Below, piece by piece: positions 1 through 64,000 of a DNA stretch of 64,000 nucleotides. The stretch comes from Sphaerolaimus hirsutus. Taxonomy: Eukaryota; Nematoda; Chromadorea; Monhysterida; Sphaerolaimidae. The notes beneath the pieces are model-generated. The model saw nothing but the letters and a program-made list of their open reading frames with translations. It had not been told where the DNA came from and did no database searches. The DNA is taken from contig OZ038459.1 in assembly GCA_964036195.1 (NCBI GenBank), positions 4,833,206 through 4,897,205 of the forward strand. Direction: 5' to 3'. Positions within the stretch are counted from its first letter, which is position 1. Each line of letters starts with the position of its first letter. Position numbers and translations under genes: made by a program.

Positions 1-292
1 TCCCAAAGTAACAACCTCCTTTTATAACCTTGTTTCATCACTATAAGGCGATATACGAACGTATCGACAAAAAATGGATATTTTTGACACAAATCACCAC
101 TTATAATGCTATCCCATGGCTCAACAGCCATTATATGGTCATATATAACATCACAGAGTATTGCCACTGTCTTATATACCTATATATGTTGACACAAGGT
201 CATATCTGGGAGCTTTTAAAAAAAAGTTTTTTATTTAAAAAAAACATAGAGTTAAAAAAAACGTTTTTTTCCAACCCTAGATGGGTGTATCG
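1..292. mobile_element. hAT-like MITE, AAAACG-motif family, cut by the window edge
   Basis: Matches the core and right half of the complete copy at 30910-31492 and ends CCAACCCTA at about 292. The left part lies outside the window. The ORF spanning it is not a gene. Confidence 0.8.
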
Positions 293-928
293 TTTCTCAA
301 AAAATTACGATTTTAAAAGTTAACATTTTAGTGCCGAAAATTAAAAAAATGTTCGGACGCGGATCAACATTTTCCGTGCACCGTGCGGAAAAATTGCGTC
401 AAATGCGGGCGATGCCGTGCATATTAATATGTTTTGATTAAAATTGGAAAGCTAATGTCAAGATATTTCAAAAGAGTTGCCTCTGTAATGGGAAATGGGA
501 AGAGAAAGCGCGGACAAAAAAATTCAAACTGATAATTTTAGCGTAAATCACGGAAGAAACCTTGAATAACTCCTCAGTAAAAAGATGTAATAAAGAAAAC
601 AATAACTCCCCTCGGGGCATTTCGAGGATTACGGTAAGTGAAATTCGAAGTACAAACAAGTCAAAAAGTATAGGACAAATTCATATTGTAATACCACCAA
701 ATTAACTTTTTATCATCGGAATTTGTAAGACAAATATAAAATTATTCAAAAAACGAGGAAATATTTGGTGCATTTGGTCAGAATTTCCCATCTTTGGCTC
801 ATCAAGTAACTCAGAAAAACAAGCAGATAAATATATACATAACACATTAAAGTAAACCTTTTGCAAATGGGATCAATGTAGGTATTGAAATATCCATTTG
901 TTTCTAAATTTAGGTATGTACACCACTG

Positions 929-1295
929 CAGGGGTTTAGTAGGGGTTGGGGGGTAACGCGTCAAATCCGCCAGCTATCTATCTATCCCCGAGGCAAAATG
1001 TTTGGCTACTATCCCCTGAACCCCCATCCCCTCCCCATCACTATTTCAGTTTTTCATTCTATTTTCGATTTCAGTGTATATTTTGTGCACTATTTATGCT
1101 TATACACCTATTCTTCACCTACTTTTTTCGATCTTTTCCCTTTTCATCCTTCTATACCTTGGAAAAGCCTGTATATTTGACCCCCGAGAACACCCCGCCA
1201 AAATTTTTTAGCTCTTTTTTCAAAAAATCCATCCGGAGGAGAGATTCACTATCTATATGAACCCCCACGGGGGTTCCCAATCTACAAAACCCCTG
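929..1295. mobile_element. hAT-like MITE, CAGGGG / CTATCTAT family
   Basis: A 367-bp element with perfect duplications CACCACTG (921-928 and 1296-1303). Ends CAGGGGTTTAGTAGGGG and CTACAAAACCCCTG. Contains the family marker CAGCTATCTATCTATCC. Confidence 0.9.
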
Positions 1296-1446
1296 CACCA
1301 CTGCCATCTCAAAGGGATGCCGGAGTCAATTCCGCAAAAAGTCAAGTCACAAGAAAAGTGGTAAGTGAACAGAAATACTTGTCACATACCAGTTTTCTTG
1401 TCACTCGTCTACTTGTAAAATGGTTAACTGATTCCGCAATGCAAAG

Positions 1447-1490
1447 TAGTGATGGAAAAGCGCCAGAAAAATGGCGCCATTCCATCACTA
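1447..1490. mobile_element. 44-bp minimal hAT-like element
   Basis: Reads TAGTGATGGAAAAGCGCCAG, then AAAAATGGCGCC, then ATTCCATCACTA. Flanks are ATGCAAAG (1439-1446) and TTGCAAAG (1491-1498), one change in 8. It is little more than two terminal repeats joined together. A related left end lies at 4326. Confidence 0.75.
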
Positions 1491-2396
1491 TTGCAAAGTC
1501 AAATGGATGGTGTTTTACTAGGAAATAAAACATAGATCACATGAGCAGCTTCACTGAGCCATGGAACGTTGAAACGAAAATAAATGACCCATTTACAAAA
1601 CAAATAAATACCTAATGATGAGTCATTTCAGTGCCGCCATCCCCACTTCCGCTGTGCTTTTTATTCATTTATTGAATTTTTTTTTAGAGTTTTAATGGGT
1701 TTTATTTTATCCAAGTAAATAGAAATCATTGTAATTATTTAAAAAGATTTTTAAAAGGATACCCGTAGTAAACACTTCATATATTAATCAAATCTCGTGC
1801 TTTGCAGATAAATAAATAACATTGAAGTGCATTTGTAGTGAGTTGATCAACACATGTAAAATTCGTGTGATCAAATAATTAGAAATTCAATGTGTTTCAA
1901 TGTTCAATAAACAGTGGAATTTTTGCAGCATGGATACACAAACAAAATTTCAAAATTGTCTATGCAAAGTAGTTTACCACTAAAAAATCTGTTTTAACCA
2001 CGTTTATAAACACCGTTACAATCCAGGGGGCTGCCCCCCCCCCCCCGTTCCCGGGGTGAGACCTGAAAATTACCGGGAAATGCAACTTTCGCTACAAAAT
2101 TTTCATGGTATGTGCAAAAAAATTTTGCGCGCAAGAGCGCATTTTCCTTAACGGTAGCTAAAAAAATAGAAATTCTGTGTCAACTTGTTGGGTTAACCGA
2201 TCAGCACAGTAGCGATTGAAACAGATTTCCAATTTCACAGCGAGCGTCAGTTGACAAACGGTCAACAAAGTGTTTGTGGCCGCAAAAAAAAACACAGAAA
2301 AAATCAACAATTCATTCAGTTATCTCTTATAACTGATTCGTTACCAATTGACTTGACAGTGAAAGGAAATAAGGGTTGAATAACAATACAAAATTA

Positions 2397-2676
2397 CCGT
2401 ATTTTCTCAAATTGCCCCCCCCCCGGGTTTTTTTCATTTTCAGAATGTAATATTTGAGGGGGGGGGGTCAAACGAGGGGGGATTTCGAGGGGGGTTATTA
2501 TTTCGCCAGAAATTTTTTTACATCCCGGTACTCAATTGTTGCTTGTAACGTACACAGATGTCGAAAAAACACAAAAACACTACTAAACATACACTAAATG
2601 GGGGGGGGGTATTTTCAGGGGGATTTATAAATTCATATTGTCCATTTTGAGGGGGGGGTATTTCGAGGAAATCCGG
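2397..2676. mobile_element. TA-flanked CCGTATT element
   Basis: A 280-bp copy; ends CCGTATTTTCTCAAATTGCC and CGAGGAAATCCGG, with TA on both sides. More degraded relatives with GAATAACTCCCCC motifs occur at 2938-3070, 3660-3770, 20880-21180, 34380-34755, 37290-37711 and 60500-60870. Confidence 0.7.
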
Positions 2677-3142
2677 TATCAAGCGGTCTTTCAACAAACA
2701 GCACTTATTGAAAATTAGCGAGTCAAGCAACCTGTAGCTGCAGGAGGAAGTAAAATTTATATAGCAATTTGCAACCTGATATTTTACAATCTGTGCGGAA
2801 ATCGCAACGGGCAGGCTATCGGGAATTGTCACAAAAAAATGGCCTTGGGCCAATTCTTAACTTTGTCAAGTGATAAGACAAGTTGCAAGAATGAAGAAAT
2901 GTTCCAGGTTACATTCAAGTGTAGAGAAAAATTGACATACCGTATATCCTTGAATAAAACCCCCTTTGAATAACTCCCACTGTTGGCCAGGTGAAGAAAA
3001 AGTAATCCCTCCAATAACTCCCGCTTTTGAATAACTCCTCCCTCTGGGTATTCGATTTGTGTATCCACAATGAGTATTTGAATGATTAGGGTGCCGATGA
3101 ACATGAATTTTAGCATGGATACCTAATTTTTGTTGTTGTACT

Positions 3143-3575
3143 CAAGGACGTAGCCAGGAGGGGTGCGGGGGGGCGGCCGCCCCCCCCCCCCTTCCCGGGC
3201 CGGACCAAAAAATGTGCCAGAAATGGCACTTCCAGAAGACGATTTTGTCGACAGTTTGAAAAAATTTTGCGCGCAAGCGCGCATTTTCCGTTCGCAACAT
3301 ATATTTTCAGCTGACTGTTCTCCGCGGCCTCAAAGCCAGTGAAAATGGACACAATTCCTGTCCATGTGGCTGTATATGCCTGTAAAAAACAGACGTATAC
3401 TGGTGTTTTGGCGCAAATGCCAACGCCAGTGGCGCCTATGTATGGCGCCAGCGCCCTGGCGCCATTCCCCTACTACAGGGGTAAAGTTTTAGGGGGGGGC
3501 GCCGCCCCCCCCCCGTTCCCCTGGCTCCGTATACAATCCGCCCCCCCCCGCTCAAAAATCCTGGCTACGTCCCTG
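3143..3575. mobile_element. hAT-like MITE, ACGTAGCCAGG family
   Basis: A 433-bp element with perfect duplications GTTGTACT (3135-3142 and 3576-3583). Ends CAAGGACGTAGCCAGGA and TCCTGGCTACGTCCCTG lead into long G or C runs. Fragments lie at 2020-2110, 48700-48800 and 49850-49920. Confidence 0.85.
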
Positions 3576-3856
3576 GTTGTACTACTGTTACATAAATACC
3601 TGGATTACATGGGTTAACGGAATGCATTTATACTAAACCCAGTGCATGTTTGCCTGAAAGTTGTGAGGAAACATACCCCCCCTCCACTTGAATACCCTTG
3701 AGTAACTACCCCGTCCAAAACATCAGATGAAATAATAACTCCCCAGGGGTATTATTCGAGAATATACGGTGGTAAGTTAGTTACTGCGAGCAGTTTGTAA
3801 TTTTTCTCGTTTCTTACTACCTGCCAAGTCACGTGACATAATATGTGACTCACGAT

Positions 3857-6144
3857 TAGTGATGTTAAAGGCACCGGGAAAAATGGCACCGCACCGCACC
3901 GGCACCTTTGCCAATGCATGAAAAGAGCACCTGGCACCCTGGGGCACCGGCCAGAAAATAGCACCGCACCGCACCGGCACCGGAGGAGAGTATAGCGATT
4001 GTTAACCTTCCCGATCGGTAAGCTCTCGATCGGTAAGCCAAAGTATGTCGATGGGTAAGCCAAAGTGTGTCGATAATAAAGCCACACAAAGTTTAAAAAA
4101 GTATCTCGATTGGTAACCCAAGGTATATCGATTGTAAAGCCAATGTCTCGATTGGTAAGCCGCAATACAAACGTACCACACGCATACATACATACATACA
4201 TACATACATACATACGTATGGAGCAGAAGTAAGTAGATGCGGCGGCAAGATAGTAGACAATAATATTTTTTGAAGAAAAAACAACAATAATTTTAGATGA
4301 GTTTTAGATGAGATTGGTTAAATGTAGTGATGAAAAAGCGCCAGAAAAAAGAACTAGTTAAAAAAAAAATTAAAAATTTGAATTTTTTTAAAAGTTTCCA
4401 ACCCATTTTCCCACATTTTCAGCTGAAATCTATCAAGAAATGTTTGGGCGCTCAGCAAGTTATTGAAGTGAATGGCGACACTGGAAAAATGTCCACTGTA
4501 GTCATAATTCCAGCGCCCAGTCATAATTGCCTCATGTATTGTTTGTACATACAGGGGTGGGCATCTTCAGTTACCGCTGGAAAAACGCGATAGCTTGAGC
4601 TACAGTTGAGCTATCACAATGAAATTTTAACACAATAGAGTAGACTCCATAGGACACCTATGCTGAAGTTTGCAACCCAAACGGCCACAGTTTGGAGGAG
4701 TTGTGGAACACACAGTTTTTAGTGTAATTTTGTGACTTCACCCCCTTATCTCGGGACTGGGGGACTATTCGAGTAAAAAAAGAATTTGGTAGTAGGCGCG
4801 ACCACAACATACTCAAAGGGCATCAAAATCGGCCGATGTACGACAGAATGGGACGACACCAACGACCGATGCCCCCCCCCTCAAATGCCACCCTCGATTT
4901 TTCCTATGGGTGACGCCAAGTCACAAAATTACACTAAAAACTGTGTGTTCCACAACTCACCCAAAATGTGGCCGTTTGGGTTGCAAACTTCAGAATAGGT
5001 GTCCTATGGAGTCTACTCCATTGTGTTAAAATTTCATTCTGATAGCTCAACCGTAGCTCAATCTATCGCATTTTCCCAGCGGTAACTGAAGATGCCCACC
5101 CCTGTATTTACCTCAGTAATTATTCCATGTATTCGTATTTATGTACGCACGCAGCTTACCGATCGAGATAGTGGGGTTAACAATCGATACACTGTGGCTT
5201 ACCGATCGAGTCAAAAATAATAATTGCTTGCTGCTTACCCATCGACATACTTTGGCTTACCAATCGAGAGCTTACCGATCGGGAAGGTTAACAATCGGGA
5301 TTCCCTCGCACCAGAGCCATTCGGAAAAAATGGCACCGGCACCGAAGGGCACCGAAGGGCACCGGCGGGTTGCCGGTGCTAGCACCGAAAGGCACCGCAC
5401 CGGGCTGGAATTTCCAGAGGGCAGTTTCAAGTAAATATCGAGCAATTTCTCAGTGGCCACACCTTCGGAAGTGCATATTTCCATGAATTTTCTACTGATT
5501 TTGATGGTTGAGCACTTAAAATGATCAGAATGATGTGGCGATCACTTTTATGAAGCAATTACAATGATTACAAATGAAAGATAAAATATTTAATTCACTA
5601 CATTGCCCATAGCCACTATTGTCTACTGATCGGAGTCATTGCTGTACAGAGAGAACTATCTCTGTCATAAACTGACAACAAATTTTGAACAAAAAAGTAA
5701 GAGAAATATAAAGTATAAAAATTATTTTAAATTCAACAAAATTTTAGATTCACTCATCAGATCACGTATCGGGTATAATGGATTTCACAGTAGGTATGTA
5801 TATTTATTTGATGGGATGTTTACAAAATAAGCAAAAAACGGTTGGGTAAATATAGCTCTTTTTAAATATGAATAAGCACTATACTATGGACAAAAGTGCA
5901 CAGCACATGAAGCTTTGGCCAGTGCCTTTCCCGGTGCCTTTTACTTTGGCCCTGGTGCTAGCACCTTTGGCACCGGCAAAAAATGGCACCGCACCGAACC
6001 GGCACCGGTGCTATTCTGAAAAAAATGACACCGGCACCGGCAGGGCACCCCTTAAGATTGCAATGGCACCGCACCAGCACCGGTGCTGGTGTCCTTCGGT
6101 GCCCAGCACCGGGGCACCGGTGCCCCGGTGCTTTTACATCACTA
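3857..6144. mobile_element. 2.3-kb layered hAT-like element, GGCACCG-motif family
   Basis: Perfect 8-bp duplications CTCACGAT (3849-3856 and 6145-6152) define this 2,288-bp element with ends TAGTGATGT and ACATCACTA. Layers mirror each other inward: GGCACCGCACCGGCACC tracts at both ends, then CGATYGGTAAGCC tracts (about 4000-4160, inverted at 5150-5305), then a GGGGTGGGCATCTTCAGTTA segment (4553) facing its inverse (5085-5104). Left of centre there is a (CATA)n run at 4186-4215. No transposase frame is visible. Confidence 0.8.
4186..4215. repeat. (CATA)n microsatellite
   Basis: About seven perfect CATA units inside the layered hAT-like element. Confidence 0.9.
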
Positions 6145-6376
6145 CTCACGATATTATCGCAGAAAAGTGAATAAGTCAGCATTCTGTTTGTGTGCTAGAA
6201 AGCAATTCGACGGCCGCATCTAATCAAGTGGGAAACTATAAAATGGAACTAAGTAATCTACTGCGCCGGTTTTACACTTATAATACACTCGCTTCGCTGA
6301 ATTTTTAATCTACACGGAACAATGGGCAATTTCTGAGTCATGCGACGAAACGACACAAATTGAAAACACGACCCAC

Positions 6377-6856
6377 GAGGGGTCCCCAATGGGGGGGGGG
6401 GGGTTGGGGAGGGCGTTACACCCCAAACCGTCCAGCTATCTATCTATCCCGGAGGCAAAATTTTGGGCTACTACCCCCTAACCCCCCCCCCCTCAAATCA
6501 CCCAGCTATCTACCTATCTGGTGCGATTTTTGGGAAACGATACCCCAATTTTCGCGCAAAATTACTATTTTTCATACCATTGTATAGATTTTCACCTCCA
6601 AAATCAATAGTTATTTTGTTCCTATTTACCTATTTTTAGCACAATATGCTCTTGTATACCCAGTTTGAGCAATTTTACACCTAATTTTAGCGATTTTTCT
6701 CCTTTTTTCCTTCTACACCCTGAAAAAGCTATTTATATCGAACCCCCGCAACCCCCCCCCAAACCCCATCAAATTTTTTTCTAGCCATCTATCTATCCCG
6801 GAGGCCGCTCAGCTATCTATCCAACCCCCGGAGGGTCAAAATCTAGGAGACCCCTG
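6377..6856. mobile_element. hAT-like MITE, CAGGGG / CTATCTAT family
   Basis: A 480-bp element with perfect duplications CGACCCAC (6369-6376 and 6857-6864). Ends GAGGGGTCCCC and GGAGACCCCTG, with several CAGCTATCTATC blocks and poly-G runs. Confidence 0.9.
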
Positions 6857-6911
6857 CGACCCACAGTACAGGGGCCAAATTCAATCTTCCCGGTAGGTTG
6901 TTCTTTGGGAA

Positions 6912-7412
6912 CAGGGGTCTCCTAGAGGGGGGGGCTGGGGGGGGGGCTGCCCCCCCCCCAAATCGGCCAGCTATTTATCTATCCCGGAGGCCGCTCAGCT
7001 ATCTATCTATCCCGAGGCAAAAATTTTGGCTACTACCCCAAAAGACCCCCCCCCCCCAAATCGCTCAGCTATCTATCTATCTGGAGTGGTTTTTGAGAAA
7101 TTTTGCCCCAATTTTCGCTCAAAATCACTAATGTTCACACCATTTTATAGTTTTTCACCTTCAAAATCGTGCTTTCCGGCTATATACATGGTTATATACC
7201 TATTTTTAGCCACTTTATACCTACTTTTGGCTACTTTTAACTGATTATTAGCGATTTTTTCCCCTTTATGCCTTCTTAACCTTGAAAAAGCCTATATATT
7301 GTGCCCCCGCCAGCCCCCCCCCCAGAAATTTTTTTCCAGCTATCTATCCCTCCGGAGGAGCGATTTGCTATCTATCCAGCCCCCGCGAGGGCCAAAATCC
7401 TGGAGACCCCTG
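6912..7412. mobile_element. hAT-like MITE, CAGGGG / CTATCTAT family
   Basis: A 501-bp element with perfect duplications TTTGGGAA (6904-6911 and 7413-7420) and ends CAGGGGTCTCCTAGA and TCCTGGAGACCCCTG. Confidence 0.9.
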
Positions 7413-8007
7413 TTTGGGAAGCCAGTGTCATAGAGTCAATGTTTTTTCATTTTATTCTCACTGCATTGCACTTTGCAAAGTACTTTTAAAATGTGAATAT
7501 AGATGTAAAATTGGCATGATATATTAAACGTCGAGTTGACCCACAGGTAGCCCTACGCGAACTAGTTGACAATGGCATCGAGTGCGAACTAGGCCGATTG
7601 GTTTCCATTCAGATTTTAGTTGACGAGTCGCCGAACAATGTTCAAATGCGCATAACAATATCACTTTGTCGCCAGTGCACTTGTAAATTGTCCCGCGACC
7701 CCTCAACTAAAATCGGAAGTGACATGGAAACCAATATTATATGCACCCAGTAAATATGTCTAGTGCCAACTGCGGCCCACACACAGTTGACACTGACCAG
7801 TTGACACGGATGTGTGTCAACTAGTGTGTGGGCCGCCATTGAATACCAAGTATTACGAGTTAATATTTACCTATTTGTTGTTTTTCTGGGGAGTTATGGT
7901 AAATTGAAGTAAAAGGTAGGTGACCACATAAAACGGTGGGTATACTAGTATCGGACCCTTCGGTCCGGTTTTTGGGAACGCCCCTACTCCATATCACTAG
8001 CATGGAG

Positions 8008-8505
8008 CAGAGTTGGAAAAACGTATTTACGTTTACCCGAAATACCCGGTTATTTGGGTATTTATATTTACGTTTACGTTTTCCAAAAATACCATTACGT
8101 TTTGTTACGTTTTCCTGGCACAATTACCCGGGTACCAGAGAAAACGTAAAAATCGTATGGAAAATGCACAAAAACGGTGCATTTTTGAACTTTTTTCTGA
8201 TACAATAAGTACAATTTATATTTTTGGCCAATTAGCTGCTTAATTGTTTGATAAATAACATAGGTAAGCAAAAATGTGATCGTATTAGCAGAGAAATGCT
8301 TGAAATAGGAAAAACAAAGGTGTTTTTCAATGCATCTGATCACGGGTTGTGCACTTCAAAGAAATTTTTACGTTTACGTTTTTTTTACGTTTACCCGTGT
8401 ATTTTAAAAGTATTTTACGTTTTCAGTATTAATACTCACAATTTAGAAAAGGTATTTACGTTTACGTTTACGTTTTCCGAAAATACCAGTATTTGTACAA
8501 CTCTG
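8008..8505. mobile_element. hAT-like MITE, TTTACG-motif family
   Basis: A 498-bp element with perfect duplications GCATGGAG (8000-8007 and 8506-8513) and ends CAGAGTTGG and ACAACTCTG. Dense degenerate TTTACGTTTACGTTTTCC arrays fill both ends around a unique centre. Confidence 0.9.
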
Positions 8506-9335
8506 GCATGGAGGCAACCACAAAAACACGTAGGGCCAATCAAAACCCGCACACAGAAACAAATAAAAACATCCCGACCACAACAACAATCAAGTGTATA
8601 AAAAAGAAAAAAACTTGAACTCACAGGATTGTAATTCAGGTCCACAAGCGTAGTAGTGAACATAGCTTTGCAGCCAAAACAAATTTGTCTTTTAGCATTC
8701 ACTAAACACAGCAAACATTTCGAAATAACAATTTTGTAGTTTCCAAAAAGTTAAGGTCAATTCAACAGAATTTCAATTCAAGTCAACAATTACTGAACCC
8801 AGTGCCTGTAAGAAATGTGAAAGTTTCAGAGTGGAAAAATAATTTGAACAGTGAAAGCAGAAAAAGATATAAAGGTCAATGTTTACCTTTACGGCAGAAT
8901 TTTAGAATATTTTGGCGCCAAGGTTGAGCAAATACAATCTAGGTTAAATAGTAATTCATGATATAACATGCCACCTATGTGGCATGGCCGTGGGCAAACA
9001 TATTCACATAGTCTGCTGTAATTTCACAGTAAATCATCATTTTTATTTCATAGTGATTTTTGAAACATAACCAAACCATGTAGACAAAGACAAAAACTTC
9101 ACAATAGTTATAGGTAATGCATAAATAAAACATTGGAATTGCATTTTTAAGCGCAATGTGTTGATCTAGCGAAAGCACTGCATGCTTCATCGAAAATTTT
9201 CATAAACATGAGCGACCTTACAATGAAATCTAATTACCATATTCTATCTGAATAAAGGTACAAACATGAAAATTTTTCGCATCATATTTATCACACTGCC
9301 TCTACTTTGTCCAGTTTTTCACGTGAGCTTATTTA

Positions 9336-9517
9336 CTGTATTACCTCGAAATACCCCCCTCAAAATGGGCACTATGAATTTGTGGTCCGGGGAATGCATA
9401 ACACAGACGTTCAAAACACTTACTGTGTTACGTAAGAACATCGTTTATGCCATCTACATTTATCACGTTTTTCTCTCAAAATTTTCACTGAAAAAATAAA
9501 CCCCCGAGGAAATACGG
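9336..9517. mobile_element. TA-flanked CCGTATTTCCTCG element
   Basis: A 182-bp copy between TA dinucleotides; ends CTGTATTACCTCGAAATACC and GAGGAAATACGG. Confidence 0.75.
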
Positions 9518-10376
9518 TATGTATCAAAATATGGCACCATTCATTGTAAAGTGATTTGTCTGTCCAGTTTACCATAAATTATGCACCAAATTCACCAATA
9601 GCGAAAACAACCTGATGTGCTGCGGAAAAATATTTTTGTTACTTATTCGAACGAATTTACGATGGATATCACTGTAAAATGTACAGTATGACTATGGGCA
9701 TTTGCAATTTCACCCATCATTTTTTTGTCCGACTAAAAAACATTTTTTCCGACATTTTCAAACTGAAACAGTGCCCAGGCAAAAAAGGCCCATTCGGAAT
9801 GAAATGAACGCGAAAATTTCAACGAAAGCTTCTGAAATACCATTTCCAAAACGCAAAAATGTCACTGAACAAACACTGATCTAAAAAGCCATTCACGCGA
9901 AGCATGTATCATGTGAAGTCGCATGCAAGCCGCAAACTGCTCGCAGCCGTCGCATGAAACCAAACCTAAAGCTTGATATAACGGCGCTGCACACAGTAAT
10001 GGTCTAGTGCATGTGAACTAAATGTTTAGTTCACTTATAAATCAACCTTTAATGGCGTTTGAGTTGACTGGAATTGGGTGTTCGTCAACTAATATCGACA
10101 AAAAGTAATAAAACACATTCCAGTCAACTAAAACTTGTTCAAGTTTGATCCACGAGTTAACTAAATTCGAAAACTTCCATTTGTAAACTAGTGCGCGCAG
10201 CTACAACACGCCGCGCCACTGCGGCGACACATTGCAGCGGCAAAAAAGATCCCCGCCGCTTTACCTGGCCGCTATAAACTGGGCCGTGCATTGCGCGCAC
10301 ACCCGGCGCGGGGAATGGTGCGGAGTAGTGATGGGAACAGCGCCAGAGAAAATGGCGCCAGGTTGCTGGAGGTCAG

Positions 10377-10663
10377 TAGTGATGGAAAAAAGCACCGGGA
10401 AATATGGCACCGCACCGGCACCGCGGCCATTCCTCAGAAAGAGCACCTGGCACAATGGGCACTGGCGAAAAAATGGCACCGCACCGCACCCGGTGCCATT
10501 TTGAAAAAAACAGCACCGGCCCGCTACCGGTGCTAACACCGGAAAGCACCGCACCGGGCTGCAGTTTCCGAAGTATTTTAGTTATCGGGTATTTTTCAGA
10601 TGCGTCACCCTTAGAACTGCGTAATTCGATAAATTCCCGGTGCCCGGTGCCTTTCCATCACTA
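10377..10663. mobile_element. hAT-like MITE, GGCACCG-motif family
   Basis: A 287-bp element with ends TAGTGATGGAAAA and TTTCCATCACTA. Flanks are GAGGTCAG (10369-10376) and GTGGTCAG (10664-10671), one change in 8. Filled with GGCACCGCACCGGCAC motifs. It seems to sit inside a sibling element with GCGCCAG motifs (TAGTGATGGGAACAGCGCCA at 10325). Confidence 0.8.
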
Positions 10664-11507
10664 GTGGTCAGTGCCAGCGCCAGCATGGAAAGGTGGCCAC
10701 GAATACGCCAAGCGCGCCATGGAGATAATCCCTGAAGAGCCAAGGGGTCATCACAAGTGAAGAGAAGTATTTGACATATTTAACAAGAATTGTCAAATGT
10801 CATGGAATATCTTCAAAAGTATAGAATGCAACTTGACGCGCGGCGACTGCAGAAAACTGTGAATTGTATTTATGATCCCACCGCTAGTCGACAGTGTGCA
10901 AATACGCGCCGCGGAACAAAAGCACCACGCATTGGCGGAGTGGAATGCGAAAAAATAAAAATAAATGGAAACATAAAAATGAGGGAAAATGTTGATAAGC
11001 GACGATTTTTCAGACATTGATATTTAATTTTCCGTCCAATACTCAACCAATTGATATGCACAATCCTATATTTAAGTATCATGGATTCAGCTTACATAAA
11101 ACAGTAAATACATTATGGGTTTATCAGCTGTACACAAATACACAAGCAGGTACTTATTACAGGTGGTAGACTGTTGTTTGCATAGAATGAAAGCTATAAG
11201 CTGCATTTCACATGAGCAAACAGACATTTCAATTGTGCATGCAAAATGACCACTTTTAACCGATATTTTTACCTTTTTCTGTCGAAAAAAGTTTATGTGA
11301 TAGACAAATTTTTATTTGTTTTTGTCATTATCATAGACATTTATTTTATTTATTATGATAGACAATTTATACGTCTGCATGTATAAATATTTATTTATTA
11401 TCTATTTATATCCTATGAGGGATCGTACACTTTTTGCACATACTTATTTGCGTCGAAAAAACTAGCCCACAATCACGGAAGCATTACACTTTGACCTGGA
11501 ATACGGG

Positions 11508-11646
11508 CAGGGGTCTCCAATGGGGGGGGGGGGGGGTTAGGGGGGGCGGGTTACCACCCCTAAACCGCCCAGCTATCTATCTATTTCGGAGGCCGCTCAG
11601 CTATCTATCCAACCCCCCTAGAGGGTCAAAATCTAGGAGACCTCTG
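11508..11646. mobile_element. hAT-like MITE, CAGGGG / CTATCTAT family, short
   Basis: A 139-bp internally deleted copy with perfect duplications AATACGGG (11500-11507 and 11647-11654). Confidence 0.9.
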
Positions 11647-12161
11647 AATACGGGATAATTATTTTCAAGAAAACGTCGCTACAAAACTGCTGACTGACGA
11701 AAAACAGCTGATCTTTTACAAACACAACCAACAGAACAATATTTATATCACATGTAAAGTGAGATTCTGAGTGAAATCACATCACAACGGCACATTTCAA
11801 GTGTTTACGATTTGGCCTAAAAACATTTATTTACGACGCGGTGAAAATTCCACAAGAGAACAAGTGGCGATAAAAGTGGTAAGTGGTAAGCCAAATGGCT
11901 AGAAAAGTGACAAGTAATGACACTTGACACCACTAAAATACTGAGGGAGTCTCCGTAAAGTGTACATTAAGTTAAGTGCAAGATGTCATACAATTTTGTC
12001 AAATGTCATGATACTTTGCACGACATTTGACAATTGACACGACACTTTTCAGGGTGCGAGATTGTCACACGGTGATACATTCACCAATCATTTAACTCAC
12101 CACTTTTAAGTCACTAGTCCCCCACGAAAATCGCCCATTGGTACAAACAAACCAAGGCATT

Positions 12162-15100
12162 TTACAAAAGATTATAAAAATAATCCAGACCCTGACCCAA
12201 ATCCCAAATCGCCACTCCGACACCCATTTTCTTGGCTAGATCCAGTCGCAGAGCGAGCGACTGCAGACTGGGGTAGTAAATTGTGGCGTCCCTGTAAAGT
12301 GAATTTGTCATTTTGAGCGGGGATCGCTTAACTACCGTATTCCCTCGAAATACCCCCCCGCTAAAAATGGCCACTATGAATTTATAAACCCCCTTTTGAA
12401 ACACCCCCCTCGTTTAACCCCCTCAAAATTCTCACTCTGAAAAAATAAACCCCCGGGGGTATTTCGAAGAAATATGGTACCCTAGACACTGCTCAGCTTT
12501 GTGTCACAATGTTGCTACTACGATCTGAAGCCCCCCTCCTCCAATAGCCCAATTCTACGTAGGGTCAATTTTGAGCAATCTTTTGAGCAAATTTTTGTAC
12601 AAAATCGCTTATTTTTGCAATTGTATTGTCCATTTTTCCGTAATAATAATATGAGAAAATAAAATATGAGAAAAATGATTGAAAAACAATTACCTGAAAA
12701 TCAGAGCGCTTTTTTGACTTATATTTTCTACAGGGTTTTTTTCCAGAGATTAGATTTTATTTTGTTCTTTGAGAGATTTTCTGAGATTACTTTTCATTAC
12801 ATTTTTGGAAACACACCCATTTATGGGATACGCCATCCTGAACTCACCGCGTTTAATTATTTACAGAAATTATAAATCAAACGGCTCCCCAAAAAAGCTT
12901 CCCCAAAACTGAAGAAATAAACTCTTGCATCGAGCGCCCTACACGCCATTTGAAATTGGCTCAAAAAACTCACCCAGTCTTGAAATAATGCTCCAGCGCG
13001 TTCTTATTCCACACAATTGTCGGTTTCCATTTATTCAACACCTCCAAATATACGCTTCCAATTATTGCCTGGGGTCTATTCCAAAATGGAGAAGTTTAAA
13101 AGACAATTTTAAAATTAGAAATCGAAAGTCAAAAGAAGAAAAATGGATTTAAAAAAGTAAATATTGGAAAGTTAATTTTAACTTCACAAAGTAAACTTCT
13201 AACTTATCTTCTTACTTTAACCTTTTCTTACTTGAAGAGTTTCGTTCCATAAGTGCATATCTCCACCAATTTTAATTTTTCAAATTCGCATTTTGAAGTT
13301 TAGCGGTGGCCCGACAGAGCCATGTTTGAGTGACAGAGCTTGCCACGCACTTTTCAGATATTTACCTGAGACTATTGCCTACATTTTTTGTATAAATGAT
13401 TTTTTTTTGCCGTACAGTCTATGTGGAGTTATGTCCAGATTTGTCGGGCCATTTTTTTCAGGAACAAAATGGACAATCTGCAATTAAAACTAAAACGACT
13501 TATGAATGGTGCGACCCTGCGACCTAGAAAAAACCAACTGCACCATTGAATAGCCTGTCTCGAAAAGTACCCCGACCTCAATTTTTAGACTTATACGTAC
13601 ATACGTATCCAAATTATAGCTCTGGACATGTTTGGAAATGCACGGATGCACTTTTGGAATGAAACTCCCATTTTGTATGGGAGTTCTGACCAGCTCTTCA
13701 GGAGCACGGACGCACTTTTGGAACGAAACTTTTTTTTTGGAGATATGCATTTTCGAAGTGGTAATTCCGGTGGCCCAAGATGGATAAACGCACTTTCGAT
13801 GTGAAAATTTCGTTTTTCTTGGTGGAGATACACACTTTTGGATGTGAAATCATGCTTTTTCTAAAAATCGGTACCAATGTATCTCCGGAACGAAATGGAC
13901 TCTGACACTAATTTTTTTCTAAAATGTACAAACATATACGTGGACGTCGAATCCACGCTCAACTCGATTTTTGTGATTTTGGCGCTTACGCACTTATGGA
14001 AGGAAACTCTTCACTTACTTTACATTTGTCTTTTAATTTCACAAAATTTTCTCTTCACTTTTTCGAGTTCTCATTTCACTCATCACTTCCAATTTTTTCC
14101 TTCTCACTACCCAGTCGCATTTAACCTTCCACTCTCACTTCAAAACACTCTCTCAACTCCTCCAAATTGGAACAGACACCTGGGGCAAGTTGTGCGCCTG
14201 TTGTTGCGAGGGGGCGGCGCCCTGGCGCGTGTACTGGTAGCCGTAGAAGTTGATGCCTAACAGCAGCTTGGACTTGAGCTGGGGGCCCGCCGCGCGCACC
14301 AGGTAGTCCAGGCACCGCTGCACCCAGTCCAGGGGCGCTAGGGGACCCCATTTTCTACGGGGGGTTATTTGAGGGTTTATGGTAGTCTAATGTGTGACAC
14401 GTTGGAAAAGTGTGACATTTTACTGCACAGCGATTAGAGAACGGACTTGCAGAAGGTGCGAATGCAAAATGTCAATATTTCCGTAAAAATGATTCCTTTT
14501 TTATTTCGATTGGCATTTCACGTGAGATTTGACACTCAACAGATATTAACTTGACTTGAAACTTGACTGTACAGGGACCGCCCCCCGCTTCAAATGGAAA
14601 TTTCCCCGCCTTCAAACCCTCCCAAAACTCCAACCTTCAAAAAAAACCCTGACCCACCCCCTATCCTGATAATCATATAACATCACGTGGAAATAGTCCA
14701 CGTACGGCAGCAGTCTAGCCAGATGCGCGGCGGTGAAAAGTCCCGTCTCTACATAGCCGCCACTGTTTGCCGCGTCGCCGCCGGGCATCAAGGGCGGCGG
14801 CACGGGCAGCACGAGCACCAGCCGCCGTGCCCGGAAGTGCTCCGACCAGGGGGCAGTCCCGAGCCCTGTAAAGTGGAATGTAAAGTGTCAAATACAAATG
14901 TAAAGTCAAATGTAAAGTAAAATGTCAATTGGGTATCCAAAAAATGTTTTTGTATCCAAATAGCCTCCAAATAGACTTTACAGTTGTTTTTGTATCAAAA
15001 AAAGATAAATATACAAAAACATAAGATTAGGGTACCAAAAATATATATTCTGATACACAATTGACACTCTACTTTACATTTGACACTTTGTATAACAATT

Positions 15101-18100
15101 GACACTTTACTTTGCATTTGACTTTACATTTGACAATTTTTTTAACACTTTACTTTACATTTGATACTTTGCATGACAATTGACATTTGACTTTACATTT
15201 GACACTTTGCATGACAATTGACATTTGACTTTACAGTTGACACTTTGCATGACAATTGACATTTGACTTTGCATTTTACTTTACATTTGACACATTACTT
15301 CACACTTTACAGGGCTTGGGACTGCCACCAGTTGATTATAAAGTCTTGCAGTTCTCTGCGTGGGGATTGAGGGGTGGTTTGACATGGTTTGGTTGGACAC
15401 GATAGCACACCTAGGCGAACTAGTCGACGCGGCGTCAACTGATGTCAGTCGGGAATTCAATTTTGCGTTTGAAAGTGTGTCGAAATCACCTTTTAGTAAT
15501 TTGAAAAACTAACTTGGTAATTCACTTGACATACATAAAATACACTTCACTTTTTCAAACTTCCAATACAAATTCAATTGACAATTGAAATCAACGGCGC
15601 GTCAACTATTGTGTGTAGGCACAATGGGGAAGAAACGTTCTGCCGTCACGGAACATATTCCCGAGGGCAAACGTTAAGCTAGACTAGTGACAACAATTGA
15701 TGCACGATGTTTACAAGGATTTGAAACCTCGGTCCTCATTCAAATTTGAAAACAGCACTTGAAAAGTGAACTTCAGTCCGAAAATTGCCATTGACCAACC
15801 TGGCCACGTGGCCCTGCGACATGGACATGACCAGCATCCACAGTTCCACCACGGCGCCGGAAAATTCGTTTCTCTGAAATGTTGACAATTTAAAATTAAA
15901 TCAAAAGATCTAAAAGTCATAAAAATTCATAAAATCAAACTACACCCCACTTCAAAAGTTCGTGCGCGACGACTTTTTCGCATTTTGCAAATGGCGATTA
16001 TCGACGACTACATGCTAGGGGGCCGATATAGGTGTCAAAAAATAGCCCAGACATTTCTCTACCAACGTCTCAATTTTCAGCCCCATAGCTGTATCATGCC
16101 TCAGTTGAGAGCCCCTCAAAGAAATAGTGTGTGGACAAAAGTTCATGCGCCAGGAACAAAAGTTCACTTCCTGGGAGTGGTTGTTGATGGCCATAGCGAC
16201 TCAGCCACATGTGCCACCGTCAAGCCGAGCCAGTTTTTGAAGGAGCTTGTACAGATCAAAATATTGTTGTAGGGGACAAGGATCCTACCCCAAAGTCCAA
16301 TGCCATGGGTGTAAATCAGAGATACAACCGAAACGCAAAACTATCGTACTTTTTTCATCACAGGAAAAACTGATAAAATTGCTTGCGAGTCAGTTCACAG
16401 GACCTCTATCCAGACTTGCCACTTCAGGGAGCATGTGGAATTCACTACGGACTGGCCTGAAACTGACTGGAACATGTATTTTTCCTGTGTTGAAAAAAGT
16501 ACGATATTTTTGCATTTCGGTTGTATCTCTGATTTACACCCATGGCATTGGACTTTGGGGTAGGATCCTTGTCCCCTACAACAATATTTTGATCTGTACA
16601 AGCTCCTTCAAAAACTGGCTCGGCTCGACGGTGGCACATGTGGCTGAGTCGCTATGGCCATCAACAACCACTCCCAGGAAGTGAACTTTTGTTCCTAGCG
16701 CATGAACTTTTGTTCGCACACTATTTCTTTGAGGGGCTCTCAACTGAGGCATGATACAGCTATGGGGCTGAAAATTGAGACGTTGGTAGAGAAATGTCTG
16801 GGCTATTTTTTGACACCTATATCAGCCTCCTAGCATGTAGTCATCATGAATCGCAATTTTAAAAAGGCAAAAAAATCGTCGCGCATGAACTTTTGAAGTG
16901 GGGTGTAGGTACTTACAGGACAATGAAGGTAAATACAAATCATGTATTTACGACGCAACGGGACAGTATGCTACCATATTTCGATAAATAAAGTCGCAAA
17001 TCCCATTACAAATAGTTATACGTGCAAAAACCACCTGCAAATAGTCTAGCAGCACATCGGCACACCGGTCCTGTTCCCCTTGGTCGCCGAAAAAGCGTAT
17101 AAACTCTACCGCGGGCCACTTTTCGAATAAAAGCCGCGGCACGATTTTCACGTCGGGATTCTGCTTTCGAAGGCGCGACATCCAGCCTGCGGGAAAGTAA
17201 ATACCGTATTTCGTCGAAATACCCCCGTCAAAATGGCCACTATTAATTAATCACTCCCCCTCCCCACCCTCGAAATAAGTTTGGAATGATGTACATCATG
17301 TATACAATGTACATGGTGTATTTATTGCTGCCAGTTTATGTCGCAGCTACTAGTTATTTATACTAGTTTGTGTAGCGATGTAAGTCGATATGTCCAAATG
17401 TATAATATTTGGACAATTTAATAGGTGTCACTCCATGGCGCCACTGGCGTAGTCATTGGCTAAAAAACAGCAGTATGTCTGTATTGTACAGGTATATACA
17501 GCGATATGAACAGGAATTGAGTTCATTTTCACTGGCTTTGCGGCTTCGGAGACTGGTCATCCGAAAATATATGTTGCGTGAGGAGAAAATGCGCGCAAAA
17601 TTCCACTGATGTCCCACAAATACAACCAACCGTGGTCCACATCGTGGGTGCCAGTAATTTTGCAGGTAGTTGCCGGGCTGCCAGTTGACCGGTCGCCGGC
17701 GGGCGTCAACTGCAGCCACACGGGCGATATCAATTCGAACCTGTTCGCTTCTGATTCCGCCAGAGTGTAGCCTAAGTGTAGGGGCGGTTAAAAAGTGATT
17801 TTAGTGTCCCGATTTAAAAAATCGACTTTATTTCAAAGGAAAAAAAAACGATTTTTCTTCTTGATTAAAATTTAACCTACTATTCTATACTCATCGTTCA
17901 CACATTTACACAGTTACATTTACACATACACATTTACGCATTTAAGTTTAGGTACACATTTATATTTACACTTACACATTTACATTTACACATTTACATC
18001 TACATTATTTACATAATTACACATTTTTAGTAGCGACTCACAAGATATTTTACATTTTTTTTTGCACGAAGCGCGCAATTTCACAAATTTCAAAAACAAC

Positions 18101-18982
18101 CCAAAAACAAATAAAATTTTTCCACCAAAAACAAATCCACACCCACCTTTATTATGCCAGGGCGTGACGTATCCCAGCGCGGTATTGGGAAACTGTTTGT
18201 CTCCCCCAGCGTCCAGCCGATCGTGATTGCGCACAATCTCTGACCAAGTGACGGTGTTCGCGCCCGCGCCAAGCTCCGCCCCGTGAGTTGACGGCTGGCA
18301 ATGTGAAAAGTGTAGAGTCGTTGAAAGTGCTGAACTTTTTTCAAAGTAAACGTAGAGTATTTTTTTTTTTACTCACCACTGAGTACTGAAAACGTGAAGT
18401 AAAAACTTTTTACTTTTACACTGCGTAAAACGTGAGTAAAATACTTTTTTTCTGTGTAAACGTAAAGCGGAGTATGTTTTCTCACAGAAAACATGATAGC
18501 TAGTATTTTTCTCATAGAAAACGCGGTTCTTGTACAAATGTAAAGTGCCGATATTTTAACTAGCCCTACATTTTACCCGGATTTTGGCACCAGAAATGCA
18601 AATATTTACTCCAACATTTTACATGGCACTTGTCGCCAGTTTTTCAGCCACTTTCACCTTGGATACGGGAAACGACAATGTTTACGAAGACTTTTTGGAA
18701 CTGAGTATAGCACTTCCAAAACCCAAAGTTTTGGCGCCCAAAAACAAAAGCAGACAACACACGGCCAACCTGCTTTGCATTACCCGCAGCCGGGGTCTTT
18801 ACATTTTTGCTGGCAGCTTGCCCAGAAACTTCCTTCCCTCCGCCAGCGGTCGCGCCAGCTTTCTTGGCGGCACTTGGCTTCTTGCCAGCAACTTTTCCAC
18901 CCCTGTCGCTCTTCGACAAGGTTGCAATGGACACTAAGGGCATGCTGACGCACAGGTACAGGAGTACGTAACTCGTGTACAT
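12162..18982 (-). CDS. CHID1: CHID1-like chitinase domain-containing protein (coding exon interrupted by a transposon)
   Basis: Secreted or lysosomal GH18-fold protein of the CHID1 (stabilin-1-interacting chitinase-like) family. Exons on the minus strand: 18982-18770, 18294-18147, 17771-17631, 17186-17035, 15873-15800, 15355-15328 joined to 14845-14658, 14354-14180, 13068-12974 and 12291-12162, giving 447 residues (human about 393). Every intron is GT-AG and phases agree, except at the transposon that splits the sixth exon. The first exon encodes a signal peptide followed by TLSKSD, as in human CHID1. Conserved blocks in order are [65 protein letters not shown] and [11 protein letters not shown]. 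The canonical chitinase DxxDxDxE motif is not visible; only the E of VVELW is kept, as in human CHID1, so catalysis is doubtful. An upstream in-frame Met at 19030 would add 16 residues ahead of the signal peptide. The identification is firm; intactness depends on how the element at 14851-15327 is handled. Confidence 0.85.
12335..12477. mobile_element. TA-flanked CCGTATT element in CHID1 intron 8
   Basis: A 143-bp copy between TA dinucleotides, 43 bp upstream of the CHID1 last exon. Confidence 0.75.
14851..15327. mobile_element. CCWGG-family TIR element inside a CHID1 coding exon
   Basis: A 477-bp non-autonomous element. The left end starts GGGCAGTCCCGAGCCCTG and the right end finishes CAGGGCTTGGGACTGCCA. 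Flanks are CCAGG (14846-14850) and CCAGT (15328-15332), a 5-bp target duplication with one change. The interior is made of variants of TTTGACATTTGACTTTACAT and TGTAAAGT. On the gene strand the ends carry GTAAAG and CTTTACAG, which look like a splice donor and acceptor. Removing 482 bp exactly rejoins the CHID1 codons for INW and SEHF. Confidence 0.85.
15940..16908. mobile_element. Long foldback element in CHID1 intron 4
   Basis: A 969-bp near-perfect inverted repeat. The arms run about 15940-16371 and 16478-16908 around a spacer of about 105 bp, with ends CTACACCCCACTTCAAAAGT and its inverse. A transcript in either direction would fold into a hairpin with a stem of about 430 bp. No 8-bp target duplication is visible. 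The ORFs inside are mirror images and not protein-like. Confidence 0.85.
18326..18560. repeat. GTAAAAGTACTTTT-motif repeat in CHID1 intron 1
   Basis: Shares GCTGAACTTTTTTCAAAGTA-like sequence with the left end of the 54334 element, followed by GTAAAACGTGAGTAAAATAC motifs. The right boundary is unclear. Confidence 0.5.
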
Positions 18983-20374
18983 GGTGCGCACCGTCGACGA
19001 ACCCATGGTGCTGTGCGAGCCGCTCGACACTTGGTTTTAGGGAACAGTGAGGCGGGTGCGAATGTCGCTAGTGGGCAAGTGACAAGAAAATGACAAGTTG
19101 TGACTAAAGTGGTAAGTGGTAAGTTACCTACCTATGTAAGATTACAGGTATTTTTATACACAAAAGTTTCAATATGCTTTTTCACAAGATGTTCTTGTCA
19201 CTTGCCCACTTGTCGACGCACCAGGGTGGAAATGAAAGAAAACATTGTAAATATGAAAGATAAGCAGACTAGATTAGAAGCCGGTCACCGAAGAAAAAAG
19301 GTGTTATAGTGATAGCATCCTTCAGAGTTTATAAATTTATTTTTCAAAATTTTATTATTCGTGTATTAAGCAATACTAACCCCGCAAATTGGCGACAATA
19401 TATACAAAAACATATTTATAATTTGGCATGCGCATTTTGTGTTTCTCGGTATATTTCCGGGATGAGTACAAAAATACAATGGCACGAGCCTGAGTGGTAA
19501 TATTTGCAGGTAATGTGAAAACAGAAACAAATTAATAATAGATTGATCTGCTTTGATTGAGTTGACAAATTTACCTAATTGGCAGCTCAATTCATTCGGG
19601 AAAACACACGCCTAGCCGATTAGCTGCCAATCAATTTGACATTTAATCGGACATAGTAATTTTCCGACGGAATGAATCGGGTTGTCAGATAAAACCTGTC
19701 TGGCCAGTTAAAAATCAAGTTTTTTATCAGTGAACCATCGAAATTATGGCCGTCAAATTTCCAATAAGAAAGTACTGTAAAAAATAGAAACCAATACAAC
19801 CCGAAACAATTGCAAACATCCTAAATACAAATAGTAGAAGGAGAAAAAATTTCTTGTATTATACCAGACTACCTAATTGCATCTCCAGTAGTATTCCATT
19901 AGTTCAAAAAATGTTGACAAACACGAAAATAACACACACATTTGAGCCAAGTTAAAACCACAAGTTAATTTGAACACAATTAATTAACTTGACAGTTGAC
20001 ATATTAATTTCCAGGCCGAAAGCACTTATTAATCTTTGTCTGCCACTTTTCGTCATTCTCTTATTATATTTCTGTCACCGACTACGGTAAACAATCGAAA
20101 ACATTTCAGATGTATCAATGGCGCTAATAACACTATTTGACTCGCGCGTCAACTGGTTTAGATCTCAATTCAGATTTTAGTTGACCGGTTTATGTCAAAG
20201 CACATGCCTAAAGAATGAATGTGCATTTGAACATGACACTGTGCTCAGTCAACTGAAATCCGAATTCACATCGAAACCAGTTGACACCCAGTTTCAACTA
20301 GTGTGCCTAGCGTCAACGCGGAAAGAGACGTAAAGGCACCATATATAATTTGAAGAAGAAAACTTAGTCGCCAC

Positions 20375-20464
20375 TAGGGATGGACAAAAAATTTCTTTTT
20401 AACGACCTGCCTTTAAAAAAGACATTTAAAAAAGACGGTTGAAAAAAGACATCGGTCATCCCTA
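20375..20464. mobile_element. 90-bp hAT-like MITE downstream of DNAJC3
   Basis: Ends TAGGGATGG and CCATCCCTA with perfect 8-bp duplications GTCGCCAC (20367-20374 and 20465-20472). The interior is made of TTAAAAAAGAC-like motifs. Confidence 0.85.
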
Positions 20465-20582
20465 GTCGCCACAATTCGCCACAAATCACAGTAACTGTTG
20501 TGCGTGAATAAATAAATACCACACTGGAAAAGAAAAACACGCAAAAAGCGGACGAAAAAAAACGCAACAAAAATTGCACAAA

Positions 20583-20588
20583 TTTATT
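20583..20588 (-). terminator. Polyadenylation signal AATAAA for DNAJC3
   Basis: On the minus strand AATAAA lies 34 nt past the DNAJC3 stop codon (TGA at 20625-20623), giving a very short 3' UTR. A 90-bp hAT-like element lies just beyond it. Confidence 0.7.
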
Positions 20589-20622
20589 TGAAAAACAAAA
20601 ACAGGTATCCGTATTCAACCAA

Positions 20623-23600
20623 TCAACCATAGTGAAACTTGAAACTGAACGGCCCGCCTCCAAATGGATTAAAATGAAATCCCCCCTGTTGAAAGGGGTG
20701 GCCTTGCTGAGCTTGCTGTTCAGCATCTAGGGGGTCCTCGCCGTTGTCGAATTTCTTACGTTTTTCTGCGTTGACAAAATATTTTGGGAAATTAAAATTG
20801 ACGCGACAAAATTCAAGCGTTGTGACCGAACGAAACTATGCTTTTTCGGATATTTCATTACTTTAGCTGAGTGCGGAAAAATATCTCCCTCGAATAATCC
20901 CCCACCCCCTCTTTGATGGGTGTGAAAGGTGTCACGTGCATAAAAAATTATTATATCAAGTCGACGGACCTTTCACCATACAATTCTACGTAATGAAACC
21001 GTCAAACTAAACGCGAAATTGATCATGCATTTTACTTAATATTCTGAGGGGGATAAGTCGAATAACTCCCCAATCAATAAGTCTAATAATAAGCCCATCC
21101 TAGAAATACCCCCACAAAATTTCCACTCTAAAATAATAAACCCCCTGGGGGTATTAAATAAAGTATTAACATAAATACGGTTCGTATAAAAAAATGCAAA
21201 AAACATTGTTGTTACCTGGATCTGATAAAACTTCTTTCGCGGCGGCGATATCGATAAACTTGGCCTCAGCTTTTTTCTTCTCATCGTCATCAGAGAAATT
21301 GTCCGGATGCCATTGTTGCGCCAATTTTCTGTACGCCTTGGTGATTTCCGTTTTCTTCGCGTTTCTGAAATGGTTTTATTTAATTTTAACAACCGCTTTA
21401 AAATTGGGTCCCAATGTCCAAGATGTTAAGCATGATACGTAACTGGCTCAATCCAGCACCCTTTTAAGTGTAAAGTCATAAAAGAAACGATTTTATTATT
21501 GGACTTTTGAGACTTTGCATGACAATTGCCAAATTTGTGGCATTTTACACTTGACTTAACACTTTACAGGGTGCGGCACTGGCACCCGATCGATAAAAAG
21601 ACGATATTTACGTAAAATTCTATGCAAAACCACCAAAAAACTCTCACCCACCTCTTAAGGCCCAAAATCTTATAATAATCCCTCCTGCCAGCCTGTTTCT
21701 TCAACTTCTGCACCCTACTCACGCCCTCCCTCGCCCTACGATTTCCTTCATCCGTCTGTAGGGCAGACTCAAAGTCGCGTAGGGCGGACTCGTAGTCCTC
21801 CTCGAGGAGGTGGGCCTCGGCGCGGTCGCACAGGGTGGCCGTGTTGTCGGGTTCTAGTTCTAGGACTGCGGAACAGATGGCTAATGCCTCGGCTGAGTGG
21901 CCCGCCTGGGTGTGGGGGGATATATGGGCGTACCGGTACCGTAAAGTTGAGGGTTTACCGTAGCGTACCGGAAAGTTAACCGGAGTTTTCTAAATTTACG
22001 GTACCGTTGAAGGCTTTCCAAAGCGTACCGTTCGTCACGCTGAGCAAAAAGCTAGTAATATAATATTAATGTTTTGAAGCATCAATTGAAACACCATAGT
22101 GTAAGCATTTGTAAGCAGGCTTTTATGGTTACAATCATCATCAGTAAATTTTCTACTCGCCCATCTAGTTGAAAGAATCACACTAGACATTTATACACAT
22201 TTCATTTACCCATCGCATCTGCTGTGCATTCTGTCGGAATTAGGGTTGGAAAAAAAACGTTTTTTTTTAAATCGATGTTTTTTTTATAAAAAAAACGTTT
22301 TTTTTTTTATTAAAAAAACGTTTTTTTTAATAAAAAACGTTTTTTTTAAAAGCTCCCAGATATAACCTTGTGTCAACATATATAGGTATATCAGACAGTG
22401 GCAATACTCTGTGATGTTATATATGACCATATAATGTCTGTGGAGCCATGGGATAGCATTATAAGTGGTGATTTGTGTCAAAAATATCCATTTTTCGTCA
22501 ACATATCGTTCGTATATCGCCTTATAGTCGAATGTTCGTGACTTCAGGTAAAGTTTGGCATGGAATAGTGATCAAACAAGGTTATAAAACGAGGTTGTTA
22601 CTTTGGGAGTGAAGTTACACACTGTGGAGGTACATGGAAGCACATTACCTCAATATTATATACTACAGCAACATATGACGGCTTATTAACCCATGGTAGC
22701 ATATATAAATGGATACTTTGATACAAAAAACGCCATAAAACCAATGAAAACAACCACCAATGTCAATTTGTGTGTGAAATTGCGCGCTTGCGCGCAAAAA
22801 TTTTGCAAAATACCTAGTGCTTAGTACTAAAAATTTCGGTCGATGTTTTTTTTTTAAAAAAAACATTTCGGACGTCATGTTTTTTTTTTTTAAAAACATT
22901 TCGGACGTCATGTGGGGAAACCGCCGCACACTGGGGAAACCGCCGCACTAAATTCTTGCCAAAAAGTAACAACAAACAAAAACAACTCAGGAATCTCCTA
23001 GATTTTGACCCTCCGGGGGGTTGGATAGATAGCTGAGCGGCCTTCGGGATAGATATATATTTAGCTGGGCGGTTGTGGGGGGGGGGTGGTAACCCCCTAT
23101 TGGAGACCCCTTCAACAACTCACATTAACTTGACATCTGCAAGCGGTTTTATCCAGCTCGTGTCTCAATCTGGGCTGTTTCGGTTCGGTTTTCAACGCGG
23201 CTTGCCACCGTTCTATGCAGTCGCCCCATTCTTCCTGTGCGGACGCCTCTTGCATGGATTTGATTTGTTTGTCCAACTTTTTCACCTTTTTGTAGTGAGC
23301 GAAGCATTCTTTGTGGTCGGGATCCAGTTTCAGGCACTCGCGGATTTGACTGCGAATGGTGAGATATTTGATTAACTATATCCGGGATTTTGATGGCAAA
23401 AATGGCGGTTCAATTCAGTATATGGGCTTTTACAAAGGGTAGTAGTGTGGTTCAACGGGATTGACTTTTCGGGATCGGGGCCGGGATTGTGATTTTAAGA
23501 TTTTGGGATCGGGATTGGAGTTTCGGAATCGGGACCGCTGAATCCCGGACAGTTTCGGGATTCGGGATCGGGACCCGTTTGAACCCTAATCGGGATTGGT

Positions 23601-26600
23601 TTTTTGAGTTTATGGAAACGATATTGGAATCACGAGATTGGTTTTTTCAATTTTCGGGATCGGTTTCGGTATTGGGGGCACGAGATCGGGATCGGGGATG
23701 CCATATTTCGGGATCAGGATTTTGGTTTAGTATAGGGTTTTTCTAGATACATATTCACAAGAAAATGTCTAAAACACACTCAGATGCCAGAGAAGCCCTT
23801 ACACATTTCCCGCTGCAAAAAAAGCCATCCGGCAAATTTGAAAAAAAGTCCCCGAATCGGAATCAGGGAACCGATTTCGGGAACGGTTCCCCAAACCACG
23901 CCCACCTCAAGCTCTCCTCCACGTCGCCCATCTCGAGTATCATCAGCGACAGGGTGAGGTAGGCGTCGGCGCTGTCCGCCAGCAGCTTGGTGGCGGCGCG
24001 CACGTCGGCCGTGGCCTGGCCCAGGTCGCCCAGCCGCTTGTGGCAGTCGGCGCGAAGGAGGCGCAGTTCCGCATTCCACGAGGACACCTGGGGGGGGGGG
24101 TTGTTGGGGGTTGGTTGGGGGGGTTGGTAGGGTTCAAACGGGATTGACATTTCGGGATCGGGATTCACTTTTTGAGATTTCGGGATCGGGATTGGCCGGG
24201 ATTGGGGTCACGGGATCGGGATTGGCATTTTTTCGGGATCGGGATTGGGGTCTAGGGATAGATATTTTCGTCACTGTTCTGGCATTCACAGTTGTTCATA
24301 AAGGTCTCAAAACACTGTTGGATGCCAGAAAAGTGACATAAAATAGACGCTGGGGGTTTGCGTTTACATTTTTGCACGCAAAAAATGTCATTTTTTTCAC
24401 TTTTTATAATTTCCACTATTTTTCCGGGATCGGGATCCCGGACTTGGGAGATTCTCGGGATCGGGATTTGAAAGTTTTCGGGATCGGGATTGGTATTTTT
24501 GGATTTCGGGATCGGGATCGGGATTGGGGTTTCGGGATCGGGACTGCTAAATCCCGGAATTTCACGGGATCCGGGATCGGGAACCCGTTTGAACCCTAGG
24601 GATTGGGTGTGAATGGATATTTGAGTATTTGTTGGTCTGTCGGAAAAGTGTTTGACGTTTCCGGAGATACCCATTTTCCATCGAAATTTCAATTTAAAAT
24701 CGATTGGAAACGTAAAGTTATTAATCTGTATGATCATCCAAGTTTATGTAATCAATAACGCTATTTTAAAGGCGGAAATAAGCGAACAGCTGCAAAACAA
24801 TGAGAATTAATATTTGTTCGACAAAGGAGATGCGAGTTCGAGGGACTTGTCGAAATTTTCGCAAAAGAAATTAATGATATTCGATGATCATAACACAAAA
24901 TTCCTTTAAATTTGCAGCACTATATTATTGGGCTTTTCGAAAACCCTGGTCTTCCAGACCGTCTTCCAGCTTTTTTTCGTTTGACAGGGATTTTACTTTT
25001 TTTCGTTTGACAGGGATTTTAAAGTGTTTGAACCAATAACCAACATCAAGTGCAGCCGAGAGGTAGTGCAGGGCACTGTGGGTGTCCCCCTGATTGTACA
25101 TATCCTTCCCCAAGCGAATTTGCTCCTCCAGGGGTGCGATTTCCGCAAGTTTGTTTTGGCCATCCGAATTTTGGGGGTCGGTATCCAACTGCGGATATAA
25201 AAATGAAGGTTGAAATTGTAGGAAAAATTAAAAATGGTCGATTGAAATTAACTCACTACAGCCTGAAAATCCTTTCTCGCATTGTCCAAATCTCCCTGTT
25301 TCAACAAAACACTTCCCCGCTGCATTCGCGCCTGAAACGAAAAGAATAATATTAATTTTGGTCCCACTTCATAACTGGACTAATGTGGAGGATAAAAATG
25401 AGAGCAAAATGATAAATATGTCTGTAGAGCACGTTTTGGGAGGCAAACATAGCTGACCAGACCAGAGTAGGGATGGCCGATGTTTTTAAACAGTTTTTTT
25501 TAATAAAAAAATGTTGTTTAAAAAAGACAGACATCGAAAACGTTTTTTTAAAACCTCACCAAAAAATTTAGTACTAAACACTATTGTACAATTTTTTGCG
25601 CGCAAGCGCATAATTTCACACACACACACGCATAACCATTGGTGGTGGTTTTCATTTGTTTTTGAGGCATTTTTGGTACAAAAGCTTCCATTTGTTCATG
25701 CTACTACTGTGTCATAATAAACCGTGACATGTTAGTGTAGGTTATAATATCTAGCCAATGTGCCCCCACAGACTTGTACACTGTGAAACATCACTGCCAG
25801 TGGATTAGCTTTCTCTTATAACCGAACAGTTATTTTTACAGGGCATTTTCCAGGGTATGGTAAAGTAACGTTTACTTTTACTTGTCACATTTTCACGCGT
25901 CCACTTCCAAAATTGGCCCCATGTAAGTTTGTGAAACCCAATCCAGTGTTTAAGACACAGCCACAAAACAACCCCCCCACCCCACAAAAAAAAAAGAAAA
26001 ACCGAACCGAACCGAAACAAAATCCGGTTTCAACTGCACAACCCTATCCAAATCCGGCAAGGCCGCCTTGCTCTTGCCCATGGCCAAATAGACCGTGGCG
26101 CGGCGGTAAAACGTTTGATAATTGTTCGGATCGATGTCCACGGCGGCGTGATAGTGTGTCAGCGCGTCAGCGAATTGGCCCCTGGATAGAAATTGCTTGC
26201 CCAATTCTAAGTGCCGCTCTACATCTTCCAATGTGGCGCTGATGGCTGAGAGTGAAAGTTGGGGGTTGCAAAGGGGTGCGGTTTTGGGACCCCCCAACCC
26301 CCCGAGGGACGGATTTGTCTGTAGGTTGAAGAGAAGTTAAAAGTTGAAGAACTTTCTATAGGTTGAAGATGACACGTTTTTGCACTGGTTATGGTAAATA
26401 TTTTTATGGTAATTTGTATGATAATTGTTATTCATTGGGAAAAAACTGTTGAAGATTTTCAGTTTTGAAACCAGAACACAATTTACATGAGCCCATTCAA
26501 AAGCTGTGGCCTGTCAAAAGTTTTGAAGACAACCATTTTCCATCTTAAATATTACCGTAATAACCAAAATTCTTTCAAAACCGATTCCAACAATTGAACA

Positions 26601-26787
26601 AACCCATAGGGCAGGTAACAAAAAAACCAAACGAAAAGCCCAACACACAAACAAACGAAAAACCTTCCTTACCAGTGATCCGAGTGGCAAAAAGCATCCA
26701 CAAACACGATAAAACCTTCTCTTGCAACTCCATTCTTTTAAGGCGCTTCGAAAACAGTCTGAGTGAGTTCTCAATTGCCGGATGCAT
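20623..26787 (-). CDS. DNAJC3: DNAJC3 / P58IPK-like ER co-chaperone (TPR repeats plus J domain)
   Basis: ER-lumenal co-chaperone. In this family the TPRs hold unfolded client protein and the C-terminal J domain drives the BiP ATPase during ER stress. Nine exons on the minus strand: 26787-26673, 26245-26013, 25331-25257, 25188-25045, 24087-23906, 23349-23124, 21905-21652, 21364-21216 and 20765-20623. They give 506 residues against 504 in human. All junctions are GT-AG with matching phases. Residues from about 39 to 390 are TPR repeats ([72 protein letters not shown]). The J domain starts at RDYYKILGL (about 400) and has HPD at 429-431, so the catalytic motif is intact. The tail is a G/F/Q-rich segment ending SFKFHYG, like the human FKFHFN end, with no KDEL. 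Met 19 is an alternative start directly ahead of the hydrophobic signal segment. Confidence 0.93.
21458..21584. mobile_element. CCWGG-family relative in DNAJC3 intron 7
   Basis: Starts near ACCCTTTTAAGTGTAAAGTC and ends ACACTTTACAGGGTGCGGCA. The outer ends are degraded and the target duplication is unclear. Confidence 0.45.
21920..22030. repeat. GTACCG-motif repeat in DNAJC3 intron 6
   Basis: Several GTACCGTAAAG and GCGTACCGGAAAG variants cluster within 110 bp, ending GCGTACCGTTCGTCACGCTG. It resembles the other motif-filled elements, but clean ends were not found. Confidence 0.4.
22243..22930. mobile_element. AAAACG-motif family copy, rearranged, in DNAJC3 intron 6
   Basis: Starts TAGGGTTGGAAAAAAAACG and contains the family core in reverse orientation. 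Its far end lacks the TIR and instead shows tandem repeats of CATTTCGGACGTCATGT and GGGGAAACCGCCGCAC. Boundaries on that side are approximate. Confidence 0.65.
22988..23112. mobile_element. hAT-like MITE, CAGGGG family, touching the DNAJC3 exon 6 splice donor
   Basis: A 125-bp element. Flanks AAACAACT (22980-22987) and CAACAACT (23113-23120) differ at 1 of 8. The right duplication overlaps the GTGAGT donor (23123-23118, minus strand) of DNAJC3 exon 6, so insertion was only a few bases inside the intron. Confidence 0.8.
24128..24598. mobile_element. hAT-like MITE, GGGATC-motif family, in DNAJC3 intron 4
   Basis: A 471-bp element with ends TAGGGTTCAAACGGG and CCCGTTTGAACCCTA. Flanks are GGGGTTGG (24120-24127) and GGGATTGG (24599-24606), an 8-bp duplication with one change. 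It is filled with degenerate CGGGATCGGGATTGG units. It inserted about 40 bp from the splice acceptor of DNAJC3 exon 5. Confidence 0.85.
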
Positions 26788-27650
26788 GGATTAAACAGAA
26801 TTAACTACGCAAGTGCCATTCCGCAAACGCAGAAACTTTCGCAAAATTTTTCCGTTTAGTTTGCGTATTAAATGTGTGCACTTTTTAACCGGAACGTCCG
26901 CGTTTAATACATTAAAAGTATTGGCCGAAGTGTTCGTATTTCCAAAATACGTTTGGAACAATGCCAATTGGGACGTTTTGTTAAAGTTTGCGTGTGTCTA
27001 TTGCGAAATGTTTTTCGTAACGTCATCGGATATGTGAAATCGATTTTCAACGTCGATATGGCTGAAAAAGTGATAGCATTATCAGTGAAATGTTATTTTA
27101 AGTGTTCAACGCATATTTAGACTGATATAAACACATAATTCATGTGGCGCGGTCCGTTTTTGAGAACGAATTTCTAATTACCTTGAGTTTCAGGGTTTTT
27201 AGAGGTCAGCCAATATTTTGACGCGTACACGTATCCAAAACGTGGGCTGCATGAATTGTCAAGCAACGCCGATCCTTCGTGTTGAACTTATGATACATGT
27301 AACACGTTTTATCGTCGCTCTAAATGTGTTATTAAATAGCAGTGTTACTACTGTAAACCCTGTATTTGCGACAGGCCCCAATCACACATCCAAAGTTCAC
27401 ATTTACTCTTTTGGCACTGTGCCAAACAATCTCTAAGCTTCCAACGTCACATAACTCCCTCCCAAACTAATTTGCAGCACCGAGCGTCCACTAGAGTAGC
27501 CAGGTGCCACTTCCAGACACTGTAAAATGTCAAATGTCATGCAAATGTTAAAGGGCATGTCAAATGGCAAGCACGACATTTTACATGCCTTTGCATGACA
27601 CTTGACATTCTACAAAGTCTGAAAGTGCCCCAGGGCGCATTTCCAAACAA
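26788..27650. promoter_or_regulatory. Shared spacer between divergent DNAJC3 and AK2, presumed two-way promoter region
   Basis: The two start codons face away from each other across 863 bp, so both promoters should lie here unless non-coding first exons lie elsewhere. I see no clear TATA box or CpG island. A 125-bp transposon (27505-27629) sits in the AK2-proximal part. The promoter role is inferred from position only. Confidence 0.5.
27505..27629. mobile_element. CCWGG-family TIR element in the AK2 upstream leader
   Basis: A 125-bp element with perfect CCAGG duplications at 27500-27504 and 27630-27634. Its ends are TGCCACTTCCAGACACTG and the inverse CAAAGTCTGAAAGTGCC. It ends 21 bp before the AK2 start codon. 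Its acceptor-like end has decayed to CTACAAAG. Confidence 0.85.
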
Positions 27651-30600
27651 ATGGCGCCCGTCGCAGCGAATCCCTCCGTACGAGAGTCCCCATGGGAATC
27701 TGAAACGGGGGAGGGGGCCGCGGGCAGGGCACCCCTGCAAAGGTCTATTAGGACTGTGCTGTTGGGACCCCCTGGGAGTGGAAAGGGGACTCAGGTGGGT
27801 TTCTTTTCGTTGTCTGATTAGTTTGGGGTGTGTTCTACCTATATGTTTTGAAGATGAAATAGAAAATCTTCAAAAATATAACTTATTGCTTATGCTAAAA
27901 AAGTTTTCTCTCGCTGTTGTGCATAAATTTTCTCATGACTTGAAACATTTTACAGGCGCCGCTGCTTGCCAGAAAGTTTTGTGCCTGTCACTTGGCTACA
28001 GGTGAGTTAATATGAATTGTTTACAGAGGATAAGACGTTAGGGGCATAGGGGATTTTGGGGGTAGCATTTTAGGGGGGGGGGGGTCCGCCCACGAGCACG
28101 TGTTGATAACTCGGGAACGGCTTGGTGGAAAATGTTAAAATTTGGATATAATATGGTTTCAGGTCGGGGCTAGTTACAAGTCCGAAGAAAATTTCGATAC
28201 GACCACCCTGACCGGAGGTAGGGTGGGTCTTAAAAAGGTATTTTTTGCGAAAAATTTTTGGGTATCGCCCAGAACATGCAAACTTTGAACATCATTAACT
28301 CGGCTATTTCCGGGCCGATTTGGATCGTTAAACACTTCAAATGATCGGGATAACCTGTAGATTTAATTTTTGTGGTAATATTAGTGATGTCTAAATTCCG
28401 TATGCCAATTTGACCCGATTTGTCAACACAAAAAATATTTTTTTCTGAACATGCTATCATATACTATAGACAATCAGAATTAATCTAAAACAAGAAAGAA
28501 CAAGAATACTATCTCTTTCCAATCAAAAGTTATATCGCTTCAAACTTTACCCTCTCATCCACATAAATAACTGCAGGAAGGATTATGCACGTAATATCTC
28601 GATCATTTATCTGCCGATTTTCACCACTGAAAAGTTAAAATGGTCATAATGACATGGCGAATTCATTTTTATTCCCAGATTATCTGTATCTTTTATTAGA
28701 TTGCTCATACAAGAATATAATGCTAACTCTTGAATCAAATTATCATAATGAACACGCATAAAGATGAACTGAGGATAAAATCGATATCACCATGTTATTC
28801 TGATCATTTGAAGCATTCAGTGGTGAAAATCGGCTTAGAAATTGTCGAGATATGGAGTTTTGAAGTTGCATGCATAATTCTTCATGTAGGTTTTCTGTAG
28901 ATGGGACATCACTGCTATAACTACAAAAAATGGAATCTGCAGACTATCCTGATCATTTGAAGTGTTTAACGATCCAAATCGGCCCAGAAATCGCCGAGTT
29001 ATTGATGTTCAAAGTTTGCATGGTTTGGGTGACACCCAAAAAATTTCGCAAAAAGTACTTTTATATGCCCACCCTACCTCCAGTCAGGGGGGTCGTAGCG
29101 AATGTTCCTCGGACTTGTAACTAGCCCCGACCTGAAACCATATTATATCCAAATTTGAACATTTTACACTAAGCCGTTCTCGAGTTAAAAAAACGTGCTC
29201 GTGGGCGGACCCCCCCCCCCCCCCCTAAAATGCTACGCCCAAAATCCCCTATGGTTAGGGGGCTTCGCATTAGGCCCAGCCCAGAGTGCTCGAATAGGTG
29301 TACCCCACCAAATCGCTCCCTATCTATCTATCTATCTATCTATCTATCTGTCCCGGTCCCAACACACCAGTCCTGGCCCCGACAATGAGAAAATGTCAGT
29401 TCCGGTCCCGGTACGATCCCCCAGTCCCGGTCCCGACAAGAAAAATTGCTGGTCCCGGTCCCGGCCCGGAAAAGTGGTCCTGGTTTGAACCCTACCACGA
29501 ACCTCTTTCAGGCGACATGCTGCGCGCGGAAGTTGCGTCGGGCTCCACTTTAGGCAACGAAATCAAAAGCGTCATGGATTCCGGCGCGCTAGTCTCCGAC
29601 GATCTAGTTTGCAACCTGATCGAGGAAAATTTGGAAAGGCCCCCCTGCCGCAATGGTTTCATTTTGGACGGCTTCCCGAGGACCGTCGCCCAGGCGGAGA
29701 AAGTGAGATGATTTTTGGGTGCTCTTGGTAATTTAAAAATAGCGTCCGGTGCCACTTTGTATTGAGAAAAGATTGGCAACATTCCAAACCACTACAGAGT
29801 GGCCGTGGGGGAAAAGTCCCCCACCCTTCACATACATACTTTTGACACAAATTCGTTTGAAAACGTTTTCAATTTGGCAGTTCCTCAAAAATTTCAACTG
29901 CCTTTGTAACAAAAAAATGTTACGAAAGTTATAATAGCCGGCCATCGGTACTTGACACCCCTGTATAGGTAAATATCAACTCCTATTGGTATCTAACAAT
30001 TTGAATGACGTTATCGGCATTGATTGTTTGAAAGCCTGCATCGTGTGGACCCTATTACCAGCAGTTAAGATTTCACTTGACTTCTTATTGATTTATAGTT
30101 CAACTTACCACTTTCCATGCCACTTGACCACTTCCCGAATTAACACAGAATGGCCACACAATATTCACCCCTCCCAGCTGGACAAGCTGTTGTCCAAGCG
30201 CGCCACGCCGCTGCAGTCGGTGGTGGAGTTCGCCATCGCCGACGAGCTCCTGGTGCGGCGCATCACCGGCCGCCTGTTCCACTCGCCCAGTGGGCGGAGC
30301 TACCACACGGAATTCAACCCGCCAAAAGTGCCCATGCGGGATGATGTGAGTCCGGGGAGGTTGGGCTGTTTTTGACTGTGGGAATGCTGTGTAAATACGG
30401 TGTAGTTCGGTTGAGTAATGGTAACTTCAAAATTTCCGGTTCTTGCGTTAAATTCGCGTTCCCAAAAAATTCGGTTGCGGTATCGGGGGTCGGCTCTTCA
30501 TATTTTTCGGTCCCGGTTCTTAGATTATGTTCACGAAAAATTTACTTTTTTGGCTTGGAATGGAAAAATTGCTTATATAAATTTTTTTAAACTGCTTGAT

Positions 30601-32257
30601 TAAAACGTAAAACTATAGTCATGTGCTTAAATGGGCATATAATCAGTTACGTAGCACGAAAAAAACGTATAAAATGACTGTTGAAAAAAATTTGTAAAAA
30701 TCAAGTGTCATTCCTAAAAGAGCGGGACTGGCATTTTTATCTTATTGTGACCGGGACCGGAACTAGTACCGCCTCAGTCCCGGAATTTCGCCGAACATTC
30801 TACCGGGACCGGGACTGACATTTTTTATCGGGACCGGTACCACCTCAGCCCTGCAATTTTCCCGAACCATCTACCGAGACCGTGGTCCTTTTTGAACCCT
30901 TGTTCACAGTAGGGTTGGCCGATGTTTTTTTTAAACGTTTTTTTTTAAACGTTTTTTTTTTTTAAAACATGACGTCCGAAATGTTTTTTTTTTAAAAAAA
31001 CATCGGCCGAAATTTTTAGTCATTGTTTTCATTGGTTTTGTTGCATTTTTAGTATCAAAACATCCATTTCTATGTGCTACCATGGGTGAATAAGCCGACA
31101 TATGTTGCTGTAATATATAATATTGAGGTAATGTGCTTCCATGTACCTCCACAGTGTGTAACTTCACTCCCAAAGTAACAACCTCCTTTTATAACCTTGT
31201 TTGATCACCATTCCGTGCCAAACTTTACCTGAAGTCACGAACATTCGACTATAAGGCGATATACGAACGATATGTCGACGAAAAATGGATATTTTTGACA
31301 CAAATCACCACTTATAATGCTATCCCATGGCTCCACAGCCATTATATGGTCATATTTAACATCACAGAGTATTGCCAGTGTCTGATATACCTATATATGT
31401 TGACACTAGGTCATATCTGGGAGCTTTTAAAAAAAACGTTTTTTTAAAAAAAAACATCGAGTTAAAAAAAAACGTTTTTTTTTCCAACCCTAGTTCACAG
31501 TACACAAAAGTCAACTCGATGCCAATTTTTAGTCAACCGGCGAACCGTTGGTGCGGCGCGGTGACGACAACGAAGCAACTTTGAAGAAAAGACTGGGTGC
31601 ATATCACGCGCAAACTGCACCGCTAGTTGGCTACTATGCAAAGAAAGGCCTTCATTATAAGGTTAACTATTTTGTGGGACCTAGATGTGTGATAGGTCTA
31701 GATGTGTGATGGGCGGGGGATTAAAAGTGTCACAATTAACAATGGCAACCGAAAAATTTATTAAAAGTAGATTTAAAAGATTGTATTTCTATATTTCCCA
31801 TCACACATCTATGTGGGGTATAGATGTGTGATGGGCTTTAATGTGTGATGTGTAGAATTATATGTGTGCCGGGTCTAGATGTGGGATGGGTTCAGATGTG
31901 GGATGGCACATAGTCGTACCGTGTACCGCATGTCGTATTTGCTTGCATTTCCTCTGGTTTATTTTTTTGCAGCGGAAACTAGGTATTCAGGCATGGTAAT
32001 TTTTATTCCATCAATATTTTCAAGCGTGCCTGCGTCAACTGATCTCACGAAATATGCTTTATTAACAAAATAACCTTGACAATTAATAATGATCCGTGCA
32101 ATTATTCAAGACGGGGGTATTATTCGAGCAAATAGGGTAAATTTCAATTACCCTCCAGGTGGACGCGTCGCGCAGCATGGAGGCCGTGACGAGGCACCTG
32201 CACCGCATCATGTCGCACTGCTCGGGCCCCGCCAAGGACAAGGTCTACTTTGTGTAG
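27651..32257 (+). CDS. AK2: Adenylate kinase 2, mitochondrial intermembrane-space type
   Basis: Catalyses ATP + AMP = 2 ADP; AK2 acts in the mitochondrial intermembrane space. Six exons: 27651-27794, 27956-28001, 29512-29702, 30178-30345, 31533-31661 and 32159-32257. They give 258 residues (human 239, with a longer N-terminus here). All introns are GT-AG with consistent phases. The P-loop [10 protein letters not shown] is at 39-48, followed by CHLATGDMLRA (AMP-binding region), [11 protein letters not shown] (to 121), VRRITGRL (about 153-160), the LID segment [13 protein letters not shown] without the zinc cysteines, RRGDDN with the conserved arginines, and [13 protein letters not shown] near the C-terminus. 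No residue expected for activity is missing. The gene is divergent from DNAJC3. Its introns carry several transposons, including a 1.2-kb foldback (intron 2) and a 583-bp hAT-like element (intron 4). Confidence 0.93.
28045..29253. mobile_element. Foldback hAT-like element in AK2 intron 2
   Basis: A 1,209-bp element flanked by perfect 8-bp duplications GTTAGGGG (28037-28044 and 29254-29261). Ends are CATAGGGGATTTTGGG and its inverse. Outer arms of about 330 bp are inverted copies (for example GGTCGGGGCTAGTTACAAGT). The inner part repeats the pattern around CACCACTGAAAAG and TTCAGTGGTG, so most of the element can fold on itself. No coding capacity. Confidence 0.85.
29318..29350. repeat. (CTAT)n microsatellite in AK2 intron 2
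   Basis: Perfect CTAT units next to GTCCCGGTCCC motifs of a degraded motif-filled element. Confidence 0.85.
30910..31492. mobile_element. hAT-like MITE, AAAACG-motif family, in AK2 intron 4
   Basis: A 583-bp element with perfect 8-bp duplications GTTCACAG (30902-30909 and 31493-31500). Ends TAGGGTTGG and CCAACCCTA are followed by runs of TTTTTTTAAACG and AAAAAAACG motifs. The core is a conserved unique segment (ATAAGGCGATATACGAACG and TATCTGGGAGCTTTTAAAA) shared with copies at 1-292 and 22243-22930. Confidence 0.9.
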
Positions 32258-32690
32258 ATTTGCGTCAACTGCACTTTGGCACTTGGGGCTAAGACTGCCC
32301 GCTTGAGTTGACAGTGTGCTTAGTGTGCCTACGCGCGCTAGTTTTTATTGAGATTTCGAAAACTCATAAATCGGCATTGAGCGCATTTGAGTTGACAGTA
32401 ATGGGTTATTTTTAATCCCCGTCAACTGCAGTTGACGGATTCCCGTCATTCTGGTATACTGAGATGCGTTCAATGCTGATTTGTGAGTTTTCACCATTTC
32501 GGCTGTAAACTAGTGTGCGTAGGGCCAAAATGGGGTTATGTTTTAATTTTTGCAGAGTTCTGGGAAATCGATTGATTATTTATGATTATGGTTGGGTGGG
32601 TTGGGTAGCGATTGATTTTCGTATACTGCAACAGATTGATACTGTGCGTGTGCACGTTGGCAGCGTGCCAACCATAGGAGCACCTCGTGA

Positions 32691-32696
32691 AATAAA
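32691..32696 (+). terminator. Possible polyadenylation signal AATAAA for AK2
   Basis: This is an AATAAA on the plus strand, about 430 nt past the AK2 stop codon, with a second ATAAA close behind. It is a reasonable candidate, but it is supported only by the motif and its position. Confidence 0.35.
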
Positions 32697-32699
32697 CAA

Positions 32700-33420
32700 T
32701 AAATTCACTGATTTTGAATTAAAAACGCTAACAGCAACGATTTTTGCACAGGGGTCGCATGCGTGAGTTATCAGGCCGTAGTTGGCAGGCTGCCAATAAA
32801 GACGTAAATAACTACGTGCACGCTACCAATTCGCTAAATTAATACCTTTTGCGGTATTTTTCATTTGCGAACACGATACTTTTGGTACGTTTTGTTATTG
32901 TTTGCTGTTACCTAGTTTATTTCTTGACTACTATCATTGGGGCTGTGTCAGGATATTTTTGCATCCACGATTGTTATAAGTTTTGAACTATTTATGTCTA
33001 TTGTTAGAATTTCATCTGTGTAGAAGGTGAAGTTTTCAACGTGCTAATCTGACATTATTATTAAATAATCCGTATTTTACCAATAGCGAAAGAGCATTTC
33101 TTTCCATCCCTTGGTGTTGGTCAAATTTTTTGGAACCTTGCCAATATGTAGTTTATTGCTACACATCGTTCGATTTTTTTTGGTAATTTCTACATATTAT
33201 ACCAGCTGTAGCCTATCCAAATTTGCCTTGCGTGATTTTTGTCCTATGCTACCTTAACGCGAATTTTGCGATGATGCAATTTAATAATTTCGCCGTGTGC
33301 CTTTGGCCAGAGTTCAACCGAAGAATTAAAAAAATGTTTTTTAAAAATGTGAATGAATGATTAGTGTTGCCAGTGCCTGGTGTCAATTCCACAAGTTGAC
33401 AACTGTACAGAAGTGGTTGG
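32700..33420. other. Gene-free stretch downstream of AK2
   Basis: AT-rich, with no recognised repeat ends and no coding signal. TGGCAGCGTGCCAACCATAG-type short inverted sequences are scattered in it. Confidence 0.5.
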
Positions 33421-33423
33421 AAA

Positions 33424-33646
33424 GCGCCCTACGCACACTAGTTGACAATGATACCGGTTGTCAACTGGGCCGACTGGTTTCCATTCGGATTTTAGTTGAC
33501 GGAACGCGTAACCATGTTCAAAAGCGCACATCAATATAAATGGCCTTTCGACGTTGCCGCTCGTTCACCTGAAAATTATGCTGCGACCCGTCAACTAAAA
33601 TCTGAATTGACATGGAAACCAGTTGACACCGAGTGTGTGTAGCGCC
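33424..33646. mobile_element. TAGTTGACA-family TIR element
   Basis: Ends GCGCCCTACGCACACTAGTT and the inverse, ending GTGTGTGTAGCGCC. Inner GATTTTAGTTGACG faces CGTCAACTAAAATC. Further copies: 7548-7771, 7762-7838 (short), 15398-15629, 20137-20320, 32300-32525 and 35461-35639. The target duplication was not resolved. Confidence 0.7.
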
Positions 33647-35099
33647 AAAGTTGCCAAAGTCGTTTTCCTCACAATTTTACATGGCGCTTAGCTTTTCACT
33701 TGAGTTGCCAGTTTCTCTCAATACTTGTCAGTTGCGGAATTGCCAAACATGATGCACCGTAAATAATCAAAGTATGCACCAGACGTAATTTGCAGTTGAC
33801 CATTGGTCAACTGTCAGCTAGTGTTCTCGGCTCCAATAGCGCACTTATTTAGGCTCACATATATTTCCTCCATGAACTTTTAGCTCGTTTGTTGCGTCTT
33901 CCGTAGAAAGATGTAAAATGTATACTCGGCGTACATGATACTCTGCCCTTGCACTGATTTATGTCTCGTGTTGGAAGCGTGCCAATGATCATTTTATCAT
34001 GCGATTTCCGTAAAAAGATGAAAAAAATTCATCGATGTGTATATGTTAATGAATAACACTATAACAACAATCAATTTTGCATCTTTTTATGCAACTCGCA
34101 CGCGTACACTATCGTTGGCACACTTCCAGCTGGAACCACGCGTGCAAGGTGTAAAGTAAGCGGAGTATATGTAATTTTATGTCCACCTCATTTGTAACCG
34201 TTTCCTTTCAATCTGCAGTAAATCTTGATTGTAAAACTCAGATAAGCTATAGCCATTACTTTCCATTTTGGTGTTTATTTTATAAACGTTTCATTAACTG
34301 CTGAGCCTCAATAAAAACGAAATGGATATGATATAAATCGAACGAATGAATGTAATGCAGTAGAGTTGTAATGTGGCCGTATATTTTTGAAAAGCCCCTC
34401 CTCGAGTTGGTGAAAAACACCCCCCCCCCCTTTGAATAACACCCCCATCTAACTTGAACTCTATGAAGAGCGTGCATGTGCTTATAAAGTCATGAAACAT
34501 TGACAGAACAGTTCAGAACGTAAACACTGCGCATTATTTGCAAGTGTTTGGACTTTTTTGCTATATGGTTCAATTCATCATTTTCGAGCAGTCTTGTTTA
34601 CTGGGTCAGGCAAACGGTTGATAGTTCTAAGCAAAAAAAAGTTGGTGCCTTCGCGACTTTTTTTGATGAAAAATCGAGCCACCTCGAATAACTCCTCGTC
34701 AAAATTATTTGACACAAAATAAGCGCCCAGGGGACTTTATCAACAAATATACGGTACATAAGTATATCAGATTGAACGCGCGGTCGCAATTTTACCAAAT
34801 TGCCCATTCATACGAGCTCAGATTATGATCATCATGTTGTCCAAGATTGAAATGGACTTTGCGCCCTTAGTCCATTATTTCTGTGCACTAAAAATGACGG
34901 CTTTCGATTCGATTGCATTTGATCATTGCGGATATAAAATTGACCCAGATTTGAGCCCCACGGGACTCGCTAATCTTTTGATTTAGATGCTTTTTGCCGC
35001 GTTTCTTCTCGATATACTACAGTAATCCCGATCTAAAATACATTGCCCGGCGCCTGGGGCCGGATCCTATTTTAATATAAGGGCGCCACGCACACCAGG

Positions 35100-35253
35100 T
35101 GCCAGTTCCAGACCCTGTAAAATGTCAAATGTCATGCAAAGTGTCAAAAGTGATGTAAAATGACCTGCAAAATGGCAGTTGCCATTTGCAGGGTATTTTA
35201 ACTGACTTGTGACACTTTGCATGACATTTGACATTTTACAGGGTCTGGGAGCT
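35100..35253. mobile_element. CCWGG-family TIR element
   Basis: Ends are TGCCAGTTCCAGACCCTG and the inverse, ending CAGGGTCTGGGAGCT. The left flank is CCAGG (35095-35099); the right flank CCCTG is imperfect. The interior repeats AAATGTCAAATGTCATGCAA in both orientations. Confidence 0.65.
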
Positions 35254-35679
35254 CCCTGTAAACTAAAGATGTTGTAAACCCATAACTTACCTTTGAATGT
35301 CATTTGAGTTTACCGGAATTGGGTATTCGTCAACTACAGTTGGCGGAGATAAAAGAAAAACCCATTCCGGTACACTCAGATGCTTTCAAATCTGATTTAC
35401 AAGTAAGAAATTCCAGAATTCGTTCGTTAGTAATGCGTGCAGCGACAAGGGTAGTGGACGTTGAATTTTCATCATTGAGCCCACACGCACTAGTTGACAT
35501 TAACACCAAACGTCAACTGGTTCCGATTCCAATTGAAAGCTTGTTGACGAGCAAACGAACGACGTTCAAATGCAAACTTTGAATTGGGATCGGAACCAGT
35601 TGACATTTGGTGTCGATGTCGACTACTGTGTGTGGGGACATTCTACACACCATTTTAGGCGCCCCGAGCGCCCTACGCG

Positions 35680-35900
35680 CGCCCTACCTTCCAATAGAAT
35701 TTGCACCCTACTTTCTTGTCCAATCCGTCCAATCACCGACCGTTTAGCGACCTCGGCGCCGCGGCACATTCGCAGTTATGATCTCGGTTCCCAGCTTTGT
35801 GCCGTCGCCGCGGCAAAAGTCCCCCGGGGACGTGCCGCCGCGGCGGGTTTTGTGCCGCCGCGCGGCCGATTTTCCGGAAGTGGCGGCGAGATCTAATGGC
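35680..35900. other. CpG-rich island, possible promoter
   Basis: A GC- and CpG-rich stretch in AT-rich surroundings (GCCGTCGCCGCGGCAAAAGT). No recognisable protein. CCTACCTTCCAAT at its edge is shared with the island near 63,320 and reads on the minus strand as GGAAG-GTAGGG, a splice-donor-like site. Confidence 0.35.
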
Positions 35901-36629
35901 CGGCGGCGCGTCACGAAGTAATCGCGGTCTGGTTATTGTTGTTTATTGGCGGTTTAGTTGTGCCGTTGGCTCATTTATGTGCCTCTGCCTACCTCATGAG
36001 TCGTGTTGGCGCTGAACATTAACCAGTTGACAGTCGGTCATAGGTCAACTAAAAATCTAAAGCATGTTTTACATCGCAATGCGCAAATTGTTGCGTCCGT
36101 TGTGTCAACTACCGTTGACAGATAACGTGTTACGTTTCCGTTAGGTTTAAAATGGATTTTAGTTGACTACTGATTGACCATCGACAATTTAGTACTCGAA
36201 CCCACTTTGAGCATTGAGTGCGTTGTTCTCATCGGTATTGACAACTTTAAAAGGTATCGAATTCGCCACAAAGATGGTCTCGATTATTTAGATCGATATC
36301 GGCAATTTTGACGATGTCGAACAGCGACGGCTCATATTATCCTCCGGGGGCTACTCCCAGACTCTGTAAAACGTCATGCAAATTGTCAAACGTCATGCAA
36401 CATGGCCAACGTCATGCAAAATTTCAAAAGTAAAAAATTAAGACATTTTACATAACTTTTAACACTTTGCTTGACATTTCACAGAGAATTTTACACGGTA
36501 TGGGTCCAGACAACACTGTTTTTTCTTGACACATTTTCTTTCTTGACACACTTTCTTTCAACTTGTCTTTTTTGGAACTTAACAAACTGCACAATCCTCT
36601 TTAGGTTGTAGCTGTGCGTGGAGTGCCTG

Positions 36630-36905
36630 ATGGCGCCTGCAGCTAAGACCGGTAAGGGAATTTTAGAACAGGCGGCAGTGCCGAGCCCTGTAATGTGTAA
36701 AGTCAAGTGTGAAATGTCATGTTAAATGTCATACAAATTTGTCAATTGTCATGCAAAGTGTTAAAATTTTATTAAAAATTTTTTTTTTGTGTAATATTTA
36801 TTATTTTCTTTTTTTGATTGACGTTTTACGTGAAATTTGACACGCGACTTTACACTTTACAGGGCTCGGGATTGCCCCCAGGTTGCCAATTCCGCCAGTT
36901 GAGAG
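36630..36905 (+). other. Possible small coding start interrupted by a CCWGG-family element
   Basis: An ATG at 36630 opens MAPAAKTGKGILEQ in GC-rich codons and runs into a transposon (36673-36877). Normal use of the donor in the left end (after 36689) and the acceptor in the right end (before 36863) keeps the frame open to an AGAG-GTAAAG donor after 36905. A competing donor, ACCG-GTAAGG, ends the exon after only 22 nt. No downstream exon was found and the protein is not recognised, so this may be chance. Confidence 0.2.
36673..36877. mobile_element. CCWGG-family TIR element
   Basis: A 205-bp element with flanks ACAGG (36668-36672) and CCAGG (36878-36882). Ends are CGGCAGTGCCGAGCCCTG and the inverse, ending GGGCTCGGGATTGCCC. 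The left end carries GTAATG as a donor-like site and the right end CTTTACAG. Confidence 0.7.
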
Positions 36906-38109
36906 GTAAAGGAACAATGTAGATGTAAAAAGTCAAAATAAAAAAGAAGTTAAATGTGAGGTAATGATTAAAATGAGAAATAAAAATTCAAAAGAAGAAT
37001 ACCTAAATTTAGAAGTGATATGTAAAAAGTTAAAGAAAAGTAATTGTTTTTATTTTTTACCACACTTCTATTTTTTTTTAAATTTTCATTTCTCTTAAAT
37101 TGTTATATCTCTGTGAATTTTTACATCTCACTTGTAAATTTTTTATACTGTTCCATCTACCTGTCTTTAGATGACTTTCTTTGCTCTTTTAATTTCCCGA
37201 CTCTCAGTACTCTTGTTAGCTTTATTGGCCTATCTCTGTGTAGGCGGATGTTTTGCTCTGAGCGGTTTTCCTCTTTTTGTAAATATATGGTATTTGTTTG
37301 AATAATCCCCCCGGAGATTATTATTTCGTCAGACTTTTTTGACGGGGGATTATTCGAGGGGGGAATTATTCAAGGGGGATTATTATTTCGTCAAAGTTTT
37401 CAAGCATGTTTCTATCAATTCGTTTTGCAAGATACGCTTTATTAGCAAGATAACATGATATTTTTGTTCCAAATTCATTGCGTTACCGCACGCCGGATGT
37501 ACAGCATTTCCATCCGATGAATCAAAGCAGAGGAGCGATTTTGCTTGGTCTGGCTTAATCGATTGTTTTTCTGGAATTATTCGATGTGCAGTATTTGGTC
37601 CATTCGTGGGGGGTTTATTCAAGGGGGGAATTATTTTTTCCTCACCCGTCTTACAGGGGGGTATTCGAGGTGGGAATTATTCAAGGAGGAATTATTCAAG
37701 CAAATACGGTAGGTATATCCGTGCATTTCGTATCCCAATTCCGACACTGGCGAAGGGATTTTGTTCATTTGGGCGTGATCAAATCGCCTGCGAAACTTAG
37801 CCTCTAGTTAACTGTGGGAAACGACCTTCGATCGGCAATATTCCGCTCTGATCGATTCTATTAGTCATCCCATTTCTTTACCCGTTTTTTTTGTATTTTC
37901 ATATCTTCATCGCAGCGCCATTTTCAAAGGTTTGGATAAAATTTAGTCTGTACACTGAACGCTGACGGACTAAACCTACACCCGGTGTGAAATGGGCAAA
38001 ATCCTACTCTTTGTGTATGAATTGCTGAGCGTGGTCGCAGAATTGCGTGTGTAAAATCGACTGTGCAAGATTGCAAGCGGACTTCCGTACCGTACCGGGA
38101 ATTTGGAAA

Positions 38110-38455
38110 ATTTACCGTACAGACCCTGTAAAGTGTAAAATGTCATGTGTCATGTAAAAAACCCTGTAAAGTGTCTAATGTCATGTAAAAGACCCCGTAA
38201 TGTGTTAAATGTATCCAAATCTTATTTCTTGTATTCAAATCTTATGTTTTTGCATCCAAATAAGTAAGATTTGGATACAAAAACGTAAGATTCGGATACG
38301 ATAAAATAATATTTGGATACACATAACACTTTACAGGGTATTTTACATGACACATGACATTTTACAGGGGCTTTTACATGACACATGACATTTTACAGGG
38401 TATTTTACATGACACATGACATTTTTCAGGGTCTTTTACAGCGTCTGGGAGTGGC
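38110..38455. mobile_element. CCWGG-family element, compound or truncated
   Basis: Starts at CAGACCCTGTAAAGTG without its outer end. It ends in CGTCTGGGAGTGGCA, next to CCTGA. The right half holds tandem copies of ACAGGGTATTTTACATGACA, which look like repeated copies of the end itself. The core has the family's TTTGGATACAAAAACGTAAG motif. Confidence 0.6.
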
Positions 38456-39700
38456 ACCTGATCAGATGTTTGGCTACAAATGATTTTACACCGCAGTTAC
38501 GAACATGCAAACTCGCATCTGCGCATGCAAAACTGCTGCGCCCGGCGGCGGCAATTACAAAAATTCGCTCAAACAAAGTTGGACGCTGCATGGCTGGCTC
38601 CAATGCAGTCTGTCGCCAGTCGCGATGGCAAATAGAAACTTGAAAGTGTTTGAATGTTTGGATTTTTGAAAATGCAGAAAAACATGATACCATTAAAATT
38701 TTCCTCGAAAGATCGACAATTTTTTCAAAATAATAATCGAAAATCAGGTCAAAAGTAGCACTGTGTAATGGCAACCCGCAATGGAATGAGACCCAACTTT
38801 CATGTTAATGCATTTGTGCCGCAAAAAGCATTAAGTTAATGGTTTTTAAGCAACTCTACAATGTTTGAAAACAGTTCAAACTGGTTGAAAATATTTGTAA
38901 AATTAGAATTCAGTATAATTTAAATTGGACATGTTAAAAAGTAAAAAACTAAAAACCTTCCTAAAAAATTTGGAAATTCCAAATTCCAATTCAATTTTCA
39001 AATAAAAAAACGTTCAAAATAAAAAAATTTCATCCCCAACTTTTGCCATCACTAGCGAGTGCCGGGGGCCGCTTTGAATCAAGGTTACTCCAATATTAGG
39101 CGTGTTCGGGTGCCCCGCTGCGACTGCAAATATCTGTATCGGCCGCGCGTCGAAACTACTCGGCGGCTTAGCATATAGGAGTTTTTGAAATCGGCCGCGC
39201 CGTGGGCGCCGATCTTCGATCTGGGCGCTGAGAGTTTTTTTACACAGCACGAGGGATTTTTGTCGAATATTCGCGTCTTGGTTTGAATAGTTTCGCTACG
39301 GTATTCATATTGTTTAATTAGGAACCCCTTTAACCCCCCCCCCCAGTACCTACGCGATTCGATGTAAAATTGACGATAAGTCCAAATATAGGTCCAAAGT
39401 GCGAAGTTGTGTTGGGCCTGTAAATTTCCTGTTAATTAGCCTGTAAATTTTCCACAACTTTTCTTGCCCCCCTTACGAATTACGTTCACTCCGAGTCGAG
39501 CTAAAAGTAGAAAGTCCACTCATTATTTCGATAAGTTCATGTTGGACACAACATTTGTCACGGGCACAATTACCTAGCAGAAAATGGAATTTGAAACTTC
39601 AAACGCAGTTTCTGCAAATCGGACATTTTGGACTTATCAATGAAAGTGGTGACGAAGGGTACCCAGACAACCCCGTGCAACTTGTATTTATTAAGCCTGG

Positions 39701-40155
39701 GCCACTCCCAGACCCTGTAAAGTGTTAAAGACCCTGTAATACGTCATGTATACTGTAAAGGACACTGTAAAATCTCATGTGTTAAGTAAAAGACCCTTTA
39801 AAATGTCATGTGTCATAAAAGACCCTGTGAAGTGTCAAATGTCATGTAAAAGACCCTGTAAAGTGAAATGGGTATCCAAATCTTGGTTCATCGTATCCAA
39901 ATCTTATGTTTTTGTATCCAAATCTTGGTTCATCGTATCCAAATCTTATGTTTTTGTATCCAAACCTTGTGTCAAAAAGTAAAATTTGGATACAAACATA
40001 AGATTTGTATATTATAAAATAATATTTGGATACACATGACACTTTACAGGGTCTGTTCATGACATTTGACACTTTAAAGGGTCTTTTATATGACACATGA
40101 CATTTTACAGTGCCTTTGACACTTTACAGGGTTTTTACAGGGTCTGGGAGTGGCA
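39701..40155. mobile_element. CCWGG-family TIR element, reference-quality copy
   Basis: A 455-bp element with perfect 5-bp CCTGG duplications (39696-39700 and 40156-40160). Ends are GCCACTCCCAGACCCTGTAA and the inverse, ending GGGTCTGGGAGTGGCA. The interior alternates AAAGACCCTGTAAA-like and TGTCATGT-like motifs around a core of tandem TTTGTATCCAAATCTT repeats. Confidence 0.85.
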
Positions 40156-40867
40156 CCTGGTTAACCATGTTGTTACATTCCAGTTTTTTAAAATGAATTG
40201 CGTTGTTGTTTGCTGTTTGATTAATGTTTGCAAAATCTGGCGAAAAGGTATCCTCTAATATAAGGTACAGTAAAAATCTGACGATATCAATACAACGTTA
40301 ACCGTATATTGGAGGTAGTACGGTATCTATCCCTCTAGAGGAGCGATTTTCTATTTATACAGGGTCAAAATCCTGGAGACCCGTGGCATTTACCTTATAT
40401 TCAGTGCAAGATACCAATACACATCGTTACTTTTTGTTCTTTAGTATTGGAGAGTGGCCTTTTTCTTAGTGGCGCTTTTTTATTAAAAGAAAGCGGTCAG
40501 TCGCATCAAAAATTGTCTAATGAGAATTCTCGTCACTTAAGTAAACTTTTAACTTGAATCATCACATGCAACTTTACTCGTCACTTACTTTTTGTCACTT
40601 GTTCGCGTGCGGAATTGTCGCCAGCCCACTGCCTACAGTAGTCTCTGATACTTATTATCCGATCAGATGTGACATTGAATCGGGGCGTCAAACAATTTAG
40701 CCCGGCCCAGATTTTGGACGGTCGCTAGAATTTGCCGCTTGGGCTACTGCTGCGAAAACCGGTCGCGCACAAATAGCCAACATTAGGGATTGAATTTGAT
40801 TTGCCCGACAAGATTTGTCGGGCTGTTCAGTACTTCCCATCATCTGAAAGACTCGATGTATTTGAAT

Positions 40868-41397
40868 CAGGGGTTTTGTAGATTTGTACCGCCGTGGGGG
40901 TTCATATAGATAATAAATCGCTACTCTGAGGGATAGGAACCTGAAAAAGTTGGGGGGGGGGGGGTCCGCGGGGGTTCAAAATAAAGGTTTTTCCAAGGTA
41001 TAGAAGGAAGAAAAGGGGAAAAATCGCTAAAAGTAGGTGAAAATAGGTATATAAGCATAAGCATAAGCATAAGCATATAAGCATAGTACACAAAATAGCT
41101 GAAAATAGGCAATGAAACACATGAAATAGTGATTTTGAAGGTGAAAAAAACTGTAAAAAGCTATGAAAATTAGTGATTTTGAATGAAAATAGGGGCAAAA
41201 TTTCTCAAAAATTGCTCCAGATAGATAGATAGCTGTATGATTGGGGGGGGGGGGTGGGAGGTTCAGGGGATGCTGGCCAAAAATGTTGCCTCTTGGATAG
41301 ATAGATAGATGCTGAGCGGCCTCTGCCATTGATGGATAGCTGGCGGATTGGGGGGGGTTTACCCCCCCCCCCTCCAATTCCACCCACTAAACCCCTG
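40868..41397. mobile_element. hAT-like MITE, CAGGGG / CTATCTAT family
   Basis: A 530-bp element with perfect duplications ATTTGAAT (40860-40867 and 41398-41405). It contains a GCATAA tandem run at 41055-41090. Fragments of the same family lie at 40325-40385, 41618-41660 and 58380-58600. Confidence 0.9.
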
Positions 41398-42043
41398 ATT
41401 TGAATACAAATATGATTTTTCTCATGTCAGATGGAAGGTATGCCCCACAGGGTGACCTTTGGGGTGTTAGTCTCCCAAAAATGCTGCAGCTCATTGTTAG
41501 AGAGGAAATGTACTTTTTTTAAAACTTTTTTGCTAAGCTGTCTACCTCATCTAGGTAAACTGGTTCCAAGTTTGCCAGTCACTGTGTCATTTCATTCCAA
41601 CTGCCATAACTCCAGCCAGGGGTCTCCAAGATATTGACCCTGGGAGGGTGGGGTTGGATAGCATAGTTGTCAAAATACCAGTATTCTTGTAAGCATTTAC
41701 ACTAACATCAAAAGAGTGGTAATAAAATGAAATAAGGGAATTTTTGGCTGGCACTTACCTGTGTAGCTGTATATCTGCCATATTTACCATACATAACATA
41801 GGAAAAATTCCTGAACCATTCTGTTGACTGCCTTTTTCAGGAACATTGTCACTGCATTCTTAAAGAAATTTCATCTATTTTCAGTGATTTTTCACCCTTT
41901 TTCCCTTGACCCTTGAAAGGGTAAAAATATAAATTGGACCCCATCCCAAAACATTTTTTGTCACCTCCTGGCCCACGTCTGAAAAACGTGCTACCCTTGA
42001 CAAAAGAATTCAAAATCGCTGTTCCCGACGAAACACTGTCGGG

Positions 42044-42201
42044 TAGGGTTCAAACGGGATTGACTTTTGGGGATCAGGATCGGGATTTTCAAATTTGCGG
42101 TACCGGGATTGGGTTCAGGATTGTAATTTCGGGATCGGGGTCAGCACTGTAAAATCCTAAAATATTTCGGGATTCGTAATCGGGATCCCATTTGGACCCT
42201 A
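42044..42201. mobile_element. hAT-like MITE, GGGATC-motif family
   Basis: A 158-bp element with ends TAGGGTTCAAACGGG and CATTTGGACCCTA. Perfect duplications CTGTCGGG at 42036-42043 and 42202-42209. Partial relatives lie at 23460-23590 (DNAJC3 intron 5) and, with GGTCCCGGGACC motifs, at 29340-29492 and 30410-30900 (AK2 introns). Confidence 0.85.
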
Positions 42202-42779
42202 CTGTCGGGCCAATCAAACTTCATCCCAGAAGGGCGGGGGGGGGGGCTGAATATCTGCCGGCGGCGCCCGACGGATCCACGCGACGGCAGCTGCGTGCCG
42301 CCGCGTCTTACATCAAAACATATACAATTGTGAAAGAATTGCGTGCTGGGTATGCCTAATGTAAAAGATAGGACGCACAATCACAGGCCTCATTGTGCCC
42401 AATTCGTGTGTGTTTTTGCACACAATGCAGTCACTATTTATTAGTACAAATGCCCTTTACAAACACGATCCACAATCTTGACAAACAGGGTTAGTAGATG
42501 GCAAAGTTGCTTCCCAAGAATGCAATTGCACATGTATAGGGGGTTGACTTGAGTTTTTAGGGGCTGAGTTTACAATTGAGGGTTGAGTTGATGGGTGTTT
42601 ATAAATTAGGGTTGAGTTGACAGAAGTTTAAAAATAAGGGGCTGTTGACACAAGTTCATAAATTAGAGGCCGAGTTTATGGGAGTTGAGTTGATGGGTGT
42701 TTGCCAAATTAGGGGCTGAGTTTATGGGAGTTAACAATAACATTACCATAATCCTTAAGTGAGGCCCCCGGGGCTAAAA

Positions 42780-45120
42780 AATATAAATTGTGATATAATG
42801 CATTTGTGGGTTACTGATTACAATGATTTGAAATATGCACTCCATTCTGACAGTACATTACAATAACCCTGAAATTGAACCCAAAATGGGGCCAAAACTT
42901 TCAAATTGTGAAATGATGCATTGTGGGTTTCTAATTGCACTGATTTGATATATAATGCACTCCATTTTGACACTACATTACCATAACCCTGAAAATGAAC
43001 CACTGGGGCCAAAAACTTTCAATTTGTGAAATGATGCAATTTTGGGTTTCTGATTGCACTGATTTCAAATTTAGGTTTCTGATTGCACTGATTTGATATA
43101 TGCACTCCATTGACACTACATTACCATAACCCGTTAATGAACCCATGGGGCCAAAAACTTTCAATTTGTGAAATGATGCAATTTTGGGTTTCTGATTGCA
43201 CTGATTTCAAATTTAGGTTTCTGATTGCACTGATTTGATATATGCACTCCATTGACACTACATTACCATAACCCGTTAATGAACCCATGGGGCCAAATAC
43301 TTTCAATTTGAGAAATGATGCATTTTTGGGTTTCTGATTGCACTCATTTGAAATATGCACTTCATTTTGACACTACATTACCATAACCCTGAAAATGAAC
43401 CACTGGGGCCAAAAACTTTCAATTTGTGAAATGATGCATTTTTGGGTTTCTGATTGCACTGATTTCAAATTTGGGTTTCTGATTGCACTGATTTGATACA
43501 TGCACTCCATTTTGACACTACATTACCATAACCCTCAAAATGGACCCATGGGGTTAAATACTTTCAATTTGAAAAATGATGCATTTTCGGGTTTCTGATT
43601 GCACTCATTTGAAATATGCACTTCATTTTGACACTACATAACCATAACCCTAAAATGAACCCCCTGGGCCAAAAACTTTCAAACCATAAAATGATGGATT
43701 TGTGGGTTTCTGAGTGTAGCGATTTCAAATATGCCCAGGGCTTAAAAAATTAGAAATTGTGAAATGATTCAATGTGGGTTTCTAATTGCACTGATTTGAA
43801 ATATGCACTCTGTTTTGACACTACATAACCCTGAAAACTACATAACCATAACCCTGAAAATGAAGCTCTGGAGCCAAAAACTTTCAATTTGTGAAATCAT
43901 TCATTTTTGGGTTTCTGATTGCACTGATTTCAAATTTGGGTCTCTGATTGCACCAATTTGATATATGCACTCCATTTTGACACTACATTACCATAACCCT
44001 AAAAATGAACCCATGGGGCCAAATACTTTCAATTTGAGAAATGATGCATTTTCGGGTTTCTGAAAGCACTCATTTGAAATATGCACTTCATTTTGACACT
44101 ACATTACCATAACCCTAAAAATGAACCCCCTGGGCCAAAAACTTTCAAACCATAAAATGATGGATTTGTGGGTTTCTGAGTGTAGCAATTTCAAATATGC
44201 CCAGGGCTTAAAAAATTAGAAATTGTGAAATGATTTGATGTGGGTTTCTAATTGCACTGATTTGAAATATGCAATCCATTTTGACACTACAAAACCCTGA
44301 AAACTACATAACCATAACCCTGAAAATGAACCTCTGGAGCCAAAAACTTTCAATTTGTGAAATCATAAATTTTCAGGTTTCTGATTTCACTCATTTGAAA
44401 TATGCACTTCATTTTCACACTACATTACCATAACCATAAAAATGAACCCCCTAAGCCAAAAACTTTCAAATCATAAAATGATGCATTTGTGGGTTTCTGA
44501 TTGTAGCGATTTCAAATATGCACTCCATTTTGACACTACATTACTAAAACCCTGAAATTGAACCCCTAGACCCAAAAATTTCTTATTGTGAAATGATGCA
44601 TTTTGCAGGTTTCTAATTGCACTGATTTGAAATGACTCAATTTCAACTCTACATTACTGTAAGCCTTTAATTGAACCCATGGGGCTAATAAATTAGAAAT
44701 TGTGAAATGATGCATTTGTGGCTTTTTGATTGCCTTGATTTGAAATATGCACTTCATTTTGACACTACATTACCATAACCCTGAAAATGAACCCCCAGGG
44801 CCAAAAATTTTCAAATCATAAAATGATGTGTTTGTGGGTTTCTGATTGTAGCGATTTCAAATATGCACTCCATTTTGACACCACATTACTAAAACCCTGA
44901 TAATGAACCCCTGGGCACAAAAACTTTCAATTTGTGAAATGATGCATTTGTGGGTTTTTTATTGTACTGATTTGAGATGTGCACTCCATTTCTACTCTAC
45001 ATTACCATAACTTTTTAAGTCTAACCCCTGGGGCTAAAAAATTGAAAATTGTGAATTGATGCATTTGTGGAATTGAAAATTGTGAATTGATGCATTTGTG
45101 GATTGATGATAGTGATTTTT
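42780..45120. repeat. Satellite array with alternating units of about 115 and 145 bp
   Basis: Repeats of GATTTGAAATATGCACTCCA, then TTTTGACACTACATTACCAT, then AACTTTCAATTTGTGAAATG recur across 2.3 kb. Spacings measured between successive CATTACCATA sites are 143, 144, 115, 145 and 116 bp. The longer unit carries a duplicated TTTCTGATTGCACTGATTTC segment. Confidence 0.85.
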
Positions 45121-45189
45121 TGAAATATTCATACCATTTTCCAAATTAGGGGCTGAGTTTACAGGAGTTTCCAAACTAGGGGCTGTGTT

Positions 45190-46640
45190 TACAGGATTTA
45201 GAGGGGGTCCCCATGGGGTGCCATTTTTGGGGGGTCTCCAGGGGGTGCCATTTTCTGGAGGTACATATGGGGGTGCCATTTCAAGGGGGTCCACATGGGA
45301 TGCCATTTTTTGGGTGGTCCCCAGGGGTGCCATTTTTTGGTGGTCCTCAGGGGGGTGCTATATTTTTTTTTGCGGGGGGGGGGTCCATATGGGGTGCCAT
45401 TTTGAGGGGGGGTCCCCAGGGGGGTGCCATTTTTGGAGAGTCCCCAGGGGGAGCCAACTTTGGGTGGGTCCCCAGGGGGTGCCATTTTTGTGGGGGTTCC
45501 TAGGGGGTGCCATGTTTGGGGGGTCCCCAGGGGGTGCTATTTTTGGGGGGTCCCAAGGGGGTGCCATTTTTAGGGGGTCCCTAAGGGGTGCCATTTTCTG
45601 GTGGTCCTCAGGGGGTGCCATATTTGTGGGGCCCTAGGGGGTCCCATTTTTGGGCGGTTCCCAGGGGGTGCCACTTTTGGGGGGTTCCCCAGGGGGTGCC
45701 ATTTGGGGGGGGGTCCCCATTGGGGTGTCAGTTTTTGCAAGCCTCTGAGAAGTGGGTACCTAAAGCAGGATTCTCTCCAACCTTCAGTTGGGTTTTGTAG
45801 AGTCACCAGGGGGAGCCAACTTTGGGTGGGTCCCCAGGGGGTGCCATTTTTGTGGGGGTTCCTAGGGGGTGCCATGTTTGGGGGGTCCCCAGGGGTGCTA
45901 TTTTTGGGGGGTCCCTAAGGGGTGCCATTTTTGGGGGGTCCCTAAGGGGTGCCATTTTTTGCTGGTCCTCAGGGGGTGCCATATTTGTGGGGCCCTAGGG
46001 GGTCCCATTTTTGGGCGGTTCCCAGGGGGTGCCACTTTTGGGAGGTTCCCCAGGGGGTGCCATTTGGAGGGGGGTCCCCATTGGGGTGTCAGTTTTTGCA
46101 AGCCTCTGAGTAGTGGGTACCTATAGCAGGATTCTCTCCAACCTTCAGTTGGGTTTTGTGGTTCTCTACAATTTATACCACAAGGATTTACAAACACAAA
46201 AAGAACAGCAAAGCACAAATGTAACCAATTGAAGATTACAACAAAGTTTGACACCTTGCAAAAACCACACTATCATATCACAAAACCTATACCACACAGA
46301 ATGCACAGGGTCCCCAGGGGGGTGCCATTTTTGGAGAGTCCCCAGGGGGAGCCAACTTTGGGTGGGTCCCCAGGGGGTGCCATTTTTGTGGGGGTTCCTA
46401 GGGGGTGCCATGTTTGGGGGGTCCCCAGGGGGTGCTATTTTTATGGGGTCCCAAGGGGGTGCCATTTTTGGGGGGGCCCTAAGGGGTGCCATTTTCTGGT
46501 GGTCCTCAGGGGGTGCCATATTTGTGGGGCCCTAGGGGGTCCCATTTTTGGGCGGTTCCCAGGGGGTGCCACTTTTGGGAGGTTCCCCAGGGGGTGCCAT
46601 TTGGAGGGGGGTCCCCATTGGGGTGTCAGTTTTTGCAAGC
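45190..46640. repeat. G-rich minisatellite, about 33-bp (11-codon) units, with higher-order duplication
   Basis: Units vary around GGGGTGCCATTTTTGG and GGGGTCCCCAGG. Because the period is a multiple of three and most units lack stops, several frames on both strands stay open. The block starting TGTCAGTTTTTGCAAGCCTC recurs at 45727, 46087 and 46624. The 46087 and 46624 copies are followed by the same sequence of about 200 bp (46110-46310 and 46647-46850). Confidence 0.85.
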
Positions 46641-47109
46641 CTCTGAGTAGTGGGTACCTATAGCAGGATTCTCTCCAACCTTCAGTTGGGTTTTGTGGTT
46701 CTCTACAATTTATACCACAAGGATTTACAAACACAAAAAGAACAGCAAAGCACAAATGTAACCAATTGAAGATTACAACAAAGTTTGACACCTTGCAAAA
46801 ACCACACTATCATATCACAAAACCTATACCACACAGATTGCACACTGCACACCATCATACCAAATCGCAAACTGTCTACATTTTACTACCGAGTTTCATG
46901 CCCAACCATTTTACAGAAGTTTACAAAAATCCATTCCAAAACATTGCATCTTTGGTATTGGTCTTGTTATTGTTGGTAGATTACATACCGCATTTCAAAA
47001 CACATGCCTAGCATGTGGGCAAACTTAACTAAAGTATCATATTTTCTCCAATGGTATTAATTGTAGAGAACCACAAAACCCGACCGAAGGTCGGAGAGAA
47101 TCCTGCTAG

Positions 47110-47115
47110 TTTATT
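47110..47115 (-). terminator. Polyadenylation signal after the putative terminal exon
   Basis: AATAAA on the minus strand, 34 nt past the stop codon of the open exon at 47150-47278. This spacing is like that seen at DNAJC3. Confidence 0.4.
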
Positions 47116-47149
47116 TACAATGGCGGATTTGCCGCGTGTGCAGCGGCGG

Positions 47150-47278
47150 CTAGCCGACCTGCCGCGTCACGATCGCGCGCTGTAAGGTGGCCCCGGCGGC
47201 GCTGCCCTGCTCGTCGGGCACGATAACTACCGTGGGCGGGTGAATGTGGCCTTTCAGTTGGGTATATAGTACATAGTG
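47150..47278 (-). CDS. Putative terminal coding exon of an unidentified minus-strand gene
   Basis: The open frame reads HYVLYTQLKGHI, then HPPTVVIVPDEQGSAAG, then ATLQRAIVTRQVG and stop (TAG at 47152-47150). Codons are GC-rich at third positions (GTG CCC GAC GAG CAG GGC), like the CHID1 and AK2 exons and unlike the AT-rich surroundings. An AATAAA follows 34 nt downstream at 47115-47110. The frame stays open upstream to about 47,319, and an AG acceptor after AATAAG would start the exon at 47,278. The block just upstream (47,330-47,790) is made of CCWGG-family transposon ends, so I could not find the previous exon. I do not recognise the protein. It could instead be a decayed gene end. Confidence 0.4.
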   Translation of the reverse strand, partial: HYVLYTQLKGHIHPPTVVIVPDEQGSAAGATLQRAIVTRQVG

Positions 47279-47329
47279 CTTATTGGAGCCACTTTGTGGA
47301 CCAGTATTAAGTCAGGGTTTGTAGAGCAT

Positions 47330-47790
47330 TTTATATGACATTTTACGTTTTACAGGGCGCTTTACAGGGGTTTGGAGTACCCGCTCGTGCCAGTCATAAG
47401 CCCTGTAAAGTGTAAAGTCAAGTGTCAAATATCATGTAAAATGTCAAGCATTACAAAAAGATTTTATTACTGAAATTTGCATGACTATTGCCATTTTGTA
47501 TGACAATTGACAAAATTGTGCGTCAATTTACATGACAATTGTCAAACTCCTATGCCGTTTCATATGACAATTTCCAAATTCATATGCCATTTTACATGAC
47601 ATTTGACACTTGACTTTACAGGGCTACACTTTATACTTTACAGGGCTTGTGACTGGCACGAGGGGCACTCCAAAACCCTGTAAAATGTCATGTAAAATGC
47701 TCTATAAAATGGCAAATGAGTTTGTCATTTCACATGACTTTTGACACATTGCGTAACATTTGACATTTTACAGGGTCTGTGAGTAAAGAT
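47330..47790. mobile_element. Cluster of abutting CCWGG-family elements
   Basis: Ends facing each other include CTCGTGCCAGTCATAAGCCC (47387-47406 region) and its inverse near 47,640-47,660, with further CCCTGTAAAATG and TTTACAGGGTCTG ends outside them. At least two insertions appear nested or adjacent. Clean boundaries cannot be set by eye. Confidence 0.55.
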
Positions 47791-48827
47791 TACTAAATGC
47801 TTGACCAAATTTTCCGCCCATCATTCAACTGTAGAATATCAAATCAGTCGGGCATTGAATACATTGCACGAGTCTTCCAAAGATTAGGGCGCCTCGCAAA
47901 ACAAAATAAAACTACTTTATCTTGTGTCAAACTGCACACGCGGCATTAGAGTTTTTGGTATATAAGTGCCTACGCCTTAGCGAGATAATGGTACTTTTCG
48001 CATGGTACATCGATACTTTTTGTCGCTGCACCGCCTAAATTGCTGTGTGCTGCGTGATGTCACTTGTTTTTGTTGACTGCACTTTTCGGATATTTTGCGG
48101 ATATTTTGGGGTGTTGTACGGTATCTGTGGGCGTCTGCGATAAGAGTGTAGCGATATTATTTAACCTTCCCGATTTTTAAGCTTTCGATTAAAAAGCCAA
48201 AGTATTTCGATGGGAAAGCCAAAGTGTATCGATTATAAAGCCTCATACAGTTAAAAGTAGCTAATAAAGTAGCTCGGTTTTCAACCCGTTTTATGTCAAT
48301 GATAAGGCCAATGTCTCTAATTTCTAAGCCAGAATACAAGCATATACTCAGGCAGACATAACACCTAGTATGAAAACCTACCATAACCCATCTGAATAAT
48401 GAACTAAATTTTTTTTACAGTTTTTTATCATAATATTTCATTTTTATAATTTGGAATACTTAATTACAAAGATTTTGGTAGGTTTCCATACTAAGTGTGC
48501 CATCTGCCAAGTATACCCTACAATGGACCAGGGGTATTTAGATGTAACAGACATTTTTGGCAATGTATCCATGCACATGTGAACACTCTGGATGAAAAAT
48601 TAAATAGATCAGGGATATTTTGATGTTTTTTTCTGGTTTCATTACTTCATCATCCATTACTTTGTAGAAACAACAGCATCATTGTGTTCTCACACCCAGA
48701 GACATAGCCAGGATTTTTGAGCAGGGGGGGGGGCGGATTGCATACGGAGCACGGCAAATGGGGGGGGGGCAGCGCCCCCCCCCCTAAAATTTTGCCTCTA
48801 TTATAGTGGAATGAAGGTTTGGCACTG

Positions 48828-49361
48828 GTAGATCCTCGATGAACATCTCCACAATGAACATCTTTACTGATGAACATCCAATTGAGATGATCATTCATAC
48901 ATAGTGGATGATCATCAGTAAATAATTCTGAACACCTGATGATCATACAAAAGCTAATGTACCGATGAACATCTCATGTCACTTGTGCGTCTGTTGTAAC
49001 CTAAATATGTCGGCAACAATCAAAGTTCAAAGCTCAATTAATCCTCCATCTGTGGCGTTTTTGGAATGCACGGCACATGCAACAGGCGTCAATTTCAAGC
49101 ATGCAGTGATATCAAAGCAAAAGCCAAATCGTTTTATGATTGACAGTAAAATACTGCTTGTACTCACTTATCTATTTGCCTAGATCTAACCGCATGCACT
49201 GAATACACATGGGGAGTGGGATGTTCATCAGTGCATTGAAGATGTTCATCAGTGCATTGAAGATGTTCATCAATACACAAGAGGTAATGAACATCTCGCA
49301 CTGTATCATTCATACCTGGGTGGGGATGTTCATTGCGGAGATGTTCATCAGTACCCTCCCA
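48828..49361. mobile_element. hAT-like MITE, GATGAACATC-motif family
   Basis: A 534-bp element with perfect duplications TGGCACTG (48820-48827 and 49362-49369). Both ends are built from GATGAACATC (left) and its inverse GATGTTCATC (right), repeated several times. The centre is unique sequence. Confidence 0.85.
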
Positions 49362-51059
49362 TGGCACTGGCGCCATATGTAGGCACCGCGCCATGGCATC
49401 ATTGGCATTGGCGTTGGCGCCAATGTTTACTATATATTAATATATAGTCATTTGTAGCGGTATTTACTCCGCTGAAACATCTAAAACAGTAAAAGATAGT
49501 GTGAGGTACAGAAATGTGCGCTTGTGCGCAAAAAATTTTCACACTATACTCCAGTTACTTTACACCTTGCACGCGTGGTTCCCGCTGGAAGTGCGCCAAT
49601 GATGGTTAACGCATGCGAGTTTCATAAAAAGATGACAAAAATGATTGTTGTTATAATGTTATTCATTAATATATTCACATCAATGAATTTTGCATGATTT
49701 GCTAATCGGAAATTGCATGATTTGATAATCATTGGCACGCTTCCAACACGAGACATAAATCAGTGCGAGGGCAGAGTATCATGTACGCCGAGTATACCTA
49801 CAAAATCGCTTTAGGAATGTGCCATTCCTGGCATCAATTTTACCTGACCCAGGAAAAGGGGGGGCAGCCGCCCCCCCCCCCCCCCCCCCCCGCCCTCCCC
49901 CTGGTTACATCCTTGCTCACACCTGTTTGTTATGTAATTTTCTGTTGAATTAACGTTTGTGTTTGCAAAATATTTGGATTCATGCTTTGAAATTGCCCTA
50001 TAAAGAACGGGCGTGAATTTCTGCACCAGAATATCCCAATACGAAACACTTGCGCTCTTTACACTTCGCGTGTAAAGAGCGCAAAAAAAAATTATTCCAA
50101 AAACCCATTCATATTTGCCAGCTGGAGTTTTAGAATTTTTTACGGGAGGCGCCCCTGCAGCTGCACCTGAGCAGCTACAGGGGTCATCCCGGGGGTTCCT
50201 GTAGAGAAATGTTGGGGCTACAAACTGAGCTGGGTGGCTCGCCCCAACTTTTATTTGGGGTCGAATGAAAATTGATTAAATTTTTCAAAATCAAAAACCC
50301 ATTTATATTTGCCGGCTCTTTAAGTAATTTATGCATTATTATCTTTGCATGCAGCTTAAATATTGATACAGTTGGCCAGAATACCAATACACTATGGGCT
50401 ATCAATCAAAATTTAGTTTTGTTTGCAGTTAAGTAATTGAAACCCATTGCAGCCACACATACTACATAATACACCAAAATTTAGGAAACTCATTAATCTG
50501 TTTTGAACAAATTTACCAAAATGAATGATTTTTCATTGCTGACAGACTCCTCATTGTGGTGGCTCAAATGTCGTCAAAACAGATTTTTGCATTTCTCACA
50601 TTTCAGTGTTGTATTTATTAGTGTGCGCAGTTCCTTTAAATAAAAAATCAAAACTATGGCTTGGCAATCGCTAGATTACCAATCCACATGGTTATAAATC
50701 GATATTCCCTGGTTTGCGTTGATTTAGATGGCTTTTTGGGAATATTATGGGTCCATTGCTATTTCGAGGCCATTCTTTGCACGTTTTTGACAAAGTCTCG
50801 CTTGTCGTGATGCAATCGAGAAAAACTTTCTTCATGCCGCTTCGACGACGATATTTTCAATTCAACTGTATTATTGCACGCGGTTTCTGGGAAGCGTCGA
50901 TTTCTCTGAATTGATCCATTGAAACTTCACGGGCTGTATGCGGAGTTCGGTAATTCAAAACTATTCATTTTTATTCACTTTCCCGCACAATATATATAAA
51001 TATACATGCACATACATGCATGCTCATGCAGAATTTTCCGAAGTGGACCCAGTGTCCAG

Positions 51060-51440
51060 CGGCAAAAATTCCCATGTGCATGGTGAAGTGAAGATCGGCC
51101 AACGTGCGCTCGCCGCCTTACAATATGCATAATGTATAAACTCTCGGACCCGGTGGCCGTGGTCGGGGGGCTTTTTGCGCTCGGCGCCCGACTCGTCGCC
51201 GCGCTGCACACACCGCAACGCTGCGGCGTCAGAAATTGCGTGACGCGCCGTGCCGCGCGGCCGAAAAAGTGTCGCCGCGGCGGCGGGGCGGCCGCCAGTC
51301 GCGTGTCCGCGCCCATTCGAATGCACTCGTGCCGAATTTCGGCAACTTCGCAAACTGTTCGTCTGTAAATAAAATAGCCCGTCTTGAGCGAGGGTGGATT
51401 GCGAGCGTAATTGCGAGTTGCGTCATGTAATATCTCGTGC
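51060..51440. other. CpG-rich island, possible promoter
   Basis: GC-rich with many CpGs (GTCGCCGCGGCGGCGGGGCG). ORFs on both strands are Arg/Ala-rich, as expected from composition, and none is recognised. Confidence 0.35.
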
Positions 51441-51949
51441 GCGTTCACGTGTCCCCGCCCGGCGTGACGATGATTTCTGCGCCAAATTTGTCACTTGGTG
51501 TGCAAATATGGCACTTGAAATTTTGGTTGATTTGGAACTTTTTTTTATTTTATGTTTTGGTGCTTGAATTCATTTTGATTTGATCTTCCGGGGTGAATTC
51601 CGCTAGTTAATCAGTGACAAGTAGTGTGGTAAGTAAAGTGACAAATCAAGTGATATTTTGACTTACAAGTGCCTGCACACGCTAGTATTCTACCAAAAAA
51701 AGATTGGGAAACTCTGTTTTATGAGTATTCAAAAATATTTGAAATTTTGGCAGAAAACTGTTTTGTGTCTCAGTGTCAAGATCGTTCTGTGTCTCAAACG
51801 AGTGCTCTGAACACCTCTGGTGCCAATTTTGCAGGTGGAAAAGTGACAAAAAGTGCTAAATAAGTCAAGTGAAACTTGAACTTGTAAACTTTACTTATAA
51901 CGTCACTAATCATTCACTTTTTTCTTGTCACTTGTCCACTTTCCCCTGG

Positions 51950-52121
51950 AGCCACTCCTATACTGTGTAAAAGTCCCTCTAAAATGTCAAATGTCATGCA
52001 AACTATCGAAGTCATATAAAATGTCAAACGATCAGTAAAAATAAAATAAAATTTGACATTTTACAAGACATTTTACATGACTTGACATTTGACAGGGATT
52101 TTTTACAAAGTCTGGATGGTA
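51950..52121. mobile_element. CCWGG-family TIR element
   Basis: A 172-bp element with flanks CCTGG (51945-51949) and CCTAG (52122-52126). Left end AGCCACTCCTATACTGTG, right end CAAAGTCTGGATGGTA. The interior is TGTCAAATGTCATGC-like. Confidence 0.65.
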
Positions 52122-52472
52122 CCTAGAATAGTCCCTGGCAGCGCCGCCGAGAAGCTCCATTATAATCGATCACATCTATAACAAAAATATCTGTGGACAA
52201 TGGTCACCACACTCGTGTGTACAATTACAATACTCCATATTTTGCATGTAATTCTCGTGAATTTCCTAGTCCCAAACGCAATGTTTTCCGTGCAAATCGT
52301 GCGAGATCCATTTTTACAGTTCCCCAAATGACACTTGAAATGTGTAAATATTCATTACAATCCCTCCACTTGGCTACTTCAAACTTTCAAGTCCCAAATC
52401 GCCGAGGTTTGAAGTTTTTGGCAACCTTTTAGTCCGGTCGATATCCACGCGCATCTATGGCTACTATGTATA

Positions 52473-52894
52473 CCGTATTTCCCCGAATTACCCCCCGGGG
52501 GTTATTTTTTTCTTTGTGGGAATTTTGAGGGGTGTTAAACGTGGGGGTATTTCGAGGGGGGGTTATTATTTCGCCAGAAATTTTTTGAAATCGCAGTACT
52601 AAATTGTTGTTTGTAACGTACACAGACAATGAAAAATGCAACAAAAACCGCCATGTATAAGACTCTAAAGACTTATATTAGTAATTACGTAGATGGTAAA
52701 AACCCTGTTCTAACATAACACAGTCATTGTTTTTAACACATAACACAGTCATTGTATTTTGCGTTTCCCGGATCACAAACCACAGCTTTTGTCATCTACG
52801 TTCTCTATACACTATATTTGGGGAGGGGTATTTCGAGGGGGGGGGTATAAATTCATAGTGTCCATTGTGAGGGGGGTATTTGGAGGAAATACGG
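52473..52894. mobile_element. TA-flanked CCGTATT element
   Basis: A 422-bp copy; ends CCGTATTTCCCCGAATTACC and GGAGGAAATACGG, with TA on both sides. Confidence 0.75.
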
Positions 52895-53793
52895 TATTTC
52901 TTTTTATGCGCACGTGTGCTTGTCCGAAAATCGCGTGTGGACAATTTTCGAAAAACGCTTTTGAAATTTGTGTAATGCGTACAATAAAATCGTGTATTTG
53001 AAAAATCGTCTGTTGAATATACGAATGCTTGAGATTCGAGTGCGTGAATTCATGCCCCCCCCCCCACTTTCCCGGCTTTTGTACACTTTTCATTGTGTTT
53101 TTGTACACTTTTGTCCATCTCGAAGGCGACGTTTGCAAGCTTTCGAAGTTCCGATGTTTCCGTTTGATTGCGACCGCATTTTTGTATTTACTCGCATTTA
53201 TTTTTCGACTGGTTTTGTGCTGAAGTTGTGACAGTTTCTTAGGTGATTATGTCCTTTCGGCTGGCGTTATTTCTTGGCGCAGGTTTATAGATGTTTTTAT
53301 ATGATAATTGTTTGGTTTTTACCTGTTTTTACCTGTGTGAGATTTCGCTGTGGTGCTTCCTTCGATTACCATGGGTATGCGATTGGCTGACTGCCAAATT
53401 TTGATGATGTAAATATTTCGCAAGGACCGAGCAAGCGTAAAAGTTTGGTTCGATATCTTTTGTTATTTCACGCTAATTGAAGTAAAAGCTGTTCTCAGCA
53501 ATTGAAACCTCCTACTTCTAATTTCCTTTATACTCTACTAAATGCCGATTTTACAGATAGGAAATCTACCATAACCCATCTGAATAAGAAAGCATAGGTA
53601 GGCTATTTTTCAATCATATGAAATTGCTTTCATTATTGTGTCTCGGCTCGCTTGTGGCTAAAATTTGCCAAACTTTTTTTGAACTGTTTTGGTAGAAAAC
53701 ATCAAAGTATGTATTTATACTCGGCGGACCGCAAAGTATGCGCCCAAATTATTTATGTCCTGGTCGATAACGCGCGAGCTGTATACTTATTTA

Positions 53794-54053
53794 CCGTATT
53801 TCCTCGAAATAGCCCCCCTCGAAATACCCCCCCCCTCAAAATGGGCACTATGAATTTGTGGTCCGGGAAATGCATAACAGACGTTCAAAACACTTACTGT
53901 GTTACGCTAGAACATCGTTTATACCATGTACATCCTTATATAAGGCTGTAAAAACTTATAAATGGTGGTTATTGTTGCATTTTTCACGTTTTTCTCTCAA
54001 AATTTTCACTCTGAAAAAATAAACCCCCCGGGGGGTAATTCGAGGAAATACGG
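53794..54053. mobile_element. TA-flanked CCGTATTTCCTCG element
   Basis: A 260-bp element between TA and TA, with ends CCGTATTTCCTCGAAATA and CGAGGAAATACGG. The interior shares GGGCACTATGAATTTGTGG with the copy at 9336. Confidence 0.8.
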
Positions 54054-54453
54054 TATGCACTTTCACAAAAGAAGATTATTTTTTTAAAGAAAAAGGCGAG
54101 GAATGTTTTTTCCCGTCATGTTTTTTGTCTTTTTTGTTGGAATTATTTTTATTTTATTGGTGATGACGTCATGATGGAGCGTTTCCTTCAGAAAAATGCA
54201 TAGCGTGCGGTCCGTCGAATATACTAAACAAACTTTCTGTATAGAGCGTGCTGTCTAATCAATATAAATATACTAATTACTTTGAAAATATTTATGTAAA
54301 TTTTCTCTATTTGATTTATTTGCTCCCGCTTATCAGAGTTGTTATAAATACTGAACTTTTTTCAAAGTATATGTACCTATATGTAAAATATATTTTTCAC
54401 TCACCCCCCGAATACAGAAAATGTAAAATACTTTTTTTACCCGTATTCATGAG

Positions 54454-55541
54454 CAGGGTTGGCAAAATCTCAGAAAAAAATAAAAATAAAATGGAATATT
54501 CAAGAATAAAATAAAATAAAATAAAATGGAAAATTTAAGAATAAAAATAAAAATTGTATAAAAATTCCAATTTTTGTAAAATTTTTGTAAAATTGTATAA
54601 AAATTCATTTTTTTGTAAAATTGTATAAAAATTCATATATTTTTGTAAAATTTTATCTCGTTGCTTGAGTTTCTACCTGTTTATTCATGGATCTGGGAGT
54701 AGTGTAAAGTGTCAAATGTCATGTAAAATGTCATGCAAAGTGTCAATTGTCATGACAAATGTAAGGTAAAGTGTAAATTGTCATGACATGTAAAAATTAA
54801 AGTATCAATTGTCAAGCAAATTGTGTCCAAATCTTATGTTTTATATCTAAATCTTATGTTTTGTATCCAAATTTTGTTGTTGTTGAATCCAAATCTTATG
54901 TGAACATTTGGATACAAAAACATAAGATTTGGATACAAAACATACTATTGATACAAAAACACAAGATTTGGATACACAATTTACACTTTGCATGACATTT
55001 GTCATGACAATTGCCACTTTGCTTGAAATTTGACATGACGCTTGACATTTTGCATGACAATTTACACTTTGCATGACATTTGACATGACACTTGACATTT
55101 TGCATGACAATTGACACTTTACTTTACATTTGTCATGACAATTGACAAATTGCATTACATTTTACAAATGTGCCCAGCAAACTTCACTAGTCCTTCTACT
55201 GAAAATGCAAACTATTCTTATCAATAATTGTAACTTTACACTTGCAGCTAGCTGACAATACATACTGCATGCAACTTTTGAAAAGTAAGTGAAAAATTTG
55301 TCACAGGTTTTGCATGTATAGGTCTAATTATTACAATTTTCTGGCCTTGCATGCATGATTCTGATTTTTTGTAAAATTTTTGTACAATTTTTGTAAAATG
55401 TGTCATTTTATTTTATTTATGACTTTTGGGAATAAAATAAAATAAAATAAAATGAAACAAGAATAAAATTAAAATAAAATAAAATTTTTATACAATTTTT
55501 ATACAATTTTACTAAAATGAATTTTTATAAAACCAACCCTG
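54454..55541. mobile_element. Middle element of the nest, AAAATAAAAT-motif hAT-like family
   Basis: A 1,088-bp element with perfect duplications TTCATGAG (54446-54453 and 55542-55549) and ends CAGGGTTGG and CCAACCCTG. Ends are filled with AAAATAAAATAAAAT and TTTTTGTAAAATT motifs. It contains a CCWGG-family element. Confidence 0.85.
54690..55170. mobile_element. Innermost element of the nest, CCWGG-family
   Basis: Begins near ATCTGGGAGTAGTGTAAAGT and runs through TGTCATGACAAATG and TTTGGATACAAAACAT motifs to AAATTGCATTACATTTTACA. Boundaries are approximate because its outer ends are worn. The interior matches the 39701 copy. Confidence 0.6.
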
Positions 55542-55990
55542 TTCATGAGTACATGTGAGTTAATTACTTTTTTAGGAGGAAAATGTAAAATGGGTACTTT
55601 TTTCCTCGGAAATGTAAAAGCGAGTACTTTTCTTCATAGAATTTGTAAAAGTGGGTACTATTTCATAGAAAATGCAAAAGCTACTACTTTTTACATGTGA
55701 GAGAGATTTTTACACTGGAAGACATAATAGATGTCGTTTTTATTGATTATTTAGCATGTTTTCAGCAAAATGATATGATTTCTTCCATATTTTCTTATTT
55801 TAGCAACAAAAGCTTGCGATTTTAGTGACAAAAATACATTTTCTGTACACGTGTACTTTTCAAAAGTACGCGTACAGGTGAGTACGGGTACTTTAAAAAA
55901 GTATATGTACCGGTATATGTATTTACGAAGTTCTCGAGTATATGTATTTTTCGAGTAAATGTAAATACATTTTAACAACTGTGCTGCTTA

Positions 55991-57093
55991 CCGTATTACC
56001 TCGAAATACCCCCAGGGGGTTTATTATTTCGCCAGCAAAATTTGAGGGGGGGATAATTCGAGGGGGGGGGGTTTATTCGAGGGGGGGGTCTATTATTTCG
56101 CCAGAAATTTTTGAAAATTCCCCATACGCAGACGTAGAAAAATCGAACAATTACATAGATGTATGTGTGTTTATAGGCAGCTATAACTGTATATACACAA
56201 AACCCTTCCCTAACGTCACTTAATCATCAGTTTTAACTAGGGTGTCAAATTTCCGTTTTCCGTTTTCCGTTTCCGTTTTCCGCAGGCAAATTTTTTCCGT
56301 TTTCCGTTCCGTTTTCCGGCTGCTGAAATTTTTTTTCCGTTTTCCGTTCCGTTTTCCGGCAACTTTTTTTTCCGTTTCCGTTTTTCCGGCTCATTTTCCG
56401 TTTTCCGGCTCAATTTTCAGTTTTTCCGCCTTTTTTCCGTTTTCCGCCTCAATTTCCAATTTTTCCGCTTTTTTCCATTTTCCGCCTCAATTTTCCATTT
56501 TTCCGCCTCATTTTACCCTTTTCTGGCTCAACTTTCTGTTTTCTGATCAGCCAAACTGGTAAAAATTAATGCAGATTGTCAATCATGTGAAAAATTTTCT
56601 GTTTCCAGCAAAATTACTGCAAATTTTTCCCACTTCCAGCAAAATTTCAGAAAATTTTATCCGTTTTCCGGCAAAATTTCAGCATGTTTTTCCATTTCCG
56701 TGCAAATTTGATTTTTCCGTTTCCGTTTTTCCGGCCTCTTTTTCCGTTTTCCGGCCGCTGAAATTTTTTTTCCGTTTCCGTTTCCGTTTTCCGCCAAGTG
56801 CAAATTTTTTTCCGTTTTCCGTTCCGTTTTCCGGCTGCTGAAATAATTTTTCCGTTTCCGTTTCCGTTTTCCGTAAAAAAAATTTTTTGACACCCTAGTT
56901 TTAACGTGTGTTCTGCATTGTACAGAACACAAACTGCGGTATTTGTCATGTACGTTCACGTTACACTCAGTTTTAGGGGGGGGTATTTCGAGGGGGGGGG
57001 GGGTTATTATTTCCTCAGCCGAAATTTAGGGGGGGTATTTCGAGGGGGGGGGGGTTAATTCAAGGGGGGGGGGGTTAATTCGAGGTAATACGG
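55991..57093. mobile_element. TA-flanked CCGTATT element hosting a second element
   Basis: Ends CCGTATTACCTCGAAATACC and the inverse, ending CGAGGTAATACGG, are flanked by TA on both sides, which fits a TA target duplication of the Tc1/mariner type. Internal sequence is G-rich with TTATTTCGCCAG motifs. It is split by the element at 56238-56897. Confidence 0.75.
56238..56897. mobile_element. hAT-like MITE, TTCCG-motif family, nested
   Basis: A 660-bp element with perfect duplications GTTTTAAC (56230-56237 and 56898-56905) and ends TAGGGTGTCAAA and TTTGACACCCTA. It is filled almost wholly with TTTTCCGTTTCCGTTTTCC variants. Confidence 0.9.
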
Positions 57094-57099
57094 TATAAG

Positions 57100-58380
57100 G
57101 TATTTGATTCACTGAAATTACACATCGCTACTCGCTTTCTTTTGTATACTACAGATATTTCAATATAACCGCGCGGATTACCATGTTTAACGGCGGTTTT
57201 TAGCGACGCTCTTGCCAAACTTCATTGAAAAAGTTTTTCTTACTATTTACAATAGCCATTGGTCACGTGACGTCGCGACGGCAGAAAGTTGATTGAAATG
57301 CGCGGCCACAATGAAATGTTTGCAAAATCGTAGAAAATAGGAACATCCGAGCGTGATCCCGGTCGTATTTCGCAACTGCGCACGAGACTTTTGCTTGGTG
57401 GTGGAAAAAAAATTTATTTTTTTATTTTTGGTGATTTTACACAATTATAGATCTAAGGGTGATAATATACAAATATTAGTTAAAGTTTATATTCCTAGTG
57501 TTTTGAGTGAAAGGTAAAAAAATAATATTTCATAAAAACGCCTGCTTAAAAAAAACAAGTTTCTGATTCATGGACAAAAATGTATTTAAATGTATTAACT
57601 GCAAGAATGAATGAGTGGTATCCAAAAATAATATTTAAAGTGCATTTTTGAACTCACATTACAATTTTGTTTACAAATAAGTCAGTTTCAAAGCGAATAA
57701 AAGTCGAATATAGATAAAAACTGTGTATGAAATGGTGCATTATGAATATTTGTTGACATATACATACTTGTGCAGCTATGGGATGCATGGGGCGGAGTGA
57801 TTTTGCCAAAAAAAAATTATTTTTTTACTTGAATTAGATGTTAAAAGGTATCTCCAACTTTATAACAGGTAACAACTTTATAACCTTATAATTCAAAACT
57901 CAAAAATATCCAAATTTTTATTTTTTTAAATTTCAAAAAAAATTCCCACCGCCGCTAGCGCGGCAGCTGGCCGCGCTGCAACTGCACGCTGCCTGTGCAC
58001 ACGCGCGAGGTGTGATTCGAAATACTGTTTTGATGAATGAATTGCCGCCGCGACCCATGCTAATGTAAGGTGGATGCGTGCAAATAGTACATATTTATGC
58101 GCGTGTTATTGTTGTCCGCGTTCGAAACTCGAGTGTGTCTCTCAATAAGTTGTGCAACAATTTTTGCTTGTATTTGCGTGCACACGGGAAATTATTAGGT
58201 GCTGCGATCTTGCCAAATTCGGTCCGAGTGTGGATTCTCTCATTCGTGCATTTTCTTTGGCCCGGAATTCAATTTGCTTGACACTTTTTTTCGATTTAAA
58301 CCTCCGATTTAAATTTATCTCAACCTCAATGCTTGATGACTGAAAGTGGTTCTCTTTATCAGTCAGCGGGAATCGTGCCA
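57100..58380. other. Gene-free stretch
   Basis: AT-rich with one moderately GC-rich patch (57950-58060, GCTAGCGCGGCAGCTGGCCG). No coding family or transposon ends recognised. Confidence 0.5.
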
Positions 58381-59157
58381 AAGTTCTCCAATGGGGGTAC
58401 CCCCCAAATCGCCCAGCTATTTATATGTTATCCCGGAGGCAAAATTATTTTGCTACCATGAACCCCCCTACCCACAAAGTCTGCCACTTATATATTTATC
58501 TGGAGCCAGTTTTAAGAAAAACGCCCGCTTTTCGTCCAAATCTTACCTGTACCCGCTTTTATAGCGTATATCCTGATATTTTATCACCCTTGAAAAACTA
58601 CCCCTTTCGAATAACTCCCCCCTTGTTCCCTGACTGTGAAAAAACCCCTCTCGAATAACCCCCTCATTTGATGGATGGGAAAGAGATCATATTTATTATG
58701 TATTCATTAAAAAGTACTTTTACGTTTTCTCTGGTATCCCCAGTGAAAAGTTTTTTCACGTTTCTTTTAAATGTGTAAAAATTAACTTTCGTTTCTCAGA
58801 GAATGATTAAATTGATAATACTTCACATTTACATTTACTCTGAAAAAAGTTACTTTTAACGACTGTACGTTACATTCCCCAATCGTTCTTCGTTTGCGGC
58901 AAAATGTCTCACCTCGTGAAATTTCTCTCATTCGATTGAATGGAACTTGTTCCCCGCGTATCTTTTAGCATTTTTTCGGGGGTCATTTTTTGTACATTTA
59001 TTATTTAGGCTTGCACCAGTGCCTGTTCCGCGACGCCGTATGTATGAACTTTCTGGAAGTAAATAGTTTTGGCATGATATTTACCTGTGTACCGATTTAC
59101 CGTACCGGTGTCGCTGCGCGGCCTAAAAATATTTTAGGTACTCGCTACTAGAACTAG

Positions 59158-59745
59158 GGATGGCCAGAGTTTTTTTAAATGTTTTTTTTAAACATGATTC
59201 AACATTTTAAACATATTTTTAAAGCAACCAAAATTAGTAGTATTTACTTAGAGAATGATTAAATTAATAATTTTACAATTAATAATAACACAAGATGTTT
59301 TGCATTTTTTTGCGCGCAAGTAAGCAATTTCACACACACCTTTCCATTGATGGTTGGTGTCATTGTTTTTTTAATGTATTTTTAGTGTAAAAGCTTCCAT
59401 TTGTTCATGCTATCGTGTATTGCGTTGTTCATGCATATATCATATCCAGCCAATGTGCCCCCACATAAATACTTCTACAGTGTGAAACATCACTCCCAAT
59501 GTATTAGCCTTCTCTTATAACCTTATAAAAAACTATACCATGCCCACAATATGTCAGATTCCCAATGCGGCATGTCAGTTTCCACAATATGTAAGAGTAG
59601 AAAATGGATTCGCTCGTCTCAATATAAATACCTGTTTAAGTTAACTCATAAACTCATTTGGGAACTTTAAAAAACGGTTTTTTTAAAAACGTCGTTTTGT
59701 ATTAAAAAAAACAGTGTCGTTATCAGAAACGTTTTTCCATCCCTA
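59158..59745. mobile_element. Diverged AAAACG-family element (TAGGGATGG ends)
   Basis: Ends TAGGGATGGCC and CCATCCCTA with runs of TTTTTTTAAA next to them. The core shares CACTCCCAA and TTATAACCTTATAA patterns with the 30910 copy. Flanking 8-mers do not match, so the duplication has decayed or the ends are shifted. A related partial copy lies at 25469-25800. Confidence 0.6.
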
Positions 59746-61089
59746 CTCACTGCTGCTATTTCTGTGTCGATTCACAGTTCCAGTTTTTCGCCAGAGTACC
59801 TACTTCCTTAATTGCAACTTGAGTTTATCTTTTGAACTTTCTTTGATGATAGATAACACGATTACCTTAGTTCTTCGTATAGAGTAGCTTCTTTTCTACA
59901 TGTTTGCGAAATTTCACCTGTTCTTTTCTTCGATGAGCCATTGGCTTGGAGAGTGCGCTTCATATTTTTCACTATTTTTCATTTCGTTATTTTGAATGTT
60001 TTGTTTATTTTCGCTCGCAGATTGAGGTTTTCATCCTTCCGTTATCCATTATCCAGTGTTGGCGTGTCCATGCTGGGTGTGTTTTTGCTCCACCACCCCC
60101 CCCCCCCTGGCGAGTACCCGGTGCGCATGTAATCCCGGTGCACATACAAACTCGGTGCACATGTAGACCCGGTGATTGGGGGCCAGGGACATCCAGTATT
60201 TTGGAGTGGGGCTGTTTGTTTACTGAGTCCTGTTAACGGGGGGGCTCAGCCCCCCCCCAAATTTTACATGCATTTTGACGGAATGGCGTCATAGCGATAG
60301 AAGATTTTATCGGGTTTACATGCGCATCGGCACGGATCCCCCCCCCCCACCCCCGCCCCTCCTTTCTGCTCCAAAGGCCTCTAAAATTCCCAGTAGGAAT
60401 TTGAACGGGAATTGTTCATTTTCCATGACATTTGACAAAATTGGTGTACCGTTTTTTTACATTTTACAGAGTGCGGGACTGACCCTAGCTAGCTGACCCC
60501 CCTGAATAAAATCCCCCTGTCTTCCATGCATCACTGCACTCACTTGAAATGTTTACAAGTAAATGTCAACCACATTCCCATGTTCACTTTACAAGTTCGT
60601 CTGCCATCTGCCACCTGAAATTTACTTGTAAATTTAGGCACTTGTAAACTTTGCTATAAATATTAGTTACAACTTGCTTTCTAGCACTTAACTTGTAAAC
60701 GTTTTAAGTTGTAAAGTGATGACGGGTCGTCATATTCCATGAAAAGTAGGTTAAGCTGAAATTTTTTGGCCAATACCCCCTCCTGAATAATTTCTCCTGA
60801 ATATTGCCACAATCGAAACATCTGATAAAAATAACCCGTTCCAGGGGATTTATTCGATAAATTTCGGTACCATGTTAAGACACCTTAGCTATCCTAAATA
60901 TTTATCTATAGCTACAAAAAAGTTTGTCACACTTTCTTCTCGACCACTCCATTTGTGTAATTTCGCTGTCTTAATTTTTCCGCGACAATTTTTCATTTGT
61001 CACGATTTAAAAGCCCAGTCTATTACGTGTTCCATTCCATTTTAGCACTAATTCCGGCCCAATTTTCGCAATTAAAAATCTCGCTAGCT

Positions 61090-61440
61090 GATGGGGGGGG
61101 CGATTTTTTTTGTCCGCGCCGCGGCTTTTGTCGCCTGTGTAAAAACGCGTCCGACGTGCACTTTGACCCGCGAAAACGCGTCCGTTTACCGTCGATTTGG
61201 GCGGGTTGTAAAATCGCGCTTTTGTAACTTTTGTACGATTTCGTCGTGGCGCCCGCCCGAAGTTTTTGGCCGGGCGGCGCTTTTTTCTTTCTTTGTGCCG
61301 CGGTCGCGAATGGCCGAAATGTCCGGCTGTGAATCGTTGTCCGCATTCGGTTGTGGGGATCGTTCGAATGAAGTCCTCTTTGAGCGGCTGGTACACTTGG
61401 CGATGTGTGTCGCGGCTGGTCAGGGTCCTGTTCAAATTGC
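61090..61440. other. CpG-rich island, possible promoter
   Basis: Contains CCGCGCCGCGGCTTTTGTCG and further CpG-rich sequence. Overlapping ORFs on both strands are composition-driven. Confidence 0.35.
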
Positions 61441-61574
61441 TGCAGGGGTCCTATTCATATCGTGTCAAGTGTTGATCGCATATTTGTGTCGCGGTACCTG
61501 TAATTTTTGACACTTAAGCAGGTTGTTAAGTGACAAGAAATGTGGCAAGTGGTAAGTGCAAAACGGTAGAAGAA

Positions 61575-61625
61575 GTGCAAAACTGCACTGCCACCATGCG
61601 GGAATCGAACCCGCACTTGGGTAAA
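61575..61625 (-). repeat. tRNA-type B-box repeat, copy 1 (minus strand)
   Basis: On the minus strand the segment holds GGTTCGATTCC (61611-61601) inside a perfect 5-bp T-arm stem (GCGGG/CCCGC), followed by TGGTGGCAGTGCA. No A-box or full cloverleaf is visible, so it is a SINE tail or tRNA relic rather than a tRNA gene. Confidence 0.5.
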
Positions 61626-62554
61626 ATGGTCATTTGAGGTGACAAATATAAATTTCGATCAATTCATGTCAAGTCAGTTGATTTAACTTGTCACTTACCA
61701 CTTAGAACTAAATTATATAACTTAAAACACTTGGCATTTTTCACCTGTAATTGGCACCTAGACTGAATCCACTGATGAAAACGTTTCGCCTGCCTATTCT
61801 GCGATAGGATGACTAAATATCTTATAGTTTTGTCATTTAATTTGTTGTGTAGTACCCTATATTGGCGTGGTGCCAATTCCACACCGTTAGAAGTGATTAA
61901 TTTCGGTACACGTTTTTATTTTCAAACTGCTTAATTGACACGCGAAATTTTAGTTTTGCCTTTGATGTTTTTACCAGACATTTAAAGTTTCATTGAAAAT
62001 TTCATACTTCGTCTTGAATTTGTCGCTTAATACACCCATAATGGCTACTCATCACTGGTTGACCGCCATTAAGCTGAAGCTAGCAGTCAAATGCAAAATA
62101 TTTTTTTTGCTTCAACGGAATGTTATACTTGTCAACTAATGAGCCAAAACGATACTTTCTTGTGAACTGGAATACGCTACAAATTTACAGTTGACCAGCC
62201 GTCAACTGGCTTGCGCTGCCATATTATTATTATTGTGTTATGTAGCTTAACATTTAGTAATACTACCCACGTGTACACGATGTGCATACCTAGACACTTT
62301 TTATAGCAAAATTTCATAGAAGTTGGGAAACTCAACATTACATTTTAATGCATAAATATAAGTTTACCAGCATGTTTCATGTTAAATCTCCGTCAAAACT
62401 AGTTGACGGACACCTTATTACGATAAACTCAGATGCTTTCAGACCTGATTTATGAGTTTTCCGATTTTTTTTTTAATTTTCATAGAAGACTAGTGACGCT
62501 TCCCTGTATTTAGGACCAACTAATTCGTTCCGCATTCATATTTACCTAAATAAG

Positions 62555-62600
62555 AGAGGCGCGGGTTCGATTCCCACCTGTGGCAGTGCAAATTTTGTAC
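62555..62600 (+). repeat. tRNA-type B-box repeat, copy 2 (plus strand)
   Basis: GGTTCGATTCC at 62564-62574, followed by TGTGGCAGTGCAAATTTTG, matches copy 1 in opposite orientation 950 bp away. No A-box is visible upstream. Confidence 0.5.
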
Positions 62601-62759
62601 TTTTTTCTATACATCAGTGGTATCTCCTCTCTATCTAGTCAAAGGTAGCTGCAACGTTTTCTGGTTGATGCTTGCTAAGCAACATGGAAACTACCTATCT
62701 TTACACCCTTCGCTTGTCTTGTCACTTGACAAAGCGTGAAATTGGCTCCTGGTTCTAAA

Positions 62760-63420
62760 ACGCGAGTGCACACGCAATCGCAATGGCTTCTCTGTCGATC
62801 GGCGCAAAAAGTTGCGCAACACCTAATATATCTGCTGCCGGCGCGTCTTAGCAAACTCCGCGATCGAATGCGAAACTGCACAATTGAGTTGGCGCGGCGG
62901 CGATTGTCGCCTCGACTGCAACAAGCGGCGCGCATGCACGTGCCGCCGCTGCGTGACTGCGCGACAATCGCCCGAGCGAGTCCAGATAGATGGTATTCGA
63001 CGCGCGACTATAATAATATCTACATGCACGGTCCATGCTCGCCCTGCCCGAAATGTGAAGAGCCCCGGGTTTTTGTATTTCCACGCGTCGAAAAGCGTGT
63101 CGCCGCGCCGCCAAACTTCTGCCGCTGCCGCCGCGGCGCGCGGACTTTTGTCGCGCGCCGCGGCGGCCGGCTGGTCTCACGCTGGGAACGCGCAAGTGGG
63201 CGACAACGACGCGGCCGGTGCCGAATTCGATTGGAACGTAGGGCGCACTCGAGGCGCCCTAGGCGCGAGCGAGCGCATGCACTAGCGCGTGGATCTTCAC
63301 GTGCGGGGGCGCCCTACCTTCCAATTGGATCTGGGCCCCGGCGCTGGCGTCGCGTGCGCGCGCCGCCCGGCCGAACGGAATTGTCACGCTCGCCCGAGCG
63401 CACAATACGATACAGTGGGG
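62760..63420. other. CpG-rich island, strongest in the window
   Basis: About 650 bp of CpG-dense sequence with GCGCGGACTTTTGTCGCGCG and CGGCGCGCGCACG-like runs. A 237-codon open frame crosses it but is Arg-rich and matches no family I know. A promoter or first-exon region of a gene beyond the window is plausible. Confidence 0.4.
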
Positions 63421-64000
63421 CAGAGTGCCGCATTAGTTGCATGCTGTAAAGTAAGCCCTCGTGACGCGGCGGCAGATTCCTTGCTTGATTTTTGAATCAC
63501 TTCTCGTGCGCGGCGCATGTTTACGGCATTGTGGCGGGCCGGCCCGAAGTGTTTACGGTGCCCGGTAGTCGGGCATTTCATTTTTGACTATTTTGGTGTT
63601 TTGTGAAGTCGGTGCATGACGTCACTGCATCTTTCGATGGTTAATTGTTAATGGAATGGTAGTTCTGATCTGTTCACTGCATCCACATCGTTTTCTTGTC
63701 AAGTGACAAATTCCACACAAACTTTGACATTTGACATCTGTTGTTACTTGTCATTTGTAACATCTGATACCTTTTGTATACATTTTACATTTTACCACAT
63801 TTTACATTGGAATCTGAAACATCTTCTAATATTTTTTGGTTAATTGAAAACCATGACTGTCCTCTAGTAAATAAAGCTTGTCGCGCAACTCACCCAGCGT
63901 TGATTTATTTAACAGCCGCGAACAAACTAATTTCGCTTTTATCTCGGACTGAAACGCTACTGGAAAAACGCAGTCGCACTCGCAGCTGGCGCGACAAAAA

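Follow-up and report, generated by a model that had tools for sequence, protein, structure and literature searches.

A transposon family in Sphaerolaimus hirsutus that may turn exonic insertions into introns ending in AG or TG

In the window analyzed here, a stretch of 64,000 nucleotides from the nematode Sphaerolaimus hirsutus, a coding exon of CHID1 is interrupted by a transposon-like element that is not isolated, being one among thousands of copies in the genome. Judging from the sequence, we consider it probable, though well short of certain, that these copies represent an introner family in a nematode and that they would be removed by the spliceosome through a relaxed (A/T)G 3' end, with the assistance of a hairpin.

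The CHID1 gene is complete around the element and has 9 coding exons that encode 455 amino acids. Its protein matches Pfam family PF00704 (E = 5e-16, residues 178-446) and was placed within the nematode CHID1s in a tree, with a support of 1.0. The other eight introns of the gene are all of the GT-AG type (8/8). The coding exons are as follows.

18770..19006, minus strand: coding exon 1 (ATG)
18147..18294, minus strand: coding exon 2
17631..17771, minus strand: coding exon 3
17035..17186, minus strand: coding exon 4
15800..15873, minus strand: coding exon 5
15328..15355, minus strand: split exon, left half, after a CGCAG acceptor (AGAACTGCAAGACTTTATAATCAACTGG)
14658..14846, minus strand: split exon, right half, with a GT donor at its end (GGATAGGGG/GTGGGTC)
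14180..14354, minus strand: coding exon 7
12974..13068, minus strand: coding exon 8
12162..12291, minus strand: coding exon 9 and stop codon

The limits of the left half follow the division made in an earlier, sequence-only reading of this DNA, and its final G may be counted on one side or the other. That reading had placed the two halves of an interrupted exon at 15355-15328 and 14845-14658 and had predicted that the removal of 482 nt would join INW to SEHF in frame. Both claims hold: the minus-strand borders between exon and element read ATAATCAACTG/GTGGCAGTCCC...GGGACTGCCCCCTG/GTCGGAGCAC, and taking out the 482 nt gives AAC TGG TCG GAG in frame, with GGCAAACAG as the exact exon-exon junction. 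The comparison with CHID1 homologues that it had called for gave the same picture, since INW/SEHF is ungapped in the 8 homologues shown beside the window (120 aligned). The possibility that the element lies in an ordinary intron was ruled out, as the homologue alignment makes both halves one exon. The element has the following anatomy.

14847..15328, minus strand: element plus right-hand target copy, 482 nt, an intron reading GTGGCAG...GCCCCCTG (GT...TG)
14850..15328, minus strand: MITE-like element proper, 479 bp, with the ends GTGGCAGTCCCAAGCCCTGTAAAG ... CTTTACAGGGCTCGGGACTGCCCC
15329..15331, minus strand: left target copy CTG, which closes the left exon half
14847..14849, minus strand: right target copy CTG, with the exact intron ending on its TG
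15305..15328, minus strand: left terminal inverted repeat, with the donor GT at 15328-15327
14850..14873, minus strand: right terminal inverted repeat
14866..14872, minus strand: TTTACAG, an internal site resembling an acceptor, 19 nt upstream of the exact 3' end, whose use shifts the frame and which is paired in the predicted hairpin
15305..15310, minus strand: GTAAAG, an internal donor-like site in the left repeat that shifts the frame when combined with TTTACAG

The target copy had been read as CCAGT; comparison of flanks instead gave CTG here and CWG across the family. Target duplications of 8 bp or 5 bp were dropped, since in most copies the two flanks share no more than CWG.

To list the splice options, every GT and AG site within the split exon was enumerated: the window copy has 52 GT and 31 AG, and a second CHID1 copy, located on contig C14 (C14:17,001,270-17,002,429), has 50 and 27. 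Eight open in-frame GT/AG combinations were found per copy, with all AGs well within the right exon half, and every one of them costs at least 28 residues in both copies. The candidate GTs combined with CTTTACAG give a frameshift, as had been stated, and the full protein is obtained only by exact removal. The earlier conclusion that GT-AG sites cannot restore the full CHID1 thus stands, whereas its list of options was incomplete, the exact GT...TG intron having been omitted.

Folding of the element strand is much stronger than that of its shuffled versions (z = -11), and a 510-bp query gave 216 matches in the genome; together these results exclude a chance origin of the element. Matches to its terminal repeats amount to 9,687 genome-wide. 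Most copies have the ends CWG/GT on the left and CCCC/CWG on the right. The left end begins with GT, so that the intron defined by exact removal reads GT...CAG or GT...CTG across the family, and the CHID1 element differs from the copies that form GT...AG introns by a single base (CTG for CAG). Among copies with CWG at both ends, the left and right W agree in 29/43 (p = 0.03) and disagree in 14/43, the latter exceeding what is expected for a simple 3-bp duplication. Individual deviations include a right target copy CTAG in L112 and a right CAG with a left CTG in L039 and L090. L003, L006 and L027 were rejected, as they look like one repeated non-coding stretch.

Copies of the element split further genes. 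Homology supports eight split genes, all with the element in sense orientation, of which four end in AG and four in TG; three of the eight matches are weak.

CHID1: CTG...CTG, sense
VMAT (C6:8,253,717-8,254,532): CTG...CTG, sense; PDB E = 2e-24, ungapped over MGYL/VDLRHV
BTB/KCTD-like (C521:11,702-12,516): CTG...CTG, sense; BTB_2, 1.3e-8
NHL-repeat (C1:5,186,850-5,187,800): CTG...CTG, sense; 0.0068, under the Pfam cut-off
SLC22/MFS-like: AG end, sense; Sugar_tr, 1.7e-16
WAP: AG end, sense; 1.1e-9
PrimPol-like: AG end, sense; UL52, 7.8e-4, under the cut-off
BABAM1-like: AG end, sense; PDB E = 0.2

Similar multicopy elements are therefore present, as exon-splitting sequences, in several genes of one genome, and their exact removal would restore frame and ungapped homology, consistent with an unchanged mRNA length. 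Reading frames alone add 13 sense cases (5 TG and 8 AG), two of whose TG cases, L148 and L152, come from a set picked for CTG ends and are to be kept out of any comparison of CAG with CTG. By our reading, 12 of the 21 sense copies are GT...AG and the GT...TG class consists of CHID1 and eight others, where coding status in 13/21 is our frame reading and three of the other eight are weak matches. Three candidate exonic copies appear to lie antisense (L143, L150 and L135), where the GT terminus is unavailable; none of them gave a Pfam match, and L143 also lacked a useful PDB match.

Two sets of flanks contributed to these cases. The first comprised 19 of 92 matches, picked by eye as unlike recurrent repeats; 10 were kept, L128, L129, L133, L140, L141, L144 and L145 were put aside because they were non-coding or could not be decided, and L135 and L143 because they may be antisense. 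The second comprised 6 of 26 coding-like matches, all selected for a CTG end: L147, L149 and L151 were unclear or non-coding, L150 possibly antisense, and L148 and L152 sense by frames only, with no Pfam match. L087/L114 and L115 were excluded as unclear. The first 7 junction peptides tried all gave blank Pfam searches (7/7), the single SLC22 exon included; in the PDB, this exon alone matched only OCT2 (E = 0.81), and the Pfam match of the SLC22 gene was obtained after joining neighboring exons by our reading.

We propose the following mechanism. The element is a MITE, a DNA transposon of the non-autonomous kind, with CWG as its proposed target, and an insertion of such a copy into an exon would make an intron. 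The GT at the left terminus, directly after the target CWG, would act as the 5' splice site, and the CWG at the right end as the 3' splice site, canonical in the case of CAG and non-canonical in the case of CTG, as in both CHID1 copies. Since one element and one target copy would lie between these sites, the mRNA would regain its pre-insertion length. The inverted-repeat hairpin would bring both termini together and, by pairing the left repeat with the internal TTTACAG, would also block that site. In predicted folds, the last G of TTTACAG pairs with the left repeat beside GTAAAG in 17/18 cases, and all seven bases are paired in 14/18. The sequence itself establishes the anatomy, the open frames, the selection acting on CHID1, the recurrence in further genes, the orientation and the frame loss with TTTACAG; we infer the spliceosome as the agent, TG as a 3' splice site and the role of the hairpin.

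Several points count against this proposal: a constitutive use of TG is contrary to what is described for human TG sites (PMC2374985), the other CHID1 introns end in AG, there are three antisense candidates, and many of the sense cases were called coding from frames or weak matches. In addition, an automatic score of codon usage, with CHID1 as its only training gene, failed to distinguish sense from antisense copies (6 and 5 above 0, respectively) and was dropped for orientation as too weak.

Considering the two forms of the right end, AG seems to be preferred, as it would be by the spliceosome. The right copies of L112 (CTAG), L039 and L090 (both CAG) point this way, and in coding-like flanks, read in one codon phase, CAG outnumbers CTG by 18 to 8, against a background of 18:25 (p = 0.046). 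A bolder reading is that the hairpin, and not a terminal AG, sets the 3' end of this whole class of young introns; CTG would then be as good as CAG, by way of either a spliceosome that is guided by the hairpin and accepts TG or exact SOS splicing. If this were true, exonic transposon insertions in essential genes would do little harm. We hold it only tentatively, because CAG is over-represented in coding-like flanks.

SOS splicing as the route of removal, in which paired inverted repeats lead to endonuclease excision and ligation by RTCB, independent of spliceosome, GT and AG, appears unlikely. It has been reported in C. elegans and human cells, acts independently of orientation and splice-site dinucleotides, and often leaves imprecise junctions. 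Several data agree with it: the terminal inverted repeats are base-paired in the transcript according to predicted folding, the predicted hairpin being very strong; CTG ends are not rare among exonic copies (once the two cases selected for CTG are left out, 7 CTG stand beside 12 AG, where the background has 25:18; p = 0.17); the possible antisense copies would need such a route; and CHID1 groups with nematodes, the pathway being described as metazoan (PMC13247085). However, the GT end lies upstream in 8/8 homology-supported exonic copies (two-sided p = 0.008), in 5/5 when only genes with strong matches are counted (p = 0.06), and in 21/24 by a looser reading. This bias argues against SOS splicing guided by the hairpin only, as the hairpin is identical in both orientations, and recognition of the paired inverted ends, the non-standard route put forward by the sequence-only reading, is not supported in the form given, although SOS splicing may still serve for the CTG copies or the three possibly antisense ones. 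Furthermore, 4/8 of the homology-supported copies are GT-AG introns at the same two positions, the CAG excess in coding-like flanks points the same way, and these proteins require exact joining.

It is less likely still that CTG insertions mark broken or low-output alleles, either spliced at TTTACAG with a frameshift or complemented by intact alleles elsewhere. In favor of this explanation, the nearest canonical acceptor is TTTACAG, and such a site lies exactly 19 nt before the end, with a +1 shift, in 18/19 introns measured, namely those retaining it. Against it, the C14 copy of CHID1 has the same insertion as the window copy (contig C15), both frames are intact, and a genome search found the exons of these two copies only. 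Over 1,368 nt, the copies differ by 11 synonymous changes and 1 nonsynonymous change (dS 0.034, dN 0.001; p = 1.4e-6 overall), and downstream of the insertion the ratio is 5:1 (p = 0.004). The CHID1 allele is thus probably intact, given the shared insertion, the open frames and the mostly silent changes. The VMAT, BTB and NHL genes are likewise open on either side of their CTG-ended copies. Of the two outcomes that had been contrasted for CHID1, a broken allele and non-standard removal, non-canonical exact removal is to be preferred, because purifying selection also extends downstream of the insertion. The agreement of the two copies rules out an assembly error as the source of the insertion. 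Gene conversion between the copies could account for the common insertion, although the element has diverged by 6% plus gaps.

Programmed DNA elimination is known in some nematodes. An exact somatic excision of the DNA that leaves one CWG, the assembly being the germline form, would accord with this and with the exact target copy; it is highly improbable, as neither a biased orientation nor a GT and AG at the termini would matter for DNA excision and the assembly contains thousands of copies. Least credible is a shortened in-frame CHID1 made with an AG deep in the right exon half, for although such combinations exist in both copies, the residues lost include LVLVLPVPP, aligned in the homologues shown, this half differs in just 4/188 bases between the copies, with one replacement, and the VMAT and BTB genes would be left unexplained.

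Compared with known systems, the family shares with SOS splicing (Zhao et al., via PMC13247085) a DNA transposon with paired inverted repeats that lies in an exon and would be removed from RNA, and it differs in its orientation bias and in the splice-like dinucleotides at its ends. Its CWG flanks in most copies recall the CWG target duplications of the NuwaI group of the PHIS (PIF/Harbinger) superfamily, which occurs mainly in animals (PMC4482050); the 14/43 copies with discordant CWGs depart from this pattern. Human TG 3' splice sites of U2 introns are described no farther than 28 nt from an AG and solely as alternative sites, with about 0.01% of candidates functional (Szafranski 2007, PMC2374985). 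The distance of 19 nt found here falls within that limit, but the human sites partner a usable AG, whereas the nearby AG here would break the frame. In tunicates, many introns are reported to lie outside the GT/AG rule, with introner transposons as a possible source of weak sites (PMC13326754); by contrast, the other CHID1 introns conform to GT-AG, and the exceptions observed here are confined to one transposon class. The family also resembles introners, described as non-autonomous DNA transposons that create introns, many with terminal inverted repeats and short target site duplications (Gozashti et al. 2022, PMC9860276). According to the same report, some introner families carry one splice site on the element and recruit the other from the target duplication, and most restore mRNA length exactly; the variants noted there concern the 5' site (GC, GA), whereas here the 3' end varies between AG and TG. 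That survey of 3,325 genomes places introners in just two animal groups, its main text not mentioning nematodes, and nematode introners would widen the phenomenon beyond these groups. One element class that carries either CAG or CTG at a single position would represent a natural repeated experiment on the conversion of transposons to introns in an animal.

CHID1 is complete on the minus strand of the window, where 9 coding exons encode a protein of 455 amino acids that matches PF00704 in Pfam (E=5e-16). A tree of 31 CHID1 proteins placed it inside the nematodes with a support of 1.0; the best named match was Romanomermis culicivorax (40%). Exon 6 is interrupted by the element after ...ATAATCAACTG and restarts with GTCGGAGCAC, and the remaining 8 introns are GT-AG. 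As the sequence-only reading had claimed, the frame (AAC TGG TCG GAG) is regained only if exactly 482 nt are removed. Taken as an intron, this stretch has GT...TG ends. Among the 8 homologues shown, out of 120 in the alignment, none has a gap at the split point. The frameshift that it had predicted for GT-AG splicing was confirmed by site enumeration: no GT-AG pair that keeps the right exon half is in frame, and the 8 open combinations in either copy of CHID1 all rely on AGs deep within that half, at a loss of at least 28 residues.

The element has the inverted repeats CTGGTGGCAGTCCCAAGCCCTGTAAAG and CTTTACAGGGCTCGGGACTGCCCCCTG. Close to their tips one reads GGT and the other GGG, so that only the left end carries GT. 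The 22-base repeat core had 4,828 + 4,859 genome-wide matches with up to 2 mismatches, and the reversed control had none under the same limit. In the majority of copies, CWG precedes the left end GTG(G/C)CA and follows the right end TGCCCC. Of 62 two-ended copies, a set that includes exonic copies and at least one mis-pairing of two neighboring elements, 43 had CWG on both sides (CTG/CTG 19, CAG/CAG 10, CTG/CAG 8, CAG/CTG 6). Since both sides agreed in 29 of the 43 (p = 0.03), CWG is probably a target duplication, with unexplained disagreements: W differs in 14, perfect-repeat copies included, which is not expected of simple target duplication. A sister subfamily, including the WAP, NHL and VMAT copies, shares the ends but not the core, which contains sequences such as GACCCTGTGAAATG.

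Copies were drawn from relatives of the element (L002-L008, L014-L045), from 71 of 100 listed places on contig C1 (a pair of places being counted once), and from matches with G/C at every third base of the right flank (92, with 19 fetched, and a second set of 26, with 6 fetched, chosen for their CTG end). The C1 places comprised 20 with both flanks (L050-L069) and 51 with one flank (L070-L089, L091-L109, L116-L127), the other half being fetched where an exon appeared. Judged from these sequences, exon-splitting copies are a class, and CHID1 is not a lone case.

Split genes with homology support (copy; orientation; end; evidence)
CHID1: split exon; sense; CTG end
VMAT/SLC18: L136; sense; CTG end; PDB VMAT2 E=2e-24, no gap through MGYL|VDLRHV
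BTB/KCTD-like gene (KCTD by our reading): L146; sense; CTG end; BTB_2 1.3e-8
NHL-repeat gene: L110; sense; CTG end; 0.0068, under the Pfam cut-off
SLC22-like transporter: L039; sense; AG end; Sugar_tr 1.7e-16 with neighboring exons joined
WAP gene: L043; sense; AG end; 1.1e-9
PrimPol-like gene: L142; sense; AG end; UL52 7.8e-4, under the Pfam cut-off
BABAM1-like gene: L086/L090; sense; AG end; PDB E=0.2, weak, no gap through RPPC

Reading frames alone indicated 13 further sense cases, 5 with TG and 8 with AG.

TG end: L113/L085, L111/L081, L132, L148, L152 (left side CCG)
AG end: L030, L081/L112, L130, L131, L134, L137, L138, L139

At L111/L081/L112 (C1:5362500-5364460), a short exon lies between elements of two subfamilies, the second with CTAG on its right and CTG on its left. 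At L115 (C15:17576700-17578000), an element is nested in an older exonic one, whose outer 3' end is CCCCCGG, without AG; the paralogue L030 has CCCCAG.

The 21 sense cases thus comprise 9 TG and 12 AG ends; without L148 and L152, picked for CTG, the ratio was 7:12 versus a background of 25:18 (p = 0.17). The 26-match set, in which coding status was established for only part of the matches, had 18 CAG and 8 CTG (p = 0.046 versus background), which counts against indifference of the end.

The GT end was upstream in 8/8 homology-supported copies (p = 0.008) and in 5/5 with strong homology (p = 0.06). Looser by-eye reading gave 21/24 sense (p = 0.0003), or 19/21 without the picks from the 26-match set (p = 0.0002); an automatic score on the 62 two-ended copies did not confirm the bias. 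The possible antisense cases (L143, L150, L135) had no Pfam matches; L143, without database matches, resembles a RIF1-type C-terminus. The sequence-only reading had proposed a non-GT-AG route that recognizes the paired ends, and the main rival explanation is that SOS splicing, as described in PMC13247085, removes the element, especially CTG and antisense copies. An exact route outside GT-AG agrees with the GT...TG removal, and the three possible antisense exonic insertions, which would lack a GT terminus, would favor SOS-type removal if expressed. Recognition of a hairpin, however, would not depend on orientation, as the use of a terminal GT does; we therefore favor removal by the spliceosome. 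The right end is AG despite a left CTG in SLC22, BABAM1 and L112 (CTAG), which would make a canonical intron.

Of 19 introns measured (18 loci, CHID1 twice), 18 have a TTTACAG-like acceptor at exactly 19 nt upstream of the exact end, and its use always shifts the frame by one base; the BABAM1-like copy has lost it. In the predicted fold, its last G pairs with the left repeat beside GTAAAG in 17/18, and all 7 bases are paired in 14/18. Such a hairpin would mask this acceptor and draw the two ends, GT and (A/T)G, toward each other.

The whole-genome search listed CHID1 exons from two copies only, in the window and on contig C14, within a segment of ~20 kb with 85-97% similarity between matching pieces (L010/L011, C14:16990000-17009999, versus window 10000-22000). 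The C14 copy shares the insertion, 423 nt long there, at the identical base. Between the coding sequences there are 11 synonymous changes and 1 nonsynonymous change (dS 0.034, dN 0.001; p = 1.4e-6 for all 12); 5 of the synonymous ones and the nonsynonymous one fall downstream of the insertion (p = 0.004). The most economical explanation is an insertion that predates the divergence of the copies, followed by selection acting on the frame downstream of it. Where the two copies of the element align, they show 6% difference, besides 59 gap columns, which argues for a long separation of the insertions. The insertion may instead have passed later from one copy to the other by conversion. Similarity between the ordinary introns ranges from 69% to 99.9%; because the last two reach 99.9% (others 69-98%), some gene conversion is likely, apparently a recent event in the 3' part of the gene between the C14 and C15 segments. 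The alternative that the allele is broken was not borne out, as far as the sequence tells, given the shared insertion and few replacements.

Other elements, a gene and a repeat were also noted.

Window 36675-36875: related element, CTG beside both ends
Window 47390-47656: related element, CGAG-type flanks without CWG
Near window 27503, 35098, 40156: more related elements
Window about 20630-21910, minus strand: J-domain gene adjoining CHID1, DNAJC3-like by our reading
Near window 21470-21590: small inverted-repeat element of another kind (GCCGCACCCTGTAAAG...), within an intron of the J-domain gene
Window 12320-12480 and L039 1770-1920, for example: G-rich repeat (words CCCCCGGGGG and GAGGAAATACGGTA), frequent in introns and spacers

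None of these related elements in the window was matched to a recognized exon.

From a narrow literature check, we know of no TG ends as a recurrent feature of transposon introns. Human TG 3' splice sites, in the part of PMC2374985 available, lie up to 28 nt from AG and serve solely as alternative sites. The literature searched, with most subscription papers outside its scope, contained no nematode introners, including the accessible text of PMC9169325 on nematode introns; the survey in PMC9860276, also available in part, lists two animal groups only. The element family appears to match introners in kind: in these, the 5' site is carried by the element and the 3' site comes from the target copy (PMC9860276), as would be the case here. 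The NuwaI group duplicates CWG (PMC4482050), as this family probably does.
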